DNA of 64,000 nucleotides, taken from contig NZ_JAMQVC010000002.1 in assembly GCF_023721415.1 (NCBI RefSeq), positions 496,001 to 560,000 on the forward strand, written 5' to 3'. The translations under genes and the position numbers were made by a program. Below the pieces are notes generated by a model, which was not told the DNA's origin, searched no databases, and saw only the letters and a list, made by a program, of their open reading frames with translations. Positions 1 to 64,000 of the stretch are shown piece by piece. How positions within the stretch are numbered: the first letter of the stretch is position 1; each line of letters starts with the position of its first letter. The DNA is from Galbibacter mesophilus (GTDB lineage Bacteria; Bacteroidota; Bacteroidia; Flavobacteriales; Flavobacteriaceae).

Positions 1-619
1 TATTAGCACCCATTTGCAATGCTTTTTGTCGTATCTCCGGTGGGTCGTTATGCACGGTCTCATCTTCCCATCCATCCCCTAAATCACTCTCAAAAGTAAA
101 TAAAAGCACAAGTCTGTTTTTATCAAAAATTCCAAGTGCTTGCGGACGTTTGCCATCGTGCTCGTGTATTTTTGGAAGTCCGTTCGGGAAAGGAAATTGC
201 TCTTTAAAAATAGGATGATCCTTCGGAATTTCTTGTAATTCTTTCTCCGGAAAAATTTTCGGAAGTTCTTTTTTTAAGTAAGGTGCCATTCCGTAGTTGT
301 CATCAATATGAAGAAAACCACCAGAAAGTAAGTATTTTCGAAGATTTTTAGCATCCTCTTCGGAAAAAAAAACATTTCCATGTCCTGTCATATGCAAATA
401 AGGATATTGAAAAATATCACTGCTTCCGGCTTCTACGGTTACAGGCTTGCTTTCCAAAGTGGTGTGTATGTTTTTATTGCAAAAAGCAATTAAATTAGGC
501 AATGCCGTTGGATTGGAATACCAATCGCCACCGCCTTGATATTTAAGCAGGGCCAATTGTTGTGCACAAATATTACTTACGCTCCAGCAACAAATAAATA
601 AAAACACCCATTTTTTCAT
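1..619 (-). CDS. DUF4159 domain protein, 3' part missing (runs off window)
   Basis: The reading frame is open from an ATG at 617-619 down to base 1, giving 206 codons with no stop, so the C-terminus lies outside the window. The N-terminus (MKKWVFLFICCWSVSNICAQ) is a Sec signal peptide. The mature part reads QLALLKYQGGGDWYSNPTAL, followed further on by FQYPYLHMTGHGNVFFSEE and a stretch with GGFLHIDDNYGMAPY. These are hallmarks of the DUF4159 family, a ThuA/glutamine-amidotransferase-like fold found in Bacteroidota envelope proteins that often sit beside MoxR/VWA (aerotolerance-like) genes. The biochemical function is not known. It lies 28 nt downstream of the Nudix-regulator stop codon on the same strand, so it may be cotranscribed with it. 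Confidence 0.8.
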   Translation of the reverse strand, partial: MKKWVFLFICCWSVSNICAQQLALLKYQGGGDWYSNPTALPNLIAFCNKNIHTTLESKPVTVEAGSSDIFQYPYLHMTGHGNVFFSEEDAKNLRKYLLSGGFLHIDDNYGMAPYLKKELPKIFPEKELQEIPKDHPIFKEQFPFPNGLPKIHEHDGKRPQALGIFDKNRLVLLFTFESDLGDGWEDETVHNDPPEIRQKALQMGAN

Positions 620-647
620 ATTCAGCTAAAATCTGTTATCGCTACGT

Positions 648-1352
648 TTAAAAGATTTCAAAATTGTAACCGGATTCCAGTAATTTTTTGTAATTCTCAT
701 GGTTGAAACGGTAATAATAAGCACCTCTTTTGGAAGAACTTTTATCTTTTTCGTTTAGTTTTTCCAATACCCCAAAGGAAAGGACTTTTTTCCTGAAATT
801 ACCTGGATCTAATTTTTTTTGAAAAATAGCTTCATAAAGGCTTTGTAATTGGGGAATAGTAAACTTTTCGGGTAAAAGTTCAAATCCGATAGGTTGATGT
901 TTGGCTCTACGACGAAGTTTATCCAAAGCATCTTTCACCATTTGATCGTGATCAAGAACTAATTCTGGTAAGTCCTCTAATTTATACCAAAAAGCCCCGT
1001 GTTTTTCTGTAAGTTCTCGGTCGTATTCATTAATTCTAATTAAAGCAAATTGTGCTACCGAAATACAACGGGCACCTTGATCCCTATCTGCTTTTCCGTA
1101 GGTTTGGGATTGTTCAAAAAAGACATTATCCAGTCCGGTAATTTCCTTTAAAACCCGTTCTGCGGCGTGGGAGACATCTTCTTCCTCATTTACAAAACTA
1201 CCGATAAGAGACCATTCACCAAGTTTGGGAGCGACGCGTCTTTTGAAAATTAGTAGTTTTAAATCACCTTGGTCAAAACCAAATACAATACAGTCTGTTG
1301 CCACAAACATTTTGGATTGCCCCTTATAAAATTCTTCGGAATGTAATGTCAT
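648..1352 (-). CDS. Nudix-type transcriptional regulator with degenerate Nudix box (probable galactose-operon regulator)
   Basis: The 234-residue protein has an N-terminal Nudix-like domain (about residues 14-150) and a C-terminal winged-helix domain (about 155-234; the segment GNFRKKVLSFGVLEKL is typical). This is the architecture of the NrtR/AraR-type regulators. The expected Nudix box is Gx5Ex7REUxEExGU. Here the central part is RVLKEITGL, so the first catalytic Glu is Val and one of the EE pair is Ile, and hydrolase activity is probably lost. Known Bacteroidota members with dead boxes bind sugars as effectors (AraR for arabinose). The gene is divergent from galK with only 82 bp between them and a perfect 31-bp inverted repeat there, so I infer it controls galKT and itself. 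A second, catalytically intact family member lies at 22232-22921. Confidence 0.85.
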   Translation of the reverse strand: MTLHSEEFYKGQSKMFVATDCIVFGFDQGDLKLLIFKRRVAPKLGEWSLIGSFVNEEEDVSHAAERVLKEITGLDNVFFEQSQTYGKADRDQGARCISVAQFALIRINEYDRELTEKHGAFWYKLEDLPELVLDHDQMVKDALDKLRRRAKHQPIGFELLPEKFTIPQLQSLYEAIFQKKLDPGNFRKKVLSFGVLEKLNEKDKSSSKRGAYYYRFNHENYKKLLESGYNFEIF

Positions 1353-1381
1353 TTACATTGTTTATTAAATTATTTTCATTT

Positions 1382-1412
1382 TATAATAAAAGTACATATC
1401 ACTTTTATTATA
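1382..1412. promoter_or_regulatory. Perfect inverted repeat, probable operator between the Nudix regulator and galK
   Basis: The arms TATAATAAAAGT (1382-1393) and ACTTTTATTATA (1401-1412) are exact reverse complements, separated by 7 nt (ACATATC). The right arm overlaps the -7 element of galK (1409-1416). The repeat also lies about 40 bp upstream of the divergent regulator start, so one bound dimer could control both genes. Binding by the neighbouring Nudix-type protein is inferred from position. Confidence 0.75.
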
Positions 1413-1416
1413 TTTG
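1409..1416 (+). promoter_or_regulatory. Bacteroidota-type -7 element for galK
   Basis: TATATTTG matches the consensus TAnnTTTG exactly. It predicts a transcription start near 1423 and a leader of only about 12 nt before the TTG start at 1435. No good -33 TTG is visible at the expected distance, which would fit a regulated promoter. It shares four bases with the inverted repeat. Confidence 0.6.
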
Positions 1417-1434
1417 TTTTTAAAATAGTAAGAT

Positions 1435-2607
1435 TTGAAAAATACGACGCAATCTGATAATAGGCAAAAAAACTTTTTTTATCTCGAAGGTTTTAAAAGC
1501 GAACTGACCATTGAGGCTCCCGGAAGAATTAATTTAATAGGGGAGCATATAGATTATAATGGAGGCCATGTATTACCGGCAGCCATCGATAAAAAGATAA
1601 AATTGTATTTCAGAAAGAATAATAGTGAGACTTGTACCATTTATTCAAAGAATTACGATACAAGTTTTAGTTTTAGCTTGCAAGAGGTAAAGCCAAGCGA
1701 AGAAGAATGGCAAAATTATATTTTGGGCGTTATTCATTTTATTGAAGAATTAAAACCCAATAGCGTTAACGGATTCGATTGTGTTATTGAAAGCATGCTG
1801 CCTATGGGTTCAGGACTGAGTTCGTCAGCGGCGCTGGAGTGCGGTATGGCAACTGGAATTAACGAATTATTCAATGTAAATCTTTCCGAAGAGGAGATTA
1901 TTACCCTTTCACGTGACGCAGAACACACCTATGTAGGTACTAAATGCGGAATCATGGATCAGTTTTCAGTAGTTCGTGGCGTTCAAAACCATCTTATTTT
2001 GTTGAATTGTCAGAATTTGAATTACGAATTGGTAAAATCCGATTTTGAACCGTATCAATTGGTTTTATTAAACTCCAATGTATCGCATAATTTGGCAAGT
2101 AGTGAATACAACACGAGGCGACAGGAATGTGAAGATGCGTTGAAAGAGGTGAATAAAAAATATCCCCAATATAAATATTTGGTAGATGTACCGGAAGACA
2201 TCATAACCGATTATCAGGAAATTCTTCCGAAGAAAACATTTAACAGGGCGCTCTACGTGATACAGGAAAACAAGCGTACACTAATGGCAGCAAATGCTTT
2301 GGAAGACGAGCTTTTTGATTTGTTCGGCGACTTACTTTATAAATCGCACGAAGGGCTTACCAATATGTATGAAGTAAGTTGCAAGGAATTGGATTTCATG
2401 GTGGATTACTCCAAAAAGTTTGATTATGTGCTGGGTTCGAGAATGATGGGCGGAGGCTTTGGCGGTTGTACAATCAATTTGGTACACCAAGATTATGTGT
2501 CTTCTTACATTGAGGAAATTTCGGAAGCATACAAAAATGAGTTCAACATCGAGTTAAGTCCGATTGAAGTAAACATTAGCAACGGCGTATCAAAAATTAA
2601 AGGATGA
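1435..2607 (+). CDS. galK: Galactokinase
   Basis: The 390-residue GHMP-family kinase phosphorylates galactose to galactose-1-phosphate with ATP (Leloir pathway, cytoplasm). The galactokinase signature is seen near residue 30 (PGRINLIGEHIDYNGG), the ATP-binding GHMP loop at about residue 123 (LPMGSGLSSSAA), and the third motif near the C-terminus (GGGFGGCT). Its length is normal for the family. The start is a TTG at 1435-1437; no ATG lies between the promoter and the galactokinase signature, and the distance to the -7 element supports this start. The last four bases overlap the galT start, so the two are translationally coupled. No galE or galM is visible nearby; only the kinase and uridylyltransferase are clustered here. 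Confidence 0.97.
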   Translation: MKNTTQSDNRQKNFFYLEGFKSELTIEAPGRINLIGEHIDYNGGHVLPAAIDKKIKLYFRKNNSETCTIYSKNYDTSFSFSLQEVKPSEEEWQNYILGVIHFIEELKPNSVNGFDCVIESMLPMGSGLSSSAALECGMATGINELFNVNLSEEEIITLSRDAEHTYVGTKCGIMDQFSVVRGVQNHLILLNCQNLNYELVKSDFEPYQLVLLNSNVSHNLASSEYNTRRQECEDALKEVNKKYPQYKYLVDVPEDIITDYQEILPKKTFNRALYVIQENKRTLMAANALEDELFDLFGDLLYKSHEGLTNMYEVSCKELDFMVDYSKKFDYVLGSRMMGGGFGGCTINLVHQDYVSSYIEEISEAYKNEFNIELSPIEVNISNGVSKIKG

Positions 2608-3644
2608 AACAGACAATCAACGATAAACCGCACAGAAGATATAATATTTTAACAGGGGAGTGGGTGCTGGTTTCACCGCATCGCACGAAACGTCCGTGGC
2701 AAGGTAAAAAGGACAAAAAGACCGAGCTTTCCAAAGAAACCTATGATCCAAACTGTTATTTGTGTCCAACAAACGAAAGAGCCAGTGGTGAAACAAATCC
2801 CGATTACCAAGGAACGTATTCTTTTGTAAACGATTTTGCAGCGCTTTTGCCCGATGTGGAGGAGGAAACCTATGAAAACGGACTCCTAAGAGCGCAAACA
2901 GAAAGGGGAATTTGTAAAGTAGTGTGTTTTTCGCCAAACCATGCGCTCACGCTGCCATTAATGGAAGTTGAAGATATTACTGAAGTTGTTAAACTTTGGA
3001 AAAAAGAATACAAAGAATTGGGCGGCAAGGATGGCATTAACCATGTACAGATTTTTGAAAACAAAGGTGCAGTGATGGGCTGTAGTAATCCGCATCCACA
3101 TGGCCAAATCTGGTCTCAGTCTTCCATCCCGGAAGAAGTTCAGAAAAAGCAAAGCCAACAAAAAAAACATTGGGAAAAGGAGAAACGAAGTCTGTTACAG
3201 GATTACCTAGCGCAAGAATTGGAATTAAAAGAACGAATCCTTTTGGAGAACGACCACTTCGTTGCTTTAATACCTTACTGGGCGGTATGGCCTTATGAGG
3301 CTATGATTATACCAAGGAAACATTACCAAAATATTGCCCAACTTAATGAGGAGGAAGAAAAAGCATTTGCTGCTATTTTGAAGAAGCTGACTATTATGTT
3401 TGATAATCTTTTTGAAACATCTTTTCCTTATTCTTCCGGAATCCATCAGGAGCCAACGGATGGGGAGCATCACCCAGAATGGCATTTTCACATGTCTTTT
3501 TATCCACCTTTATTACGTTCCGCAGAAGTGAAAAAATTTATGGTTGGGTATGAAATGTTTGCAAATCCGCAACGGGATATTACTGCCGAATCTGCTGCCG
3601 AAAACTTAAGAAAACTACCAACGGTGCATTATTCCTTGCAATAA
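2604..3644 (+). CDS. galT: Galactose-1-phosphate uridylyltransferase
   Basis: The 346-residue enzyme exchanges UMP between UDP-glucose and galactose-1-phosphate. The active-site motif HPHGQ is at residues 164-168, with the catalytic His at 166 (same position as in E. coli GalT). Zinc-binding cysteines occur in CYLC (51-54), and the second histidine cluster WHFHMSFYPP is near residue 295. It follows galK with an ATGA overlap and is followed by a strong terminator, so galKT is a two-gene operon. Together with galK it converts galactose to UDP-galactose plus glucose-1-phosphate; the epimerase must be elsewhere. Confidence 0.97.
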   Translation: MKQTINDKPHRRYNILTGEWVLVSPHRTKRPWQGKKDKKTELSKETYDPNCYLCPTNERASGETNPDYQGTYSFVNDFAALLPDVEEETYENGLLRAQTERGICKVVCFSPNHALTLPLMEVEDITEVVKLWKKEYKELGGKDGINHVQIFENKGAVMGCSNPHPHGQIWSQSSIPEEVQKKQSQQKKHWEKEKRSLLQDYLAQELELKERILLENDHFVALIPYWAVWPYEAMIIPRKHYQNIAQLNEEEEKAFAAILKKLTIMFDNLFETSFPYSSGIHQEPTDGEHHPEWHFHMSFYPPLLRSAEVKKFMVGYEMFANPQRDITAESAAENLRKLPTVHYSLQ

Positions 3645-3672
3645 GTATCTTAACCGTTTAGAATTCAAATTA

Positions 3673-3704
3673 AAACCCGTCTTCCTTTATTGGAAGACGG
3701 GTTT
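3673..3704 (+). terminator. Rho-independent terminator of galKT
   Basis: A perfect 13-bp stem AAACCCGTCTTCC / GGAAGACGGGTTT (3673-3685 and 3692-3704) encloses a 6-nt loop and is followed by a T-rich tail (GTTATTTTGATTTTTA). It lies 28 nt after the galT stop. Confidence 0.92.
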
Positions 3705-3786
3705 GTTATTTTGATTTTTACGTTTTTAATGAGGAAAGCCCAAGCATTTTCTAATGTTTATTAATAAGAGCAACATAAAGTTTCAT

Positions 3787-3830
3787 AACGGGGGCTTCGA
3801 CTCCCGAAGCTTCGGGACAGCCTGACAAAA
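3787..3830. repeat. Interspersed palindromic repeat (CCCGAAGCTTCGGG family), copy 1
   Basis: The intergenic sequence holds the 16-bp perfect palindrome TCCCGAAGCTTCGGGA (3802-3817), flanked by GGGGGCTTCGAC on the left and CAGCCTGACA on the right. The same 16 bp recurs at 9169-9184. The flanks resemble the short intergenic elements containing CTTCGACTC that are common in flavobacterial genomes. The rest of 3705-3873 holds nothing recognisable. Confidence 0.6.
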
Positions 3831-3873
3831 GGATTTTTTTAAAACCAGTAAAAAGTCATTAACCCAACTATTG

Positions 3874-4317
3874 TTATTGCTTAATCCGCTTATAGTTTTC
3901 AGAAAAAAGAGCATTTCCATCACTGTCTACCGTAATTTGACTGAAATAATTATTGCTTTTTTCAAGCTTAAAAGAAAACACACGCATCGTATCAATAATA
4001 CGCATCATGGAAGCCGAACCGTATTCAAGGCGTTCCACCAGTTTATCTTTTGTAGTAGAATAGGAACCATAACCAAACCATTCCACAGAATCTTTTGGTA
4101 CAAAGCGCGTCCACATAACTTTGTTATTTTGGTACATTTTTATTTGCCGGTAACCATCGGTGTTCTGTAAGGTGTCTGTAACCTTATTGTCATCATAAGT
4201 GTAGCGATTAACGAGTTCCCAAACACCTTCCAAAGAATTATCTGATAAATCTTTGGGACTCCCAGAGAGAAGGATAAGTGCAGAAAAAAAAACGAGTGGA
4301 TAGAATAATGTTTTCAT
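3874..4317 (-). CDS. Small exported protein, lipocalin-like (possibly DUF4488)
   Basis: The likely start is the ATG at 4315-4317, because the next residues (MKTLFYPLVFFSALILLSGS) form a signal peptide; the frame is open further upstream to 4401 but that stretch has no protein-like features. This gives 147 residues. The segment LEGVWELVNRYTY followed by QIKMYQNNKVMWTRF and YGSYS looks like the repeated beta-hairpins of small lipocalin-like proteins of Bacteroidota such as DUF4488. There is no Cys near the cleavage site, so it is probably periplasmic rather than a lipoprotein. Its ligand is unknown. It is convergent with the galT terminator region and divergent from trxB. Confidence 0.65.
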   Translation of the reverse strand: MKTLFYPLVFFSALILLSGSPKDLSDNSLEGVWELVNRYTYDDNKVTDTLQNTDGYRQIKMYQNNKVMWTRFVPKDSVEWFGYGSYSTTKDKLVERLEYGSASMMRIIDTMRVFSFKLEKSNNYFSQITVDSDGNALFSENYKRIKQ

Positions 4318-4613
4318 TTGTTTAATTTTTAAAGTTGTAAAAGGGGTCATCCCTGCCAATTGGTAGGTGTAAATCACCAAAAGAAATCGGTGAAGGCTCA
4401 TAGGGTTGTTGCGCCGCTTTTTTGTGATATGTATAATTATATCGAATAAAAAGCAGTATTAATTTACGAATAATCAATTAATAACGGAAGAAATTTGATG
4501 ATTTTTTACATGTTGAATAGAATATTGTTCCTAATTCTTAAGTGCCATAAATGTTGTTGATGGGTTGATAATAACTTTTCATAGTTTCACGGTAAGGTTT
4601 TTAGCAAAAATCC

Positions 4614-4621
4614 TACTTTTG
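4614..4621 (+). promoter_or_regulatory. -7 promoter element of trxB
   Basis: TACTTTTG matches TAnnTTTG and lies 30 nt before the chosen trxB start, predicting transcription from about 4628. This rules against longer N-terminal versions of TrxB starting at 4565. The remaining 4318-4613 stretch between the divergent genes is AT-rich and shows no other recognisable element. Confidence 0.6.
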
Positions 4622-4651
4622 TTATGTACAAATTATAAGAAAGGATATATC

Positions 4652-5620
4652 ATGTCTGAAAAAGTTGAAAGAATAAAATGCTTAATAATTGGGTCTGGTC
4701 CTGCGGGATATACGGCAGCCATTTATGCTGCTCGAGCAGATATGAAACCGGTTATTTATACAGGATTGGAGCCCGGAGGGCAATTAACCACTACTACGGA
4801 AGTTGATAACTTTCCTGGCTATCCAGAAGGAATAGATGGTCCATCCATGATGATACAACTACAACAACAAGCGGAGCGGTTTGGCACTGAAGTGCGCATG
4901 GGAATGATTACTTCTATCGAATTGAGTGATGAAGTAGGAGGAATCCACAAGGCAGTAGTTGATAATACCACCAATATTGAAGCCGAAACGGTTATAATTT
5001 CCACGGGAGCTACAGCCAAGTATCTTGGTTTGCCAAGTGAGCAACGTTTACGAGGTGGTGGAGTGTCTGCCTGTGCAGTTTGTGATGGTTTTTTCTTTAA
5101 AGGTCAAGATGTAGCTATTGTTGGTGGTGGTGATACAGCCGCTGAGGAAAGCACCTATTTAGCAAATATTTGTAATAAAGTAACTCTTTTGGTAAGAAAA
5201 GGGGAGATGAGAGCTTCTAAAGCAATGCAACACCGAGTTAATAATACACCAAACTTGGAAGTTCGTTATTACACTGAAGTGGATGAAGTTTTAGGAGACC
5301 AAGTTGTTGAAGGTTTACGCTTGGTAAACAATCAAACGGGAGAAAAAGAAGAGATAAAAATTACCGGATTATTTATCGCTATTGGACACAAACCTAATAC
5401 CGATATTTTTAAAGGTCAGCTGGAAATGGATGAAACTGGGTACATCATTACCAAAGGAAAGTCTACAAAAACCAATAAACCAGGTGTTTTTGCCAGTGGA
5501 GATGTTCAAGATAAAGAATACAGACAAGCGATTACTGCTGCTGGAACTGGCTGTATGGCCGCTCTAGACGCAGAGCGTTACTTAGCTGCTGTAGAAAGCA
5601 AAGAAGAGGTGGAGGCATAA
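4652..5620 (+). CDS. trxB: Thioredoxin-disulfide reductase
   Basis: The 322-residue flavoprotein transfers electrons from NADPH through FAD to thioredoxin in the cytoplasm. FAD-binding GSGPAG is at residues 14-19, the redox pair CAVC at 141-144, the NADPH-binding GGGDTAAEE near 157, and the C-terminal FAD motif (GVFASGDVQD) near 285. The length equals the low-molecular-weight TrxB family. The start at ATG 4652 is chosen because the promoter element lies just upstream and the protein begins MSEKVERIKCLIIGSGPAG, as in homologues. It is a single-gene unit closed by a terminator. Confidence 0.97.
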   Translation: MSEKVERIKCLIIGSGPAGYTAAIYAARADMKPVIYTGLEPGGQLTTTTEVDNFPGYPEGIDGPSMMIQLQQQAERFGTEVRMGMITSIELSDEVGGIHKAVVDNTTNIEAETVIISTGATAKYLGLPSEQRLRGGGVSACAVCDGFFFKGQDVAIVGGGDTAAEESTYLANICNKVTLLVRKGEMRASKAMQHRVNNTPNLEVRYYTEVDEVLGDQVVEGLRLVNNQTGEKEEIKITGLFIAIGHKPNTDIFKGQLEMDETGYIITKGKSTKTNKPGVFASGDVQDKEYRQAITAAGTGCMAALDAERYLAAVESKEEVEA

Positions 5621-5640
5621 TTGTCCGCATAAATTAAATA

Positions 5641-5678
5641 AAAAAACCTGCAAGATTTTACTCTAGCAGGTTTTTTTT
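5641..5678 (+). terminator. Rho-independent terminator of trxB
   Basis: The stem AAAAAACCTGC / GCAGGTTTTTT (5641-5651, 5666-5676) has a 14-nt loop and ends in an eight-T run. It may also serve the convergent gene that ends at 5705. Confidence 0.85.
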
Positions 5679-5704
5679 ATGCTTTAAATAGATTAAGCTG
5701 GAAA

Positions 5705-6433
5705 CTATCCTTTGGAAATATCCCCAGAGCCTGAAACTTTACTATCCTCTTTTGTTGGATTTCCGTAGTAATCAATATCTCCAGAGCCTGAAACACGGGC
5801 TCTAAGCATACCGTCGCAATGTACCTCAATATCTCCAGAGCCAGAGATGCTAGCATCTACGTTTACGGCTTTTAATCCTTTGGAATCGATGTCCCCAGAA
5901 CCTGAAATACTGCATTCGTAATCGGTTGTTTTTCCGCTTAGTTCAATATCTCCAGAACCTACCAAGCTACTTTTTACAGAAGTCGCCTCTACGCTAAGCG
6001 TAACATCACCAGAACCTGTAAGACTGGTTTTAAAATTGTTTGTCTTTATTGTGCTTTTAGAAACCACATCCCCAGAACCCGACAAGGAAACGGCATCTAA
6101 ACTTTCAAAGGGCACTACTACCAATATTCCCTTGTTATAGCTCGGCTTTAATTCGTATCCTTCCTCGGTTTTGATTATAAGTTCTCCGTTTTTTACCTCG
6201 GTGATAATATGTTTAATCAAATTTTCTTCCGCAGAAATGCTTATGTTTCCTTCTTTGCCGCCAATTAAATCTACATCAAAAGAGCCAGCTACGCTTACTT
6301 CGCTATAATTTCCTACACTTCTTTCAACCGTAGTTTTGTTCCCGTTTCCTTTCACTTTCTTTCCGCCCCACCATTGTGCATTTAAGGCAGAAAAACTGAG
6401 TATGGCCAAGCCGATTGTTATTAGTTTTTTCAT
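5705..6433 (-). CDS. DUF2807 (GIN domain) adhesin-like exported protein
   Basis: The 242-residue protein has a signal peptide (MKKLITIGLAILSFSALNAQ) and then a repetitive beta-strand region typical of DUF2807, the head GIN domain once annotated as a putative autotransporter adhesin. The motif GSGD(I/V) occurs seven times between about residues 118 and 242 at roughly 18-22 residue spacing, which is expected for a right-handed beta-helix with one turn per repeat. It is probably periplasmic or outer-membrane associated. It is the last gene of the sigma-factor operon (start at 9013), separated from the gene before it by a 330-bp gap with tandem repeats. Its role is unknown; in this context it is an envelope-response output. 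Confidence 0.88.
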   Translation of the reverse strand: MKKLITIGLAILSFSALNAQWWGGKKVKGNGNKTTVERSVGNYSEVSVAGSFDVDLIGGKEGNISISAEENLIKHIITEVKNGELIIKTEEGYELKPSYNKGILVVVPFESLDAVSLSGSGDVVSKSTIKTNNFKTSLTGSGDVTLSVEATSVKSSLVGSGDIELSGKTTDYECSISGSGDIDSKGLKAVNVDASISGSGDIEVHCDGMLRARVSGSGDIDYYGNPTKEDSKVSGSGDISKG

Positions 6434-6501
6434 TTTTTATAATTTGTTGGTTATACTTATAATTTCACTTTAGATGCTAACAGTTTCATGGTATAAACTA
6501 T

Positions 6502-6763
6502 CAACTTGGTTTATATATCTTCCAACTGAAGTTTACATTCTCTTAACTGAAAGTTACTTTTTAACAACTTTGTTTATTAATCGGGCAACTTCATTTATAT
6601 TTCTTCCTACTGAAGTTTACTTTCTCTCAACTTAACGTTACTTTTTAACAACTTGACTCAAAAAACAGCTAACTTGATTTATAATTCTTCTTACCGGATT
6701 TTACTTTCTCTTAACTGAGATTTACTTTTTAACAACTTTACTTGTGGTTTTTCCTTCTGAAAT
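6502..6763. repeat. 84-bp tandem repeat, three full units plus a partial
   Basis: Units begin at 6502, 6586 and 6670, exactly 84 bp apart, and a shortened fourth copy runs up to the stop codon of the next gene. Units 1 and 2 differ at only 8 of their first 69 positions; the last 15 bp diverge. Shared words include CTTCCnACTGAAGTTTAC and GTTACTTTTTAACAACTT. The repeats fill the 330-bp space between two cotranscribed genes of the minus-strand operon. They do not encode an open frame of repeated protein, so they act as DNA or RNA, if at all. Confidence 0.85.
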
Positions 6764-7834
6764 TTACTTTCTATAAAAACTCACCCCGCCGTAATCGGTG
6801 GAAATACTAACTTGATTTTTACCTTTACTTCCGTAATAGCCTTCGTAATAATTATCTGTTGATTTTTGTCGCTTAATGGTGTAGTTAAAGTCGGTATCAC
6901 CACTAAGGCCTGCATATTCCAAATCTATTTTGAAATCGAAATGGTAATTGCTATTGTAACCGACTTTAATACCGGTGTAATCACTTTTTATCTGAAGGTC
7001 TCCTGCGTCTGCTGCCATTTCTTCAATTCGTATGGAACCATAATCGGAAGTTACATTTACATTGCCATGGACCGTACCGAAGCGTGTGGTTAGATAATCA
7101 CCTGAACCACTAATATTGTTCGCTTTTTCAATTTTAATACTTCCGTAGTCACAGGTATATTCCACATTTTTAGCTCTTTTTACTTCAGAATTGGTGTAGT
7201 CGGCATTAAGTGTAAGATTGCCCACTTCATTGATTTCAAAAGAGGAATAATCAGCATTAATTTTACCGCTCTTCATAAATTCTATGGTAGATTTAGAGGT
7301 GTAATCAAACTTTAAAGAATTGTTTTCAGCATGAAGACTTCCAATTTCTAGTTTTCCATAGTCGCATCGAATGTTCGCCACGCCTTTGCTTTCATCCAAA
7401 TAAATCCCGCCATAATCGTTATTGAGGTCTAATGTATTGCCTACAGGAACTTTTACGGTGTAATTTATTTCCATGCTTACATTGTTATTGCCCCAACTCC
7501 AGCCACTTTTTTCGAAAATGGTTTTAGCAGATACCAAATTGCTACTTCCTTGAAATTCAACATTTATCTCATCCAGCTTTTTCTGTGCTTTATCTTCGTT
7601 ATTGCTGTTTGTTTTTATGTGAACTTCTATAACTGTTCTGTTTTCCGTCCACGAGGTGATGTAAAGATTCCCGTAACTGTTATTTAGTTTTAAAAGTGCA
7701 TTCGGACTCACTTTAAACTCTTTTTTTATCTTTTTCTCCTTGGTGTATTTGCCATTCCAGCCAGGGCCAGATGCAACACTAAGTAAGGGAATACAGATGA
7801 AAAGTAATACGATTTTATATAATTTGATTTTCAT
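6764..7834 (-). CDS. Exported beta-strand-repeat protein (DUF4097-like)
   Basis: The 356-residue protein begins with a signal peptide (MKIKLYKIVLLFICIPLLSV, cleavage near SVASG). The mature part consists of repeated short beta-strand units with the recurring pattern DYG or DYT (LNNDYGGIYL, RCDYGKLEIG, NADYTNSEV, CDYGSIKIE, SDYGSIRIE, SDYTGIKVG), which suggests a beta-helix like DUF4097/DUF2807 proteins. It overlaps the anti-sigma gene upstream by 20 nt, so the two are coupled. It probably sits in the periplasm or at the cell surface. The function is not established. Confidence 0.8.
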   Translation of the reverse strand: MKIKLYKIVLLFICIPLLSVASGPGWNGKYTKEKKIKKEFKVSPNALLKLNNSYGNLYITSWTENRTVIEVHIKTNSNNEDKAQKKLDEINVEFQGSSNLVSAKTIFEKSGWSWGNNNVSMEINYTVKVPVGNTLDLNNDYGGIYLDESKGVANIRCDYGKLEIGSLHAENNSLKFDYTSKSTIEFMKSGKINADYSSFEINEVGNLTLNADYTNSEVKRAKNVEYTCDYGSIKIEKANNISGSGDYLTTRFGTVHGNVNVTSDYGSIRIEEMAADAGDLQIKSDYTGIKVGYNSNYHFDFKIDLEYAGLSGDTDFNYTIKRQKSTDNYYEGYYGSKGKNQVSISTDYGGVSFYRK

Positions 7835-8381
7835 TATTTGAGGTATTTAAATTTTTAACTTCTTCTATTTGGTCTAAAACGTCTTCTAATAAACTTATTC
7901 GGGTTTGAAAATTGATAATCATGGCATGCAGTATTTTCTTGCTATTACCATCATTTGCCAAGTCTTCTTCTAACTTTTTGTAGTCTTTTTCAAGTTTTTG
8001 AATTTGCAACATGGCATCTGAAACAATTTTTTTGGTTTCTGGAGTGGATTCTGCTTCAATCTTCTCCATTTCTTCACTAATAATAGAAGCGAAGTAAAAT
8101 TGTGTTTTCTGTACCTCAGTAGGTTCTTCCGCGATAGCGTTCACTGCATCAGTTGGGCTTTTAAAGAATTGTATTCCAACAATCATTAAAACTACGACGG
8201 AAGCTGCTATGGAAAGCCATACCCATTTGTTGCTGCCATTTTTCTTAATTGTATGTTTGTTATTTTTGTTTGCTTCTAACTTTTCCAAGAATCTATTTTC
8301 GTGTCCGGTATTGGGAACTTCGTTGTCCCATTGGCCTTCGAGCTTTTCAAATAGTTCTTCTATATTGTCTTTTTTCTTCAT
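7815..8381 (-). CDS. Putative anti-sigma factor, single-pass membrane protein
   Basis: The 188-residue protein has a hydrophilic N-terminal part (1-50) that would face the cytoplasm, one membrane segment (about 52-70, WVWLSIAASVVVLMIVGIQF), and an extracytoplasmic C-terminal part with predicted coiled coil (about 118-175, many Glu/Lys/Leu). It lies 68 nt after the ECF sigma-factor gene and overlaps the next gene. That position and topology are those of membrane anti-sigma factors. No zinc-binding HxxxCxxC motif is present, so the assignment rests on context and topology. Confidence 0.72.
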   Translation of the reverse strand: MKKKDNIEELFEKLEGQWDNEVPNTGHENRFLEKLEANKNNKHTIKKNGSNKWVWLSIAASVVVLMIVGIQFFKSPTDAVNAIAEEPTEVQKTQFYFASIISEEMEKIEAESTPETKKIVSDAMLQIQKLEKDYKKLEEDLANDGNSKKILHAMIINFQTRISLLEDVLDQIEEVKNLNTSNNENQII

Positions 8382-8449
8382 CTCATCAAAAAATTATAAA
8401 TCATTGATTCGTTTTTTTGTTTATCAAACTGCACGGATTTTACTTTTGT

Positions 8450-9013
8450 TCAAGGCTTTTCAAAAGCCTCGGCTTGTAATTTTTGCCGCAAACTTTCTTT
8501 TGCCCTCGAAATTGTGGTCCTACAATTTGCATAGCTTACTTGCATAATATCTCCTATTTCTTCATAATCGTATCCCTCGATTAAGTAGAGGGTTAAAGCA
8601 ATTCTGTAATTGTCCTTCAGCATATTCATGGTCTGCAACACTTTTTGAGCCTTTATGTTGGTCAACTCATAATCAGGTTCAACTTCATCTTTGTCTTCAA
8701 CCCTATACATTACATCATCCAGCGGAATATTGTTTTGGTTTTGTTTTCTATAATGATGAATGCTGTTGTTAATTACAATACGTTTCAACCAAGCACCAAA
8801 TGTAACTTCAGCTTTAAAGCTATCGAGCTTTGTAAATGCGTTTAAAAATGATTCTTGCATTACATCTTCAGCTTCAAAAGAATCTTTTACAATTCGTAGG
8901 GCAGTGTTGTACATTGCTCTGTAATAACGATTGTAAATCTCCATTTGGGCAGCTTGTTTTCCTTGCCTGCACAAAACCAATAGTTGATCAGTATGTAATT
9001 CTTGTTGGCTCAA
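8450..9013 (-). CDS. ECF-type RNA polymerase sigma factor
   Basis: The 187-residue sigma-70 family protein has region 2 at about residues 25-95 (YRAMYNTALRIVKDSFEAED, then MQESFLNAFTKL) and region 4 at about 130-180 (LTLYLIEGYDYEEIGDIMQV followed by NCRTTISRAKE). The start is a TTG at 9011-9013; an internal ATG at Met24 would remove the conserved N-terminal segment LVLCRQGKQAAQ, so the TTG is preferred. It heads an operon with a probable anti-sigma factor and two exported beta-repeat proteins, which suggests it answers an envelope signal and drives its own operon. No terminator is visible directly after it. Confidence 0.92.
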   Translation of the reverse strand: MSQQELHTDQLLVLCRQGKQAAQMEIYNRYYRAMYNTALRIVKDSFEAEDVMQESFLNAFTKLDSFKAEVTFGAWLKRIVINNSIHHYRKQNQNNIPLDDVMYRVEDKDEVEPDYELTNIKAQKVLQTMNMLKDNYRIALTLYLIEGYDYEEIGDIMQVSYANCRTTISRAKESLRQKLQAEAFEKP

Positions 9014-9168
9014 AAAGGTATTCTTTATACTAAAGATAACGTTTGCTAAAGATTGTTACAGTTTTTTATTTTTTTAATAAAAATTTTGCTGAAATAGAAT
9101 ACATGGAAACCAATCATGCTCTAAATAATATTTGTTCATTTTTTCCATTGATGAAAAAACGAACCAAA

Positions 9169-9184
9169 TCCCGAAGCTTCGGGA
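9169..9184. repeat. Interspersed palindromic repeat, copy 2
   Basis: TCCCGAAGCTTCGGGA is identical to 3802-3817. It is flanked by ACCAAA and CTAGGC, so only the core is shared with copy 1 apart from scattered bases. Confidence 0.65.
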
Positions 9185-9233
9185 CTAGGCTTGCTATAAA
9201 AACATAAGAAAATACTACAGAACCCTCCGCCAC

Positions 9234-9285
9234 TGATAAAAATAACTCGCCCTTCCTACGGTCGGTCTCAAACAGATTTTTATCA
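9234..9285. repeat. Inverted repeat with 32-nt spacer
   Basis: TGATAAAAAT (9234-9243) and ATTTTTATCA (9276-9285) are exact reverse complements. The spacer (starting AACTCGCCCTTCCTACGGTC) is much richer in G and C than the surroundings, which suggests an inserted small element. Confidence 0.5.
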
Positions 9286-9467
9286 TTTGTCCATACTGCT
9301 TCCTTGATTTTCAATATTTTTATAGACAGGCCAAAACAAACCTCAACAGTAAAAAAAACTATAACACATATCTCCTTTGTACCCAAATGATACTTTGTCA
9401 AAAATATTTAGGATACTATTTCTTTGAAACGTAAACTGTTTGAAACTGTTGATGATAGAGCAAAAAA

Positions 9468-9495
9468 AATCCCATAAGCTTCTGCCTATGGGATT
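9468..9495 (-). terminator. Terminator of the polyamine operon
   Basis: The stem AATCCCATA / TATGGGATT (9468-9476, 9487-9495) has a 10-nt loop. On the minus strand it is followed by an eight-U run (A run at 9462-9469 of the plus strand). It lies 30 nt after the stop of the small acidic protein gene. Confidence 0.88.
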
Positions 9496-9524
9496 CTGTA
9501 AATTGTATTTGTATTGAATTTCCG

Positions 9525-9827
9525 TTAATCTTCGTCTTCTTCGTCTTGATTTTCGGGAATTTCCATTTCGTCGGAATTGATGTCTTCGCTATTGTCAAAA
9601 TCATCGTCCTCTTCATCGAAGTTTTCCATGGTATTTGCCAATCGGGTACTAACTTTCACTAAGTAAATCGTATCTTCTGTACGAACTTCCACAGCTTCTA
9701 CCGTTTCATTGTTGGCGTTTTTAAACTTAATGATGTCATCATCGCCATATCCGTCGGGATACTTTTCCACAAGCATCGTAAGGATTTCATTGGTTAATTT
9801 TTTGTAATCTACTATTACACGTCTCAT
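9525..9827 (-). CDS. Small acidic conserved protein (family often mislabelled DNA primase)
   Basis: The 100-residue protein has a structured N-terminal part (MRRVIVDYKKLTNEILTMLV, then PDGYGDDDII and VEAVEVRTEDTIYLVKVS) and a highly acidic tail (from about residue 68 nearly all D, E, N and S). I know this family as conserved in Flavobacteriia and often wrongly labelled as DNA primase; it lacks any primase motif. It is the last gene of the operon, 98 nt after the deoxyhypusine-synthase-like gene and just before the terminator. One can imagine that the acidic tail binds polyamines or polyamine-rich ligands, but nothing in the sequence proves this. Confidence 0.85.
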   Translation of the reverse strand: MRRVIVDYKKLTNEILTMLVEKYPDGYGDDDIIKFKNANNETVEAVEVRTEDTIYLVKVSTRLANTMENFDEEDDDFDNSEDINSDEMEIPENQDEEDED

Positions 9828-9925
9828 ATAGTTGATAATTATATTCGGTTATCTAGTAATTTATGGAACTTATTAAATGACCTATTTTGATGGAATAAAT
9901 ATATATGAATATTTTTTTTCGGCAA

Positions 9926-10903
9926 TTACATATCTAATAAATATGCAAAAATTAATGGCGCTACAATGGTGGCATCCGATTCTATGATAAACTTAGGCGT
10001 ATCGATGTCTAATTTACCCCATGTAATTTTCTCATTTGGTACGGCCCCAGAATACGAACCATAACTCGTTGTAGAATCTGAAATCTGACAAAAATAGCTC
10101 CAGAAAGGAGTGTCTTCCATTTCCATATCTTGATACAGCATTGGTACCACACAAATAGGAAAATCTCCAGCAATTCCTCCACCAATTTGGAAGAAACCAA
10201 CTCCATTTTCAGAATTTTTTGTGTACCAATCAGCTAAATAGCCCATATATTCAATACCGCTTTTTACGGTGGAGGCTTTTAACTCGCCTTTCATCACATA
10301 AGAAGCAAAAATGTTACCCATAGTACTGTCTTCCCAACCAGGAACAACAATTGGTAAATTCTTTTCGGCCGCAGCGTACATCCAAGAATCTTTAAGATCG
10401 ATTTCGTAGTATTCTTCTAAAACTCCTGAAAGCAACATTTTATACATGAATTCATGTGGAAAATAGCGTTTACCATTCGCCTCAGCGTCTTTCCATATCT
10501 TATAAATATGTTTTTGCAGTCTTCTAAAAGCTTCCTCTTCAGGAATACACGTATCTGTAACCCTGTTTAATCCTTTTTCGAGTAAATCCCATTCTTCTTT
10601 AGGCGTAAGGTCACGATAGTTTGGTACTCTTTTGTAATGTGAGTGTGCCACTAGATTCATGATGTCTTCCTCTAAATTGGCGCCAGTACACGAGATTATC
10701 TGTACTTTGTCCTGACGAATCATTTCAGCAAAAATCTTTCCCAGTTCTCCAGTACTCATCGCCCCGGCAAGGGTGACCATCATTTTAGCGCCGTTTTCCA
10801 ATTGGTCTTCGTAGCCTTTGGCAGCATCTACCAAAGCAGCCGCATTAAAATGCAAGTAATATTTTTCTATAAAGTTGGAGATAGCTCCTTTATTCTTCGT
10901 CAT
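9926..10903 (-). CDS. Deoxyhypusine-synthase family protein, probable homospermidine or related aminobutyltransferase
   Basis: The 325-residue protein belongs to the deoxyhypusine synthase family: it has the NAD-binding core (TLAGAMSTGELG, SCTGANLEEDIMN), the segment GFFQIGGGIAGDFPICVVP, and the active-site lysine at about 297 in ITWGKLD (VSWGKI in eukaryotic DHS). Bacteria have no eIF5A of the usual kind, so modifying it is unlikely. Family members can transfer the aminobutyl group of spermidine to small amines, as in plant homospermidine synthase. The gene overlaps speB by 14 nt and lies in the arginine-to-putrescine operon, and homospermidine is a known main polyamine in several flavobacteria. 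I therefore infer a polyamine synthase, not a protein-modifying enzyme. Confidence 0.85.
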   Translation of the reverse strand: MTKNKGAISNFIEKYYLHFNAAALVDAAKGYEDQLENGAKMMVTLAGAMSTGELGKIFAEMIRQDKVQIISCTGANLEEDIMNLVAHSHYKRVPNYRDLTPKEEWDLLEKGLNRVTDTCIPEEEAFRRLQKHIYKIWKDAEANGKRYFPHEFMYKMLLSGVLEEYYEIDLKDSWMYAAAEKNLPIVVPGWEDSTMGNIFASYVMKGELKASTVKSGIEYMGYLADWYTKNSENGVGFFQIGGGIAGDFPICVVPMLYQDMEMEDTPFWSYFCQISDSTTSYGSYSGAVPNEKITWGKLDIDTPKFIIESDATIVAPLIFAYLLDM

Positions 10904-11777
10904 CGTCGTCTATGTTTTTAGAGTTTGCGTACTTAAATTTATAAGCTAACATTTTATAATACAACTTTGCAGCTAGAAAATCAGAAGATTTTTCATTTTC
11001 ATTTGGACAAAGCTCTACAATATCAAAGCCAACTACATTTTTCTTTTTGAAAACTTTTTTCAGGTATTCCAACGTTTCATACCAAAGCATTCCGCCCGGT
11101 TCTGGAGTTCCTGTTGAAGGAAGAATAGACGGATCGAACGCATCCAAATCGATTGTTATGAAAACATTTTCTGTCATTTGATGAATGGAATCATCTACCC
11201 AATCGTCGCTTCGATTAATATCTTCAGCAAAGTAGGTTTGATCTTCTATCATGTTATCCAATTCCGAAACATCCATACTACGGATTCCCACTTGGATAAG
11301 CTTTGTTTTCTGACTGGCTTCATACACGGCACAAGCGTGGTTACATTTAGAGCCTTCGTATTCCTCTCGCAAATCGGCGTGTGCATCGATTTGTAAAACG
11401 GTAAGATCGTCAAAACTTTCAGCGAAAGCACGTATGGAACCTATGGAAATAGAGTGTTCGCCACCAAAAAGGGTAACAAACTTATCTTGTTTTATATAAT
11501 TTTTAGTGATTTTATGTACCGCTTCTACCATTTTTTCAGGAGAGCTGTTTTCGGTAACAGGGGGAGCTAAGTACACGCCTTTTTTATAAGGTTCACTTTT
11601 GGTTTCAATATCGAAAAGCTCCATATTTTCAGATGCTTCCAAAAAAGCCTTTGGGCCTTTATCGGCACCTTTTTGCCATGTGCTCGTACCATCATAGGGC
11701 ACGGGAATAAGCACTACACGGGCATCGTCTATACGAGCGTATTTCTCAGGAATTCCGGCATAATTTTTTTTACTCAT
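10890..11777 (-). CDS. speB: Agmatinase (ureohydrolase family)
   Basis: The 295-residue enzyme hydrolyses agmatine to putrescine and urea. The manganese-binding motifs of the arginase/agmatinase family are intact: GGEHS (near residue 105), DAHAD (near 131), and DLDAFDPS (near 212). It overlaps the speA gene upstream by 8 nt and the deoxyhypusine-synthase-like gene downstream by 14 nt. With speA as direct neighbour, agmatine rather than arginine is the expected substrate. Confidence 0.92.
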   Translation of the reverse strand: MSKKNYAGIPEKYARIDDARVVLIPVPYDGTSTWQKGADKGPKAFLEASENMELFDIETKSEPYKKGVYLAPPVTENSSPEKMVEAVHKITKNYIKQDKFVTLFGGEHSISIGSIRAFAESFDDLTVLQIDAHADLREEYEGSKCNHACAVYEASQKTKLIQVGIRSMDVSELDNMIEDQTYFAEDINRSDDWVDDSIHQMTENVFITIDLDAFDPSILPSTGTPEPGGMLWYETLEYLKKVFKKKNVVGFDIVELCPNENEKSSDFLAAKLYYKMLAYKFKYANSKNIDDDDEE

Positions 11778-13164
11778 AGCCTAAAATTTTTAAAAAGTCG
11801 TTTGCAGTTTGTTGTTCAGAAAAAAGTTTAGTGGTAATATTCCCTTCATCATCTTTATCTATTAAGACATGTTTTGGAGAAGGAATTAAACAGTGTTGTA
11901 GTCCGCCAAAGCCACCAATGGTTTCTTGATATGCTCCAGTGTTGAAAAACCCAATATAAAGCGGTTTAGTTCTGCTGTATTTTGGTAAATAAATAGCGTT
12001 CATGTTTTGCTCAGAATTGTAATAATCGTCGCTGTCGCAGGTAAGACCGCCCAACAAAACCCTCTCGTACTCATCGTTCCAACGGTTTATGGCCAACATG
12101 ATAAAGCGTTTGCTTATCGCCCAACTATCTGGTAGGGTAGTGATGAAAGAAGAATTAATCATATTCCATTTCTCCCTGTCGTTCTGCTGCTTTTGGTATA
12201 ACACTTCATAAATGGCACCACCACTTTCTCCAACGGTAAAACTACCGAACTCAGTAAAAATATTTGGTACAGGCACATCTGCTTCCTCACAGGCAGTTTT
12301 AATCTGAAAAATGATTTCGTTGATCATGTATTCATAGTCATATTCAAATGCCAACGAATTTTTAATAGGAAAACCACCACCTATGTTTAAGGAATCTACC
12401 GTCGGACAAATTTTACGTAATTGGATATACACTTTTAAACATTTTAAAAGCTCATTCCAATAGTAAGAAGTGTCCCTAATTCCCGTATTTATGAAAAAAT
12501 GAAGCATTTTTAGGTTCACTTTTTCGTTGTCTTTGATTTCCTTGTTGTAAAACGGAACTATATTTCTATAACCAATTCCCAATCGACTTGTATAAAACTC
12601 GAATTTTGGCTCTTCTTCCGAAGCAATTCTAATCCCCACGTTAAAAGGTTCATGAATGGCTTCATCCAAAAGGTTTAACTCTTCGTAATTATCAATTATA
12701 GGAATACATTTTTTATGGGAACCGTTAATCAATTCTGCAATATTTTCAATGTATTTATCCCTTTTAAAACCGTTGCAAATTACGTAGTTGTCTTTAGTAA
12801 GCTTTCCTTTTGCAATTAAACTTTTAACAATATCGATATCAAAAGCAGAAGAGGTTTCAATATGGATATCATTTTTTAAGGCCTCGTTTAGAACATGACT
12901 AAAATGAGAGCTTTTCGTGCAATAGCAATAGTGATAATCTCCTTTGTAATCATGCTTTTCAATAGCATTTTTAAACCAATATTGTGCCTTCTTTATATTG
13001 TCGGAAATTTTTGGCAAGTACGTGAATTTCAAGGGAGCCCCATATTTTTCAACCAGATCCATAAGATCTATATCATGGAACTTTAATTGATCTTCTTCTA
13101 GTGTAAACTCCTCTTGTGGGAAATAGTAGGTTTGATCTATAAGATCGAAGTACTTCGTCTTCAT
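11770..13164 (-). CDS. speA: Arginine decarboxylase, short form (PLP, alanine-racemase fold)
   Basis: The 464-residue enzyme belongs to the fold III PLP decarboxylases. The PLP lysine lies in YCYCTKSSH (near residue 83), the glycine-rich phosphate-binding part in SLNIGGGFP (near 264), and the C-terminal substrate-side motif in LTCDSDDYY (near 375). It is shorter than E. coli SpeA (about 630-660 residues), which is usual for Bacteroidota. It makes agmatine from arginine and is the first gene of the polyamine operon. Ornithine or diaminopimelate decarboxylase activity would be the alternatives, but the following agmatinase argues for arginine. Confidence 0.88.
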   Translation of the reverse strand: MKTKYFDLIDQTYYFPQEEFTLEEDQLKFHDIDLMDLVEKYGAPLKFTYLPKISDNIKKAQYWFKNAIEKHDYKGDYHYCYCTKSSHFSHVLNEALKNDIHIETSSAFDIDIVKSLIAKGKLTKDNYVICNGFKRDKYIENIAELINGSHKKCIPIIDNYEELNLLDEAIHEPFNVGIRIASEEEPKFEFYTSRLGIGYRNIVPFYNKEIKDNEKVNLKMLHFFINTGIRDTSYYWNELLKCLKVYIQLRKICPTVDSLNIGGGFPIKNSLAFEYDYEYMINEIIFQIKTACEEADVPVPNIFTEFGSFTVGESGGAIYEVLYQKQQNDREKWNMINSSFITTLPDSWAISKRFIMLAINRWNDEYERVLLGGLTCDSDDYYNSEQNMNAIYLPKYSRTKPLYIGFFNTGAYQETIGGFGGLQHCLIPSPKHVLIDKDDEGNITTKLFSEQQTANDFLKILGYE

Positions 13165-13461
13165 AGTTGCTTTTTTGTAATTATAAAAAAATGATATTTA
13201 TTTTAAATTAAATTTTTGTTATAAATAACATTTTTTAATCAAATACGTAGATAGGCGGGGAGGAATGCTATAGTTTGTACAGCACTTTTTTTAATAATTT
13301 CTTCGGAAGTTAAATTTAAGAACCGAGATCTCGTTCTGCGAGATACGTACAAATACGACTTCCTGATATCTGTAAACACGGCGTTTAAAAAACAGCTCAT
13401 TAAATTCTTTAAAATACAGTAACAAAAGTCACTATTTTTTTTAAATACACAAGAAAAAAAA
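13165..13461. other. Intergenic region upstream of speA
   Basis: This AT-rich 297-bp stretch lies between aroB (ending at 13462) and speA. It contains the perfect palindrome CGAGATCTCG (13324-13333) followed after 4 nt by TGCGAGAT, so alternative short hairpins are possible. It must hold the speA promoter, but I see no clear TAnnTTTG element. No coding sequence is visible. Confidence 0.5.
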
Positions 13462-14532
13462 TTATTTTTTGTAGTGTTCTAAAGATTTGAAAAGTAGTTC
13501 TTTACCAACAGTAACATCCAGCTTGGGCCTTCCAATGTCTTCCAAAAGCACAAAATTTACATTTCCGTGGGCATTTTTCTTATCAAATTTCATCAATTGA
13601 ATAATGCTCTCCATGTCTGCTTGACTAATATCCACCTTGTCAAAATAATTAAGAAAAGTAGTTTTAATAGTTGCTAGTTTTTCCTTCGGAAAGTTTAAGA
13701 GTTCAGCAGAAAGAAAGGTTTCCATAATCATTCCAATGGCAATAGCCTCTCCATGTAAAAGTTTGTTTTTATCTGAAGATTGTAAGAAATAAGATTCTAT
13801 AGCATGCCCAAGAGTATGGCCGTAATTTAAAATTTTTCGCAATCCATGTTCTCTTGGATCTTCTGTAACCACTTCATTTTTTATAACTACAGAGCGATGA
13901 ATTAGGCTGTCTAAATCTTCAGGGGTCAGCGCATCTAATTTTTGTAGCTTTTCCCAATATACTTCATCATATATGAGTCCGTGTTTAAGCATTTCTGCCA
14001 ATCCGCTTCGAAGTTCGTTGGGAGGCAAAGTTTCCAAATATGCGGTATCAATCAATACCATCATCGGATTGATAATAACCCCAACTTGGTTTTTTAACGG
14101 ACCTAAATCTACGCCTGTTTTTCCACCAACCGAGGCATCTACCATAGCAAGTAGGGTAGTGGGAATGTTTAAAAAGTCGATTCCGCGCATGTACGTGGCT
14201 CCTACGAAACCGCCAAGATCCGTAACAACACCGCCACCAAGATTTATCAATAGTGATTTACGATCACCTCCTAGTTCAGAAATAATACTCCAAACCTCAC
14301 TGCATGTTTCAATTTGTTTTTGCTCTTCCCCAGCTTCAATTTCAATAATCTCAATATCATAGGTATTTTCTAGCTTCCCCAAAAAGTTAGGCAAACAATG
14401 TTTGTGAGTGTTTTCATCAACTAGGATAAATACTTTGGAATAGTTTTTTATTTCAAGGTGATTGTTGAGTTCCTGATAGGATTTTTCATTGAAATGTAAT
14501 TGACAACCGTGGCTGGAAATGGATGTAAGCAT
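13462..14532 (-). CDS. aroB: 3-dehydroquinate synthase
   Basis: The 356-residue NAD- and metal-dependent enzyme makes 3-dehydroquinate from DAHP (second step of the shikimate pathway). Family motifs are seen in order: GGGVVTDLGGFVGATYMRG (NAD site, near residue 98), the GGKTGVDL loop (near 137), EMLKHGLI with the first metal ligands (near 185), and NYGHTLGHAIE with the histidine ligands (near 240). Length is normal. It is transcribed away from the proline dehydrogenase gene and stands alone. Confidence 0.96.
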   Translation of the reverse strand: MLTSISSHGCQLHFNEKSYQELNNHLEIKNYSKVFILVDENTHKHCLPNFLGKLENTYDIEIIEIEAGEEQKQIETCSEVWSIISELGGDRKSLLINLGGGVVTDLGGFVGATYMRGIDFLNIPTTLLAMVDASVGGKTGVDLGPLKNQVGVIINPMMVLIDTAYLETLPPNELRSGLAEMLKHGLIYDEVYWEKLQKLDALTPEDLDSLIHRSVVIKNEVVTEDPREHGLRKILNYGHTLGHAIESYFLQSSDKNKLLHGEAIAIGMIMETFLSAELLNFPKEKLATIKTTFLNYFDKVDISQADMESIIQLMKFDKKNAHGNVNFVLLEDIGRPKLDVTVGKELLFKSLEHYKK

Positions 14533-14902
14533 GCTGTTTTATTGAAGTTTTTATTTGAACCTGAGTTCGATTTTTATAATAAAGTCAAAATTAATAAAAG
14601 TATTTGGTTAGAAGGTAGGTTTTCTAAGGGATAGCGAGCTATTTATTGAAAACTTAAAGCTGGCGACAAGTATTTTTGTTAAAAAAATCAAATCTTATCG
14701 ATTTTATTTAACGATATATTGAAGTTTTTTAACACCTGACTCTCGGATATTTCAATGAAATAAGTCTCATAACTCACTACCCAAAAGCGTTTTAACAAAG
14801 TTGAAATAAGCAATCTCAGGTTTAAGACAAAATAAAGAGAATTTGTTGTAAAAATATATATTTTCGAAAAGTATATTTGCAAAAATTTTAGGAGCATATT
14901 GA
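14533..14902. promoter_or_regulatory. Divergent intergenic region with the proline dehydrogenase promoter
   Basis: No gene is visible in these 370 bp. At its right end TTG (14846-14848) and TATATTTG (14872-14879) are 23 nt apart, within the 17-23 nt range of the Bacteroidota promoter. Transcription would start near 14886, giving a short leader to the ATG at 14903. The rest is AT-rich without a recognised element. Confidence 0.6.
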
Positions 14903-16069
14903 ATGAAGAACTTTTTTGATAACACAGAGATCGCTTTTAGACTGAAAAGCGATGCTGAGCTTGATAGAGCCTACTTTTTGTTTAAGATGATAGCACACCA
15001 ACCTTTGGTTAAAATTGGAACAGCTATGACCAATTTCGCGATAAAAGCGCATTTGCCAGTAGATGGTTTGATTAGAGCAACGGTTTTTGATCATTTTTGC
15101 GGAGGAGTAAGCGAATTGGATTGTATGAAAACAGTTGATGCCCTTTACACGGCAGGAGTATGCTCCGTTTTGGATTATTCCGTGGAAGGAAAAGAAACTG
15201 AAGAACAGTTTGATGCCGTAGTGGCACGAACTCTCAAGCTTATCGATTTTGTGAATGAAAAGGAAGCTATCCCATTTGCGGTATTTAAACCCACGGCCAT
15301 GGGACGTTTCGATTTATACGTAAAAGTAGGAGACGGTTCGAAGCTTACAAGTGAGGAAGAAGCGGAATGGGAGCGTGTTGTGAACCGTTTTAATACCGTT
15401 TGTAAAAAAGCGCATGAACTCGGAGTTTCCCTTCTCATTGATGCGGAGGAAAGTTGGATGCAAAAAGCTGCCGATAGTATTGTTGATGAGATGATGATGA
15501 AGTACAATAAGGAAAAGGCAGTGGTTTTCAATACGCTTCAAATGTACCGATGGGACCGCATGGAATATTTGGAGAGACTTCATAAAAAAGCGAAAGAAGA
15601 AGGCTTTATTATTGGTATGAAGCTCGTTCGCGGTGCGTATATGGAAAAAGAAAACGACCGCGCTGAAGAAATGGGGTATCAAACGCCTATCTGTGAATCT
15701 AAAAAGGCTACAGATGATAACTTCAATAAAGGAGTTCGCTACATGATGGATAATTTAGATATTATGGAGCTCTTCTTGGGAACTCATAATGAAGAAAGTA
15801 CCTTATTGGTGTTGGAGTTGATGGAAGAAAAAGGAATTTCTAAGGATGATAACCGTATATGGTTCGGACAGTTATATGGAATGAGTGATCACATAAGTTA
15901 CAATCTCGCACATAAAAAGTATCACGTTGCCAAGTATTTACCATTCGGACCTGTACGCGATGTAATGCCTTATCTAATACGCCGTGCAGAGGAAAATACT
16001 TCTGTGGCTGGGCAAACTACAAGGGAGCTAACCTTATTGGCCGCTGAGCGCAAGCGTAGGAAAATGTAA
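14903..16069 (+). CDS. Proline dehydrogenase
   Basis: The 388-residue FAD enzyme of the PRODH family oxidises proline to pyrroline-5-carboxylate. The (beta/alpha)8 barrel signatures are present: FKPTAMGRFDLY (near residue 133), LIDAEESWMQ (near 180), MKLVRGAYMEKE (near 245, with the substrate-binding Arg-Gly-Ala-Tyr), and the C-terminal YLPFGPVRDVMPYLIRRAEEN with the RRxxEN proline-binding motif. It is the monofunctional form, so the pyrroline-5-carboxylate dehydrogenase must be encoded elsewhere. The gene stands alone between the divergent aroB and a terminator shared with the rel gene. Confidence 0.95.
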   Translation: MKNFFDNTEIAFRLKSDAELDRAYFLFKMIAHQPLVKIGTAMTNFAIKAHLPVDGLIRATVFDHFCGGVSELDCMKTVDALYTAGVCSVLDYSVEGKETEEQFDAVVARTLKLIDFVNEKEAIPFAVFKPTAMGRFDLYVKVGDGSKLTSEEEAEWERVVNRFNTVCKKAHELGVSLLIDAEESWMQKAADSIVDEMMMKYNKEKAVVFNTLQMYRWDRMEYLERLHKKAKEEGFIIGMKLVRGAYMEKENDRAEEMGYQTPICESKKATDDNFNKGVRYMMDNLDIMELFLGTHNEESTLLVLELMEEKGISKDDNRIWFGQLYGMSDHISYNLAHKKYHVAKYLPFGPVRDVMPYLIRRAEENTSVAGQTTRELTLLAAERKRRKM

Positions 16070-16119
16070 CTTTACCTTATCTCCGCTAAAAGGGATATTC
16101 ATTATCTTAAATTATAAAA

Positions 16120-16154
16120 AAAGGGTTGACCGAATTTAAATCGATCAACCCTTT
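16120..16154. terminator. Bidirectional terminator between proline dehydrogenase and rel/spoT
   Basis: The stem AAAGGGTTGA / TCAACCCTTT (16120-16129, 16145-16154) can extend by CGA/TCG after one mismatch. An A run precedes it and a T-rich stretch follows it, so it can work for both convergent genes. Confidence 0.85.
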
Positions 16155-16184
16155 CTTCATTGCGTCTGTTGAGTTCGTAATTTT

Positions 16185-18389
16185 TTATAAACGTCGAACT
16201 TTATCAATTCCGTTTATCTTTTTCAAGTTCTCCAATAATTTTTTCAGAATCGTTTTATTCTTCACTTCCAACGTGATTTTTCCTGAAAAAACGCCTCCTT
16301 CTGTTTCAAAATTAATGTTTTTCATGTTTACGTGCATGTTGTTGGAAATTACTTTGGTAACATTACTTACCAGTCCGAGGTTATCAATACCGTCAAGTTT
16401 TATAACTGCCGTAAACTCCTGTTGGGTAGAATCTATCCATTTTGCCGAAATTATACGGTAGGCATAATTAGATTGCAGTGTAATAGCATTCGGGCAGTTT
16501 TTACTATGAACTTTAATACCTTCATTCACCGTGATAAAACCAAAGACTTCATCGCCAGGAATCGGACTACAGCAATTGGAAAATTTATAATCTAATTTTT
16601 CTTCCTCCTTACCAAACACCAATTGATCGTAATTGGTGGTAATCTCTTCCTTATTAATTTCTTCGGAAGATGCTTGCTTACGCATCTTATTTTTAAAGAA
16701 ATTGATGAAGGTGTTGTTTCTCGAACCGGCAAAGTCCTTCAACATTTGGTTATCAATAGTACTGATGCCCACGCGATAGAAAAGGTCTAAACTCGTTTTC
16801 AGTTTAAAATAAACCACTAAATCGTTCACTATTTTTTCATTAAGTGTAATCTTTAGTTGTTTAAGTTTTCTGCGGAGAATTTCTTTTCCTTCTTCTGCAA
16901 TTTTCTTTTTCTCTTCTTTGAGGGAAGATTTTATTTTTGCCCGTGCTCTGGCTGTCGTAGCGTAATCGAGCCAGTTATTGTTGGGCTTGGAGCTTTCTGA
17001 AGTAATAATTTCAACTTGGTCTCCACTTTTTAATTCTCTACTTAACGGCACTAATTTTCCGTTTACCTTGGCGCCTCGAGTTTTCAAACCAATTTCGGTG
17101 TGAATGCTGAAGGCAAAATCCAATGGTGTGGCTCCTTTGGGCAAGGATTTCAATTCTCCTTTTGGGGTAAATACAAATATTTCTTGCGAATAGAGGTTTA
17201 ACTTGAATTCTTCCACAAAATCCACAGCGTTTCCATCAGCGTTTTCCAGTGCTTCCTGCAAGCGGTTGAGCCACATTTCAATTCCCTGTTCTTTCTGGTC
17301 GCCGTGTTTGTATTTAAAGTGGGCTGCGTAGCCTTTTTCTGCAATTTCGTGCATTCGCTCACTGCGTATTTGAACTTCCACCCAGCGGCCTTTCGGACCA
17401 ATAACGGTGATGTGCAAAGCTTCGTACCCCGTAGTTTTTGGAGATGAAATCCAATCCCGTAATCGGGTGGGGTTGGGGCGGAAGTGATCCGTAACAATGG
17501 AATATATTTTCCAAGCTAGAAATTTTTCATTTTCCCGATCACTTTTATAAATAATACGGATGGCAAACTTATCGTAAACCTCATCGAAGCTAACGTTTTG
17601 CGATTTCATTTTTCTTCGGATGGAGAAAATCGATTTTGGACGACCCTTAATAACATAATTTAATCCTTCAACATCCAAACTTTCTTTTATAACGTTGCTG
17701 AATGATTCGATATAAGCCTCTTGATCTTCCTTGCTTTCCCTCATTTTTCCTAAGATGTCGTTGTAAACATCAGGTTCGGTATATTTAAGACCAAGATCTT
17801 CCAGTTCGGTTTTAATGTTATAAAGGCCGATTCTGTGGGCTAGGGGAGCGTAGATATAAAGTGTTTCCGAAGCTATTTTCACCTGCTTATGGTCGGCCAT
17901 GGAATCCATGGTTTGCATATTGTGCAAGCGATCGGCTATTTTAATTAGGATAACCCGAACATCATCATTTAAAGTAAGAAGCATCTTCCTAAAATTCTCT
18001 GCCTGAAGGGAAATGTCCTGTTCCGAAGTCATTTGGGAAATTTTGGTAAGACCGTCCACAATACGGGCAACGGTTTCACCAAAAAGACGTTCCATATCTT
18101 CTAGCGTGTAAGAAGTATCTTCAACTACATCGTGCAACAGGGCTGCCGCAATAGCGGTTGCGTCCAAACCAATTTGTTGTGCCACAATCTTGGCAACCGC
18201 AATAGGGTGGAAAATGTAGGCCTCGCCACTTTTTCTTCGCTGGTCTTTATGTGCATCCACAGCGGTATCAAACGCTAAACGGATGAGTTTTTTATCCTCA
18301 TCGGAAAGTGTTTGATAACTTATGCGAAGCAATTCTTTGTATTGCCTTGCTATCTGTTTATTTTCTTTTTCAATGTCGAGTACCTTCAT
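16185..18389 (-). CDS. Bifunctional (p)ppGpp synthetase/hydrolase (Rel/SpoT type)
   Basis: The 734-residue RSH protein makes and degrades the alarmone (p)ppGpp. The N-terminal hydrolase (HD) domain has its metal-binding residues: His61 (YIFHPIAVA) and His86-Asp87 (ALLHDVVEDT), so hydrolysis should be active. The synthetase domain (about 235-370) shows GRPKSIFSIRRKM, YDKFAIRIIY and TGYEALHITVIGPKGRWVE. It is followed by a TGS domain (about 400-465, EIFVFTPKGELKSLPKGATP), a helical and zinc-finger-like part (SNCCSPIPGDEVFGF near 620), and a C-terminal ACT domain (about 655-734). All domains are full length. It ends against a bidirectional terminator. Confidence 0.95.
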   Translation of the reverse strand: MKVLDIEKENKQIARQYKELLRISYQTLSDEDKKLIRLAFDTAVDAHKDQRRKSGEAYIFHPIAVAKIVAQQIGLDATAIAAALLHDVVEDTSYTLEDMERLFGETVARIVDGLTKISQMTSEQDISLQAENFRKMLLTLNDDVRVILIKIADRLHNMQTMDSMADHKQVKIASETLYIYAPLAHRIGLYNIKTELEDLGLKYTEPDVYNDILGKMRESKEDQEAYIESFSNVIKESLDVEGLNYVIKGRPKSIFSIRRKMKSQNVSFDEVYDKFAIRIIYKSDRENEKFLAWKIYSIVTDHFRPNPTRLRDWISSPKTTGYEALHITVIGPKGRWVEVQIRSERMHEIAEKGYAAHFKYKHGDQKEQGIEMWLNRLQEALENADGNAVDFVEEFKLNLYSQEIFVFTPKGELKSLPKGATPLDFAFSIHTEIGLKTRGAKVNGKLVPLSRELKSGDQVEIITSESSKPNNNWLDYATTARARAKIKSSLKEEKKKIAEEGKEILRRKLKQLKITLNEKIVNDLVVYFKLKTSLDLFYRVGISTIDNQMLKDFAGSRNNTFINFFKNKMRKQASSEEINKEEITTNYDQLVFGKEEEKLDYKFSNCCSPIPGDEVFGFITVNEGIKVHSKNCPNAITLQSNYAYRIISAKWIDSTQQEFTAVIKLDGIDNLGLVSNVTKVISNNMHVNMKNINFETEGGVFSGKITLEVKNKTILKKLLENLKKINGIDKVRRL

Positions 18390-18434
18390 ATACTAAAAAT
18401 AAGCTAATCTTTATAATTTGACAACAAAATCCGT

Positions 18435-18448
18435 GCCTTATATAAGGC
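18435..18448. promoter_or_regulatory. 14-bp perfect palindrome upstream of rel/spoT
   Basis: GCCTTATATAAGGC is a perfect palindrome 45 bp upstream of the rel/spoT start and 67 bp after the M48 protease stop (both genes on the minus strand). It could be an operator or a short hairpin; nothing more can be said. Confidence 0.35.
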
Positions 18449-18515
18449 TGATTGGTTGGATTGTTTAGCTATTTACCGATATGTAAGCTAAATTATAAAT
18501 TCAGCTTTTAGCGCA

Positions 18516-19751
18516 TCAAGATTTCTTTAAATTTCGATAGCGTTGCAATAGAGGAGGGTGCGAATAATGCACGAAAACATAGGAAGGATGGGGCGTAAGG
18601 TTGCTTAAACTATTTTTTGAAAGCTTTTTTAAAGCATTAACCAAGGGTTGAGCGGCATAGGTGTGTTTAGCAAAATCGTCTGCCTGATATTCAAATTTCC
18701 TTGAAAAATAGTTCATTATGAGTCCGGTGATCTGGGAAATCGGACTGTAAAGAATGCCAAAAGCAATCAAACCAGCATGAAAACTAGGCTGGGAAACACC
18801 AATGGCGAGTGATAGCGCTGGAATATTGATGAAAAGTGATAAGATGTATAACGTTAGACCCGTAAGCAATACGGAAGTAATAATGTTGAAAATGATATGC
18901 TTCTTTTTGTAATGCCCAACTTCGTGTGCCAAAACAGCCACAATTTCTTCGTCTTCCAAATCGTTTATCAATGTATCGAAAAGGGTGATGCGCTTTTGTA
19001 TTCCGAAGCCAGAAAAATAGGCATTTGCTTTTGTGGAGCGTTTAGAACCATCAATAACAAAAATATTTTCCAATTGAAAACCTACCTTTGCGGCGTAATT
19101 TTCGATATTGGTTTTAAGACTTCCGTCTTCCAAGGGTGTTTGTTTATTAAACAATGGTACAATCAGCTTGCTGTAAAACATGTTCATGAAGATTGTAAAT
19201 ACAGCTACAAGCGCCCAAGCATAGATCCAAAACTTTTCGCCTGCTAACTGGTAAAAAAGGATAATGAGCGATAAAATACCGCCACCCAATACGGTCATCA
19301 TCAACCATCCTTTAAGTTTGTCTAGAAAAAAAGTCTTTTTGGTTGTTTTATTAAAACCAAACTTTTCCTCGATTACAAAAGTGTGATAGTATGAAAATGG
19401 TGTGGTTAAAATATCGCTTGCAAAAGTTATTATTCCGAAGAAAACCAATGCAATTACAATTTCATTACTGCTGATGTTTCGTGCTATTTCATCCACATAT
19501 TCAAAGCCATCTAAAAAGAAAAATCCAAGCGTTAGCGCTAAAGAAAACAATGAACTGATGTTCGAGAACTTATAATTGGTTTTTTTGTAGGCTCGTGATT
19601 TTTTGTATTCTGCTTCATCATACACATCCTCCAGTTCGCTGGGAATAGGTTTATCGAAATTTTTAGCGTTCAAACTATCCAGAACTTTATCTAAGATAAA
19701 ATCAAGGACGAGAATTGCTATAATGATATAAAACAAGGTTTGTGGGGTCAT
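18516..19751 (-). CDS. M48 family zinc metalloprotease (Ste24-like)
   Basis: The 411-residue membrane protein has several transmembrane segments (for example at about 5-20, 65-85, 95-115, 150-170, 175-195, 290-330) and the zinc motif HEVGH in VAVLAHEVGHYKKKH (near residue 277), with the downstream Glu in KFEYQADDFAKH (near 355). This is the layout of Ste24/CAAX protease 1 homologues, which in bacteria degrade or process membrane proteins. It is upstream of the rel/spoT gene on the same strand but 126 bp away. Confidence 0.92.
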   Translation of the reverse strand: MTPQTLFYIIIAILVLDFILDKVLDSLNAKNFDKPIPSELEDVYDEAEYKKSRAYKKTNYKFSNISSLFSLALTLGFFFLDGFEYVDEIARNISSNEIVIALVFFGIITFASDILTTPFSYYHTFVIEEKFGFNKTTKKTFFLDKLKGWLMMTVLGGGILSLIILFYQLAGEKFWIYAWALVAVFTIFMNMFYSKLIVPLFNKQTPLEDGSLKTNIENYAAKVGFQLENIFVIDGSKRSTKANAYFSGFGIQKRITLFDTLINDLEDEEIVAVLAHEVGHYKKKHIIFNIITSVLLTGLTLYILSLFINIPALSLAIGVSQPSFHAGLIAFGILYSPISQITGLIMNYFSRKFEYQADDFAKHTYAAQPLVNALKKLSKNSLSNLTPHPSYVFVHYSHPPLLQRYRNLKKS

Positions 19752-19768
19752 GTTGCTATTATATAAGA

Positions 19769-19803
19769 AATCCGACTTCTAAACGCTGTTCAAAAGTCGG
19801 ATT
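19769..19803 (-). terminator. Probable terminator of the NAD-salvage operon
   Basis: The stem AATCCGACTT / AAGTCGGATT (19769-19778, 19794-19803) has a 15-nt loop and lies 39 nt after the nadV stop on the minus strand. The U-rich tail is weak (TTCTTATATAA). Confidence 0.65.
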
Positions 19804-19842
19804 AAATTATGAATTAAAAAATTTTTTCAAAGACAATTAGCT

Positions 19843-21318
19843 CTATGCTACACTTACGGGCTTAGCGGTTTCTTTAAGCCTTTGTCGTATATCACTCAAT
19901 TTTTGATCCACTAAAAGTTTTCCGTCTCTAAAAACTTCTTTAAGTTCACCTTTCTTTTCCTCATCCCAAGTAACTTGATCATATAATTGGTATGAGCCAT
20001 TTTCCAGTTTGATATTTAATAATCCTTTAGCAGATTTTTTGGTACCGTCATCGGTAACAGGGTCTTTATAGATTTCCCGGCCTTCGCCATTTACCTCACC
20101 ATAAGTGGCTTTCATGGCAAAACCGAAGGTATCTCTTGTATTGTATTGATAGGTGTAAGAGCCAATACCGAGCACGACATTGGTAGATGCAAACCCTTTT
20201 TTCTTTAGGTTTTCGCAAATATTTTTAGCTCTTTCTATAGTAATACTGTCACCATAAATAGCACCGATATGACTGTCTAACTCCATATATCCCTTATCGT
20301 TCACATTTCCGCCAAATAGGTCCCAAAGCAATTCGATGACTCCTTTTTGCTCTTCCACTGATTTACCGTTGGGGTTCCCGCAAATTATTTTCACAGGATC
20401 ACCACTATCGGGTCTTATAACAACCTTACCATCCCTCGCTAAAACTTCATTTTTAAGATTAGGTAGGTATTCGGTAAGAACCTTCCATAAATCCCAAGTG
20501 TCTGATACAATGGAAACTATTCCGTTAGGGTACACTTCCGTAATAAGTCTTTTAAAAGTTTCTTGCTCTCCCATATTCGTTCCCATGCACATCACAGAGT
20601 GTTCCGTAGCGGCTACGGAACCGCCAACAAGTTCTTTCTCTGCATTTGCATTGTAATAAGTTTCCAAAAAGTCGACAGCGGGAATTGTGTCAGTGCCAGT
20701 AAAACTAAGTAAATGTCCGGCCGCACTGGTTAAAGCTGCTTCCAATCCAGCCATTCCTCTCATAGAAAAATCGTGTCCCTGCCAATCTACAAATTCTGGA
20801 ATGGAAGATGTTTCTTCAGCATATCTATCTAAAACGTTGCGATATTGTTTTGCGATAGTTGCAGAATTACATGGCAACCAAATAGTGGTAGATAATAATG
20901 TTTCAAAATAATTAGTCAGCCAGAAAAATTCTGGAAGGGTATTATACATGGTGAACATAGGAACACGCACGGGCACAGAGGATCCTTCTGGAAGAGCTTT
21001 AAACACCATGGGTATAAAGCCCAAATCGTGCAGTGCCTCAATATGTGCAATGCCTACTGCATTTTCTCCAAGATAATTATTGATTCTTTTACTGTATTTT
21101 CCACAGATTACTTCTTTGGGCTGATTAAAAAAGTTATCTCGAAAATCTTCAATGATATATTTTTTGATGAAATATTGCAATCCGAAGAATACAACTTCTT
21201 CAATACCCTCAATTCTACTTTTTCTAGGAGTCCAATTGGAGTAAACTAAGGTTGTATTTTCTGGGTATTGTCTTCTGTGGTCAATTTTATAACCGTCGGT
21301 GTATAATAATGGATTCAT
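19843..21318 (-). CDS. nadV: Nicotinamide phosphoribosyltransferase
   Basis: The 491-residue enzyme is of the NAMPT/NadV type: it joins nicotinamide and PRPP to give NMN, the first step of one-enzyme nicotinamide salvage. The N-terminus (LYTDGYKIDHRRQYPENTTL) is the family signature; VAATEHSVMCMG holds the catalytic histidine region (near residue 243), and VVIRPDSGDPVKIICG (near 310) is the PRPP-phosphate binding loop with the conserved DSGDP. It follows prs with only 6 nt between, so the PRPP-making and PRPP-using enzymes are made together. Confidence 0.95.
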   Translation of the reverse strand: MNPLLYTDGYKIDHRRQYPENTTLVYSNWTPRKSRIEGIEEVVFFGLQYFIKKYIIEDFRDNFFNQPKEVICGKYSKRINNYLGENAVGIAHIEALHDLGFIPMVFKALPEGSSVPVRVPMFTMYNTLPEFFWLTNYFETLLSTTIWLPCNSATIAKQYRNVLDRYAEETSSIPEFVDWQGHDFSMRGMAGLEAALTSAAGHLLSFTGTDTIPAVDFLETYYNANAEKELVGGSVAATEHSVMCMGTNMGEQETFKRLITEVYPNGIVSIVSDTWDLWKVLTEYLPNLKNEVLARDGKVVIRPDSGDPVKIICGNPNGKSVEEQKGVIELLWDLFGGNVNDKGYMELDSHIGAIYGDSITIERAKNICENLKKKGFASTNVVLGIGSYTYQYNTRDTFGFAMKATYGEVNGEGREIYKDPVTDDGTKKSAKGLLNIKLENGSYQLYDQVTWDEEKKGELKEVFRDGKLLVDQKLSDIRQRLKETAKPVSVA

Positions 21319-21324
21319 AATTTA

Positions 21325-22167
21325 TTATTTTAGGATAGTTTCTAATTGTATTTGTTGTAAAAAGCTTTGCTCATCAAGTGTTTTGAAAGAGTCTGTTGTG
21401 AAAATTTTTGTAAAGTGTTTTTCAAGTTCAGAAAAACCCTTGCTGAAAATACCGTGACTTACTGCTAAATACAATTCCCCAGCATTTTTATTTTTGAGTT
21501 CATTGGCAAGTCCGATAAAAGTACCGCCGCCGTCACAAATATCATCAACTATGAGGCAATCCTTTCCATGCAGGTTTTCTTCATACACTTTAAAACCGGA
21601 TAATTGACCTGTTTTAACATCTCGGGATTTTGAACATTCCACAACCTCATAATGCTTAAGAAAAGATGCCACTTTATGAATTTTTTTCAAAGCTCCGCCA
21701 TCAGGGGAAATCAGCAGAGTATTGGGAGATAAATTTTCCATCACCTTTTGTATGAAATGGTGATTATCTATAACAGCACATTGGTTCAAAAGCGCTGGGG
21801 TTACTTCTGAATGCGGGTCAAAAACAGCCACACTTAATAAGTTTAAACTATTTATTAAATCAGCATAAACTTTTACTGTCAAAGGTTCGCCGTTAACCAT
21901 AAGTCGGTCTTGGCGTGCACCAGGAAAATAGGGGATAAAGGCTTTTATTCGACTTACACCCATATTTTTAAGAGCGTTTACTGCTACTAGTAAAATCCCC
22001 ATATCATTAAAACTACCAATTCGGTGTGTGATTAAAACGGTTTCCTCATTTGGAATCTGGCTGCTAATTTTAATGTGAGGTTCACCTCCATGGAAGGTAA
22101 AAGAATCATAAACTACGGTATTCTGAGTTCCGTACGGTGCAAATTTTGGATCTAGGTTGAGTATCAT
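21325..22167 (-). CDS. prs: Divergent ribose-phosphate pyrophosphokinase (PRPP synthetase)
   Basis: The 280-residue enzyme makes PRPP from ribose-5-phosphate and ATP. It keeps the Tyr-Phe-Pro-x-Ala-Arg-Gln-Asp-Arg signature (YFPGARQDR, near residue 79) and the PRPP-binding loop LIVDDICDGGGTFIG (near 208). It is about 30 residues shorter than housekeeping PRPP synthetases, and the usual catalytic flap and metal-site words differ (DPHSEVTPAL in place of the DLHxxQ type). I infer a dedicated second PRPP synthetase feeding nadV, 6 nt downstream, and expect the housekeeping copy elsewhere in the genome. Confidence 0.9.
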   Translation of the reverse strand: MILNLDPKFAPYGTQNTVVYDSFTFHGGEPHIKISSQIPNEETVLITHRIGSFNDMGILLVAVNALKNMGVSRIKAFIPYFPGARQDRLMVNGEPLTVKVYADLINSLNLLSVAVFDPHSEVTPALLNQCAVIDNHHFIQKVMENLSPNTLLISPDGGALKKIHKVASFLKHYEVVECSKSRDVKTGQLSGFKVYEENLHGKDCLIVDDICDGGGTFIGLANELKNKNAGELYLAVSHGIFSKGFSELEKHFTKIFTTDSFKTLDEQSFLQQIQLETILK

Positions 22168-22178
22168 AATGCGTAATA

Positions 22179-22215
22179 TTTACACAAATATAAGTTTTAA
22201 ATTTAATGCAACAAA
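22179..22215 (-). promoter_or_regulatory. Promoter and operator-like word in front of prs-nadV
   Basis: On the minus strand TTTG (22215-22212), a 19-nt spacer and TATATTTG (22192-22185) form a near-perfect Bacteroidota promoter 18 nt before the prs start. The -7 element overlaps TTTGTGTAAA (22188-22179), a 10-mer found again in the promoter of the Nudix regulator. An outer inverted repeat, ACACAAAT (22182-22189) with ATTTGTGT (22219-22226), brackets the promoter. Confidence 0.7.
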
Positions 22216-22231
22216 TAAATTTGTGTTTTTT

Positions 22232-22921
22232 TTACGCAAACTTAATTTCGAAATGAAATCCCTTCTCTTCTAATTCGTTGTATTTTCGCTTATTAAATTT
22301 AAAAAGCTTTGCTGGACGTCCGCTGGAAGGTTTGTAAGATTTATCGGTTTCTTCTAAAACGCCAAAACTCAACATTTTTTTTCTGAAATTTCGCCGATCG
22401 ATTGATTTATCCAGTATGGTTTGATAAAGTTTTTCAAGATCTGAAAAAGGAAATTCTTTATTCAACAATTCGAAACCGATTGGTTGATAGTGTATCTTGC
22501 TCTTCAATCTTTCCAGTCCTTTTTTAACAATTTCTGGGTGATCATAAGCAAGTGGAGGTAGTTCTTTAATAGAGAACCACTTGGCATCACTTGCGTCTGT
22601 AGCTGCTTTCAAGACATAATTCTTTGGATTTATAAGCGCCATATACGAAACAGAAATCACTCTCCCTCTCGGATCACGGTTAATGCTTCCAAAGGTGAAA
22701 AGCTGCTCTAAGTAATTAGGGTTAACGCCGGTTTCTTCATTCAATTCGCGAGCAACACCAGTTTGTAAATCTTCTTCATCTTTAAGAAATCCACCTGGAA
22801 GTGCCCATTTGTTTTTTTCAGATCCATATTTTTGTTGGATAAGAAGAAGTTCGAGTTCATTTCCGGTATATCCAAAAACAACTGCATCCACTGCAACCTT
22901 TATATGTTGATTCACTTTCAT
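22232..22921 (-). CDS. Nudix-type regulator with intact Nudix box, probable NrtR (NAD metabolism)
   Basis: The 229-residue protein has an N-terminal Nudix domain with a complete catalytic box (GFLKDEED, then ARELNEETGV, matching Gx5Ex7REUxEExGU) and a C-terminal winged helix (about 150-229; RRNFRKKMLSFGVLEET). NrtR regulators of this kind bind and may hydrolyse ADP-ribose derivatives and control NAD synthesis and salvage. The gene is directly upstream of prs-nadV (64 bp, with its own promoter for prs). It is a paralogue of the protein at 648-1352, whose box is degenerate. The inference of NAD control rests on the neighbours. Confidence 0.88.
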   Translation of the reverse strand: MKVNQHIKVAVDAVVFGYTGNELELLLIQQKYGSEKNKWALPGGFLKDEEDLQTGVARELNEETGVNPNYLEQLFTFGSINRDPRGRVISVSYMALINPKNYVLKAATDASDAKWFSIKELPPLAYDHPEIVKKGLERLKSKIHYQPIGFELLNKEFPFSDLEKLYQTILDKSIDRRNFRKKMLSFGVLEETDKSYKPSSGRPAKLFKFNKRKYNELEEKGFHFEIKFA

Positions 22922-22934
22922 ACAATGTGTGTGT

Positions 22935-22948
22935 TTTACACAAAAGTA
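22935..22948 (-). promoter_or_regulatory. Promoter -7 element and operator-like word of the NrtR-type gene
   Basis: On the minus strand TACTTTTG (22948-22941) matches TAnnTTTG. It overlaps TTTGTGTAAA (22944-22935), identical to the word at the prs promoter. The region also contains TGTGT-TTT-ACACA (22930-22942), a perfect 5-bp inverted repeat. The arrangement would allow autoregulation. Confidence 0.6.
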
Positions 22949-22996
22949 AAAAACGAATTGGTTTAAAAGTTTTTTCGGAAGATAATTGTAGGAAAA

Positions 22997-23794
22997 TTAC
23001 AAGCTTCGCTGTCTTTTCGCCTCAAAAATAATGATTGCTGCGGAAACAGAAACGTTCATAGAATCGATTTCACCTTCCATAGGGATAATAATGTTTTGAT
23101 CGGATGCCTGCAACCATTCTTCAGAAAGACCAGTGGCCTCTGTACCCACCACGATGGCAGAAGACTTTTTATAATCTACAGAAGTATAATTTACGGAGGC
23201 TGTTAAGGCGGCACAATTAATTTGGATATTTCTTTCTTTAAAAAAATCAATAATTTCCGAAGTGCTGCCCGTGGCGATATTATTTGTGAAAATACACCCA
23301 ACACTAGACCGAAGGATATTCGGATTGTAAAGATCGCTTTTAGGGTTGGCAATAATTACAGCATCTAAATTGGCGGCGTCGGCGGTGCGGAGGAGGGCGC
23401 CAATGTTGCCTGGTTTTTCAGGTGCTTCGGCTACTAAAATAAGTGGATTCTCATTATGGAATTGTAATTCCTTCAACGAATGATTTTTACTTTTGGCAAC
23501 GGCAATAATTCCTTCCGTAGTCTGGCGATAGGCCAGTTTTTGATAGACTTCTTTGGATATTTTAATGACTTCGGGCTTGTCTTTGCTTTTCAATAGCTGA
23601 AAAACTTCTGTTTCCGATATAATATCCGGTGAAAAGAGCAGTGTTTCCAATTGGTAATTACCTTTTAAGGCCAATTCGGTTTCCCGAACACCTTCCAAAA
23701 CGAATAATCCCGATTTTTTGCGTTCCCTAGATTTTTCTTTAAGCTGAAGTAATTGCTTAATAAAGGGGTTCTGCGTGCTGCTAATCTCTTTCAA
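22997..23794 (-). CDS. SpoU/TrmH-family RNA 2'-O-methyltransferase
   Basis: The 265-residue protein has an N-terminal substrate-binding domain (about 1-100) and a C-terminal SPOUT knot domain with the three family motifs: EKPGNIGALLRTADA (near residue 130), AIVVGTEATGLSEEW (near 215) and IPMEGEIDSMNVSVSAAI (near 237). It transfers a methyl group from SAM to a ribose in rRNA or tRNA; the target nucleotide cannot be deduced. It stands alone with its own upstream region. Confidence 0.93.
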   Translation of the reverse strand: MKEISSTQNPFIKQLLQLKEKSRERKKSGLFVLEGVRETELALKGNYQLETLLFSPDIISETEVFQLLKSKDKPEVIKISKEVYQKLAYRQTTEGIIAVAKSKNHSLKELQFHNENPLILVAEAPEKPGNIGALLRTADAANLDAVIIANPKSDLYNPNILRSSVGCIFTNNIATGSTSEIIDFFKERNIQINCAALTASVNYTSVDYKKSSAIVVGTEATGLSEEWLQASDQNIIIPMEGEIDSMNVSVSAAIIIFEAKRQRSL

Positions 23795-24063
23795 ACTGAT
23801 TTTTTTTCAAAAGTAATGTAAATAGAAGAATGTATTCTAAAATTTGGCAAAAGAAATGGGAGGGAGACCGAAGACGGAGGCTGGAAGTTTGAAGGGTTTC
23901 TAGTTCTTTTCGGATATCGAGCAACGAAAAACGAAAAACTTTGCCACTTTGAACCTCTGAACCTTTGCATCTTAATGCATATTGCTGCTTTTCATCGATC
24001 AACAAAAAGCTCTTTAAAACTGTCACATCTGGCATCCAGCATCCAACTTCCTCGTAAATTTGT
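23795..24063. other. Word-like low-complexity intergenic stretch
   Basis: This 269-bp region reads as strings of short similar words (for example GACCGAAGACGGAGGCTGGA, AACGAAAAACGAAAAACTTTG, TTTGAACCTCTGAACCTTTG, CTGGCATCCAGCATCCAAC). Such runs occur between flavobacterial genes and have no known function. An 84-codon frame on the minus strand is not protein-like and overlaps the methyltransferase start, so I do not call a gene. Confidence 0.5.
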
Positions 24064-25131
24064 TTACAGCGTTTTATCCTTATAATAATTTACCAATAGC
24101 GCCACCACATAACTGTAGCTTTTTAATCCTTCTTTTTGGTTGTTTGCTTTTAAGAAGTTGTTATATGTTTGTTTAAAAGCAGGTTCGGCCTTGGTTTTGT
24201 GTCGTTTCCAAAAATTGGCGACTTCAATGTAATTTTTTATAATTCCACCGTGGACAATTTCGTTGTATTCCTCAAACTTCTTAATGTCCCTTCTTTTTAC
24301 TTCACCTAAACAATACCGAAGCACATAAATGTAACCTGAATATTGAAAGTATAAATCTTCGTTGGCGGTGGCGGCAAGAAATGCTATAAAATTGGCCTCG
24401 TTTTCTGCGGAATATCCTATTTGGTGTGCCTGTTCGTGGCAACTTACGGTAGGATATTTAAAGTCGACTTGGAGTCCGTTTACCTGAGCTTCATTGGTAA
24501 ACGGATTCAGGTAACCGCTGTATCCCATGTAGGTGAGAGCGGTGCTGTAAAGGGATGTTTTTATGCTTTTTGGATGATAGCTGAATGCTGGTATTTCTTT
24601 TCCCAGAACTCTGTAGCCGTCCATGGTTTTATTATAAATCTCAGCTTTAGAATACGGTATTTTCACCATGATGCTATCGTCTGCGACCAATTTTGAATGG
24701 ATGGTGTTACTCTTTTCGATAAGTTTCTCAGTGAAATCATAAAGTTCTTCTGAAGTATAATCACTAGAAAGATTTAATTTTTTATGAATAGGAAGTCGGT
24801 AATAATTAAGTCCCCAGAATAAATGAAAGACAAAATAGATAAAAGAAATTACGAAGAATACTTCCCTAAAGAAAACACGTGTGCTGTAAAAGAAATACTT
24901 TCCTTTTAAAATTAAAAAACGAATGATGAATACTACCAACAAGGTGTAAAAAAGATCTCCAATGGAAAATGGAATCCAGCCGAAAGTATACCGAAAACCT
25001 TTTGAAATAAACTGATAAAGAAAGTTACTGTAATATTTTTCTATAAATTCCGGATATCCTGCCAGCCATTTCACCAAAATGTATTGTGGAATAATTGAAA
25101 AGGCTAAAATAGATTTGAGGCGGTTAGACAT
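24064..25131 (-). CDS. DUF3810 membrane protein with zinc-protease-like motif
   Basis: The 355-residue protein has two or three N-terminal membrane segments (about 8-24, 55-75, 88-108) and a large extracytoplasmic domain. It is recognisable as DUF3810, a family of Bacteroidota. The domain carries HEQAH within VSCHEQAHQIGYSAENEANF (near residue 230), the HExxH pattern with a downstream Glu as in gluzincin-type proteases. A protease function is plausible but unproven. It is divergent from pepD. Confidence 0.88.
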   Translation of the reverse strand: MSNRLKSILAFSIIPQYILVKWLAGYPEFIEKYYSNFLYQFISKGFRYTFGWIPFSIGDLFYTLLVVFIIRFLILKGKYFFYSTRVFFREVFFVISFIYFVFHLFWGLNYYRLPIHKKLNLSSDYTSEELYDFTEKLIEKSNTIHSKLVADDSIMVKIPYSKAEIYNKTMDGYRVLGKEIPAFSYHPKSIKTSLYSTALTYMGYSGYLNPFTNEAQVNGLQVDFKYPTVSCHEQAHQIGYSAENEANFIAFLAATANEDLYFQYSGYIYVLRYCLGEVKRRDIKKFEEYNEIVHGGIIKNYIEVANFWKRHKTKAEPAFKQTYNNFLKANNQKEGLKSYSYVVALLVNYYKDKTL

Positions 25132-25217
25132 ATTTTACCAGTAGAAATAATTTACATGGTAAATATGATGATATTTTTTTTAAATCAGCTGATATACAAT
25201 TAGAGAATTATCCCTAC

Positions 25218-25252
25218 TTGCCGATTTTTTATAAATTCAATTCTTATTTTTG
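25218..25252 (+). promoter_or_regulatory. Promoter of pepD
   Basis: TTG (25218-25220) and TATTTTTG (25245-25252) are 24 nt apart, slightly longer than the usual range. Transcription from about 25259 would give a leader of about 120 nt before the ATG at 25383. Confidence 0.5.
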
Positions 25253-25259
25253 TAAAATA

Positions 25260-25330
25260 CCCATTACCAAATTCCAAGTCAATCAAAATTAGTAATGGGG
25301 ATATTGCACCTGCCTTCCGGCCAGGCAGGT
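25260..25330 (+). repeat. Two inverted repeats in the pepD leader
   Basis: CCCATTAC (25260-25267) pairs with GTAATGGG (25292-25299), 24 nt apart. Eight bases further on ACCTGCCT (25308-25315) pairs with AGGCAGGT (25323-25330), 7 nt apart. The second resembles the CCTGCC...GGCAGG interspersed palindromes known from flavobacterial genomes. Confidence 0.6.
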
Positions 25331-25382
25331 CTTACCAATATAAAAAAGTAGAATAACCAGATGAAAAATCTAAGCAATCAAT

Positions 25383-26849
25383 ATGAGTAAAGAAGTAAGA
25401 GCCCTAGCGCCTAATGAGATATGGGAAAAATTTGCCGATTTAAACGCGGTACCAAGACCTTCTAAAAAAGAAGAGCAAGTAATTGCCTTTATGATGGATT
25501 TTGGGCGAAACCTAAATTTAGAAACTTTCAAGGACGAAGTCGGGAATGTAATCATAAGAAAACCTGCTACTTCGGGAATGGAGAATAGAAAAACTGTTGT
25601 CCTGCAATCGCACCTTGATATGGTGCATCAAAAAAACAACGATACTAAATTTGATTTCAGCAATGAAGGAATCAATATGTATGTTACCGAAGACGGTTGG
25701 GTAAAAGCCAATGGTACCACTTTAGGAGCCGATAACGGGTTGGGAGTAGCGGCGATTATGGCAATTTTGGAGAGCAAAACAATACCTCACCCAGCGATAG
25801 AAGCTTTATTTACCATTGATGAGGAAACGGGCATGACCGGTGCAAAAGGTTTGCAAGGTGGTGTGCTTACGGGTGATATTTTATTGAATTTAGATACGGA
25901 AGAAGATGACGAAATTGATATAGGATGTGCCGGTGGTGTAGACATAACGGCTACCAGAAAATATGAAGAAGAAGACACGCCAGAAAATGTAACGGCATAT
26001 AAAATTTTAGTAAAAGGTCTTCAAGGGGGACATAGTGGTATGGATATCCACCGCGGTTATGGCAATGCCAATAAAATAATGAATCGTTTGCTTTTTGATG
26101 GTTTTGAGAGCTTTGGACTAAGAATTTCGATGATAGATGGAGGCGGACTAAGAAATGCGATTCCAAGAGAAAGTGAGGCGATTATTGTTGTGGATGAAAT
26201 CCATCACGATGCTTTTGCTTTGGAATTTAATCAGTTGGCAACCACTATTAAAAAAGAATATAGAACCAATGAGCCTTCTTTGTCTATTACTGCGGAAGTT
26301 ATTGACGTTCCTGAGAAAGTAATGCATTTAGGAGTGCAAGAGGGGATAACCAGAGCCTTATATGCAGCGCATAATGGGGTTTATGTGATGAGTGCCGATA
26401 TGGAAGGCCTAGTGCAAACCTCTAACAATATTGCACGGGTTAAAATTAAAGAAGGGAAAATAAAAGTTTTGTGTCTAACACGGTCTTCCGTGGAGTCTTC
26501 AAAAATAGATTTGGCCAATAGTTTACGTGCAACTTTCGAGCTATGTGGATGCGAAGTAACGTTAAGCGGTGAATATCCTGGCTGGAAGCCAAATCCGGAA
26601 AGTGCTATTTTGAAAGTGCTAAATGAAAAATACCAACAATTATTCGAAGAAACTCCGCATGTGGTAGCTTGCCACGCCGGACTCGAATGCGGTATTTTAG
26701 GACAAAATTATCCCGAAATGGATATGATTAGTTTCGGTCCGACCATCAAAGGCGCCCATTCCCCTGATGAAAGGGCGAATGTGGCTTCCGTTCAAAAATT
26801 TTGGAAATTTCTCCAAGAGATCTTAAAGGATATACCCGTTAAGGATTAA
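25383..26849 (+). CDS. pepD: Aminoacyl-histidine dipeptidase (M20C)
   Basis: The 488-residue cytoplasmic zinc peptidase cleaves Xaa-His dipeptides such as carnosine. M20 family motifs are intact: SHLDMVHQ (near residue 80, first zinc ligand), LGADNGLGVAA (near 116, bridging Asp), DEETGMTGAKGL (near 146, catalytic Glu and ligand), and GPTIKGAHSPDE (near 460, last His). Length is that of PepD. The ATG at 25383 is preceded by AATCAAT, without Shine-Dalgarno. An OsmC gene follows after 29 nt and is probably cotranscribed. Confidence 0.95.
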   Translation: MSKEVRALAPNEIWEKFADLNAVPRPSKKEEQVIAFMMDFGRNLNLETFKDEVGNVIIRKPATSGMENRKTVVLQSHLDMVHQKNNDTKFDFSNEGINMYVTEDGWVKANGTTLGADNGLGVAAIMAILESKTIPHPAIEALFTIDEETGMTGAKGLQGGVLTGDILLNLDTEEDDEIDIGCAGGVDITATRKYEEEDTPENVTAYKILVKGLQGGHSGMDIHRGYGNANKIMNRLLFDGFESFGLRISMIDGGGLRNAIPRESEAIIVVDEIHHDAFALEFNQLATTIKKEYRTNEPSLSITAEVIDVPEKVMHLGVQEGITRALYAAHNGVYVMSADMEGLVQTSNNIARVKIKEGKIKVLCLTRSSVESSKIDLANSLRATFELCGCEVTLSGEYPGWKPNPESAILKVLNEKYQQLFEETPHVVACHAGLECGILGQNYPEMDMISFGPTIKGAHSPDERANVASVQKFWKFLQEILKDIPVKD

Positions 26850-26878
26850 GTTGTTTTCAGCTATTATAGGAAAAGAAA

Positions 26879-27352
26879 ATGACCAAAAAGCATCAGTATG
26901 CTACAAACGTAAAATGGACAGGCAACCTTGGCGATGGCACAAAAGGGTATGCTTCCTATACCCGTGACCATATTATTTCCGTAGAAGGAAAACCCGATAT
27001 TATGGCTTCTTCAGATGTTGCTTTTCGCGGGGATGCAAGTCGGCACAACCCAGAAGATCTTTTTTTGGCCTCTTTGTCAAGTTGCCATATGCTTTGGTAT
27101 CTTCATCTGTGTTCAGTGGAAGGTGTTGTAATTACTGCTTACCGAGATAGAGCAGAAGGTATCATGGAAGAAGATAAAAAGGGGAGTGGAAAGTTTACGA
27201 AAGTTGTATTGAAACCTTTGGTGGAAGTAGCTTCAGAAGAAATGAAAGAAAAGGCTATAAAACTACATCATAAAGCAAATGAATATTGTTTTATAGCCAA
27301 TTCCTGTAATTTTCCAATAACCCACGAACCCAAGGTAAGGGTTAAAGAGTAA
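26879..27352 (+). CDS. OsmC-family peroxidase-like protein
   Basis: The 157-residue protein is of the OsmC/Ohr superfamily, thiol peroxidases that reduce organic hydroperoxides. The first conserved Cys is in LASLSSCHMLWYLHLC (near residue 65), and the second in the C-terminal part (ANEYCFIANSCNFPITHEP, near 140); the RHNPEDLF motif before the first Cys is typical of the YhfA-like subgroup. It follows pepD by 29 nt. The stop is 5 nt from that of the convergent FGE-like gene, and GTTAAAGA/TCTTTAAC (27341-27370) spans both stops as a weak hairpin. Confidence 0.9.
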   Translation: MTKKHQYATNVKWTGNLGDGTKGYASYTRDHIISVEGKPDIMASSDVAFRGDASRHNPEDLFLASLSSCHMLWYLHLCSVEGVVITAYRDRAEGIMEEDKKGSGKFTKVVLKPLVEVASEEMKEKAIKLHHKANEYCFIANSCNFPITHEPKVRVKE

Positions 27353-27357
27353 AGGAA

Positions 27358-28464
27358 TTATTTCTTTAACATCTCCGCAGTTGCAACAGTACGGAATCCT
27401 AAATGTTCTTGTCCGGAATCCAATGAAGTAGCCATTCTTGCCGAGATTCTATAGCTGGCGCAATACGAATCACTACATAAAAATGAACCGCCTTTTATAA
27501 CTCTTTCTTGGGAAAGTGGTGTATTTGGATTGTACCACTTGGTAGCTCCTTGCGGATTGGTAACTTCTCCCTGTTCCAACAGTTCTTTGTAGTAATTTAT
27601 ATTAAACCAATCTTGCGTCCATTCCCATACATTTCCAGACATTTCATACAGGCCATAAGAATTTGGAGGGAAAGACTTTACGGGTGCTTTATTCTCAAAT
27701 CCGTCCTTTTCGTCATTTCTGGTAGGAAATTCCCCATCCCACGTATTGGCTTGGTCATTTAGCTTATTAACATCGTCGCCCCAAGCATACATTGAATTTT
27801 TAGAGCCTCCGTGCGCTGCCCATTCCCATTCTGCTTCGGTAGGTAATCTTCTTCCAGCCCATTCGCAATAAGCAATGGCATCTTCGTAAGCAATATGCAC
27901 TACAGGATAATCTCCCATACCTTCAATAGAGCTTCCTGGGCCCTTTGGATGTTTCCAATCAGCGCCTATTTTCCATTCCCACCATTGGGAAAAATCATAT
28001 AAATTGGGAACACTGTTTTTTGTTTTTTTAAAGACTAAAGAACCAGGTTGTAAAAGGGAATCATGTGGTTTAGGTGTGCCAGGAGGAACTTGTTTTTTTA
28101 TTTCTTCCCATTCAATTTTTCGTTCCGCTACGGTTACGTATCCTGTTTCTTCAACAAACTTTGCATATTCGTCATTGGTAACTTCAGTTTCATCCATAAA
28201 GAAACCATCTACACGCACTGGGTGTGCAGGTTTTTCTTGATTCAATGCGAACTTATCGTTGTCTCTTGCACCCTGTGTGAAATTACCACCGGGAATCCAA
28301 ACCATACCTTCAGGTGTTGCAACGTCTTTTGGTTTTTCCGTAATCAACGGTGCTGGAGTTTCTTTTTCAATAACTTCTGCAGTAGATTCCTTCTCTTCTT
28401 TGTTTTTACATTGAATAAGAAACACGCTAAACGTTACGATGGGTATTAGGCGTAGTAATTTCAT
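27358..28464 (-). CDS. Exported lipoprotein of the formylglycine-generating enzyme (SUMF1) family
   Basis: The 368-residue protein starts with a lipoprotein signal (SVFLIQC, Cys at about 19) and then a full FGE-sulfatase domain (about 50-362): GMVWIPGGNFTQGARD, DETEVTNDEYAKF, RLPTEAEWEWAAHGG, SGNVWEWTQDW and GGSFLCSDSYC. The two cysteines C330 and C335 are spaced as the catalytic pair of true FGEs, which oxidise a sulfatase Cys to formylglycine with copper and oxygen. Many FGE-like proteins lack this pair. Here it is intact but the protein is predicted to be exported and lipidated, whereas known bacterial FGEs act in the cytoplasm. No sulfatase gene is in the window. GldK/GldJ-type gliding proteins share the fold, but lack this cysteine pair as far as I know. 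Confidence 0.9.
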   Translation of the reverse strand: MKLLRLIPIVTFSVFLIQCKNKEEKESTAEVIEKETPAPLITEKPKDVATPEGMVWIPGGNFTQGARDNDKFALNQEKPAHPVRVDGFFMDETEVTNDEYAKFVEETGYVTVAERKIEWEEIKKQVPPGTPKPHDSLLQPGSLVFKKTKNSVPNLYDFSQWWEWKIGADWKHPKGPGSSIEGMGDYPVVHIAYEDAIAYCEWAGRRLPTEAEWEWAAHGGSKNSMYAWGDDVNKLNDQANTWDGEFPTRNDEKDGFENKAPVKSFPPNSYGLYEMSGNVWEWTQDWFNINYYKELLEQGEVTNPQGATKWYNPNTPLSQERVIKGGSFLCSDSYCASYRISARMATSLDSGQEHLGFRTVATAEMLKK

Positions 28465-28536
28465 TTGAGCTTTTTGAATTTGAATAATGCCAAACTTACA
28501 AAACTCTTTTCAAAAATCCACCCTCGCTTGTTTGAT

Positions 28537-29802
28537 TTAAGCGGTTATTATCCTGTGTTTTTTAATAAAATCAGGATCAATGGTAACCCCATTTCCGTAA
28601 CCTGTAGGAAGCTTAATTTTTCCATCCTTTGGAACGAGCGTAGAGGTATTGCATTCAAAAGGGATATTCGTAGAAATTCCTTTAAACTCATGGTAAGGCC
28701 CGGCATTTGGAAGTACGGAAACGAATTGCATCATATACAAATATCCAAGTCCGGTACCGGAAATATGCGGAGTGCATACCAAACCTTTGGCTGCTGCCAT
28801 TCTAGCAACTTTCATACTTCTTATCATGCCACCAAAATAGAAAAGGTCTTGTTGAACCATGTGAACAGAGTTGGTGGCAATGAGCCATCTAAAATTACGG
28901 ATGCTCACTTCTCCGCCACCCGAGCCAATAGGGATGGTGAGGTTTTCTGCAACTCGCTTCCAATCTTCATAATAATCCGTTGGAACAGGCTGTTCAAACA
29001 AATCGATTTCATTATTTTCTAGAAGTTTTCCAATTCTTATGGCTTCTTCGGCTTCATAACTTCCGTTGCAATCGGCGTAAATAGCAATGTCTTCACCGAA
29101 ATTCTTTCGCATAAGCGGAATTAACTTTTCGGTTCTTCCGGCTGGATGTTCAGGGATGTTTCTTCTCCCACCAATTTTAAATTTAACGGCTTTGGCATTG
29201 GTTTCCTGCTGAAGCTTTTTAATGTTTTCTATACTTTCTTCAGCAGACTTACCTCGATTATTATTGGCCTGATAAATGGCGATATCGGTATGGTGTATGT
29301 CGCCAATGAGTTCTCCGGTGCTTTTTTTAGCTATATGTCCCAGCATATCCAAAATTGCCATTTCTACCGTGGCAAGCGGTATCCAAAGTGTGTACCCTTG
29401 GTATTTATAATTGTTTTGAAACAGCAGAACATCTTCCACCAATTTATCCAGATCGCGGGCATCTTTACCCACGAAAAACGGATTGATACGTTGTGTTTGC
29501 ATAGGATATAAGTGAGGCATGCGAATATTATGACCTACACAGTATCCTTCAGCTCCCTCTTGAGACCTTACGCGGCACATATAATTTCCGTTATATTCCA
29601 AAAGTTCACACGATTCTATTATTACCTGATCTTTGAAAAGCTGTTTTTTTAAGACAGGCTTTTTTAAAGCTTCGTCCAAATCGGTATAATCTGGATACGT
29701 ATTTTTGGTTTCTGTTGGTGCCGTATTGCAAGAATTTAAAAAAGAGACACCCACTCCGGCAGCAAGGGTATTTTTAACAAAATTTCTACGCGTATTTTTC
29801 AT
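28537..29802 (-). CDS. Tat-exported enolase-superfamily enzyme (mandelate racemase subgroup)
   Basis: The 421-residue protein has a twin-arginine signal (NTRRNFVKNTLAAGVGVSFL) ending in a possible lipobox Cys at 25. The catalytic barrel carries KxK (Lys207, Lys209), metal ligands Asp244, Glu270 and Glu298 (YADCNGSYE, LFEQPVP, GSGGGEVS), Asp319, and a general-base His346 (CTPHISGTG). This matches the mandelate-racemase subgroup, which includes acid-sugar dehydratases. Export by Tat means it folds with its Mg in the cytoplasm and works outside. It lies 72 bp upstream of the FGE-like gene on the same strand and is divergent from the GH5 glucanase; a role on sugar acids released from polysaccharides is inferred. 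Confidence 0.9.
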   Translation of the reverse strand: MKNTRRNFVKNTLAAGVGVSFLNSCNTAPTETKNTYPDYTDLDEALKKPVLKKQLFKDQVIIESCELLEYNGNYMCRVRSQEGAEGYCVGHNIRMPHLYPMQTQRINPFFVGKDARDLDKLVEDVLLFQNNYKYQGYTLWIPLATVEMAILDMLGHIAKKSTGELIGDIHHTDIAIYQANNNRGKSAEESIENIKKLQQETNAKAVKFKIGGRRNIPEHPAGRTEKLIPLMRKNFGEDIAIYADCNGSYEAEEAIRIGKLLENNEIDLFEQPVPTDYYEDWKRVAENLTIPIGSGGGEVSIRNFRWLIATNSVHMVQQDLFYFGGMIRSMKVARMAAAKGLVCTPHISGTGLGYLYMMQFVSVLPNAGPYHEFKGISTNIPFECNTSTLVPKDGKIKLPTGYGNGVTIDPDFIKKHRIITA

Positions 29803-29962
29803 TGGTGCTAGATTGGTTTTTTTGTTTAATACTGATAAAGCTACATATTTTTTGAACCAGAATAGAAGCTATGAAGATATTTGATAACAAATCGATAAAA
29901 TGAAAGCATTAGAACCCTAGAATTATTAGAAACTTTGTACCAAGTTAAAAAGAAAGTTTATA

Positions 29963-31066
29963 ATGAAAATTACAAAGGGTTTAATTATAACGGCTTTATT
30001 GGCTGTTGTAAGTATTGGTTGCAAAAATGAAAATAAAGCAATTAAAAAAACTTCAACTGCAAAAAATGTTTTGGCTGAAGAAAATACGCCGATAAAAATG
30101 TACGGAGCCTTACAGATTGAAGGTGCCCAGCTTAAAAGTGAATGTGGAAAACCAATACAATTGGCAGGTATGAGCCTTTTTTGGCATCAATGGCCTGGAA
30201 AAGAATTTTGGAACGAAAAAGCATTTAGAAAACTTCGGGACGATTGGAAGTTACAATACCTAAGAGCTCCTTTAGGGATTGAACTAAAAGGCTGCTACAT
30301 AGATAAACCAGAAGAAGGAATGGCACAAATGCGAACCGCTATTGAAGCGGCTATTGCCAATGATATTTATATTATTGTGGATTGGCATGCACATGATGCC
30401 CACCCTGAATTGGCGAAAAGTTTTTTTGCTGAAATTTCCAAGGATTACGGGAAATACCCGAATGTGATTTATGAAATATTTAATGAACCTACCGGAAGGT
30501 CATTTACCGATGTTGACGAAACTTGGCCTGAACTAAAAGCGTATTCCCAAGAACTTATTGCTACCATTCGAGAGAATGATCCGGACAATATTATTATAGT
30601 GCCCACACCATTTTGGGATCAACTGACCGATCAAGCAGCCGATGATCCCATCAATGTGGATGCAAACGGTAATGAAGTTTCCAATATTGCTTACACATTA
30701 CACTTTTATGCTGGTCAGCATAAGGAAGATGTGCGTGATAAAGCGGAATATGCCATACAAAAAGGATTGCCTATTTGGGTGACAGAATGCGGACGTGTAG
30801 GGACAAATTTTGGAAAACCAAGGGCAGAGAATGCGAATCCGGTAGATGTAGAATCATTTGAAAAATGGATGCAATGGCTTAACAAACATCAAATAAGCTA
30901 CAGTAAATGGTCTTTAAGCACCAAAGATGAAATGAGTTCTTCGTTTTATAAAGGTGCAGATCCACATGGAAATTGGACAGGAGCCGATTTAACCGAGGAG
31001 GGGAAATGGAACCGAAACCATTTCAGGGAACGTTTTAAAAACGGTTGGTCAGAAGGATGTAAATAG
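29963..31066 (+). CDS. GH5 family endoglucanase (cellulase-like), lipoprotein
   Basis: The 367-residue protein has a lipoprotein signal (LLAVVSIGC, Cys20) and one glycoside hydrolase family 5 domain (about 50-350). The acid/base Glu175 is in VIYEIFNEPTG, the nucleophile Glu275 in IWVTECGRVG, and the substrate-binding residues in DWHAHDA (near 140) and LHFYAGQHK (near 247). It looks like subfamily 2 endo-beta-1,4-glucanases. It has no carbohydrate-binding module and would be anchored in the outer membrane. Substrate could be cellulose-like or mixed beta-glucan. No SusC/SusD pair is in the window, so this is not a classical polysaccharide utilisation locus. Confidence 0.92.
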   Translation: MKITKGLIITALLAVVSIGCKNENKAIKKTSTAKNVLAEENTPIKMYGALQIEGAQLKSECGKPIQLAGMSLFWHQWPGKEFWNEKAFRKLRDDWKLQYLRAPLGIELKGCYIDKPEEGMAQMRTAIEAAIANDIYIIVDWHAHDAHPELAKSFFAEISKDYGKYPNVIYEIFNEPTGRSFTDVDETWPELKAYSQELIATIRENDPDNIIIVPTPFWDQLTDQAADDPINVDANGNEVSNIAYTLHFYAGQHKEDVRDKAEYAIQKGLPIWVTECGRVGTNFGKPRAENANPVDVESFEKWMQWLNKHQISYSKWSLSTKDEMSSSFYKGADPHGNWTGADLTEEGKWNRNHFRERFKNGWSEGCK

Positions 31067-31098
31067 ATTATTCCGAGGAAATACGCTAAAATTAATAA

Positions 31099-31782
31099 TT
31101 ACACATTTTTTTGAACGACTTCAAAAACCTTACTACCATCGCACTTCAAGGTCTTGGAAGGAAATTTCAACAAAAGCGCATAATCATGGGTGGCCATTAA
31201 AATGGTTCGCCCATTTTTATTTATTTCCTGAAGCACTTTCATCACTTCCACACTGGTTTGTGGATCGAGATTTCCTGTAGGCTCATCGGCTAGAATGAGT
31301 TCGGGGTCGTTTAAAAGAGCCCTTGCAATTGCAACACGCTGTTGTTCTCCGCCAGAAAGCTGATGCGGGAATTTAAAACCTTTGGTTGCCATGCCTACTT
31401 TTTTAAGAACTTCGTCAATTTTGGCGGTAATTTTATCTTTGTCTTTCCAACCCGTAGCTTTCAGTACAAACAATAAATTGTCGTTTATAGTTCTGTCTGG
31501 CAATAATTTGAAGTCTTGAAAAACAATCCCTAATTTACGTCTCAAGTATGGAATATCTTTTTCTTTGAGCGTTTTTAAATCATAATCAACTATAGTTCCA
31601 GAGCCTTGCGTTAAAGGAAGATCACCATAAAGTGTTTTCATAAAACTACTTTTTCCACTTCCAGTTTTACCGATTAAATAAACAAATTCCCCTTTGGAAA
31701 TATCGAGGTTAATCTCGCTTAGTACTAAATTTTCACGCTGGTAAATAGCAACATCTTTAAGCTCTAAAATTACGTCACTCAT
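31099..31782 (-). CDS. ftsE: Cell-division ABC ATPase FtsE
   Basis: The 227-residue ATPase has Walker A (GKTGSGKSS, near residue 37), the Q-loop region ([19 protein letters not shown], near 87), the signature [15 protein letters not shown] (near 140) and Walker B ([13 protein letters not shown], near 160). The sequence is typical of FtsE, which with FtsX links septal ring and peptidoglycan hydrolases. I start at the ATG 31782 ([10 protein letters not shown]); an upstream in-frame TTG at 31791 adds three residues. ftsX is not adjacent, unlike in proteobacteria. Confidence 0.9.
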
Positions 31783-32118
31783 GGTATTCAATTAATTGAA
31801 AAGTCTTTTAAGGGTTGTGCAAATTATGGTTTTCCTATAGATTCTCCCCAAATATTCCCATAATTTTTTGATTGTTTTTCAGAAGGAAAAATATGTTTTC
31901 TAAAAAACTTTCAGTAAAGGTAATTATAAAAAGCCTTTTTGAAATACAATTTATTCCTTTAGGATAATTATAACAAAATTTCCACGTTATTAGTGTGATC
32001 ATTCATGTATTTTTGGATGGTATTATCAACTATCTTTGAAGGGATTTCAGGGATACGGAATAGCTAACAACCATCGACGTAAAACTCGAAATAATTAAAC
32101 AGAATTAAACCAAATTTT
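31783..32118 (+). promoter_or_regulatory. Divergent intergenic region with the promoter of the TPR-barrel operon
   Basis: No gene is visible in this 336-bp region. TATCTTTG (32031-32038) matches TAnnTTTG; a TTTG at 32012-32015 lies 15 nt upstream, a bit close. Transcription would start near 32045 and give a leader of about 74 nt. The left half must contain the ftsE promoter, which I cannot locate. Confidence 0.5.
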
Positions 32119-35100
32119 ATGAAGCTAGCTCAAAAAGGGGTTGCCGTGCTGCTGGTACTGGGGAGTGCCGTTTCTTTCGCACAAGAATCTAAAATTTATA
32201 CATATACTGAAAAGGATTTCCAAAAAGCGTTGGATCTCTACAACAAAAAACAATATCAAGCATCGCAAGTAGTTTTTCAGAACGTCAAGAAAAACACGGA
32301 AGATGAAGAAATAGAAGCCAATTCGGCATATTATATTGCCAATGCGGCTATTAGAACCAATCAATTGGGGGCAGATCAACTAATGGAGGATTTTGTTACC
32401 AATTATCCAACTTCCACTAAACGCGGCTCCGCTTTTATGGATGTTGCCGATTATTATTTCGCGCAAGGAAAGTATGCCAATGCTTTAAAATGGTACGACC
32501 GCGCCGAAGATCGATCGATGGGTAACGCAGAACGTGAAGAATTTAATTTCAAAAAAGGATATTCTTTATTTGTTGCGAAAAAATACGGACCCGCACGTGA
32601 GTATTTAGAGCGTGTATCAACTTCTCAAAAATATGGTTCCCAAGCTAAATATTACATTGGGTACATGGCGTACCAAGGGGACGATTATAATGAAGCAAAT
32701 CAATATTTCGATCAGGTTGCGGGAAACCAAGAGCTCAATAAAAACCTTTCTTATTATCAGGCGGACATGAATTTTAAGCTTGGTAATTTCGATAAAGCAA
32801 TTTCCCTGGCGAAGGAGCAACTTCCAAACGCCGATCGCAATGAATTATCAGAATTAAACAAAATAATCGGGGAGAGTTATTTCAATAAAAAAGAATATAG
32901 CACTGCTATTCCGTATCTAAAAGAATACCAAGGAAAAAATGGAAAATGGAACAACACCGATTTCTATCAGCTTGGTTATGCGTATTACAAGCAAGGGGAA
33001 TATGAGTTGGCGATAAATCAGTTCAATAAAATTGTGGAGGGAAAAAATTCCGTTGCACAGAATGCGTATTATCATTTAGGAGAATGTTATTTAAAAACTG
33101 GGAAAAAGCAGGAGGCTTTAAACGCGTTTAGAAATGCCACCGAAATGCCGTATGACGAGCAGATAAAGAAAGATGCTTTTTTAAATTATGCACGTTTGAG
33201 CTACGAAATAGGTAATCCGTACCAAAGTGCACCTTTGGTATTGACTAATTATTTAAAAGCCTATCCAGACAGTGAGAATGCCCAAGAAATAAGAGAACTT
33301 TTGGTAGATTCTTACATCACTTCTAAAAACTACGATGCAGCTTTGGAGCTGTTAGAAAACAATAAAAACTACAGCACCAAAACAACTTATCAAAAAGTGG
33401 CTTTTTACCGCGGATTGGAGTTGTTCAATGAAGGGAAATATGAAGAAGCGAAAACGTATTTTGACAAATCTGCCAAAGAACAGCAAGATCAATTATTTAC
33501 AGCTAGAGCCACTTTTTGGAATGCTGAAGTAGATTACATTTTAGAAAATTATGATGAAGCGGTGATTGGTTATAAGCAATTTGACCAAAATGCTATGGCG
33601 CCACAAACCCCCGAATTTAAAAACATAGATTACAATTTGGCTTATGTTTATTTTAAACAAAAAGAATACAGTAAAGCCGCCGATCATTTCAAGGAGTTTC
33701 TAAATAGCGGTGACCAAAAAAATATGGCACGAGTTAAAGATAGCTACTTGCGCTTGGGGGATAGTCAATTTGCTGCCAGTCAGTATTGGCCTGCGATGGA
33801 GGCTTACAACAAAGCGATTGAAATTGGTGGTGATGATGCCGATTACGCACATTTTCAAAAAGCCATAAGTTATGGTTTTGTTGATAGAAGTGAAAAGAAA
33901 ATAGAAGAATTGGAGTCGTTTGCAAATCGTTTTCCCAATTCCCCTCTTCGTGACGATGCATTCTATGAACTAGGAAACACGTATATAAACAACAACCAAA
34001 CTCAGAAAGGAATCAACGCTTATGGTAAACTTGCACGGGAATATCGAATGAGCTCATTTGTACCAAAAGCGATTTTGAAAGAGGGATTGGTGTATTATAA
34101 TGGAGGTGATAATGAAAAAGCCTTGTCTAAATTTAAAACCGTAGTTAGTAATTATCCCAATACGCCTGAAGCACTTCAGGCCGTTTCTACCGCGAAACAG
34201 GTGTATGTAGATCAAGGGAGGGTTGGTGAATATGCTTCTTGGGTAAAAGGACTGGATTTTGTAAACGTTACGGAAACGGAATTGGAAAGTGCGTCTTTTG
34301 AATCTGCGGAAAGACAATACGTTCAGAATAAATCTACACAAGCTATTAAAGGTTTTGAGAGCTATTTGAATCAGTTTCCTAATGGATCAAATGCTCTAAA
34401 GGCACATTTTTATCTTGGTCAGTTGTATTACAAGCAAGGAGATAAAGCGCGGGCATTGCCTCATTACGAATACATTGTGAATCAAAAACGCAATGAATTC
34501 TCTGAAGAAGCTTATGTACGAGCGGGTGAAATCTACTTGGAAAACAAAAATTATAACAAGGCTATTACCGTTCTAAAAACGTTGGAACAAGGAGCCGATT
34601 TTCAAGAGAATATCGTTTTTGCAAGATCCAATATAATGAAAGCGAGTTACGCGCTTAAAAATTATCCTGAAACCATTACCTATGCTGAAAAAGTATTGAA
34701 TACGCCAAAAGTAGATGATCGTATAAAAAGTGATGCTTATACCATGATTGCACGGTCTGCCATTGCAACAGGAAACGAAGCCAAAGCGAAAACTGCGTAC
34801 GCTGAAGTACAAAAAATAGCTACAGGCGAGTTAGCTGCCGAAGCTTTGTATTACGATGCATATTTCAAGAATCAGGAAGGTAATTACAAGGCATCCAATG
34901 AAGCTGCACAGCGATTGGCAAAAGATTATTCAGCTTACAAAGAGACAGGTGCTAAAGGATTAATTATCATGGCGAAAAACTTTGCAGCCATGGATGACGC
35001 TTTTCAAGCAACCTATATTTTACAGAGTGTTATTGATAATTTCGCTCAATTCCCAGCAGTAGTTGAAGAAGCAAGAACAGAGCTTTCTATTGTAAAAACA

Positions 35101-35145
35101 AAAGAAGCACAAAGAAACTCGTCTGTTAACCCTAACCAAAACTAA
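32119..35145 (+). CDS. Large periplasmic TPR-repeat protein
   Basis: The 1008-residue protein has a Sec signal peptide (KGVAVLLVLGSAVSFAQ) and then tetratricopeptide-like repeats along its whole length (for example FQKALDLYNKKQYQASQVVF, YANALKWYDRAED, YELAINQFNKIVEG, YWPAMEAYNKAIEIGG, KALSKFKTVVSNYPNTPEAL). YbgF/BamD-like repeats with NYPxS/T are frequent. It is probably a periplasmic or outer-membrane-associated scaffold. The next gene follows after 9 nt and encodes an outer-membrane beta-barrel, so the two products probably work as a complex. I know this pair as conserved in Flavobacteriia, but no function is established. Confidence 0.85.
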   Translation: MKLAQKGVAVLLVLGSAVSFAQESKIYTYTEKDFQKALDLYNKKQYQASQVVFQNVKKNTEDEEIEANSAYYIANAAIRTNQLGADQLMEDFVTNYPTSTKRGSAFMDVADYYFAQGKYANALKWYDRAEDRSMGNAEREEFNFKKGYSLFVAKKYGPAREYLERVSTSQKYGSQAKYYIGYMAYQGDDYNEANQYFDQVAGNQELNKNLSYYQADMNFKLGNFDKAISLAKEQLPNADRNELSELNKIIGESYFNKKEYSTAIPYLKEYQGKNGKWNNTDFYQLGYAYYKQGEYELAINQFNKIVEGKNSVAQNAYYHLGECYLKTGKKQEALNAFRNATEMPYDEQIKKDAFLNYARLSYEIGNPYQSAPLVLTNYLKAYPDSENAQEIRELLVDSYITSKNYDAALELLENNKNYSTKTTYQKVAFYRGLELFNEGKYEEAKTYFDKSAKEQQDQLFTARATFWNAEVDYILENYDEAVIGYKQFDQNAMAPQTPEFKNIDYNLAYVYFKQKEYSKAADHFKEFLNSGDQKNMARVKDSYLRLGDSQFAASQYWPAMEAYNKAIEIGGDDADYAHFQKAISYGFVDRSEKKIEELESFANRFPNSPLRDDAFYELGNTYINNNQTQKGINAYGKLAREYRMSSFVPKAILKEGLVYYNGGDNEKALSKFKTVVSNYPNTPEALQAVSTAKQVYVDQGRVGEYASWVKGLDFVNVTETELESASFESAERQYVQNKSTQAIKGFESYLNQFPNGSNALKAHFYLGQLYYKQGDKARALPHYEYIVNQKRNEFSEEAYVRAGEIYLENKNYNKAITVLKTLEQGADFQENIVFARSNIMKASYALKNYPETITYAEKVLNTPKVDDRIKSDAYTMIARSAIATGNEAKAKTAYAEVQKIATGELAAEALYYDAYFKNQEGNYKASNEAAQRLAKDYSAYKETGAKGLIIMAKNFAAMDDAFQATYILQSVIDNFAQFPAVVEEARTELSIVKTKEAQRNSSVNPNQN

Positions 35146-35202
35146 GCAGCGTTTATGCAAACCATTCAAATTAAAAAGAATAAAAACATAGCTCGTTATA
35201 CA

Positions 35203-36957
35203 ATGCGCAATAGAATAATTTTAGGTGCACTATTTATATTTTCAAGCAGTTCCATAATTGCTCAAGAAAAAGAAACTGATAAAAAAGAAGAAAAGGATTT
35301 GGGGACCGAAGTGGTGAATGTGATTAAACCTTACACGCCAACAATTTCCGATGCCAATAAAATAAAGGAAACACCATCCTTAACGGACTCTATAACCACT
35401 GCTAAAAAGGATATCGATTACACTATTTTTTCGGTGCCAGTGGCTTCTACCTTTACACCTGCTAAAGGAAAAGCAACCGGACTTGAAAAAGCGGCAAGGG
35501 AACGTTTGTACAATTCGTACCTTTCGTTGGGTGTTGGAAACTATAACACCGCTAAATTGGATTTTTACACAAGTCGCGATTTCAACAGGGATGAACGATT
35601 AGATATTATGCTAAATCATCATTCTTCCCAAGGTGGAATTGATGAAGTGTTTTTAGATGATAAATTCTACAATACCGGTTTGGAAGCCTATTACCAAAAA
35701 AGTGACCGTTATCTTAGCTGGGGAATTAATGGTGGATTTAAACACCAAATTTATAATTGGTATGGTATTCCGTTAAATACTTATTCTGAAGACGAAATTA
35801 ATGCGATTGATGAAAAACAAAGCTATTATACAGGTTTTGTTGGCGGTAATTTAGAAATGCAGGATTCGTATTTTACGGGTGGAGAAGTGTATTACCGTCG
35901 TTTTTGGGATGGATTTAATTCCGGCGAAAATAGAGCGGTTTTGCAACCTAAATTCCAATTTCCAGTAGGCGCAGAGTTACTTAATTTGGATGTAGAAATA
36001 GATTATGTAGGCGGTAATTTTGATAGAACCTACACCAATGAAGATGCTATAAATTACAGCAACCTTTTTGGAGGGATTACCCCAAGCATTCAAATCATAA
36101 GTGATGATTTGGTATTTAATTTAGGAGCTTCCGTAGTGTACAATCAAGATTTGGAAAACAGCGATGGAGACTTTTTCTTTTATCCAAAAGTAGATGTTTC
36201 CTACAATATAGTTGAAGAATATGTAACTGCATATGCCGGAGTTAACGGAGAACTGCAGCAAAATTCCTATTACCAGTTCGCACAAGAAAATCCGTATGTT
36301 TCCCCAACGATAAATGTAATGCCAACGGATCAAAAGTACAATGCTTTTGCTGGAGTTAAAGGTCGATTTTTACCAAATGTTGGGTACAATTTAAAAGGTT
36401 CTTACAAAGCCACAAACAATCAGTATTTATACCGAACAAATTCTTTTTATACCATTGATGACATTGATGATATTAATACGGAAGGATATGCTTACGGAAA
36501 TTCATTCGGTGTGGTTTACGATGATATAAAAACTATTTCAGTTTTTGGAGAGGTTAATTTTGATGTAAATAGGGAACTTACGCTAGGAGTTAATGGTGAA
36601 TTTTTTGATTATACCATGGATGATGAACCTGAAGCTTGGAACCTTCCATCGTTAAAAGCTTCCCTTTTTGGTAATTATGTAAAAGGAAAGTGGTCAGCTG
36701 GCTTAAACGCATTTTATGTAGGTGAGCGAAAAGATTATATCGGTATTCCGGGCCAAATAAGCTCAGAGAGTAGGGAAGTGGTTACAATTGATGGCTATTT
36801 CGACTTAAACGCAAATGTTGGCTATGAAATTACACAACAATGGTCTGCGTTCATAAAAGCTAGTAATATTACTGGTACGCAATACGATCGATTAGTGAAT
36901 TATCCAGTTCAAGGATTTCAAATTTTAGCGGGAGCCGCCTATAAATTTGATTTATAG
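35203..36957 (+). CDS. Outer-membrane beta-barrel protein without plug domain (TonB-receptor-like)
   Basis: From the ATG at 35203 the protein has 584 residues with a clean signal peptide (MRNRIILGALFIFSSSSIIA); an in-frame ATG at 35155 would add 16 residues, making a long charged N-region. The mature N-terminus has a Lys/Glu-rich linker and the motif EVVNVIKPYTPTISDANKIK, followed by about 480 residues with alternating aromatic strands and turns and a C-terminal FDL, as in outer-membrane barrels. It lacks the plug domain of TonB-dependent receptors and is shorter. It is cotranscribed with the large TPR protein, which suggests a two-part outer-membrane machine. A long hairpin follows. Confidence 0.82.
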   Translation: MRNRIILGALFIFSSSSIIAQEKETDKKEEKDLGTEVVNVIKPYTPTISDANKIKETPSLTDSITTAKKDIDYTIFSVPVASTFTPAKGKATGLEKAARERLYNSYLSLGVGNYNTAKLDFYTSRDFNRDERLDIMLNHHSSQGGIDEVFLDDKFYNTGLEAYYQKSDRYLSWGINGGFKHQIYNWYGIPLNTYSEDEINAIDEKQSYYTGFVGGNLEMQDSYFTGGEVYYRRFWDGFNSGENRAVLQPKFQFPVGAELLNLDVEIDYVGGNFDRTYTNEDAINYSNLFGGITPSIQIISDDLVFNLGASVVYNQDLENSDGDFFFYPKVDVSYNIVEEYVTAYAGVNGELQQNSYYQFAQENPYVSPTINVMPTDQKYNAFAGVKGRFLPNVGYNLKGSYKATNNQYLYRTNSFYTIDDIDDINTEGYAYGNSFGVVYDDIKTISVFGEVNFDVNRELTLGVNGEFFDYTMDDEPEAWNLPSLKASLFGNYVKGKWSAGLNAFYVGERKDYIGIPGQISSESREVVTIDGYFDLNANVGYEITQQWSAFIKASNITGTQYDRLVNYPVQGFQILAGAAYKFDL

Positions 36958-36976
36958 TCTAAATGACAAAATTAAG

Positions 36977-37052
36977 TATCCGCAACTATCTTTATCAAAC
37001 TTTCTAGCGAGAATATTACTAGATGGTTTTGTAAAGTTACTAGTTGCGGATA
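36977..37052. repeat. 76-bp imperfect hairpin between convergent genes
   Basis: The ends TATCCGCAACTA (36977-36988) and TAGTTGCGGATA (37041-37052) are exact reverse complements. Inside, CTTTATCAAAC matches the complement of GTTTTGTAAAG at 9 of 11 positions and TTTCTAG matches CTAGATG at 5 of 7, so the arms approach 31 bp in total. It may terminate both convergent genes or be a small mobile repeat. Confidence 0.7.
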
Positions 37053-37069
37053 TTCAATTTTTATATCAG

Positions 37070-37777
37070 TTAATTATACCCTTTTACCTCTCCCATATCC
37101 AAAGTGAGAAACAAAAATTTATGTTCCGAAGGCAAATAGGTAGTGGTTTCGGTAACTTTCCAATCATCCCAAGTAGCCTCTAAACCACCTATGGGTAAAA
37201 TATTCACCCACATTTTAAAACTTTCAGGAAAACCATTGTCTTTTAATTTCCACAAATAAGAATCGCCTGGAGTAGTTCCCCCTTGGGTATACGTTACAAG
37301 AAGTGCTTCGTTGCCATTTTCCAAAGTAACTACTTTGCGCACGGTTCCTTTGTCCATGATTTTAAATGGTGCCACCAACCAAAAAGAGTCGTTGTTGAAA
37401 TATTCTACGGCAGTATCAATTAGTTCTTGGCGCGGTTCGGTATGCATTTTCACACCATCGATAAAAACTTCGCTCAAACTATAATTGTTTAAATTGAGCT
37501 TTACAAGTTTGTTGTCCCATTTTACATCTGCAAGTTTCTTTTCCTTGTCCCATTTGTAAAAGTGGGAATTGTTAAAAGACCATTCTATAAAACGCGTTTT
37601 TGTGTAGTTGGTATAATTAATGGCTTTTAGCATTTTTTGTGCTAACGCTTCTGCTTGCGGGCCTTCTTTACCAGTTGGAAGCGGTTCGTTATATACAAAA
37701 TAGACAACCGTGGCTATGGTTGCTAACACAACTACCAATAGTAGTATGAATTTTAGAATATTCTTTAAGATTCTCAT
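37070..37777 (-). CDS. Conserved protein of unknown function, membrane-anchored
   Basis: The 235-residue protein has one N-terminal membrane segment (about 7-29, FILLLVVVLATIATVVYFVY) and a soluble outer domain with several Trp/Asp-rich beta strands (RFIEWSFNNSHFYKWDKEKK, YLWKLKDNGFPESFKMWVNI, GLEATWDDWKVTE). I do not recognise the family with certainty. The fold is probably a periplasmic beta-sheet barrel of the lipoprotein-carrier sort. It stands alone, convergent with the barrel gene. Confidence 0.7.
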   Translation of the reverse strand: MRILKNILKFILLLVVVLATIATVVYFVYNEPLPTGKEGPQAEALAQKMLKAINYTNYTKTRFIEWSFNNSHFYKWDKEKKLADVKWDNKLVKLNLNNYSLSEVFIDGVKMHTEPRQELIDTAVEYFNNDSFWLVAPFKIMDKGTVRKVVTLENGNEALLVTYTQGGTTPGDSYLWKLKDNGFPESFKMWVNILPIGGLEATWDDWKVTETTTYLPSEHKFLFLTLDMGEVKGYN

Positions 37778-37874
37778 CGATTAGTTTTTAAGTGAATTTA
37801 CGAAACTGTGCGTAATATTAATCCCATGTATAAGTTTTAATTTAAATCCTTAAATTGCATAAGGAAAAAAAGGT

Positions 37875-38117
37875 ATGGCTAGTTTAACTATTTCAGATAA
37901 AATTTTAGAAAAGTACTTTGGGTATTTAAAAACATTGGATATGAATACAAAGAAGATATTAATACGCAAACTATCCAGATCAATTGAAGCTAAATCAAAG
38001 AAAAAAACTGATTTAGCAAAAATGTATGGGGCATGGCAGGATGATAGAACGTCCGATGAAATTATTTCAGAAATAAGGAGTTCTAGAGTCGAAAAAAGTA
38101 GCAATGATAGTTTTTAA
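37875..38117 (+). CDS. VapB-type antitoxin
   Basis: The 80-residue protein has a basic N-terminal part and a C-terminal toxin-binding motif (YGAWQDDRTSDEIISEIRSS), which matches the W-x-D-x-R-x-x-E-I-I pattern of small antitoxins that pair with PIN toxins. Its stop codon TAA overlaps the ATG of the toxin gene by one base. It is expected to bind and silence VapC and to repress the pair. The start at 37875 is preceded by an AAAAAAGGT run. Confidence 0.82.
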   Translation: MASLTISDKILEKYFGYLKTLDMNTKKILIRKLSRSIEAKSKKKTDLAKMYGAWQDDRTSDEIISEIRSSRVEKSSNDSF

Positions 38118-38488
38118 TGAAGTACTTGCTAGACACAAATATTTGCATTCATTTTTTCCGAGGTCAATTTAAATTAATTGATAAACTTCAAGAGGCTCAA
38201 ATTGAGAATTGTGCAATTTCTGAAATTACGCTCGCTGAATTGGTATTTGGGGCAGAAAATAGCTCAAATCCAAAGAAGAACTACCGCCTAATTGACGATT
38301 TCACTGAAGACCTAAAAATTCTTCCAATTTTTAATTCCATTCATTTTTATGCTAAAGAGAAGGTTAAATTAAGGAAAAGTGGTATTATGATAAGTGATTT
38401 TGATTTGTTGATTGGCTCTACTGCTGTTTGCAATGATTTAATTATGGTAACGGAAAATGTGAATGAGTTTAATCGCATTGCGAAATAA
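38117..38488 (+). CDS. VapC-type PIN-domain toxin (ribonuclease)
   Basis: The 123-residue protein is a compact PIN domain: the acidic metal-binding residues are Asp6 (LLDTNICI), Glu41 (ITLAELVFG), Asp94 and Asp96 (ISDFDLLIGSTA); the usual fourth position near TENVNEFNRI has Asn/Glu instead of Asp. It would cleave RNA, typically tRNA. It is translated with the antitoxin through the TAATG overlap. The pair lies between two unrelated convergent genes, as expected for an acquired module. Confidence 0.88.
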   Translation: MKYLLDTNICIHFFRGQFKLIDKLQEAQIENCAISEITLAELVFGAENSSNPKKNYRLIDDFTEDLKILPIFNSIHFYAKEKVKLRKSGIMISDFDLLIGSTAVCNDLIMVTENVNEFNRIAK

Positions 38489-38522
38489 AAATTGAAAATT
38501 GGGTAGATCGAGAAAAACAAAC

Positions 38523-40205
38523 TTAAAACCCTTCAGCAGTATCATCGCCCCGATTATCAGCGCCTGCTTCCAGAGTTCCATCGGGAAGTACTAGTATTGC
38601 ATCTACGCTGCCTATAATCCTTGCGTTAGATTCGTTTATTTTATATCCCAGTTCTTTCAATTCAGATATAGTTTTCTTGTCAAAACTATTTGGCTCCATA
38701 AGTATTTCGTCTGGTAGCCATTGGTGATGAAACCTTGGAGCATCTACCGCTTCTTGCATCCCCATTCCGTATTCTGAAACATTAAGAATAGTTTGCAGTA
38801 CTGATGTAATTATCGTAGAACCGCCTGGTGTGCCCAAAACCATGAATAGGTTTCCGTTTTTCGTTACAATTGTTGGAGTCATACTACTTAGCATTCTTTT
38901 TTCGGGTGCAATGCTGTTTGCTTCCGCGCCCATAAGTCCAAACATATTGGGAACTCCAGGTTTTGCACTAAAATCGTCCATTTCATTGTTGAAAAAGAAC
39001 CCTAATTCTTCTGAATATAATTTAGAACCGTACGCACCATTCAGCGTTGTAGTTACCGAAACGGCATTACCAAAACTATCTACAATAGAGAAATGAGTGG
39101 TTTGATCGCTTTCCACAATTTCAATATTTCCATGGGAAACCTCTTCAGAAGAAGTAGCATTTTCAAAAGAAAAAGATTCCATTCGTTGGGAGAGATAGCC
39201 TTCGCTTATTAATTCAGATTGCGGTATCTCATAAAAATCGGGATCCCCCAAAAAATAAGCACGATCTGCATATGCCCTTCTTTCTACTTCAGTAATTAAT
39301 TGTATAGTCTTTGTTGCGTTATGTCCATACTTTTTAATAGGGTAGGGAGCAATCATTTTCATGATTTGTGCCAGTGTAATGCCGCCACTACTTGGTGGCG
39401 CCATCGAAATTACTTGTAAATCTTTATAATCAAATACGGTAGGTTGCCTCCAAACAGTTTGGTATTTGTCGAGGTCTTCCGTAGTTATGAGTCCGCCATT
39501 TTTTTGAATAACTTCAGCAATTTTTTCGGCAATTTCACCTTTGTAAAAGCCGTCTTTACCTTTTTGTTGAATGACCTCCAGCGTCTTTGCCAATTGTGTG
39601 TATTTTATAGAATCTCCTTCTTGAAAAGACTTTGCAAAGAGGATGGTATCACCGCTTACTTCAGTAATGGTACTTTGGTGATATCCCAGTCGGTTGGCTT
39701 GTTTCTTGGTGATTACGACACCCTTATTTGCCAAATCAATGGCCGGTTGTATCAATTTTTCCATGGGTATGGAACCAAACCTTTTATGCGCTTCAAACAT
39801 TCCAGCAACACTACCAGGCACCCCAATGGCCAAGGCTCCTTTGGTACTTTTGTATGGAATTACATTTTCTAGCGAGTCTAAATACATATTTTTGGTTGCG
39901 GCCAATGGAGCTTTCTCCCTAAAATCCAACGTCCCTGTTTCGCCAGTATTTAGTCGATACACCATAAAACCGCCACCACCAAGATTTCCAGCAAAAGGAA
40001 AAGCTACTGCCAATGCAAATTTGGTGGCAATCATGGCGTCAAAAGCATTTCCTCCCTGTTTTAAAATTTCGGTTCCAATTTTGGATGCTTCTTGTCTAGC
40101 CGAAACTACCATTGCCTGTTGAGCAATAAGCCCTTTTTTAGAGGTTTCAGTAGTTCTACAACTAAAAATAATGAGTAACAGTAATGCGAGTAGTTTTCTT
40201 AGCAT
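38523..40205 (-). CDS. ggt: Gamma-glutamyltransferase, lipoprotein
   Basis: The 560-residue N-terminal nucleophile hydrolase cleaves gamma-glutamyl bonds, for example of glutathione. A lipoprotein signal (LLLIIFSC, Cys16) suggests it is anchored outside the cytoplasmic membrane. The autocleavage and nucleophile Thr is in DQTTHFSIVD (near residue 368), and the substrate-binding parts in NLGGGGFM (near 94), MAPPSSGGITL (near 268) and LGTPGGSTIITS (near 463). Both subunits are encoded in one gene as usual. It follows the ACP phosphodiesterase gene by 3 nt. Confidence 0.93.
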   Translation of the reverse strand: MLRKLLALLLLIIFSCRTTETSKKGLIAQQAMVVSARQEASKIGTEILKQGGNAFDAMIATKFALAVAFPFAGNLGGGGFMVYRLNTGETGTLDFREKAPLAATKNMYLDSLENVIPYKSTKGALAIGVPGSVAGMFEAHKRFGSIPMEKLIQPAIDLANKGVVITKKQANRLGYHQSTITEVSGDTILFAKSFQEGDSIKYTQLAKTLEVIQQKGKDGFYKGEIAEKIAEVIQKNGGLITTEDLDKYQTVWRQPTVFDYKDLQVISMAPPSSGGITLAQIMKMIAPYPIKKYGHNATKTIQLITEVERRAYADRAYFLGDPDFYEIPQSELISEGYLSQRMESFSFENATSSEEVSHGNIEIVESDQTTHFSIVDSFGNAVSVTTTLNGAYGSKLYSEELGFFFNNEMDDFSAKPGVPNMFGLMGAEANSIAPEKRMLSSMTPTIVTKNGNLFMVLGTPGGSTIITSVLQTILNVSEYGMGMQEAVDAPRFHHQWLPDEILMEPNSFDKKTISELKELGYKINESNARIIGSVDAILVLPDGTLEAGADNRGDDTAEGF

Positions 40206-40208
40206 ATT

Positions 40209-40796
40209 TTAGTTAAATGAGTTTAACTTCTGTATACAGAAATCTTGGAGTTCTTCAAAAAAAGAGGTGAATTCAGCTTCAAAATCGACATAATTCTCTT
40301 CTAAATCATTAATAGCAAAATTCATTTTAGATCTGTTTTTTGTACGGCGGTTCATGCCATCCAGTACACGGGAAATACCATCCAGTTTGGCATAATTCAG
40401 CAGCCAATTATCGGCAATCATATAGGGCATTAATTTCTTTATGTTCATGGGTAAAATGTGGTAGTGCTTCCCAAGCAAGTCATAAAAATTATCTACAAAA
40501 ATGCCCAAAGGTTCGTCGCTGTAATTATCCCAGTTTTTAGCCAAAAAATGATCATAAAAAATATCTACAATTACTCCGCTGTAATGACTGTAATTCTTAT
40601 GAAGTCGTTTAGTACTTAGGCGTACAGTAGGGTGGGCGTCGGTAAATGTATCAATAGCCCGGTGTAAAATAATTCCCTGCTTAAATTCACGGGGATATTC
40701 TAAATAGCGTTTTCCGCGAATGCTATCTGCCATAAAATTTCCGACCTTGATTTTCGGATTGTCACCGGATAAAAATATATGCGCCAAAAAATTCAT
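40209..40796 (-). CDS. acpH: Acyl carrier protein phosphodiesterase
   Basis: The 195-residue protein matches the AcpH/DUF479 family, an HD-type hydrolase that removes the 4'-phosphopantetheine arm from acyl carrier protein. The N-terminus (MNFLAHIFLSGDNPKIKVGN) and the motifs GIILHRAIDTFTDAH (near residue 41) and VDIFYDHFLAKNW (near 77) with conserved His/Asp are seen. It is 3 nt from ggt on the same strand, although no functional link is evident. It is divergent from glmM. Confidence 0.9.
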   Translation of the reverse strand: MNFLAHIFLSGDNPKIKVGNFMADSIRGKRYLEYPREFKQGIILHRAIDTFTDAHPTVRLSTKRLHKNYSHYSGVIVDIFYDHFLAKNWDNYSDEPLGIFVDNFYDLLGKHYHILPMNIKKLMPYMIADNWLLNYAKLDGISRVLDGMNRRTKNRSKMNFAINDLEENYVDFEAEFTSFFEELQDFCIQKLNSFN

Positions 40797-40892
40797 TTCC
40801 TAAATGTACGATTATTAATGAAATTGATTCGCATGGGTGAAAAATCTTACGGAAAACTCCGTGCAAAACTACTTCAAACAATAGCAAACTTT

Positions 40893-40900
40893 TATCTTTG
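40893..40900 (+). promoter_or_regulatory. -7 promoter element of glmM
   Basis: TATCTTTG matches TAnnTTTG exactly. Transcription from about 40907 would leave a leader of about 75 nt. No clear -33 TTG is visible at 17-23 nt. Confidence 0.5.
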
Positions 40901-40982
40901 TCGTAAATAGGTTTTTTTAGGTCGTTCATGGAAGTTTTTATGTTGCCTGTAGAAAGCCGACTAACTTAAAGAGAAAGAATAT

Positions 40983-42371
40983 ATGACACTTATAAAATCA
41001 ATTTCTGGAATCCGCGGTACCATTGGCGGAAATACCGGCGATAATCTTACACCTTTGGACGCTGTTAAATTTGCTGCCGCTTATGGCACTTGGTTAAAAA
41101 AACAGGTAAAAAAGGACAAATTAACCGTTGTTATTGGTAGGGACGCGCGTATTTCTGGAGAAATGATACAAAACTTAGTTTCTTCGACCTTGGTTGGTTT
41201 GGGAATCGATGTAATCGATCTCGGACTTTCTACCACACCTACGGTAGAAATTGCCGTGCCGTTGGAAAAGGCTGATGGCGGGATTATTCTTACAGCCAGT
41301 CATAATCCAAAGCAGTGGAACGCCCTTAAATTACTGAACAACAAAGGTGAATTTTTAAATGGGGAAGATGGGAAACAAATTCTTGAAATAGCTGAAAGCG
41401 ATGATTTTTCTTTTGCTGAAGTTGATGATTTGGGGGAAGTTACCGTAAACGATTCCTACATGGATATTCATATTGATGAAGTATTGAATCTTCCTTTGGT
41501 AGATGTCGATAAAGTGAAGGCTGCCAAATTTAAAGTGGTGGTAGATGGTGTAAATTCTTCTGGAGGGATTATCATTCCGAAGTTATTACAAGAAATGGGA
41601 GTAGAAGTGGTAGAACTTTACTGCGACCCAACGGGGCATTTCCCTCACAACCCAGAGCCTTTAAAAGAACATTTAACGGACATCTGCGATTTGGTGGTAA
41701 AGGAAAAAGCCGATTTAGGAATAGTGGTTGACCCCGATGTAGATAGACTTGCGTTTATAAGCAACGATGGTGAGATGTTTGGAGAAGAGTATACATTGGT
41801 TGCCTGTGCCGATTATGTGTTAGGCAAAACCAAAGGAAACACGGTTTCCAACATGTCTTCTTCGCGTGCGTTGCGTGATGTTACTGAAAAGCATGGCGGA
41901 ACTTATGAAGCTTCTGCAGTAGGAGAGGTGAATGTGGTAACTTTAATGAAAAATAACAATGCCATTATTGGTGGGGAAGGAAATGGCGGAATAATTTATC
42001 CTGAGAGTCACTACGGAAGGGATTCTTTGGTAGGTGTGGCGCTATTTTTAACACATTTAGCAGAAAAAGGGGTTTCCGTAAAGGAATTGAGGGATAGTTA
42101 CCCATCTTACTTTATGAGCAAAAAGAAGATTGCCCTGACCCCGGAATTGGATGTGGATGCGATTTTGGAAACGATGGAAGAACGTTACAAAAAGGAAAAT
42201 ATCACAACGATTGACGGCGTTAAAATCGACTTCCCAGAAAATTGGGTGCATTTACGTAAATCCAATACCGAACCGATTATCAGAATTTATACTGAAGCAA
42301 AATCCCAACAAGAGGCAGACAACCTAGCGGATAAATTCATAGCGGAAATATCTGAAGTGGCAGGACTTTAA
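40983..42371 (+). CDS. glmM: Phosphoglucosamine mutase
   Basis: The 462-residue alpha-D-phosphohexomutase interconverts glucosamine-6-phosphate and glucosamine-1-phosphate on the way to UDP-GlcNAc. The phosphoserine loop TASHNPKQWNALK (near residue 100), the magnesium loop DPDVDRL (near 252), the sugar-binding loop GEGNGGI (near 335) and the phosphate-binding RKSNTEPIIRIY loop (near 425) are all present. GlmM is chosen over phosphomannomutase because the protein follows the Bacteroidota GlmM pattern, but dual specificity is possible. It is a single gene closed by a strong terminator. Confidence 0.9.
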   Translation: MTLIKSISGIRGTIGGNTGDNLTPLDAVKFAAAYGTWLKKQVKKDKLTVVIGRDARISGEMIQNLVSSTLVGLGIDVIDLGLSTTPTVEIAVPLEKADGGIILTASHNPKQWNALKLLNNKGEFLNGEDGKQILEIAESDDFSFAEVDDLGEVTVNDSYMDIHIDEVLNLPLVDVDKVKAAKFKVVVDGVNSSGGIIIPKLLQEMGVEVVELYCDPTGHFPHNPEPLKEHLTDICDLVVKEKADLGIVVDPDVDRLAFISNDGEMFGEEYTLVACADYVLGKTKGNTVSNMSSSRALRDVTEKHGGTYEASAVGEVNVVTLMKNNNAIIGGEGNGGIIYPESHYGRDSLVGVALFLTHLAEKGVSVKELRDSYPSYFMSKKKIALTPELDVDAILETMEERYKKENITTIDGVKIDFPENWVHLRKSNTEPIIRIYTEAKSQQEADNLADKFIAEISEVAGL

Positions 42372-42388
42372 ATCTAAATTGGAAATAT

Positions 42389-42428
42389 AAAAAAGGGCAA
42401 CGATTTTATAGAATTGTTGCCCTTTTTT
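42389..42428 (+). terminator. Terminator of glmM
   Basis: The stem AAAAAAGGGCAAC / GTTGCCCTTTTTT (42389-42401, 42416-42428) is 13 bp long with a 14-nt loop. The symmetric A and T runs let it serve the convergent DUF2254 gene as well. Confidence 0.92.
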
Positions 42429-42475
42429 ATGTTAATGTTTATCATTTTTTGTAAAATGCTAATTATTAATTGTTC

Positions 42476-43762
42476 TCACTTTTCATTTCCAAACCCACTC
42501 AAATAATTTTCAAAAGTCTGTAAATCCCGTTCATTGCTTAAATTGTTTCTGGCATCATGGGTAAGTGTTTCGACTTCTTTAAGAATAGCATTTTTATAAG
42601 ATTCGTTCACACACGGCTGATACTGCAGGTATTTCAGCATAATAAGCAGTTTCTGTAGAATAATTATATCGTGCTTGCAGTAAAGCCGAATGGACGCCAT
42701 AACATTATAGAGCAATTCAGAAAAACTAATGGAAACTTGATAAATGTGTGGTTTGTCATTTCTAAAATACATACTACGGTCTTCTTTTTTCATCCGTAGC
42801 GCCAGTAGTTCTGTTAAATAATCAATAGCGTTTAAAGCCGTCCCAGGGTCGTTAATTCCCGGCGACATGGCTTTTACTGTAATTTCAGTAATTTGTTTAA
42901 AGGCGAGGATATAGTTGTTTTCTATAAGTTCTCCTTTGGAAAAAAGAAAACTGTCTAAAATCTTTTCAACCATTTCTTCATCCAATTCTTTTTCCGAAGA
43001 AAATAAGGGCACACCTTCTAAAATGAAGTTTCCTCGAGCAACCAGTATCTTAAACTTAGTATTATGTTCTTCAGCAATATCTAAAAGTGTATCCGTCGCA
43101 ATATTTTGAAAATAGCCAGACCTATGGGAGTTGTAATCGTTCCATTCGGACGTGTCAGGAAAATCTTCTTCGTATTCTTTTTGATTGTTTAATAATTCGG
43201 TTAGCCTTTTCTTGGAGGTTGAATAGATATTTTCCAGGATGTGATTTATTTGGATGGATTGTGATATGGAATGAATAAAGGAAATGAAGGCAGCCAAGCA
43301 AAGTGTCGTTAAAATGATGCTTATTAAAACTGCAAAACCGGGAATTTTATCCTCATCCGCGGTGGGTTCTATGGAAACCAAAATAAAGATACAGTAGAGT
43401 AGGGTGGCCAAATAAAAACCAAGTACCAATTGATGTCTCCTGTTGGAAATTAGGCCCGGTAAAATTCTTGGGGAAAAGTTGTTAGAAGCTTGGTTAAGTA
43501 AAACCATAACCATCGAAAAGCTAAATACCATTAAAGAAATTAACCCTCCGATAAACACGCTCAGTAAAGAACGTGCTGTTTCTACATTATCCACCACTAG
43601 CATAGGGATGTTTTCCCTGAGGTACTTAGAAATCCCTAGAGATTCCATATAAATCATTAAAAATGCAAACACACAGCCAATTATGGTAATGATGGTAGGG
43701 TAGAAGGCAATTTGATTTTTAATTGTACTAAAGAATACCTTTAATTTTCCGAGTAGCTTCAT
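42476..43762 (-). CDS. DUF2254 membrane protein
   Basis: The 428-residue protein has four predicted membrane segments in its N-terminal half (about 18-40, 62-90, 110-130, 138-165) and a C-terminal cytoplasmic part. The motif AMSPGINDPGTALNAIDYL (near residue 298) is the best-conserved element of DUF2254. The function of the family is unknown; a channel or sensor role has been guessed for similar layouts. It is divergent from the Hsp20 gene. Confidence 0.9.
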   Translation of the reverse strand: MKLLGKLKVFFSTIKNQIAFYPTIITIIGCVFAFLMIYMESLGISKYLRENIPMLVVDNVETARSLLSVFIGGLISLMVFSFSMVMVLLNQASNNFSPRILPGLISNRRHQLVLGFYLATLLYCIFILVSIEPTADEDKIPGFAVLISIILTTLCLAAFISFIHSISQSIQINHILENIYSTSKKRLTELLNNQKEYEEDFPDTSEWNDYNSHRSGYFQNIATDTLLDIAEEHNTKFKILVARGNFILEGVPLFSSEKELDEEMVEKILDSFLFSKGELIENNYILAFKQITEITVKAMSPGINDPGTALNAIDYLTELLALRMKKEDRSMYFRNDKPHIYQVSISFSELLYNVMASIRLYCKHDIIILQKLLIMLKYLQYQPCVNESYKNAILKEVETLTHDARNNLSNERDLQTFENYLSGFGNEK

Positions 43763-43981
43763 ATATGGATATTTTTCCTAATGTCAATTTAATCGTTTTA
43801 CTACGGTTTTGACATATCGGACATATTAATTTATACTAAATTTAGTTATTTTAAGACTTTTTGTCAGTAATTAATCACTTATTAATGACAGAAAGGCATG
43901 ATTACTGGATTGGAATCAAATTTGTTTGTTATGAGTTGAAGAAAAATTAAAATTAAAGTATAACCAATAAAATAAAATGTT

Positions 43982-44416
43982 ATGAGCTTAGTAAGAACAA
44001 ACAGAAATTTACTGCCCAGTTTTTTTGATGAAGTTTTTAAACCAGACTGGTTTGGAGGCATGGAGAATTATGCTTCATCTGTACCAGCAGTGAACATTAA
44101 AGAAGAAGATGATAAATTTTCTTTAGAGTTAGCCGCGCCGGGCATGAAGAAAGACGATTTTAACGTAGAGGTGGATAAAAATGTTTTAACCATTTCTGCG
44201 GAAGTAAAGAGTGAATCTGAGGAAAGTAATAAGGAAAATGGAGTATACAGCAGAAAGGAATTTAATTACAGTTCTTTCAAGCGTGTATTTACGCTTCCTG
44301 AAACGATAGATAGTGACAAAATCAACGCTTCTTATGAAGATGGAGTACTTCTATTGACGCTTCCTAAAAAAGAAGAAGCATTGCCAAAACCAAAAAGACT
44401 TATTGAAATAGCTTAA
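43982..44416 (+). CDS. Hsp20/alpha-crystallin small heat-shock protein
   Basis: The 144-residue protein is a small heat-shock chaperone. The alpha-crystallin domain (about 35-130) has the LELAAPGMKKDDFNVEVDKN strand pattern and the A-x-x-x-n-GVL motif (ASYEDGVLLLTLPK, near residue 115). A short C-terminal tail (PKPKRLIEIA) carries an IxI-type oligomer contact (IEI). It would hold unfolding proteins in an ATP-independent way. A terminator follows; no CIRCE element is visible upstream. Confidence 0.93.
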   Translation: MSLVRTNRNLLPSFFDEVFKPDWFGGMENYASSVPAVNIKEEDDKFSLELAAPGMKKDDFNVEVDKNVLTISAEVKSESEESNKENGVYSRKEFNYSSFKRVFTLPETIDSDKINASYEDGVLLLTLPKKEEALPKPKRLIEIA

Positions 44417-44455
44417 TTCAGGTTTAGTCTTTTAAAATTAGTTGAGTTAGTTGTG

Positions 44456-44484
44456 AACACCTCAGTTTTCTGGGGTGTTTTTTT
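44456..44484 (+). terminator. Terminator of the Hsp20 gene
   Basis: The stem AACACCTCAG / CTGGGGTGTT (44456-44465, 44470-44479; one G-T pair) has a TTTT loop and a T run to 44484. The T run also overlaps the stop codon of the convergent gene at 44483. Confidence 0.85.
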
Positions 44485-45139
44485 ATGGGAGCTTTTCGAT
44501 TTTATAGTTTGAAATATTGAGATGAATGCTTCCTGTTTTAACATCTTGCGCTTTCATTTTTTTTCTTTCTACGTCAATGTCTTTGCCTAAATATTGAATG
44601 GGTAATTTTATTTTTTCAATTTCAAAATTAATGATAACCTCTTCGGGTAAAATGTCTTCATGCATTTTATAATCCATCACAATACTAAAAGTACCATCCT
44701 TTTTAGTGCTGATTTCAGTTTTTTCTATTCGTTTGGCTTCCGTGTTCAGCCATAAAGTTGCTATGGCAAAATCTGCTTTTGAATCGGTTGGAATAATGTT
44801 TAGTTTCTTTAACAAAGTACCCTGAAGTTTCTCTGTGCCCCTATCTACAGTAATAAATGGATATTGAAACAATTCCCGCATGGAAAGATCCAGTCCGCGT
44901 TTGGGAATCATTATAAAGTCATCCGACTCAAACTCCATCGGTTTGTTTTTTCTGTAGGTCATTTGAGCATGTTTGGGCTGCATGTTTATAAAATCAATAT
45001 CAATGCTCAATTTTACGTCTGCTTGGAAACTATCAATACTATCGAGTCGTTCTTTTATGATTAAAAGTTCTGGGTCAATCTCTTGTGAAGACAAAAAATT
45101 GATTAGTAAAAAGATGCAAAAAGAACAAATCTGCTTCAT
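44483..45139 (-). CDS. LolA-like exported protein of an ABC operon
   Basis: The 218-residue protein has a signal peptide (ICSFCIFLLINFLSSQ) and a beta-rich body (IIKERLDSIDSFQADVKLSI, IDFINMQPKHAQMTYRKNKP) that resembles the LolA/LolB fold of outer-membrane lipoprotein carriers. There is no lipobox. It is the last gene of a four-gene operon with an ABC-2 transporter and overlaps the permease gene by 4 nt. A role as periplasmic partner of the transporter is inferred. The exact family is not certain. Confidence 0.68.
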   Translation of the reverse strand: MKQICSFCIFLLINFLSSQEIDPELLIIKERLDSIDSFQADVKLSIDIDFINMQPKHAQMTYRKNKPMEFESDDFIMIPKRGLDLSMRELFQYPFITVDRGTEKLQGTLLKKLNIIPTDSKADFAIATLWLNTEAKRIEKTEISTKKDGTFSIVMDYKMHEDILPEEVIINFEIEKIKLPIQYLGKDIDVERKKMKAQDVKTGSIHLNISNYKIEKLP

Positions 45140-45966
45140 ATAATATCTCTTTTATTAAATATGATAACGCCAAGAATTAGAAAAAATATTGTATAACCCA
45201 AAAGAACCAGATTGTTGTGGGCAATAATGTCCCAAGGGATTTCTTCGTAAAAAAAGTATTGCCAAGTGTTATTTAGTTTCGGGAAAAACCATTGGTTGAA
45301 AAAATAGCTGTCGCTTTCAAACTTCAACAATATATTATTAATCACCAAAAACAACGCAGAGATAATCCATGTTTTGGTAGCTTCCTTTAAAAGCACGGCA
45401 ATGGTTAAACTTACTACTGAAAAGAAAATCATACTGTTGGCTCCCGATAAAAATGCCAGTATAAGTCGGTATATGGCTTCACTATGTTCAAAAAAAGTAA
45501 GATTTCCCAAGTAAACGATAAGGTCTCCTTTTCCGAAGAAAATATAAGAGAATAAAAATGAAGAAAGTGCCGTTAAAAAAACTACCAAAAGCGTGAATAA
45601 GGTGGCAATTAAAAATTTGTTAAGTATAAATTTCCATTTAACAACAGGCTGCAGCAAAATAGATTGCACGGTGTTGTCTTTATATTCCGTAGTTAACATT
45701 CCCGAGATTACAATCATTAAAATAAGTGGTAAATGAAACCAAAGGGTGTTTAAAATTAGGTAAATCATTAGGTTGCCATTTAAAAGGTTTCCTTCAAAAT
45801 AGAAAGAGTCTTTTATGTTGCTCAAAAGGATATCGATAATCGAATTCCCCTGAAAATAGGCCCCGATTAGAATCAAAAACTGAATAACAAAGATGGCGGC
45901 AAGCGCGTAATAGGTTTTACCTTGTTTGTAAAGTTTAAATATTTCTACGGAAAGCAATTTATTCAT
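45136..45966 (-). CDS. ABC-2 type transporter permease
   Basis: The 276-residue protein has six predicted membrane segments (about 18-38, 68-90, 110-140, 160-190, 195-215, 248-270), typical of ABC-2 permeases. It overlaps the ATPase gene upstream and the LolA-like gene downstream by 4 nt each. The middle segment MTTEYKDNTVQSILLQPVVK (near residue 88) corresponds to the conserved coupling region of ABC-2 permeases that contact the ATPase. The substrate is unknown. Confidence 0.88.
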   Translation of the reverse strand: MNKLLSVEIFKLYKQGKTYYALAAIFVIQFLILIGAYFQGNSIIDILLSNIKDSFYFEGNLLNGNLMIYLILNTLWFHLPLILMIVISGMLTTEYKDNTVQSILLQPVVKWKFILNKFLIATLFTLLVVFLTALSSFLFSYIFFGKGDLIVYLGNLTFFEHSEAIYRLILAFLSGANSMIFFSVVSLTIAVLLKEATKTWIISALFLVINNILLKFESDSYFFNQWFFPKLNNTWQYFFYEEIPWDIIAHNNLVLLGYTIFFLILGVIIFNKRDII

Positions 45967-46814
45967 AATTCGCGTTGAAGTAACGTATCAAAATTTATTT
46001 CTGGAATGCAGGCGGTAACCACAATTTCTTCTTGGGCAAGCTTTTGAAGCAAATCTGCTAATTGCTGGGGCGGAATAAATATCACGGCACTGTTTTTCCT
46101 TACTGAAGAACGATATTCGCCAAGGGTTTTTGCATGTTCAATTCCGCTTGCGTAGAGCGTGAAAGCCTGCGTGTGTTTTGTAATAATCTCTTGTGTCTGT
46201 CCGTAGTTTATTATCTTTCCCTCGTTGATTATGTAAAGATTATCGCAAATTTTATTGAGTTCTTCAATAATATGTGAAGAAATAATAATCCCGATGTTTT
46301 CCTTTTTAATCAATCCTAAAATAAGCTCTCTTAACGACTTTATGCCCATTGGGTCGAGTCCGGAAAAGGGTTCGTCCAAAATAAGATATTCTGGATGGTT
46401 TAGCAGCGCTACGGCAATTCCCAAACGCTGTTTCATTCCCATGGAGTAGTTTTTCACTGCATCAGTTCTATCATTGGAGAGCCCCACTTTGTCGAGTTGC
46501 TCATTGAGTTCTGCATCGCTGAGATGCAACCCCTGTATTTCTGAAAAAACTTTAAGATTATCTTTTGCGTTTAAATACTCGTAAAGGGAAGGTTTTTCTA
46601 TGATGCCACCCAAAGGCTTTACATGCGAAGAATTTATGGTGACTTTTCCCGAGTTAGGCTTCACTAAGCCAAGTAAAATTTTAAAAAGGGTGGTTTTTCC
46701 AGCACCATTTTTTCCTAGAAGTCCTACTATTTGTCCTCTTTCACACGAAATATGTGTTTGGGATAACACTCTTCGGTTACGGTAGTTCTTACAAACACCT
46801 TCAGCAATTATCAT
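45963..46814 (-). CDS. ABC transporter ATP-binding protein
   Basis: The 283-residue ATPase has Walker A (GKNGAGKTT, near residue 34), the signature YSMGMKQRLGIA (near 124), Walker B (YLILDEPFSGLDP, near 141) and a C-terminal extension of about 60 residues. It belongs to the ATPases of ABC-2 exporters (multidrug or bacitracin type). It is translationally coupled to the permease. Confidence 0.92.
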   Translation of the reverse strand: MIIAEGVCKNYRNRRVLSQTHISCERGQIVGLLGKNGAGKTTLFKILLGLVKPNSGKVTINSSHVKPLGGIIEKPSLYEYLNAKDNLKVFSEIQGLHLSDAELNEQLDKVGLSNDRTDAVKNYSMGMKQRLGIAVALLNHPEYLILDEPFSGLDPMGIKSLRELILGLIKKENIGIIISSHIIEELNKICDNLYIINEGKIINYGQTQEIITKHTQAFTLYASGIEHAKTLGEYRSSVRKNSAVIFIPPQQLADLLQKLAQEEIVVTACIPEINFDTLLQREL

Positions 46815-47353
46815 ACAGTAGATTCTAATTGAAGATTTTTAAAATCGTGCTTAGCTTCATAGTTTTTTTCCAAGAAAGTACGAGACCAGAAACTTTTTTT
46901 GAATAAAAAAAGAGGTTCTCTAAGCATAAAATATGGAATGTAGTGGTACCATTTCACTCCTTTTGAAATGTAATGGTCTGTAAGTTCTTTTTTTATGCCC
47001 AGTTCTTCCGCCGCTACTTCTGCAGCAATCCGTTGACATTTAGAACCAATATAGGTGTCTGCGATACGTTCTTTAAAACCATACTCAAAAAACTGATCTT
47101 TAGCCCGTTTATAATTTTGGTATCGTGACCACCCATCCATTAAAACTAAGTAAATATGTATAAACGAAAATAGAAAACACCAACTCCAGAATAAGATAAC
47201 AATCAAAGATGCTTCTTGCAGTGCTGCCTCTAAAAATTTCCAGTAAACCCAAGATTCAAGAACGAATAATACCAACGACAAATACAACAATCTACCTACT
47301 CTTAAGTAAGAAACAAATGGATGTGGTTGTATGGGAAGATTGCTTATTTCCAT
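46811..47353 (-). CDS. Membrane protein of unknown function heading an ABC operon
   Basis: The 180-residue protein has two or more membrane segments (about 22-42 and 52-72) and a C-terminal hydrophilic part with a Trp/Tyr-rich stretch (YHYIPYFMLREPLFLFKKSF, which may also lie on the membrane). I do not recognise the family. It is the first gene of the four-gene ABC operon, with a 4-nt overlap to the ATPase gene, so it probably belongs functionally to the transporter. Confidence 0.75.
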   Translation of the reverse strand: MEISNLPIQPHPFVSYLRVGRLLYLSLVLFVLESWVYWKFLEAALQEASLIVILFWSWCFLFSFIHIYLVLMDGWSRYQNYKRAKDQFFEYGFKERIADTYIGSKCQRIAAEVAAEELGIKKELTDHYISKGVKWYHYIPYFMLREPLFLFKKSFWSRTFLEKNYEAKHDFKNLQLESTV

Positions 47354-47551
47354 GCTTATGCACTAAATACTATTACGGTTTGTTAAATCAAATATACGAT
47401 TAATCAAGTAATTGATTGACTAAAAGTTATAACGACAGTTAAGAATGGAGAATTAAATAGAATTTATGTTAAGAATATAATTTTTAAGTTTAATACGTTA
47501 CAATAATAGAATATTTATCTATATATTGCCCTTAAACATTTTAATCATTTT

Positions 47552-49060
47552 ATGCGCATAAAACATACGTTTTTACTAAACTTCTTATTTATTGTTTTCA
47601 CCGCTCCATTCATTTATTCTCAATACGACACTATTCCCAAAATCGACTCTTTATCAGCACAAGAAAATTCCTTGGGTAAATTATCAGATGATAACATTGA
47701 GCAATATTTAAGCAAATACGTACAATTTGCTTCTGTGAGCGGACATGAGAAAGAAGCTGGTGAATGGTTAAAAAATGTTTGCAAGGAAAACGGTCTTCAT
47801 ATTACCCAAATGGGAGAGAAAGATGGCGAGTATAATTTTACTGCTTCCATTTACCCGTTGTTATCTAATTTGCCAAACATTGTTTTTTTAAATCATATTG
47901 ATGTAGTTCCGGCTGGAGACTTAAGTAAATGGGAGTATCCGCCATATTCTGGAAAAATAACAGATACTGAAATTTGGGGCCGCGGATCTTGGGATAATAA
48001 AGGGAACGCTATTATGCAATTGTTTAGTATAGTAGAGATTTTAAACCGATATAAAGGCACCCAGCTTCCGTTTAATGTCTCTTTTTTGGCTGTTTCCTGC
48101 GAAGAGACTCAATGTAGGGGAGGTGCGGAATACGTTATAGCCAATTATCTTGATGAACTAAATCCAGCTGTAGTCTTGGGAGAAGGACCGCCAGCAATAA
48201 CCGGAGCATTGCAAACGGATGTCGATAAACCAATTTTCCCTATTTCGGTAGCTCATAAAAGGGCTTTGTGGTTAAAACTGTCGCTAACCATAAACACATC
48301 TGCACACGGTTCTGTAACTCCTTTACGTTACGCGAATAAGGAGATGGTTCAAGCCTTGGATAATTTGCTTAGTAAAAAGCAGAAAGTGGTTTATAGCGAT
48401 TTAAATATTAAAATGTTGAAAGATATGGGGAAGCTAGAAAAAGGACTTACTGGCTTCGCAATGCGGCACCCAAAGTTGTTCAGAATGTTTATTACTCCGC
48501 AGTTAAGGAAACAACCTGAACTCTTCTCTATTTTTTCAAATACGATTACACTCACAAGTTTGGAAAGTAATAATGATGTGGTGAATGTAATTCCCAGCGA
48601 AGCTACCGCTTTATTGGATTGCCGTTTGTTACCTGGTGCTTCTAAAGAAGAGTTTATTGAAGACATTAAAAAACGACTTAAAAATGAAGATATTGAAATC
48701 TCTGTAATTTACTCCATGCCTAAGATGCAATCTTCAGATGATAACAGTATTTATTTTAAAAACTTAAAGAAGGCAATTGAGAAAACCTATCCTGATATCG
48801 ACGTGGTAACCATATCATTACCCAATACAAGTGATGCAGGCGTTTTTAGGGCCAAAGGAATTTTGACGTACACAACGGTTCCTATTGTATTGGACATGAG
48901 TTATTTAGATAATATTCATAGTGAAAATGAACGGATACCTAGAGGGATTATGGTTAAGGGTAAAGAAACCTATACAAATTTTATAGAGGAATGCATTAAC
49001 GGTGATGACGATTCTGGAAAGAAAAAGAAGTTCTTAATTTTTAATACCAAAAAGGATTAA
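47552..49060 (+). CDS. Exported M20-family metallopeptidase
   Basis: The 502-residue protein has a signal peptide (TFLLNFLFIVFTAPFIYS) and an M20 peptidase core: LNHIDVVPAG (near residue 113, first zinc ligand), WGRGSWDNKGNAI (near 143, bridging Asp), CEETQCRGGAEYV (near 178, catalytic Glu), and a dimerisation lid (about 230-360). It resembles exported M20 carboxypeptidases or PM20D1-like enzymes. It is a single gene; substrate specificity is not clear. Confidence 0.88.
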   Translation: MRIKHTFLLNFLFIVFTAPFIYSQYDTIPKIDSLSAQENSLGKLSDDNIEQYLSKYVQFASVSGHEKEAGEWLKNVCKENGLHITQMGEKDGEYNFTASIYPLLSNLPNIVFLNHIDVVPAGDLSKWEYPPYSGKITDTEIWGRGSWDNKGNAIMQLFSIVEILNRYKGTQLPFNVSFLAVSCEETQCRGGAEYVIANYLDELNPAVVLGEGPPAITGALQTDVDKPIFPISVAHKRALWLKLSLTINTSAHGSVTPLRYANKEMVQALDNLLSKKQKVVYSDLNIKMLKDMGKLEKGLTGFAMRHPKLFRMFITPQLRKQPELFSIFSNTITLTSLESNNDVVNVIPSEATALLDCRLLPGASKEEFIEDIKKRLKNEDIEISVIYSMPKMQSSDDNSIYFKNLKKAIEKTYPDIDVVTISLPNTSDAGVFRAKGILTYTTVPIVLDMSYLDNIHSENERIPRGIMVKGKETYTNFIEECINGDDDSGKKKKFLIFNTKKD

Positions 49061-49123
49061 AAGCTCCGAAAAATAACCTTTTAAGTTTAAAATGTTTTAC
49101 GCAAGAATGTATTGAGAATAGAA

Positions 49124-49168
49124 TTTGCCACAAACACATTCTAAATATTTAAATGTATTTGTGGCAAA
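49124..49168. repeat. 17-bp-arm hairpin between convergent genes
   Basis: The arms at 49124-49140 (TTTGCCACAAACACATT) and 49152-49168 (AATGTATTTGTGGCAAA) pair at 16 of 17 positions around an 11-nt loop. No T run follows on either side, so it may be a transcript-end stabiliser or terminator without a U tract. It lies between the M20 peptidase and the MoxR gene. Confidence 0.75.
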
Positions 49169-49175
49169 AGATCTC

Positions 49176-50639
49176 TTACAGACCACTAATATAACTTCCG
49201 TACGGATCTTTAAATTGATAACCTTCCGTAAAGCGATGTTTACTTAGTTTTTTAAATTCAACCAATCCCCAAAGAAGGAATTCCATTAAAAAATAAACAT
49301 CTTCTTTCTTAACATCTGGATGATGTTTGGAAATTAGCATCTGCAATGGAGTGATATCTCCAAGCTGTTTTTTGTAATTTTTATCTGACACATCATCTAA
49401 GAGTTCAAAACCACTTCCTTCAAAAAACCAATTTACTACATCATCATAAGCGCTTGGTGTATTGGGACGCTCTAGCTTATCGATTTTAGGAAAATAGTTG
49501 GGGAACAATGTTTTGATTGCTGAACCCAGTAGCTGCTGAGCTACAAAAGAAGCTCCTTCTTGCTCTCCCTCATAAACCAATTCAACTTTCCCTGTGACAG
49601 AAGGGATAACTCCCATAAAATCACTTAGCCTAACACTGGTTTCCGTTTCATTGTTTCTCAGCATTCTACGTTCTGCGGTACTCATTAAGTTTTCAAATGC
49701 TGTAATGCTTAAACGTGCGCTAATTCCACTCTTATGATCTATATATTCACTATTTCTAGCTTCAAATCCTATTTGTTCTAAAATATCATATGCTAGGGCT
49801 GGCACATAAATAGCAGATTTTTGACTTTCTTGTATTTTTGCCTCTTGAAGCGTAATTTTTTTAGCGATTTCCACCGTTTCAGGGTAGTGGGTTAAAATTT
49901 GAGAGCCAATTCTGTCTTTAAGCGGTGTTACGATACTTCCACGGTTGGTATAATCTTCAGGGTTTGCGGTAAAAACGAACTGCATATCCAAAGGAAGACG
50001 TACCTTGAACCCTCGAATTTGAATATCTCCTTCCTGTAAAATATTGAAAAGCGCTACTTGAATACGTGCCTGTAAATCTGGAAGCTCGTTTATAACAAAA
50101 ATACTTCGGTTGGCACGTGGAATCATTCCATAATGAATTACACGATCATCGGCATAAGAAAGTTTGAGATTGGCCGCTTTAATAGGATCCACATCTCCAA
50201 TTAAATCGGCTACCGTTACATCTGGAGTGGCTAATTTTTCAAAGAAACGTTCTTCCCGATGTATCCAAATGATGGGAGTATCATCAGCTTTTTCCTTAAT
50301 TAATTCTATAGCATAGCGGGATAGTGGCTGTAACGGATCATCGTTAATTTCCGATCCTTCAACAACAGGAATCCATTCATCCAGCAAAGAAACCATTAGG
50401 CGGGCCAGACGGGTTTTTGCTTGTCCCCGAAGTCCGAGTAAGTTTATATTGTGTTTTGATAAAATGGCGCGTTCCAGTTCCGGTATAACCGTATTTTCAT
50501 ATCCATGAATACCTTCAAACGTTGTTTCCCCTTTCTTTATTTTCGAGATAAGATTGTCCCTGAGTTCATCTTTGATCGGTTTGGACTGATAACCGGATGC
50601 TTTTAATTCGCCAAGCGTTTTAATTTTTTCAATTTGCAT
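49176..50639 (-). CDS. MoxR-type AAA+ ATPase (magnesium-chelatase-like)
   Basis: The likely start is the ATG at 50637-50639 (MQIEKIKTLGELKASGYQSK); the frame is open to 50678 but the first 13 residues (lysine-rich) look like translated leader. The 487-residue protein has Walker A (GLRGQAKTRLA, near residue 68), Walker B-type segment (SIFVINELPDL, near 179), and sensor region (MQFVFTANPEDY, near 217), as in the MoxR/ChlI group. With the VWA protein encoded just upstream on the same strand it should form a chaperone-type pair that remodels or inserts cofactors into a partner complex. The partner is unknown. Confidence 0.88.
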   Translation of the reverse strand: MQIEKIKTLGELKASGYQSKPIKDELRDNLISKIKKGETTFEGIHGYENTVIPELERAILSKHNINLLGLRGQAKTRLARLMVSLLDEWIPVVEGSEINDDPLQPLSRYAIELIKEKADDTPIIWIHREERFFEKLATPDVTVADLIGDVDPIKAANLKLSYADDRVIHYGMIPRANRSIFVINELPDLQARIQVALFNILQEGDIQIRGFKVRLPLDMQFVFTANPEDYTNRGSIVTPLKDRIGSQILTHYPETVEIAKKITLQEAKIQESQKSAIYVPALAYDILEQIGFEARNSEYIDHKSGISARLSITAFENLMSTAERRMLRNNETETSVRLSDFMGVIPSVTGKVELVYEGEQEGASFVAQQLLGSAIKTLFPNYFPKIDKLERPNTPSAYDDVVNWFFEGSGFELLDDVSDKNYKKQLGDITPLQMLISKHHPDVKKEDVYFLMEFLLWGLVEFKKLSKHRFTEGYQFKDPYGSYISGL

Positions 50640-50758
50640 TAGTTTATTTTTTTTGAATTTTTTAATTGGTTTAATCACTAATTAAAAACGATGTGTATTT
50701 TTCTTTAAACAAGTTTGTTACGATGTTGTTTTAAATCCTTGGAAGGCGATTTGCCAGC

Positions 50759-51895
50759 TTACTGAATCCTTTTCTTTCTATTGGTTTCATAATCTTCAAA
50801 AATCATTTCCCCGAGTCCCTGAAGACCTGTGAAAAATGCTTTTCCTTTGTTAGCTTCGGTAAAATGCCTTACAAATTGCATAAGGTATGGATCTCTTGCA
50901 ATCATGAAGGTGGTAATAGGAATGTGTAATTTACGTGCTTGCCGAGCCATAACGTAGCATTTGTTTACAATATAACTATCTAGACCTGCACTGTTCATGT
51001 AGTATTCACCGTCAGGTTGCCTTATGCAGCTTGGTTTACCATCGGTAATCATGAAAATCTGTTTGTTGGTATTTCTCTTTCTTCGCAGAATATCCATGGC
51101 AAGTTGCAGCCCGGCCACCGTGTTGGTGTGGTAGGGACCTACTTTTAAATATGGTAAATCTTTAATGGAAATTGGCCAAGCATCATTCCCGAAAACAATA
51201 ATATCCAATGTGTCTTTCGGGTATCTCGTGGTAATGAGTTCAGCTAAGGCCATCGCTACTTTTTTAGCAGGAGTTATTCTATCTTCCCCGTACAAAATCA
51301 TACTGTGACTAATATCTATCATGAGAACGGTACTCATTTGTGCCTTGTGATGCGTTTCTTCAACCACTAAATCACTTTCATTCATCATGAAATCATCTAG
51401 GCCATGATTTATTTGTGCGTTTCGCATACTTTCTGTCATAGATATGCGCTCCAAAGCATCACCAAATTGATAGCTTCTAAAATCGCCTGTATGTTCATCG
51501 CCTCTGCCGGTATGTTTGGTTCTATGGTTACCACTCGCACTTTTTTTCAGTTTACCAAAAATCTGTTCCAGTGCGTGTTTTCGAATGAGCTGTTCGGTTT
51601 TGGCGGTAATGGCAATTTTGCCATCTCCATCACCCGTGCTATCGCCATCGGGGTCAATTTCCTCCTGAACAAACCCTTTGCGTTTTAAATCTTCAATAAA
51701 ATCGTCAATGGTATAATCGGCTGTGGTAAGCTCGTATTCCTTATCAAGTTCGCGTAACCAATCGATTGCCTCGTCAAAATCTCCAGAAGTATGCGTAATT
51801 AACTCCTTGAAAATCTCAAAAAGCTTATCAAAAGGGGATTGGTGAGGTGCTTCATACTTGGTAAATACAAATCCTTTTCTCTTCGTTTTATTCAT
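50759..51895 (-). CDS. VWA-domain protein, partner of the AAA+ ATPase
   Basis: The 378-residue protein has an N-terminal helical part (about 1-110), a linker with GRGDEHTGDF, and a C-terminal von Willebrand A domain (about 185-365) with the metal-ion site DxSxS (MIDISHSMI, near residue 195) and a later Thr/Asp site (FMITDGKPSC, near 283). It is cytoplasmic (no signal). The gene is 119 bp upstream of the AAA+ gene in the same direction, forming the common MoxR-VWA pair. Its role would be to hand the target to the ATPase. Confidence 0.88.
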   Translation of the reverse strand: MNKTKRKGFVFTKYEAPHQSPFDKLFEIFKELITHTSGDFDEAIDWLRELDKEYELTTADYTIDDFIEDLKRKGFVQEEIDPDGDSTGDGDGKIAITAKTEQLIRKHALEQIFGKLKKSASGNHRTKHTGRGDEHTGDFRSYQFGDALERISMTESMRNAQINHGLDDFMMNESDLVVEETHHKAQMSTVLMIDISHSMILYGEDRITPAKKVAMALAELITTRYPKDTLDIIVFGNDAWPISIKDLPYLKVGPYHTNTVAGLQLAMDILRRKRNTNKQIFMITDGKPSCIRQPDGEYYMNSAGLDSYIVNKCYVMARQARKLHIPITTFMIARDPYLMQFVRHFTEANKGKAFFTGLQGLGEMIFEDYETNRKKRIQ

Positions 51896-52086
51896 AGCTC
51901 TATAAAATTAAGGAATTTTATAGACAAAGAGAATGTGTTATAAAACTTTAAGGATTTCTTAGGGAATTATTTAAACTGGTAGATTATTCTGCTTAAAATT
52001 AAATCTAGACGAATCCTTTTCAGAAGAAAATGGATTTAAATAAAAGTTTCTGAAGCAAAGCATTTGTTTAAAAATCAAATGAAGAA

Positions 52087-52650
52087 TTATTCCTTTTTCG
52101 GTAATTCCTTCAGCATACCATCATAAGTTATAAAATCTCTTTCTGAGCTATTAACCGAAACGGAGGTCTTTCCGTTTAGGAAAACCATAAGGGTTACATC
52201 AAATGTCTCTGTGCTGTTATTGGTAGAAAAGGTGATACGGTGATGCTTCTTTTTGTCAAGATATTCTATCTCCAAATCGGTAATCTTATTATTAAATTTT
52301 ATCCCTTCTCCTTCGGTATTATAACCGCCACCCATTTGTCTTTCGCCAAAAAATGGTAAATCTGCTTTTGCAGAATCGCCTTTAATTTGTATAAATGCAC
52401 CGTCATCGATTATATCAATTCGCTGCACATTATTTCCAGGAGGAATTAATCCGCTATTAGCGACCCTCATCATGCTTGAACTAATTGTTGGCATGGCCCA
52501 CTGGCAATCAATTCTGAATTCTTTTTTATTGATTACAGAATCCAATTTAGCAGCAGAGGCACTATCTACAGCTGCATTTTGCGTACTACCGCAACTTGTG
52601 ATGGAAATACAAACAACTAACGCGAGAACAATGTTTAAGAGCTTCATCAT
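52087..52650 (-). CDS. DUF4251 lipoprotein
   Basis: The 187-residue protein has a lipoprotein signal (LALVVCISITSC, Cys20) and the DUF4251 body: FRIDCQWAMPTISSSMMRVA, FFGERQMGGGYNTEGEGIKF, and a beta-strand series to the end. The family is confined to Bacteroidota; the function is unknown. It stands alone. Confidence 0.85.
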   Translation of the reverse strand: MMKLLNIVLALVVCISITSCGSTQNAAVDSASAAKLDSVINKKEFRIDCQWAMPTISSSMMRVANSGLIPPGNNVQRIDIIDDGAFIQIKGDSAKADLPFFGERQMGGGYNTEGEGIKFNNKITDLEIEYLDKKKHHRITFSTNNSTETFDVTLMVFLNGKTSVSVNSSERDFITYDGMLKELPKKE

Positions 52651-52998
52651 TTTAATTTTAACGTACTTAAAGGTAGCAAATTTCTTTCATTATTCTAAAA
52701 TTTTGTCTTACAGAAGTTATAAATAGTAAAGACTCAATGATAATTTTTGTTAATGTTTTTCTTCCGAAGAAAATATGGAAAAATCTATCCAATCCATTAT
52801 ACTGAATTCTTTGGTTCCGACACTAGTTTTATTTTTCTGAAATTTAAAATCCATGGTAATGTTTCCAAATAATGATTAGAAAGTACGGCCTCTGCTTCCA
52901 AAATAGTATTTTCTTATTTTAAAAACACTTGGCTAATTTGTTACTTGTTAGTATCTTTCAACATCAAAAAGTAGTGACGAACCTTAAACATTTATAGA
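52651..52998 (+). promoter_or_regulatory. Divergent intergenic region with the promoter of the DUF349 gene
   Basis: No gene is visible in these 348 bp. TTG (52929-52931) and TATCTTTC (52952-52959, one mismatch to TAnnTTTG) are 20 nt apart. The transcript would start near 52966 and reach the ATG at 52999. For the DUF4251 gene, TACCTTTA (minus strand) is a possible -7 element. Confidence 0.5.
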
Positions 52999-54945
52999 AT
53001 GTTAGAAGATAAAAATGATAACCTGCAAGCAGCGGCAGAAGGAAAAGAAGAGAATCCAATTGAAACTTCATCACAAAGTATTTCATCCTCAAAAGACGAT
53101 GAAAATATAAAAGTTAATAGTGGAGAAAGTGAAGTAGAGGAGGAGCAGGAAGAAGACCCGCAGAACGAAATCGATGAATCCAATGCTGAAGACGCTGAAG
53201 ATGAAGGGCATAAGGACCGTCATGAAATTCCCATGCCCGATTATCATGTTATGGACATGGAAGCGCTGGTGAATGAATTGGAAAAGCTTATACGAAAGGA
53301 AAAGGTTCAGGCCATAAAAAGGCATGTGGATTCCATTAAATCTGAATTTGACTTGAAGTTTCAAGAGCTTTTAGAGCAAAAAAAGGAAGACTTTGTTAAT
53401 GATGGCGGAAATGAAATAGATTTTGTTTATACGACCAGTGACAAAAAGAAGTTTAACGAACTTTATGGCGAGTATAAAGAAAAGAAAAATCACTACTACA
53501 AAAGTCTAGAGAACCGTTTACAAGCCAATTTAGAAAATCGTTTGGCTATAATAGAAGAGTTAAAAGGGCTCATTAACGTTGAGGAGAATATTAATGATAC
53601 CTACAAACACTTTAAGGAATTGCAGGATAGATGGCGAAATGCGGGACCTATTCCTAGAGTAAACTACAACGATGTTTGGCGTACGTATCATCACCATGTT
53701 GAGATATTTTATGATTTCTTAGATCTTAATCGTGATCTTAGGGATTTAGATTTTAAGCACAACTTAGAAGAAAAAGAAAAGATTATTGCGCAGTCAGAAC
53801 AGTTAGCAGAAATAGGGGATGTTAACAAAGCTTTCCGAGAACTTCAACTATTACATAAAATCTGGAAAGAAGATTTAGGTCCGGTTGATAGAGAGCACAG
53901 AGATGCTATTTGGGATCGTTTTAGCGCTGCTACTAAGGTTATCCATCAAAAAAGGCAAGAGTATTTTAAAAATCAAGATGCCATACACGAAGCTAATTTA
54001 GCTGTCAAGGAGACCATCATCAATAAAATTAAAGCTATAACGCAACAGCCTGCTAATAACCATGGCGGTTGGCAAAAGCAGATTAAAGAGGTAGAGGCGC
54101 TTCGGGAAGATTTTTTTAATGCTGGAAGAGTCCCTTATAAAGTCAATGAACAAACATGGGCCGCCTTTAAAGAGGCTGTTCGTAGTTTTAACCGAAATAA
54201 GAATTCTTTCTACAAGAATTTGAAGAAAGGTCAGCAGGAAAATTTAGATAAGAAAATGGAGTTGGTAAAATTGGCTCAATCTTTAAAAGACAGTGAAGAT
54301 TGGGAAGAAACCACTCCAATCATGAAAAAGATTCAGTCGGATTGGAAAAAAATTGGACATGTTCCTAGAAAATACTCTGATAAAATTTGGAATGAATTTA
54401 AGGCAGCCTGTAATCACTATTTTGACAAATTGCATGCGAGAAAGAATGAGCATTTCAAAGTAGAAATGGAAGCTTTTGAGAAGAAGAAAGCTTTTCTGGA
54501 CGATTTAAAATCGTATGAACTTTCCGGTGATAAGGAAAAAGATTTAGCACAAGTCAAGCAATTTATTGCCGATTGGAAAACGATAGGTAAAATACCGCAT
54601 AGCAAGAAGAGTATTGAAGGTAAGTTTAATAAAATTTTGGATGCGTTATTTAAAAAATTAGATGTTGAGAAGCAGAAAGCTGAACTCATTAAATATGGAA
54701 ATAAGCTGGATCAATTGGCGAATTCGGATAACGATTCATTGATTAATAATGAGCGAATTTTCATCAGAAGAAAAATCGACGAAGTAAAGTCAGAAATAAG
54801 ACAGCTTGAAAACAATCTTCAATTTATAAATGCTGACGATAGCAATCCAATAGTTCAAGAGGTACAAAAAAATATTGAGAAGCATCGTGAAGACCTAAAT
54901 CTTTGGAAAGCTAAATTGAAGAAGCTAAAAAACATGGATCAATAA
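52999..54945 (+). CDS. DUF349 multi-repeat coiled-coil protein
   Basis: The 648-residue protein begins with an acidic, low-complexity region (about 1-75, many Glu, Asp and Ser) and continues with five DUF349 units between about 190 and 560, each with the pattern W-(K/R)-x-x-G-x-x-P-R then W-x-x-F (for example DRWRNAGPIPRVNYNDVW, KIWKEDLGPVDREHRDAIW, SDWKKIGHVPRKYSDKIW, ADWKTIGKIPHSKKS). A coiled-coil tail follows (about 585-648). Proteins with DUF349 repeats are widespread in Bacteroidota; their function is not established. No signal peptide is present, so it is cytoplasmic. Confidence 0.9.
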   Translation: MLEDKNDNLQAAAEGKEENPIETSSQSISSSKDDENIKVNSGESEVEEEQEEDPQNEIDESNAEDAEDEGHKDRHEIPMPDYHVMDMEALVNELEKLIRKEKVQAIKRHVDSIKSEFDLKFQELLEQKKEDFVNDGGNEIDFVYTTSDKKKFNELYGEYKEKKNHYYKSLENRLQANLENRLAIIEELKGLINVEENINDTYKHFKELQDRWRNAGPIPRVNYNDVWRTYHHHVEIFYDFLDLNRDLRDLDFKHNLEEKEKIIAQSEQLAEIGDVNKAFRELQLLHKIWKEDLGPVDREHRDAIWDRFSAATKVIHQKRQEYFKNQDAIHEANLAVKETIINKIKAITQQPANNHGGWQKQIKEVEALREDFFNAGRVPYKVNEQTWAAFKEAVRSFNRNKNSFYKNLKKGQQENLDKKMELVKLAQSLKDSEDWEETTPIMKKIQSDWKKIGHVPRKYSDKIWNEFKAACNHYFDKLHARKNEHFKVEMEAFEKKKAFLDDLKSYELSGDKEKDLAQVKQFIADWKTIGKIPHSKKSIEGKFNKILDALFKKLDVEKQKAELIKYGNKLDQLANSDNDSLINNERIFIRRKIDEVKSEIRQLENNLQFINADDSNPIVQEVQKNIEKHREDLNLWKAKLKKLKNMDQ

Positions 54946-55140
54946 GGAAGAGATTGCCTAAAGTGAATTGAAACTATTTTCATATGGATGATTGTTAACT
55001 GGCATAAAAACAAAGTTGCAATTTCCATAACTTAAAGTTGTAAATGCAACAAGTTTACTCCATAAATAAATTTATTTAACATTTATTAACCTTTAAGGGG
55101 ACTTTGTTATAAACATATTACGATTTAACGTAAAAACAAT

Positions 55141-55169
55141 TTTGAAAACAAAATTTTATGTTAAATTTG
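55141..55169 (+). promoter_or_regulatory. Promoter of the TPR histidine kinase gene
   Basis: TTTG (55141-55144), a 17-nt spacer and TAAATTTG (55162-55169) match the Bacteroidota promoter well. Transcription from about 55176 gives a 16-nt leader. Just upstream, AATTTTG-AAAA-CAAAATT forms a short hairpin that overlaps the -33 element. The rest of 54946-55140 shows no element. Confidence 0.7.
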
Positions 55170-55191
55170 AGTATGTTTTACAAGTCCCTAA

Positions 55192-57234
55192 ATGAATTTA
55201 AAACCGACTTTATTATTTTTTTGTCTCATATTTAGTCTTCAAATTAGCAGCCAAAGAAAAGAATTAGATAGTCTATCTAAAGAGGTAGTTGCTTACAACT
55301 TTCTTTCCTCCGAAAAAAAAAGGGACACTTCCTACATCAATTTATTGAACAAATATGTTGTAGCAAACTATTATGTTAGCAACGATACGATTCATCATTA
55401 TGCTTCTAAAAGCTTAGAGCTTTCCAAAGAACTTCAATATCATCAAGGTCAAATCGAATCTTTAATTAGTCTTGGTTTTTACGAGAGTGAAATGGGAAAT
55501 TACAAGGAAGCAGTTTCCCATGCTGAAAAAGCCTTAGAAAAAGCTCTGGAAATAAATAGTTTTAAGCACAAGATTGTTTGCTACAGTAATTTGGCTACTA
55601 TTTACCATTACGCAGGTAATATTAAGAACTGTGTAGAGGCTAGTTTAAAAGGTATTAGAATCGGGGAAGATCGATTGAATAAAACCCGTGAAGAATTATT
55701 GTATTTAAGTTTAATGTACGAAAACCTCGGCCTTACTTATGGAATGCAGCGGGAATATAAAAAAGCGCTTGATTTTTTGTTTAAGGCCAAGAAAATTAAT
55801 GAAGAAACCGAAAGTAAACTAGCTCAGGCTCAAACGCTAAGTAATATTGCAAGTTATCAGTTGGAAACTCAGGAGTATGAAAGTGGTTTGGAGAACATTG
55901 AAAAATCCATCCCCATTTTTGATGAGCTTGGCTATAAAGATTGGTTGGCATTCGCTTTTAAAGTTAAAGGACAGCTTTATGCCGAAACCAATAAATATGA
56001 AGAAGCGTTGGATATTTATATGCAATCTTTAGGCATATATGAAATAGTGGAGGACAAGCGAGAAAAAACATCGCTATTAAATGAAATTGCAAAAACCTAC
56101 TGCGATTTACAGGAGTATGATCTTGCCAAAATGTATGCAGAAGAGGCGCTAACAGGTGCAAAAGAATTGAATTCTTTTAAGGATATAAAAGAATGCTCGG
56201 AAACGCTTTATGAAGTTGCTAAAGAGACATTGGATTTTGAAAATGCGCTGTATTTTCATGAGCAATTTAAAAGTTATAACGATAGTATTTTCAACCATGA
56301 AAATACCAAAAGTGTTGCGGCGCATGAGGCTCAGATGTCTTTTATTTCCATGGAAAATGAGCTTCGTTTGGAAAGCGAAAAACAACTTAATAAACAACGA
56401 CTCTTTATATACCTGTCTTCCGGAGGGGTAATTATTTTACTTACCATTCTTTTCTTCACGCAAAGAAGTAGAAAGGTGGAGCGAAAGTTAAACGGTTTAC
56501 TGGCCAATAAAAATCATGACCTTAAAAAGCGGGAACAGGAATTGCAAGAGTTAAATGAGACAAAAAACAAATTTTTCTCGATTATTGCTCATGATTTGAG
56601 GACGCCCATTGGTTCGTTAAATTCTTTAATAGATTTGTTAAAAGACAATCAAATTAGTCCAAAAGATTTTATGCAATTTGCCCCGAAATTAAGTGAGCAA
56701 GTTAAAAGTATATCCTTTACACTTAACAACCTTTTGGTTTGGGGTCAAGCGCAAATGAAAGGAGCCAATTCGAGACCTACCAAAAATGATCTAAATATCA
56801 TTTGTAATGATACCCTTAAATTATTGAAGGAATCTGCAGATAAGAAAAAAATATTGATAAAAAATAGAATTCCAAGCAAGGCGACCGTATTTGCAGATCT
56901 GGACCATGTGCAATTAGTTTTCCGAAACATAATAAGTAATGCCATTAAGTTTACGCCTGAATCTGGATTGATAGAGGTTTTTGCCACAGAGTTTGAAAAG
57001 CATTGGCAGGTGGAAATTAAAGATAGCGGAGTAGGGATGAGCAAAAAAGCCATAGATGCCATCCTTTCAGATAAAACCCAGTTCAATTCTACTTACGGTA
57101 CAAATGATGAAAAAGGAACTGGTTTGGGACTGAATCTTTGTAAGGAAATGATTAAGAAAAACAATGGAAAACTTTGGATAGAATCTTTCCTAGGTAAGGG
57201 TACCAGTTTTTATTTTACATTGCCAAAACCTTAA
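55192..57234 (+). CDS. TPR-sensor histidine kinase
   Basis: The 680-residue protein has a signal-like N-terminus (LLFFCLIFSLQISSQ), a periplasmic TPR sensor region (about 60-370), one membrane segment (about 404-424, IYLSSGGVIILLTILFF), a coiled coil, the HisKA domain with phospho-accepting His467 (FFSIIAHDLRTP) and an ATPase domain with N box (RNIISNAIKFTPESG, near 585), G1 (DSGVGM) and G2 (GTGLGLNLCKEM). No response regulator is adjacent, so it is an orphan kinase. The periplasmic TPRs suggest it senses a protein partner in the envelope. Confidence 0.92.
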   Translation: MNLKPTLLFFCLIFSLQISSQRKELDSLSKEVVAYNFLSSEKKRDTSYINLLNKYVVANYYVSNDTIHHYASKSLELSKELQYHQGQIESLISLGFYESEMGNYKEAVSHAEKALEKALEINSFKHKIVCYSNLATIYHYAGNIKNCVEASLKGIRIGEDRLNKTREELLYLSLMYENLGLTYGMQREYKKALDFLFKAKKINEETESKLAQAQTLSNIASYQLETQEYESGLENIEKSIPIFDELGYKDWLAFAFKVKGQLYAETNKYEEALDIYMQSLGIYEIVEDKREKTSLLNEIAKTYCDLQEYDLAKMYAEEALTGAKELNSFKDIKECSETLYEVAKETLDFENALYFHEQFKSYNDSIFNHENTKSVAAHEAQMSFISMENELRLESEKQLNKQRLFIYLSSGGVIILLTILFFTQRSRKVERKLNGLLANKNHDLKKREQELQELNETKNKFFSIIAHDLRTPIGSLNSLIDLLKDNQISPKDFMQFAPKLSEQVKSISFTLNNLLVWGQAQMKGANSRPTKNDLNIICNDTLKLLKESADKKKILIKNRIPSKATVFADLDHVQLVFRNIISNAIKFTPESGLIEVFATEFEKHWQVEIKDSGVGMSKKAIDAILSDKTQFNSTYGTNDEKGTGLGLNLCKEMIKKNNGKLWIESFLGKGTSFYFTLPKP

Positions 57235-57246
57235 TTTCAGTCAAGT

Positions 57247-58119
57247 TTAATAGACTACATTCACTTGTTGTGACCAAACTTTAACAGCTACTTTGTCTAT
57301 TTCTGAAATATATTCGCCGTCTACTTGAAAAGGTATTGGAATAGCAGTTTCAATGGTAGCGCTATCTGTTGAAATAACTTCAATAAAGTTATCGTGCATA
57401 GGAATTTCATCCAAAATGGTCTCAAATATCTTCTTTATTTGAAAGGTTTTTATGATCAAAATTTCAAATTTGCCATCATCCAGCTTCCCTTTTGGGTTAA
57501 TAATAGCACCGTTGCCGTATTTTCTAGCATTGGCAATACCAATCATCATGGCGCTTCCTTCTTTTATGGTACCGTTACTGTTAATCTTAAATCGAAACGG
57601 ATCTTTAAAGTCGATAAGCGTTGGAATGGATTTAATAGCATATCCTAATTTACCACGAATACTACCTTCATCGTAGTTTTTAATCAATGAAGCATTTAGA
57701 CCAATATCACTAATGTGAATGGAGGTTTCGCCATTAATGTCCAAAACATCAATAGGTTTTGTTTCCTCTCGCAGCGCAATGTCAATGGCTTTGTCTATGT
57801 CCTCAGGGATTCCAAGATCCGTCGCCATACCGTTGGCACTTCCCGCAGGAATAATAGCCAGCGAAGTTTTTTTGTCCTTTAGGGCTTCTACACAAAGTTT
57901 TATAGTACCATCGCCACCAACAGAAATTAACCTATCAGGTTTCTGTTCCCTTATCTTTTCTTGTATATTCTCTAAATCCTTTTCGCCAGTAGTTTTATAA
58001 ACAGAAAGTAAAATGTTCTGCTGGGTTGTCAGCGACTCAATTTTCTCAATAATCCTATTTTTGTTTTTATCGCCCGAAATAGGATTAACTACCAATAAAA
58101 TTTGGTTAAGATGCTTCAT
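57247..58119 (-). CDS. Diacylglycerol/lipid kinase (YegS/DgkB type)
   Basis: The 290-residue protein belongs to the diacylglycerol kinase catalytic family. The nucleotide loop VGGDGTIKLCVE (near residue 67) and the segment LAIIPAGSANGMATDLGIP (near 91) are typical; the C-terminal part forms the second beta-sandwich domain. It would phosphorylate diacylglycerol or a related lipid. It is divergent from an App1-type phosphatase by 66 bp, which does the reverse reaction. No signal peptide is present. Confidence 0.9.
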   Translation of the reverse strand: MKHLNQILLVVNPISGDKNKNRIIEKIESLTTQQNILLSVYKTTGEKDLENIQEKIREQKPDRLISVGGDGTIKLCVEALKDKKTSLAIIPAGSANGMATDLGIPEDIDKAIDIALREETKPIDVLDINGETSIHISDIGLNASLIKNYDEGSIRGKLGYAIKSIPTLIDFKDPFRFKINSNGTIKEGSAMMIGIANARKYGNGAIINPKGKLDDGKFEILIIKTFQIKKIFETILDEIPMHDNFIEVISTDSATIETAIPIPFQVDGEYISEIDKVAVKVWSQQVNVVY

Positions 58120-58185
58120 TTAAAAAGAATTTTAACTAAATTAAATAAAATAAAGAACGAATGTTATTAAGGAAACTATAAATCC

Positions 58186-59148
58186 ATGAAATTTGACTTG
58201 AAACTTTATAGAGGGTATGCTAATGAACAACAAGTTATTTTATTCGGGCACGTATTTAGATCCTTGGCGCCAGATTATTTTTTAACCGATAAGAAAGGAT
58301 ACAGGCATGCCAAAGGAGTATACGAAATGTTTACGATTAAAACCTTGGAAAATGCTACTGTAAAAGTCTCTTTTTTAGATGAAACAATAACTACTAAAAC
58401 CACCAAGGACGGCTATTTTCGTATATGTGTGCCTAAGAAAAACATTTCAGCAGGATGGCATGAATTTTCTGCGGAAGCCTATTATGAAGATTACCATTCC
58501 AAAGAGCAAAGTGAATTTCTCAAACCTTTTCCTGGAAAGATTGGAGTAATTTCTGATATCGATGATACCTTTTTAATTTCCCACACCAACAATATTTTAA
58601 AGAAAGTATATGTGCTGCTTACCAAAAACGTGAATAAGCGAAAAATTTTTGAAGATGTAGCAGAGCATTATCAGCTTTTAAGTGAAGCAGGTCGTGAGGG
58701 AGAGGTCGAAAAAAACACCTTTTTTTACGTCTCCAGTAGTGAGTGGAATTTATACAGCTTTATATTGAATTTCACCCGACTTCATAAGCTGCCAAAATCG
58801 GTGTTTAAACTTAAAAAAATAAAGACAGGCCTTGGAGATTTTCTATTTTCCGGAAGGGGTAATCACAGTCACAAATTTGATAAGATTAAAGATATATTGG
58901 AATTCTATCCGGAAATGAGATTTGTCCTAATGGGCGATGATTCTCAAAAGGATCCATTTCTATATCAAAGAATAGTAAAATATTTCCCAAAAAATGTAGC
59001 TGCCATTTACATTCGTCAAACCGGAAAAAAACAAAAAGAAAAAACGCTGGAAGCTTTAGAAAGTGTTTCCAGTTTTCATGTGGCTACTTGCTATTTTAGA
59101 GACAGCTCAGAGGCTATAGAACATTCAAAAAAAATAGGATTACTTTAA
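58186..59148 (+). CDS. App1-family phosphatidate phosphatase (DUF2183)
   Basis: The 320-residue protein has an N-terminal beta domain (about 1-115) and a C-terminal HAD-like phosphatase domain with the DxDxT nucleophile motif (VISDIDDTFLISHT, near residue 125), FFYVSSSEWNLY (near 182) and a later DDSQKDP acid motif (near 258). This is the App1/DUF2183 type that in yeast removes phosphate from phosphatidic acid. It has no signal peptide. It is divergent from a lipid kinase and its last 9 bases overlap the convergent M1 peptidase gene. Confidence 0.88.
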   Translation: MKFDLKLYRGYANEQQVILFGHVFRSLAPDYFLTDKKGYRHAKGVYEMFTIKTLENATVKVSFLDETITTKTTKDGYFRICVPKKNISAGWHEFSAEAYYEDYHSKEQSEFLKPFPGKIGVISDIDDTFLISHTNNILKKVYVLLTKNVNKRKIFEDVAEHYQLLSEAGREGEVEKNTFFYVSSSEWNLYSFILNFTRLHKLPKSVFKLKKIKTGLGDFLFSGRGNHSHKFDKIKDILEFYPEMRFVLMGDDSQKDPFLYQRIVKYFPKNVAAIYIRQTGKKQKEKTLEALESVSSFHVATCYFRDSSEAIEHSKKIGLL

Positions 59149-60789
59149 AACTTTAGTCTCAACATAAAAATCTTCATCAACTTTAAAAGTTTGAATGTTT
59201 TCCTTAACAGAAATTTCCTTCCATTCGCTGCTGGGGAAAATCCATTTTTTTTCGTCGTTAACTACAACTTGAAGGGGCATGTCAAAATCTGCTACAATGT
59301 TGGAATATTGAAATTTAACTGTTCCATTTTTTAATTTATATTCCAAAACAGGAATTTGGGTAGTCCTTAGGTATTGATTGAAAAATGCTATTAAATCTTT
59401 ACCGGTTTGTTCAGATAAGTAGGTTTCAATTTGTTGTGAGGTAACCGTTTGATGATAAAATTCTTCGTTCATGCCGCGTAAGATAGAACGCCATTTTTCA
59501 TCGTCTTCCACTAATTGGCGAAGGGTATGGAGCATATTGGCACCTTTGTAATACATGTCGCCAGAACCTTCATGGTTAACATCATAAACACCTATTATTG
59601 GAATGTCATTCTGAATGTTCTTTCTGGTTCCTATTACATATTCGCTAGCTGCTTTTTTTCCGAAGTGATAATCAAGATAAAGACTTTCTGAATAGGCCGT
59701 GAAGCTTTCATGAATCCACATATCGGCAATATCCTTATTGGTGATATTATTCGCGAACCATTCGTGTCCGCTTTCATGGATGATTATAAAATCAAACTTT
59801 AAGCCCCATCCAGTACCCGATAAATCACGCCCTAAGTATCCATTTTTGTACTGATTTCCATACGTTACCGAACTTTGGTGCTCCATTCCGAGATAGGGAA
59901 CTTCTACCAATTTAAAACCGTCTTCATAAAAAGGATAAGGCCCAAACCAATGTTCAAAAGCTTTCAACATTTTAGGGACTTGCTTGAATTGTTTTTTAGC
60001 TTTTTCTAGATTATCACGCAAAACATAATAATCGAGGTCTAAAGTTCCTTTATCACCTTCATATTTTCCGTCGAAATGAACGTAGTCTCCAATGTTTACA
60101 TTTACGCCATAATTGTTAATAGGATTATTTACTTTCCAGTGAAAAGTTTTAGAATTTTTGTGGGTGTCGATCCCGACGAGTCGGCCGTTAGAAACATCCA
60201 TTAAGTCTTTCGGAACAGTGACACTAATTTTCATGCTGTCCACTTCATCGTACATGTGATCTTTGTTTGGCCACCAAACGCTAGCTCCAAGACCCTGGCA
60301 GGAAGTGGCTACAAACGGATTTCCATTTTCATCTTTTTTCCATGAAAAACCGCCATCCCAAGGCGCTCGAATGGCCTCCTTTGGATGTCCAGAATAATGC
60401 ACAACGATTTCATCGTAACTACCAATTTTCTGCTGTTTTTTTAACTGAACAAAATGAGCATTCGCTTCAGAAGAAAAAGAAAGTTCCTTACCGTTTTGGG
60501 TAACTTTCTCAATTTTTAAAGGTGGTTGAAGATCTACCTGAAGCGTTTGATTAGGCTTTAAAACTGTATATCCAATAGTGTTTTTTCCTGAAATATTTTT
60601 TTTTCCCGGATCCACATTTACATCCAAATGATAATAAGTAAGATCCCACCAAGCTCTTTCTGGAGTAATGCTCCCACGAAGGGAATCTTGTTTGGTAAAT
60701 TCCTGATGATTATGAAATAAGCCCGTATCTTGAGAATACATAAAACTCGCAGAACACAGTAGAAACGTAACAAAAGCTATTTTATTCAT
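59140..60789 (-). CDS. Exported M1-family aminopeptidase
   Basis: The 549-residue protein has a signal peptide (AFVTFLLCSASFMYSQ) and an M1 domain (about 35-450). The zinc site HESGHEWF plus 18 residues to the next Glu (HESF) is the exact gluzincin pattern near residue 320; GMEHQSSVTYG (near 288) stands in for the GxMEN exopeptidase motif but with H instead of N, so the N-terminal specificity may differ. The C-terminal part is short and lacks the ERAP-like domain. It is probably periplasmic or outer membrane. Its stop overlaps the App1 stop region by 9 nt. Confidence 0.9.
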   Translation of the reverse strand: MNKIAFVTFLLCSASFMYSQDTGLFHNHQEFTKQDSLRGSITPERAWWDLTYYHLDVNVDPGKKNISGKNTIGYTVLKPNQTLQVDLQPPLKIEKVTQNGKELSFSSEANAHFVQLKKQQKIGSYDEIVVHYSGHPKEAIRAPWDGGFSWKKDENGNPFVATSCQGLGASVWWPNKDHMYDEVDSMKISVTVPKDLMDVSNGRLVGIDTHKNSKTFHWKVNNPINNYGVNVNIGDYVHFDGKYEGDKGTLDLDYYVLRDNLEKAKKQFKQVPKMLKAFEHWFGPYPFYEDGFKLVEVPYLGMEHQSSVTYGNQYKNGYLGRDLSGTGWGLKFDFIIIHESGHEWFANNITNKDIADMWIHESFTAYSESLYLDYHFGKKAASEYVIGTRKNIQNDIPIIGVYDVNHEGSGDMYYKGANMLHTLRQLVEDDEKWRSILRGMNEEFYHQTVTSQQIETYLSEQTGKDLIAFFNQYLRTTQIPVLEYKLKNGTVKFQYSNIVADFDMPLQVVVNDEKKWIFPSSEWKEISVKENIQTFKVDEDFYVETKVLK

Positions 60790-60877
60790 TCAATATGGTT
60801 TTCAGCAAAACTAATGAAAATGCTTAAAAAGTAGTGAACAAGAATGTTTGATACTAGAAATTGATAGTCATAAAAAC

Positions 60878-61714
60878 TTACTTCAATAGCTTCAACAGTT
60901 TTTCCCAAGCTTTATCGTGTGCTTTTTTGTTCGCTGGGTCGGCATCCTCCTGAGCACCGCTTCTCATGAAAGCATGTCCGGCGCCTTCATAAATTTCAGT
61001 TTTATACGTTTTGCCATATTTTTCCATAGCTGCTTTGGTCTCTGGTATGGTGGCATTCACCCGGTTGTCGTTTCCGCCGTAAAATCCATAAACAGGAGAG
61101 CTGATTTTTTCCAATATTGAAGTGTCTTTTGGGGCTGTCCCGTAGAAAACAAAAGCTTTTTCAATTTCATTATTGTTGGTTGCATAGCGAAAACTCTGCG
61201 AACCTCCCCAACAAAAGCCGACTACCGATACTTTTCCGGTGCTCGAAGCTTCATTTTTTATATAGTTGTAAGTGGTGTGGAGGTCTTTAGTGACTTGTTC
61301 TGCATCGAGTGCATAAATAGCTTCCCGTGCTTTATCACTATTTTCAAAATCGGTAGTTTTTTCAATGCCCTCCACGGTATTTGAAATTAAATCGGGAGCA
61401 ATTACCAAATAGCCTTTTTCTGCTAATTTATCAGCAAAGGAGCGTGCCCAATCATTTAAGCCACGATTTTCATGAATTACGATCACCGCATCGGTCGCCA
61501 CGGAACTTTCGGGATAGACAACAAAGGCTTTAAACGTGCTATTTTCCCTTTTTAAATCAATCCATTCATGATGGCGCTGGGATTCAGCAAGTTCATTACT
61601 TATTTTTGAAACTGCTTCAGCAGCAATATCTTTTTTGGTTTCCGACTCAGATTTACAAGCGGAGAGAAATAATAAACTCAACAAAATACTGGTGGCTATT
61701 CTCATGATTTTCAT
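60878..61714 (-). CDS. Dienelactone-hydrolase-like lipoprotein
   Basis: I start at the ATG 61714 (MKIMRIATSILLSLLFLSAC; Cys20 lipobox); an upstream in-frame start at 61729 adds five residues. The 278-residue alpha/beta hydrolase has the catalytic triad of the DLH family: Cys in GFCWGGSQS (near residue 163), Asp in GGNDNRVNA (near 213), His in GAGHAFMRS (near 246). Most DLH enzymes are cytosolic, so the lipidated form probably acts on an ester outside the cytoplasm. It lies between two peptidase genes. Confidence 0.88.
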   Translation of the reverse strand: MKIMRIATSILLSLLFLSACKSESETKKDIAAEAVSKISNELAESQRHHEWIDLKRENSTFKAFVVYPESSVATDAVIVIHENRGLNDWARSFADKLAEKGYLVIAPDLISNTVEGIEKTTDFENSDKAREAIYALDAEQVTKDLHTTYNYIKNEASSTGKVSVVGFCWGGSQSFRYATNNNEIEKAFVFYGTAPKDTSILEKISSPVYGFYGGNDNRVNATIPETKAAMEKYGKTYKTEIYEGAGHAFMRSGAQEDADPANKKAHDKAWEKLLKLLK

Positions 61715-61759
61715 TTTTAATGATTCCATTAAAGATATTGAAAATCAATTAAATAAAAC

Positions 61760-63094
61760 TTAGTTTCTAATAATCGTATTTGGAAAAACCACAACGCTTT
61801 CATGTCCGTTTTCACCAACGGCTGAAACTCCGAAGAAAAAATTATCAATTACAATGCCTTCGAGTGTAAATGAGGTAACGTCTTCTACGTAACGCGAATG
61901 ATCCCAAGTGGGGGAGGTGGTATCGCGCCAATAGATTTTGTAGCCTTTTGCACTGGGAACTTTGCTCCATTCAAATTTTGCAGACGCTTCTACAATTCCA
62001 CCGATGGCAACTTTTTCGGGAGCGGGTGGCGCCCAGGCCAATGAAGCAAGATTAATGGCATTAACAGCCGTAAGTTTAGCGGTGTAATCAAAATCCACAT
62101 ATTCGAGTCGGTCGCCATATTTAATCCCGTTTTCAACACGAATGTCTTGATGTTGTTGCGTATAATTTTCATGTGCTTCCATAATTCTTATTCCTGCAAA
62201 ACCCACGTCGTTAAATGGTCTATGATGACCGCCACGCCCAAAACGATCTAAACGATACACCATCATTGGGTTCATTTCTGGCATGTAGGTATTCACGGTT
62301 TTATACACGTAACGAGCTAATTGTCGGGAAATTCCATCAACCTCACCGCCATAAAAGCGTCTAAGTGTACGCTCTCTTTCTGTTTCCGTTGGAGGTACAG
62401 GTTCTGAGAAAATTCTAAAGTCGGTATTGCTTATCACGCCATCTACACCTTTAATATTGCCAATCATATCGTTATTGAAAACACCAATGATTTCCCAACC
62501 TTTTTCCTTTGCATACTCGGCTAAGCCTTTTCCACCAAAGAGTCCTTGTTCCTCTCCCGATAACCCTGCGTAAATTATACTGTTTTCAAATTTGTATTTA
62601 GAAAGTACACGGGCAGCTTCCATGGCACCTGCCATTCCTGTGGCATTGTCGTTAGCGCCGGGAGCTTCATCTGTAAAGTTATTTGGATCGGTAACGCGGG
62701 AGTCGATATCACCGCTCATGATAATAAAACGGTTAGGGTGTTTAGTGCCTCGTTGTATGGCAACAACATTGTTTACCCAAACGTCTTTAGTGATTCTTTC
62801 ATTGGTGCCTTTTTCAACAAAGTTATTTTGCATAAAGACTTCCAAACATTTGTTACAATCCTTGGAAATATTCTCAAACTCACTTTTTATCCACCTTCTT
62901 GCCGCGCCAATGCCACGAGTTTTCGAAACTGTATCGCTAAGGGTATGCCGAGTGCCAAAACTTACTAATTTGGTCACGTCGTTTTCAATTCTTTCTGCTG
63001 AAACGGAGTTTATAATCTCGTAAAGACGGGCGTCCGTCTGTGAAAATGATAGAAAAGAAACAGAAAGCAGGGATAGTAAAAGTAATTTTTTCAT
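61760..63094 (-). CDS. Exported M28-family metallopeptidase with C-terminal FN3-like domain
   Basis: I start at the ATG 63094 (MKKLLLLSLLSVSFLSFSQ signal peptide); the open frame extends to 63130 but without protein-like sequence. The 444-residue protein has the M28 di-zinc motifs: GDIDSRVTDP (near residue 139), PGANDNATGMAGAMEA (near 158), LSGEEQGLFGGKG (near 190) and FNNDMIGN (near 218). From about 345 to the end lies a fibronectin type III-like domain (AKFEWSKVPSAKGYKIYWRD). It would release amino acids from peptides outside the cell. No autocatalytic proregion is seen. Confidence 0.92.
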   Translation of the reverse strand: MKKLLLLSLLSVSFLSFSQTDARLYEIINSVSAERIENDVTKLVSFGTRHTLSDTVSKTRGIGAARRWIKSEFENISKDCNKCLEVFMQNNFVEKGTNERITKDVWVNNVVAIQRGTKHPNRFIIMSGDIDSRVTDPNNFTDEAPGANDNATGMAGAMEAARVLSKYKFENSIIYAGLSGEEQGLFGGKGLAEYAKEKGWEIIGVFNNDMIGNIKGVDGVISNTDFRIFSEPVPPTETERERTLRRFYGGEVDGISRQLARYVYKTVNTYMPEMNPMMVYRLDRFGRGGHHRPFNDVGFAGIRIMEAHENYTQQHQDIRVENGIKYGDRLEYVDFDYTAKLTAVNAINLASLAWAPPAPEKVAIGGIVEASAKFEWSKVPSAKGYKIYWRDTTSPTWDHSRYVEDVTSFTLEGIVIDNFFFGVSAVGENGHESVVVFPNTIIRN

Positions 63095-63173
63095 AGAATC
63101 TTTAGCGTTTAAACGTCTAAAGATACACAATAGAATTTAATTTTTTCTTCCGAAGAATTTTATGGGATTCGAG

Positions 63174-64000
63174 CTATTTCTTAGCTTCTAGTTCACCAAT
63201 TATTTCAATAAAAGTACCATCGTAATCTTTGATCAAAACAAATGTTTTACCGTTATCTAAAACAATGGGTGTTTCTCCCAGCATTTTGATTTTGTTTTTT
63301 ATTATTCTTTCAATGTAAGGCCCAATGTTATCTACATGAAGCGTTATGTATTGTACGCCCAAGTCTTGCTGAATATAATCTGGATACCAATTTTTGTGTT
63401 TCCCAAAGGTCATCAATTTTAGTTGAGTAGATTGGTTGCCTTCTTCCATTTGAAGCACGGTTACTTCTGTAGCCAAGCCACTGGTTAAACCGGATTTTCT
63501 TCCGAATTCCTTATCAATCGGGAATTGGCCAACTTCTTTCATACCCAAAACATCTTTATAAAGAATTAAGGACTTTTCCATGTTGGTGACTACAATTCCG
63601 ATGTCTATAATGGCTACTTTAGATTCTTTTTTTGGTTCGGGAAGATCTTCCCCCACAACTACGGCTATTTTTTTTCCGTTCGGACTTACAGCTAAACGCG
63701 TAATATCTTTAAGCTTAAAAAACTCCAATGAAGTAACTGGAATCCATTTTTGTTTTTCCTTGGGTTGATATTTATAAAGGATTTCATTTTGCCCCATTAA
63801 AATATCGCCGTTGGGCGTCCAAGTATAGTCTTCTGAATTCTCAAGGGAAGTTGTTATTAACTGATCATTGCCGGTCACGGGATTAAACGAGCGGATTTCC
63901 CACGGTTCTTTGCTTTTATCAACATAACTTACAAGATCTGTATTTGGGATTTTGTGAATTGATCTTCCGATGTTTTGTTTAAAAGCAAAATGTGTTTCGT
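63174..64000 (-). CDS. TolB-like beta-propeller fused to a VOC/glyoxalase domain, 5' end missing
   Basis: The frame is open from base 64000 to a stop at 63174; the internal GTG at 63878 is not the real start, because upstream codons continue a propeller repeat (EPWEIRSFNPVTGNDQLITT). At least 275 residues are encoded. The first visible part is PD40/TolB-like blades (YTWTPNGDILMGQNEILYKY, LAVSPNGKKIAVV). From KVAIIDIGIVVTNMEKSLIL onward (about 130 residues to the end) it is a VOC domain (YKDVLGMKEVGQFP, YITLHVDNIGPYIERII, FVLIKDYDGTFIEIIGELE) with a typical C-terminal Glu metal ligand. A single reading frame links them with no stop. Such a fusion is unusual; the substrate is unknown. Confidence 0.82.
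   Translation of the reverse strand, partial: ETHFAFKQNIGRSIHKIPNTDLVSYVDKSKEPWEIRSFNPVTGNDQLITTSLENSEDYTWTPNGDILMGQNEILYKYQPKEKQKWIPVTSLEFFKLKDITRLAVSPNGKKIAVVVGEDLPEPKKESKVAIIDIGIVVTNMEKSLILYKDVLGMKEVGQFPIDKEFGRKSGLTSGLATEVTVLQMEEGNQSTQLKLMTFGKHKNWYPDYIQQDLGVQYITLHVDNIGPYIERIIKNKIKMLGETPIVLDNGKTFVLIKDYDGTFIEIIGELEAKK

Follow-up and report, generated by a model that had tools for sequence, protein, structure and literature searches.

A probable homospermidine operon with a divergent deoxyhypusine synthase-like enzyme in Galbibacter mesophilus

The window analyzed here is a stretch of 64,000 nucleotides from the flavobacterium Galbibacter mesophilus (contig NZ_JAMQVC010000002.1, positions 496,001 to 560,000), within which four consecutive genes code for SpeA, SpeB, a deoxyhypusine synthase (DHS)-like protein, and a small acidic protein (Table 1). 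As ORFs in the window, speA shares 8 nt with speB, and speB shares 14 nt with dhs; 98 nt separate dhs from the acidic-protein gene, and a hairpin starts 27 nt past the stop codon of the latter. These distances bear out the original prediction that the four genes overlap or lie close together and that one terminator closes the unit. The stem of this hairpin is the longest among the terminator-like sites between positions 8500 and 14500, where seven such sites are found versus 3.4 ± 2.0 in shuffled sequences, so that the occurrence of a site per se is weak evidence. Since the sole promoter type scanned, sigma-70, gave 13 patterns versus 22.5 in shuffled sequences, we claim no promoter.

Table 1. 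Genes and terminator-like hairpin of the unit, in order of transcription
Feature	Coordinates	Strand	Size	Assignment and remarks
speA	13164-11770	minus	464 aa	PF02784; short arginine decarboxylase, alanine-racemase-fold PLP enzyme; arginine to agmatine (inferred)
speB	11777-10890	minus	295 aa	TIGR01230; agmatinase; agmatine to putrescine + urea
dhs (type A)	10903-9926	minus	325 aa	PF01916; K297; proposed putrescine-dependent homospermidine synthase
Small acidic-protein gene	9827-9525	minus	100 aa	No match in Pfam or NCBIfam; probably outside the pathway
Terminator-like hairpin, end of unit	9497-9466	minus	14 pairs, 4-base loop	T tract

The order of these genes is not a product of chance: speA lies ahead of dhs on the same strand, with speB present or absent, in 79 of 80 named loci, the top-ranking 80 among 592 that were confirmed. 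In one genome (G134), exactly the speA-speB-dhs segment is absent between aroB and the acidic-protein gene. Inspection by eye of the dhs neighbors in ten loci, nine of them without an adjoining speA, revealed no partner common to all. Three dhs loci belonging to one family (L043, L049, and L056) have a permease and other neighbors in common.

SpeB matches the arginase family of Pfam (8e-62) and exceeds the cut-off of the agmatinase model TIGR01230 (217.4 versus 174.3 bits); its conserved motifs, presumably metal ligands, are retained across 62 aligned proteins. SpeA matches the Orn/Arg decarboxylase family (PF02784; 3e-15), and its best NCBIfam matches, among them TIGR01273 (biosynthetic arginine decarboxylase SpeA) and PRK05354, are arginine decarboxylase models that it matches below their cut-offs (171/369 bits and, for TIGR01273, 162/624 bits). 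It aligns with Escherichia coli SpeA (3nzq) in two parts and represents a short form of the enzyme. K84, which we take to be the PLP lysine, and C376, the presumably catalytic cysteine of a CDSD motif, are retained in its relatives; EFGS stands at the position of ESGR in the E. coli protein. Arginine is its likely substrate in view of its SpeB or AguA partners.

The dhs product belongs to the deoxyhypusine synthase family (PF01916; 3e-44; 151.9 bits versus a cut-off of 27), which was its sole match in a Pfam search that returned no saccharopine-dehydrogenase-like domain (PF03435). It falls under the cut-off of all seven NCBIfam models that it matches. These include PRK00770, a homospermidine biosynthesis model that we take to cover the cyanobacterial enzyme (114.9/450 bits; 121 to 128 for three other proteins of its type), and the caldomycin synthase model PRK02492 (98.9/500 bits). 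In a tree of the family, the type to which it belongs (type A) forms a clade with 100/100 support, marked by 47 type-specific positions; Asn197, Asp247, Cys251, and Tyr284 are characteristic of it, with different residues in other DHS types. An AlphaFold2 model computed with 28 close relatives was poor (mean pLDDT of 57.3, with residues 264 to 325 below 50). Like the eukaryotic and archaeal deoxyhypusine synthases, which modify the translation factors eIF5A and aIF5A, the protein has the WGK lysine (K297) with adjoining Glu and Trp (E291 and W295) and a GGG motif; these three residues and D192 are conserved in 151 of 151 aligned DHS-family proteins. Unlike in those enzymes, the GGG motif is followed by AGDF instead of the KHH found in chains 8put (archaeal) and 8qzw (eukaryotic), the equivalents of human Asp243 and Asp316 are changed, and the gene stands in a polyamine-synthesis context. 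The expectation of intact catalytic residues in all three enzymes thus holds for K297, E291, W295, and D192, for the SpeB motifs, and for the PLP lysine and CDSD cysteine of SpeA, but not for KHH and the two aspartates of the DHS-like protein or for the ESGR of SpeA.

The rest of the host genome appears to offer no competing source of triamines. A genome search, suggested along with the original prediction, yielded no match to nspC (carboxynorspermidine decarboxylase), AdoMet decarboxylase, or spermidine synthase, in keeping with the proposal, made for the locus and now extended to the whole genome, that decarboxylated SAM and carboxyspermidine enzymes are dispensable. We also considered a homospermidine synthase of the proteobacterial type (HSS) encoded elsewhere in the genome and found none; the PF03435 matches are an ORF read as glutamyl-tRNA reductase and a saccharopine-dehydrogenase-like protein that proved to be saccharopine reductase. 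Across 247 genomes of the phylum, counted regardless of kinship, nspC or AdoMet decarboxylase occurs in 38 of 51 genomes without dhs versus 24 of 196 with it, including 15 of the 89 with a type A gene.

The supply of putrescine is more variable. The 89 type A genomes comprise 38 with SpeB only, 33 with AguA and AguB only (both called from matches below the NCBIfam cut-offs), 11 with both, and 7 without a complete putrescine route at the thresholds used. Of 14 genomes of a Flavobacterium-like genus, 12 have agmatine deiminase and N-carbamoylputrescine amidase in place of agmatinase. Replacement of SpeB by AguA and AguB makes putrescine the meeting point of the two routes and points to it as the substrate of the DHS-like protein.

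On the basis of these observations, we propose, with a probability of about 0.78, that the unit is a homospermidine operon. By analogy with deoxyhypusine synthase, SpeY, and caldomycin synthase, from which the substrates, product, and reaction steps are drawn, SpeA would decarboxylate arginine to agmatine, and SpeB would release putrescine and urea from it by hydrolysis. The DHS-like protein would then oxidize one putrescine with NAD, hold the aminobutyl group as an imine on lysine 297, and pass it to a second putrescine, reduction yielding sym-homospermidine. This pathway, the core of the original prediction, is favored by directly established features, namely, the genes present and their arrangement, the family assignment, the retained lysine, the lack of other triamine genes in the host, and the replacement counts in the phylum, together with the substitution of AguA and AguB for SpeB and published polyamine profiles. 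Two Flavobacterium species, whose genomes lie outside our gene survey, contain 27.3 and 20.5 µmol homospermidine per g dry weight versus 0.2 to 0.3 of spermidine (PMC8570120), and homospermidine is stated to be the major polyamine of all Flavobacteriaceae (PMC3072086). Several points speak against the homospermidine reading: the protein falls far short of the cut-off of the SpeY-type model PRK00770, and its active site is unlike that of the tested enzyme types; 7 type A genomes, as noted, show no complete putrescine route; neither alternative route occurs in 13 of the 51 genomes without dhs; and PF01916 is missing from 43 of the 199 Flavobacteriaceae genomes, a misfit with the statement that all its members make homospermidine.

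An alternative that we regard as improbable is that the DHS-like protein acts on agmatine, joining two molecules of it to form 1,9-bis(guanidino)-5-azanonane, from which SpeB strips both guanidino groups. The presence of speB in the operon and the identical end product fit such a route, and Thermus thermophilus CdmS, a DHS homologue that keeps the lysine and has agmatine as its substrate, works this way with a ureohydrolase (PMC10981699). However, the 33 type A genomes with AguA and AguB have no SpeB over the cut-off, and the Flavobacterium species measured still make homospermidine (PMC8570120). The low PRK02492 score of the window protein also argues against agmatine, as does the replacement of CdmS Ser67, proposed as guanidyl binder from a docking model (PMC10981699), by Ala48 in 106 of 106 aligned type A proteins; CdmS Phe204 and Leu286 likewise correspond to Asn197 and Tyr284. 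The argument from Ser67 is weakened by the B1 type, whose proteins keep the serine, yet 81 of 95 B1 genomes have AguA and AguB without SpeB. Least probable of all is a reaction in which the aminobutyl group is moved onto putrescine from spermidine, as described for plant homospermidine synthase (PMC10981699), since spermidine-making genes gave no match in the host genome and the two measured Flavobacterium species contain spermidine at about 1% of their homospermidine level (PMC8570120).

Given the fold family that it shares with true deoxyhypusine synthase, the DHS-like protein could instead modify a protein lysine, and one paper suggests that bacterial DHS-like proteins may act in this way on EF-P (PMC6544042); we consider this very unlikely. 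Among 30 genomes, of which 2 with a wrong ORF and 4 in which no sequence was caught were left out, the EF-P loop reads KPGKG in all 24 usable sequences, whether the genome has dhs (11) or lacks it (13). The acidic protein, whose conserved stretch of about 70 residues with an acidic tail includes invariant lysines K10 and K58, would be another conceivable target, but its gene turns up both where dhs is absent (3 of 9 genomes) and where it is present (15 of 58). We therefore set both targets aside; protein modification would also leave the mutual replacement of dhs and the spermidine-route genes unexplained. Since genomes without dhs carry the acidic gene too, it probably lies outside the homospermidine pathway. 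Of the four-gene unit originally envisaged, the adjacency to dhs stands, but pathway membership is made improbable by the dhs-less genomes that carry the gene, among them G134, which keeps it without speA-speB-dhs. A model of the acidic protein (pLDDT of 79.1) retrieved no PDB match at E ≤ 0.001.

The type of pathway that we favor, from arginine through putrescine to homospermidine, is already known, and its novelty is modest. The bacterial DHS homologue SpeY makes homospermidine, and Anabaena uses SpeA-SpeB-SpeY for this purpose (Burnat et al. 2018, as cited in PMC10385936, PMC9992855, and PMC10407285), with the same three steps, the DHS homologue last, and no need for an AdoMet-derived group. 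The window system differs in its short SpeA and in a DHS-like protein that scores poorly on PRK00770 and falls in a separate clade. Proteobacterial HSS, which is related to carboxyspermidine dehydrogenase, shares the proposed reaction of two putrescines to homospermidine but is nonhomologous to the window protein, a PF01916 protein only. Judging from sequence, the new element is the branch itself, a clade below every matched NCBIfam cut-off with a rebuilt active site. In the open-access literature that we searched, we found no experimentally tested member of the type A branch and no gene assigned to homospermidine synthesis in Bacteroidetes.

Homospermidine is a long-standing marker for characterizing the Bacteroidetes group, and its distribution there was reportedly the subject of a 2004 paper. 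We would entertain, as a doubtful extension, that type A is a third lineage of DHS-fold polyamine synthases, belonging to Bacteroidota and rebuilt separately, with a coupling mode or substrate pair unlike those of SpeY, caldomycin synthase, and the plant enzymes, and that it is the cause of the group's homospermidine chemotype. If the homospermidine reading is true, a large branch of the DHS family can be named, and type A would provide a natural comparison for one fold switching between protein lysine, putrescine, and agmatine.

A pathway from arginine to homospermidine, as the original prediction read the operon, is well supported at the level of sequence by the absence of other triamine genes from the genome itself, by counts across the phylum and by the exchange of agmatinase (SpeB) with agmatine deiminase and N-carbamoylputrescine amidase (AguA and AguB, the pair). 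The pathway is of a known kind and the concept is ordinary; what is new is a divergent branch of the deoxyhypusine synthase (DHS) family in which we found no tested member, and this is of interest to specialists in polyamines and Bacteroidota.

The four predicted genes and the hairpin were recovered where they had been placed, with overlaps of 8 nt between speA and speB and 14 nt between speB and dhs, the DHS-family gene, and with a gap of 98 nt between dhs and the gene for the acidic protein. Among 80 named loci, the best 80 of 592 confirmed dhs relatives retrieved using the dhs protein, the order in the direction of dhs is speA-speB-dhs-acid in 39, speA-dhs-acid in 27 and speA-speB-dhs without the acidic gene in 11; two carry an extra speA match, and one has a solitary dhs. 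Most of the 80 carry Flavobacteriaceae names, and we accordingly assign the window to that family. A type A dhs (the type of the window) with 86% identity and the same gene order also lies on a 4.4-kb contig labelled as a Campylobacterales metagenome-assembled genome, which is perhaps misbinned.

Coordinates of the operon and of the loci compared with it
Feature	Sequence	Position	Strand	Remarks
speA	window	11770-13164	minus	464 aa
speB	window	10890-11777	minus	
dhs	window	9926-10903	minus	325 aa
acidic gene	window	9525-9827	minus	
hairpin	window	9466-9497	minus	14 pairs and T tract, 27 nt past last stop codon
region compared with L218	window	9525-16069		
dhs-less locus	L218 (G134)	3475-6242		proline-dehydrogenase-like ORF (+), aroB-like ORF (-), acidic gene (-); identities by eye
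speD and speE beside type A cluster	L055 (G061)	about 6796-11588		
speD and speE beside type A cluster	G187, contig C8	444581-449309		
type A dhs, Campylobacterales label	L145	2657-3631		

SpeA matches its Escherichia coli counterpart in two parts, with about 97 fewer residues between them. It retains the PLP lysine and the cysteine of the CDSD motif and has EFGS for the E. coli ESGR, the serine that replaces arginine being common to 90 of 93 relatives. As it falls below the cutoff of the speA model (162 versus 624 bits), arginine is assigned as its substrate on the strength of the SpeB or AguA with which it is partnered.

The dhs protein belongs to PF01916 (3e-44) and lies below the cutoff of each of the seven NCBIfam models that it matched. 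PF01916 is present in 196 of 247 genomes of the phylum, which Pfam scores sort into type A (89), B1 (95), B2 (11) and one unsorted genome (G216); one of them, G228, has two differing B2-type genes (L065 and L066). When 10 further proteins were checked against NCBIfam, all three B1 proteins passed the caldomycin synthase model PRK02492 and all three B2 proteins passed the homospermidine biosynthesis model PRK00770; none of the models was passed by the three type A proteins or by L070 (genome G128; B1 by score). When 54 proteins (33 A, 10 B1, 10 B2 and L070) were placed in a maximum-likelihood tree, type A fell on one side of a branch supported at 100/100. Its stem is very long, and the program cautions about long branches; the placement of L070 is unsure. 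The tree contains bacterial rows and neither archaeal nor eukaryotic ones and is therefore silent on the origin of type A.

Across 151 aligned proteins (106 A, 34 B1, 10 B2 and L070), 31 positions are near-invariant in all types, including D192, G241 to G243, E291, W295 and K297, and 47 are nearly invariant in type A yet conserved and different in both B1 and B2. The GGG motif is followed by KHH in archaeal and eukaryotic DHS alignments, where one of the histidines, His288 of human DHS, is catalytic; AGDF takes this place in the window protein, PKNF in those B1 and B2 rows that were displayed, and PRNW in L070. By the residue pairs of the caldomycin paper (PMC10981699), human Asp243/CdmS Phe204 becomes Asn197, human Asp316/CdmS Leu286 becomes Tyr284 and Ser67 of CdmS, the Thermus caldomycin synthase, becomes Ala48, whereas CdmS Glu293 corresponds to Glu291. 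On these comparisons, the chemistry of the active-site lysine is retained, and the surrounding pocket has been rebuilt.

EF-P was considered as a target of the dhs protein. Of 30 genomes sampled, 24 gave usable sequences (two were the wrong ORF and four were missed by the script), and all 24 have a KPGKG loop, 11 of them from genomes with a type A dhs and 13 from dhs-less genomes. The loop lysine thus does not track dhs, which argues weakly against EF-P as the target.

A search of the 3.77-Mb genome for other triamine routes gave no match to carboxynorspermidine decarboxylase (nspC), AdoMet decarboxylase or spermidine synthase. There are two PF03435 matches: one ORF reads by eye as glutamyl-tRNA reductase, and the other has both saccharopine dehydrogenase domains. 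Among solved structures the latter matches saccharopine reductases with E-values near 1e-60, and up to E 1 the matches include no chain of a homospermidine synthase. Across the phylum, nspC exceeds its cutoff in 9 of 51 dhs-less genomes and, of the 196 that carry dhs, in a single one (G125, type B1), AdoMet decarboxylase occurs in 29 versus 23, and one or the other in 38 versus 24; 13 dhs-less genomes have neither. For type A the figure is 15 of 89, or 6 when matches below 100 bits are omitted (Fisher P of 1e-11, and of 1e-17 when dhs of every type is counted, uncorrected for kinship). The AdoMet decarboxylase count is an upper bound, since some homologues may be ornithine or arginine decarboxylases (PMC10407285). 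The pattern is as expected of a gene for the cell's triamine. In G061 and G187, speD and speE adjoin the type A cluster, and these organisms may make both triamines or aminopropyl-homospermidine. In G174, G206, G222, G245 and G088, a small AdoMet-decarboxylase-like ORF lies about 2 to 3 kb from a spermidine-synthase-like ORF of 512 to 542 aa.

Thermus CdmS, as described, couples agmatine and then requires a ureohydrolase (PMC10981699). Among genomes of type A, SpeB (above the TIGR01230 cutoff) and the pair (AguA at E <1e-50 and AguB at E <1e-70, thresholds of our own, as the NCBIfam cutoffs were reached in 0 of 247 genomes) largely replace each other: of 89, SpeB stands alone in 38 and the pair alone in 33, both occur in 11 and neither in 7, the figures for the window's family being 9, 12, 2 and 2 of 25. 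For the two genes of G170 that were checked, the best-matching models are those of agmatine deiminase and N-carbamoylputrescine amidase; published work on Bacteroides thetaiotaomicron deals with an N-carbamoylputrescine amidohydrolase (PMC10135574). Two speA-dhs-acid loci (L221 of G057 and L222 of G084) come from genomes with neither SpeB over cutoff nor the pair. Since the known route cannot open caldomycin without SpeB, putrescine is the likelier substrate of type A than agmatine. The argument from Ser67 is weakened, because B1 keeps this residue and yet, in 81 of 95 genomes of that type, the pair occurs without SpeB. Twelve of 14 genomes of one genus are of the pair-only kind; we infer that it is Flavobacterium because G170 groups with Flavobacterium sp. 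NRK1 (support 100/91) in the 54-protein tree and because the listed eight of the 27 speA-dhs-acid loci among the best 80 of 592 comprise seven from Flavobacterium and one from an unnamed member of the Flavobacteriaceae. Two Flavobacterium species are reported to contain homospermidine at 27.3 and 20.5 µmol/g dry weight, putrescine at 0.2 to 0.7 and spermidine at 0.2 to 0.3 (PMC8570120).

According to one genome paper, every member of the Flavobacteriaceae has homospermidine as its major polyamine (PMC3072086). PF01916 is found in 156 of 199 genomes of this family, with best E-values (1.6e-38 to 1.9e-45) those of type A; the 43 dhs-less genomes, two with contamination above 5%, run counter to that statement. 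A Polaribacter sp. KT25b protein (A0A1H1NZ17), which may be of type A, has already been named homospermidine synthase (PMC12452284).

In the acidic protein, some 70 residues form a conserved stretch, K10 and K58 being present in 78 of 78 sequences, and the acidic tail differs in length between proteins. Its gene follows dhs in 68 of the best 80 of 592 loci, sometimes about 1.6 kb away. A search of 67 chosen genomes matched it in 18, comprising 15 of the 58 that have dhs and 3 of the 9 that lack it (G103, G134 and G041), and in all 11 of the window's family, the match in G053 containing a stop. The locus of G134, a dhs-less family member, has the same order as the window except that, from aroB to the acidic gene, exactly speA, speB and dhs are missing; this suggests that these three are the functional unit.
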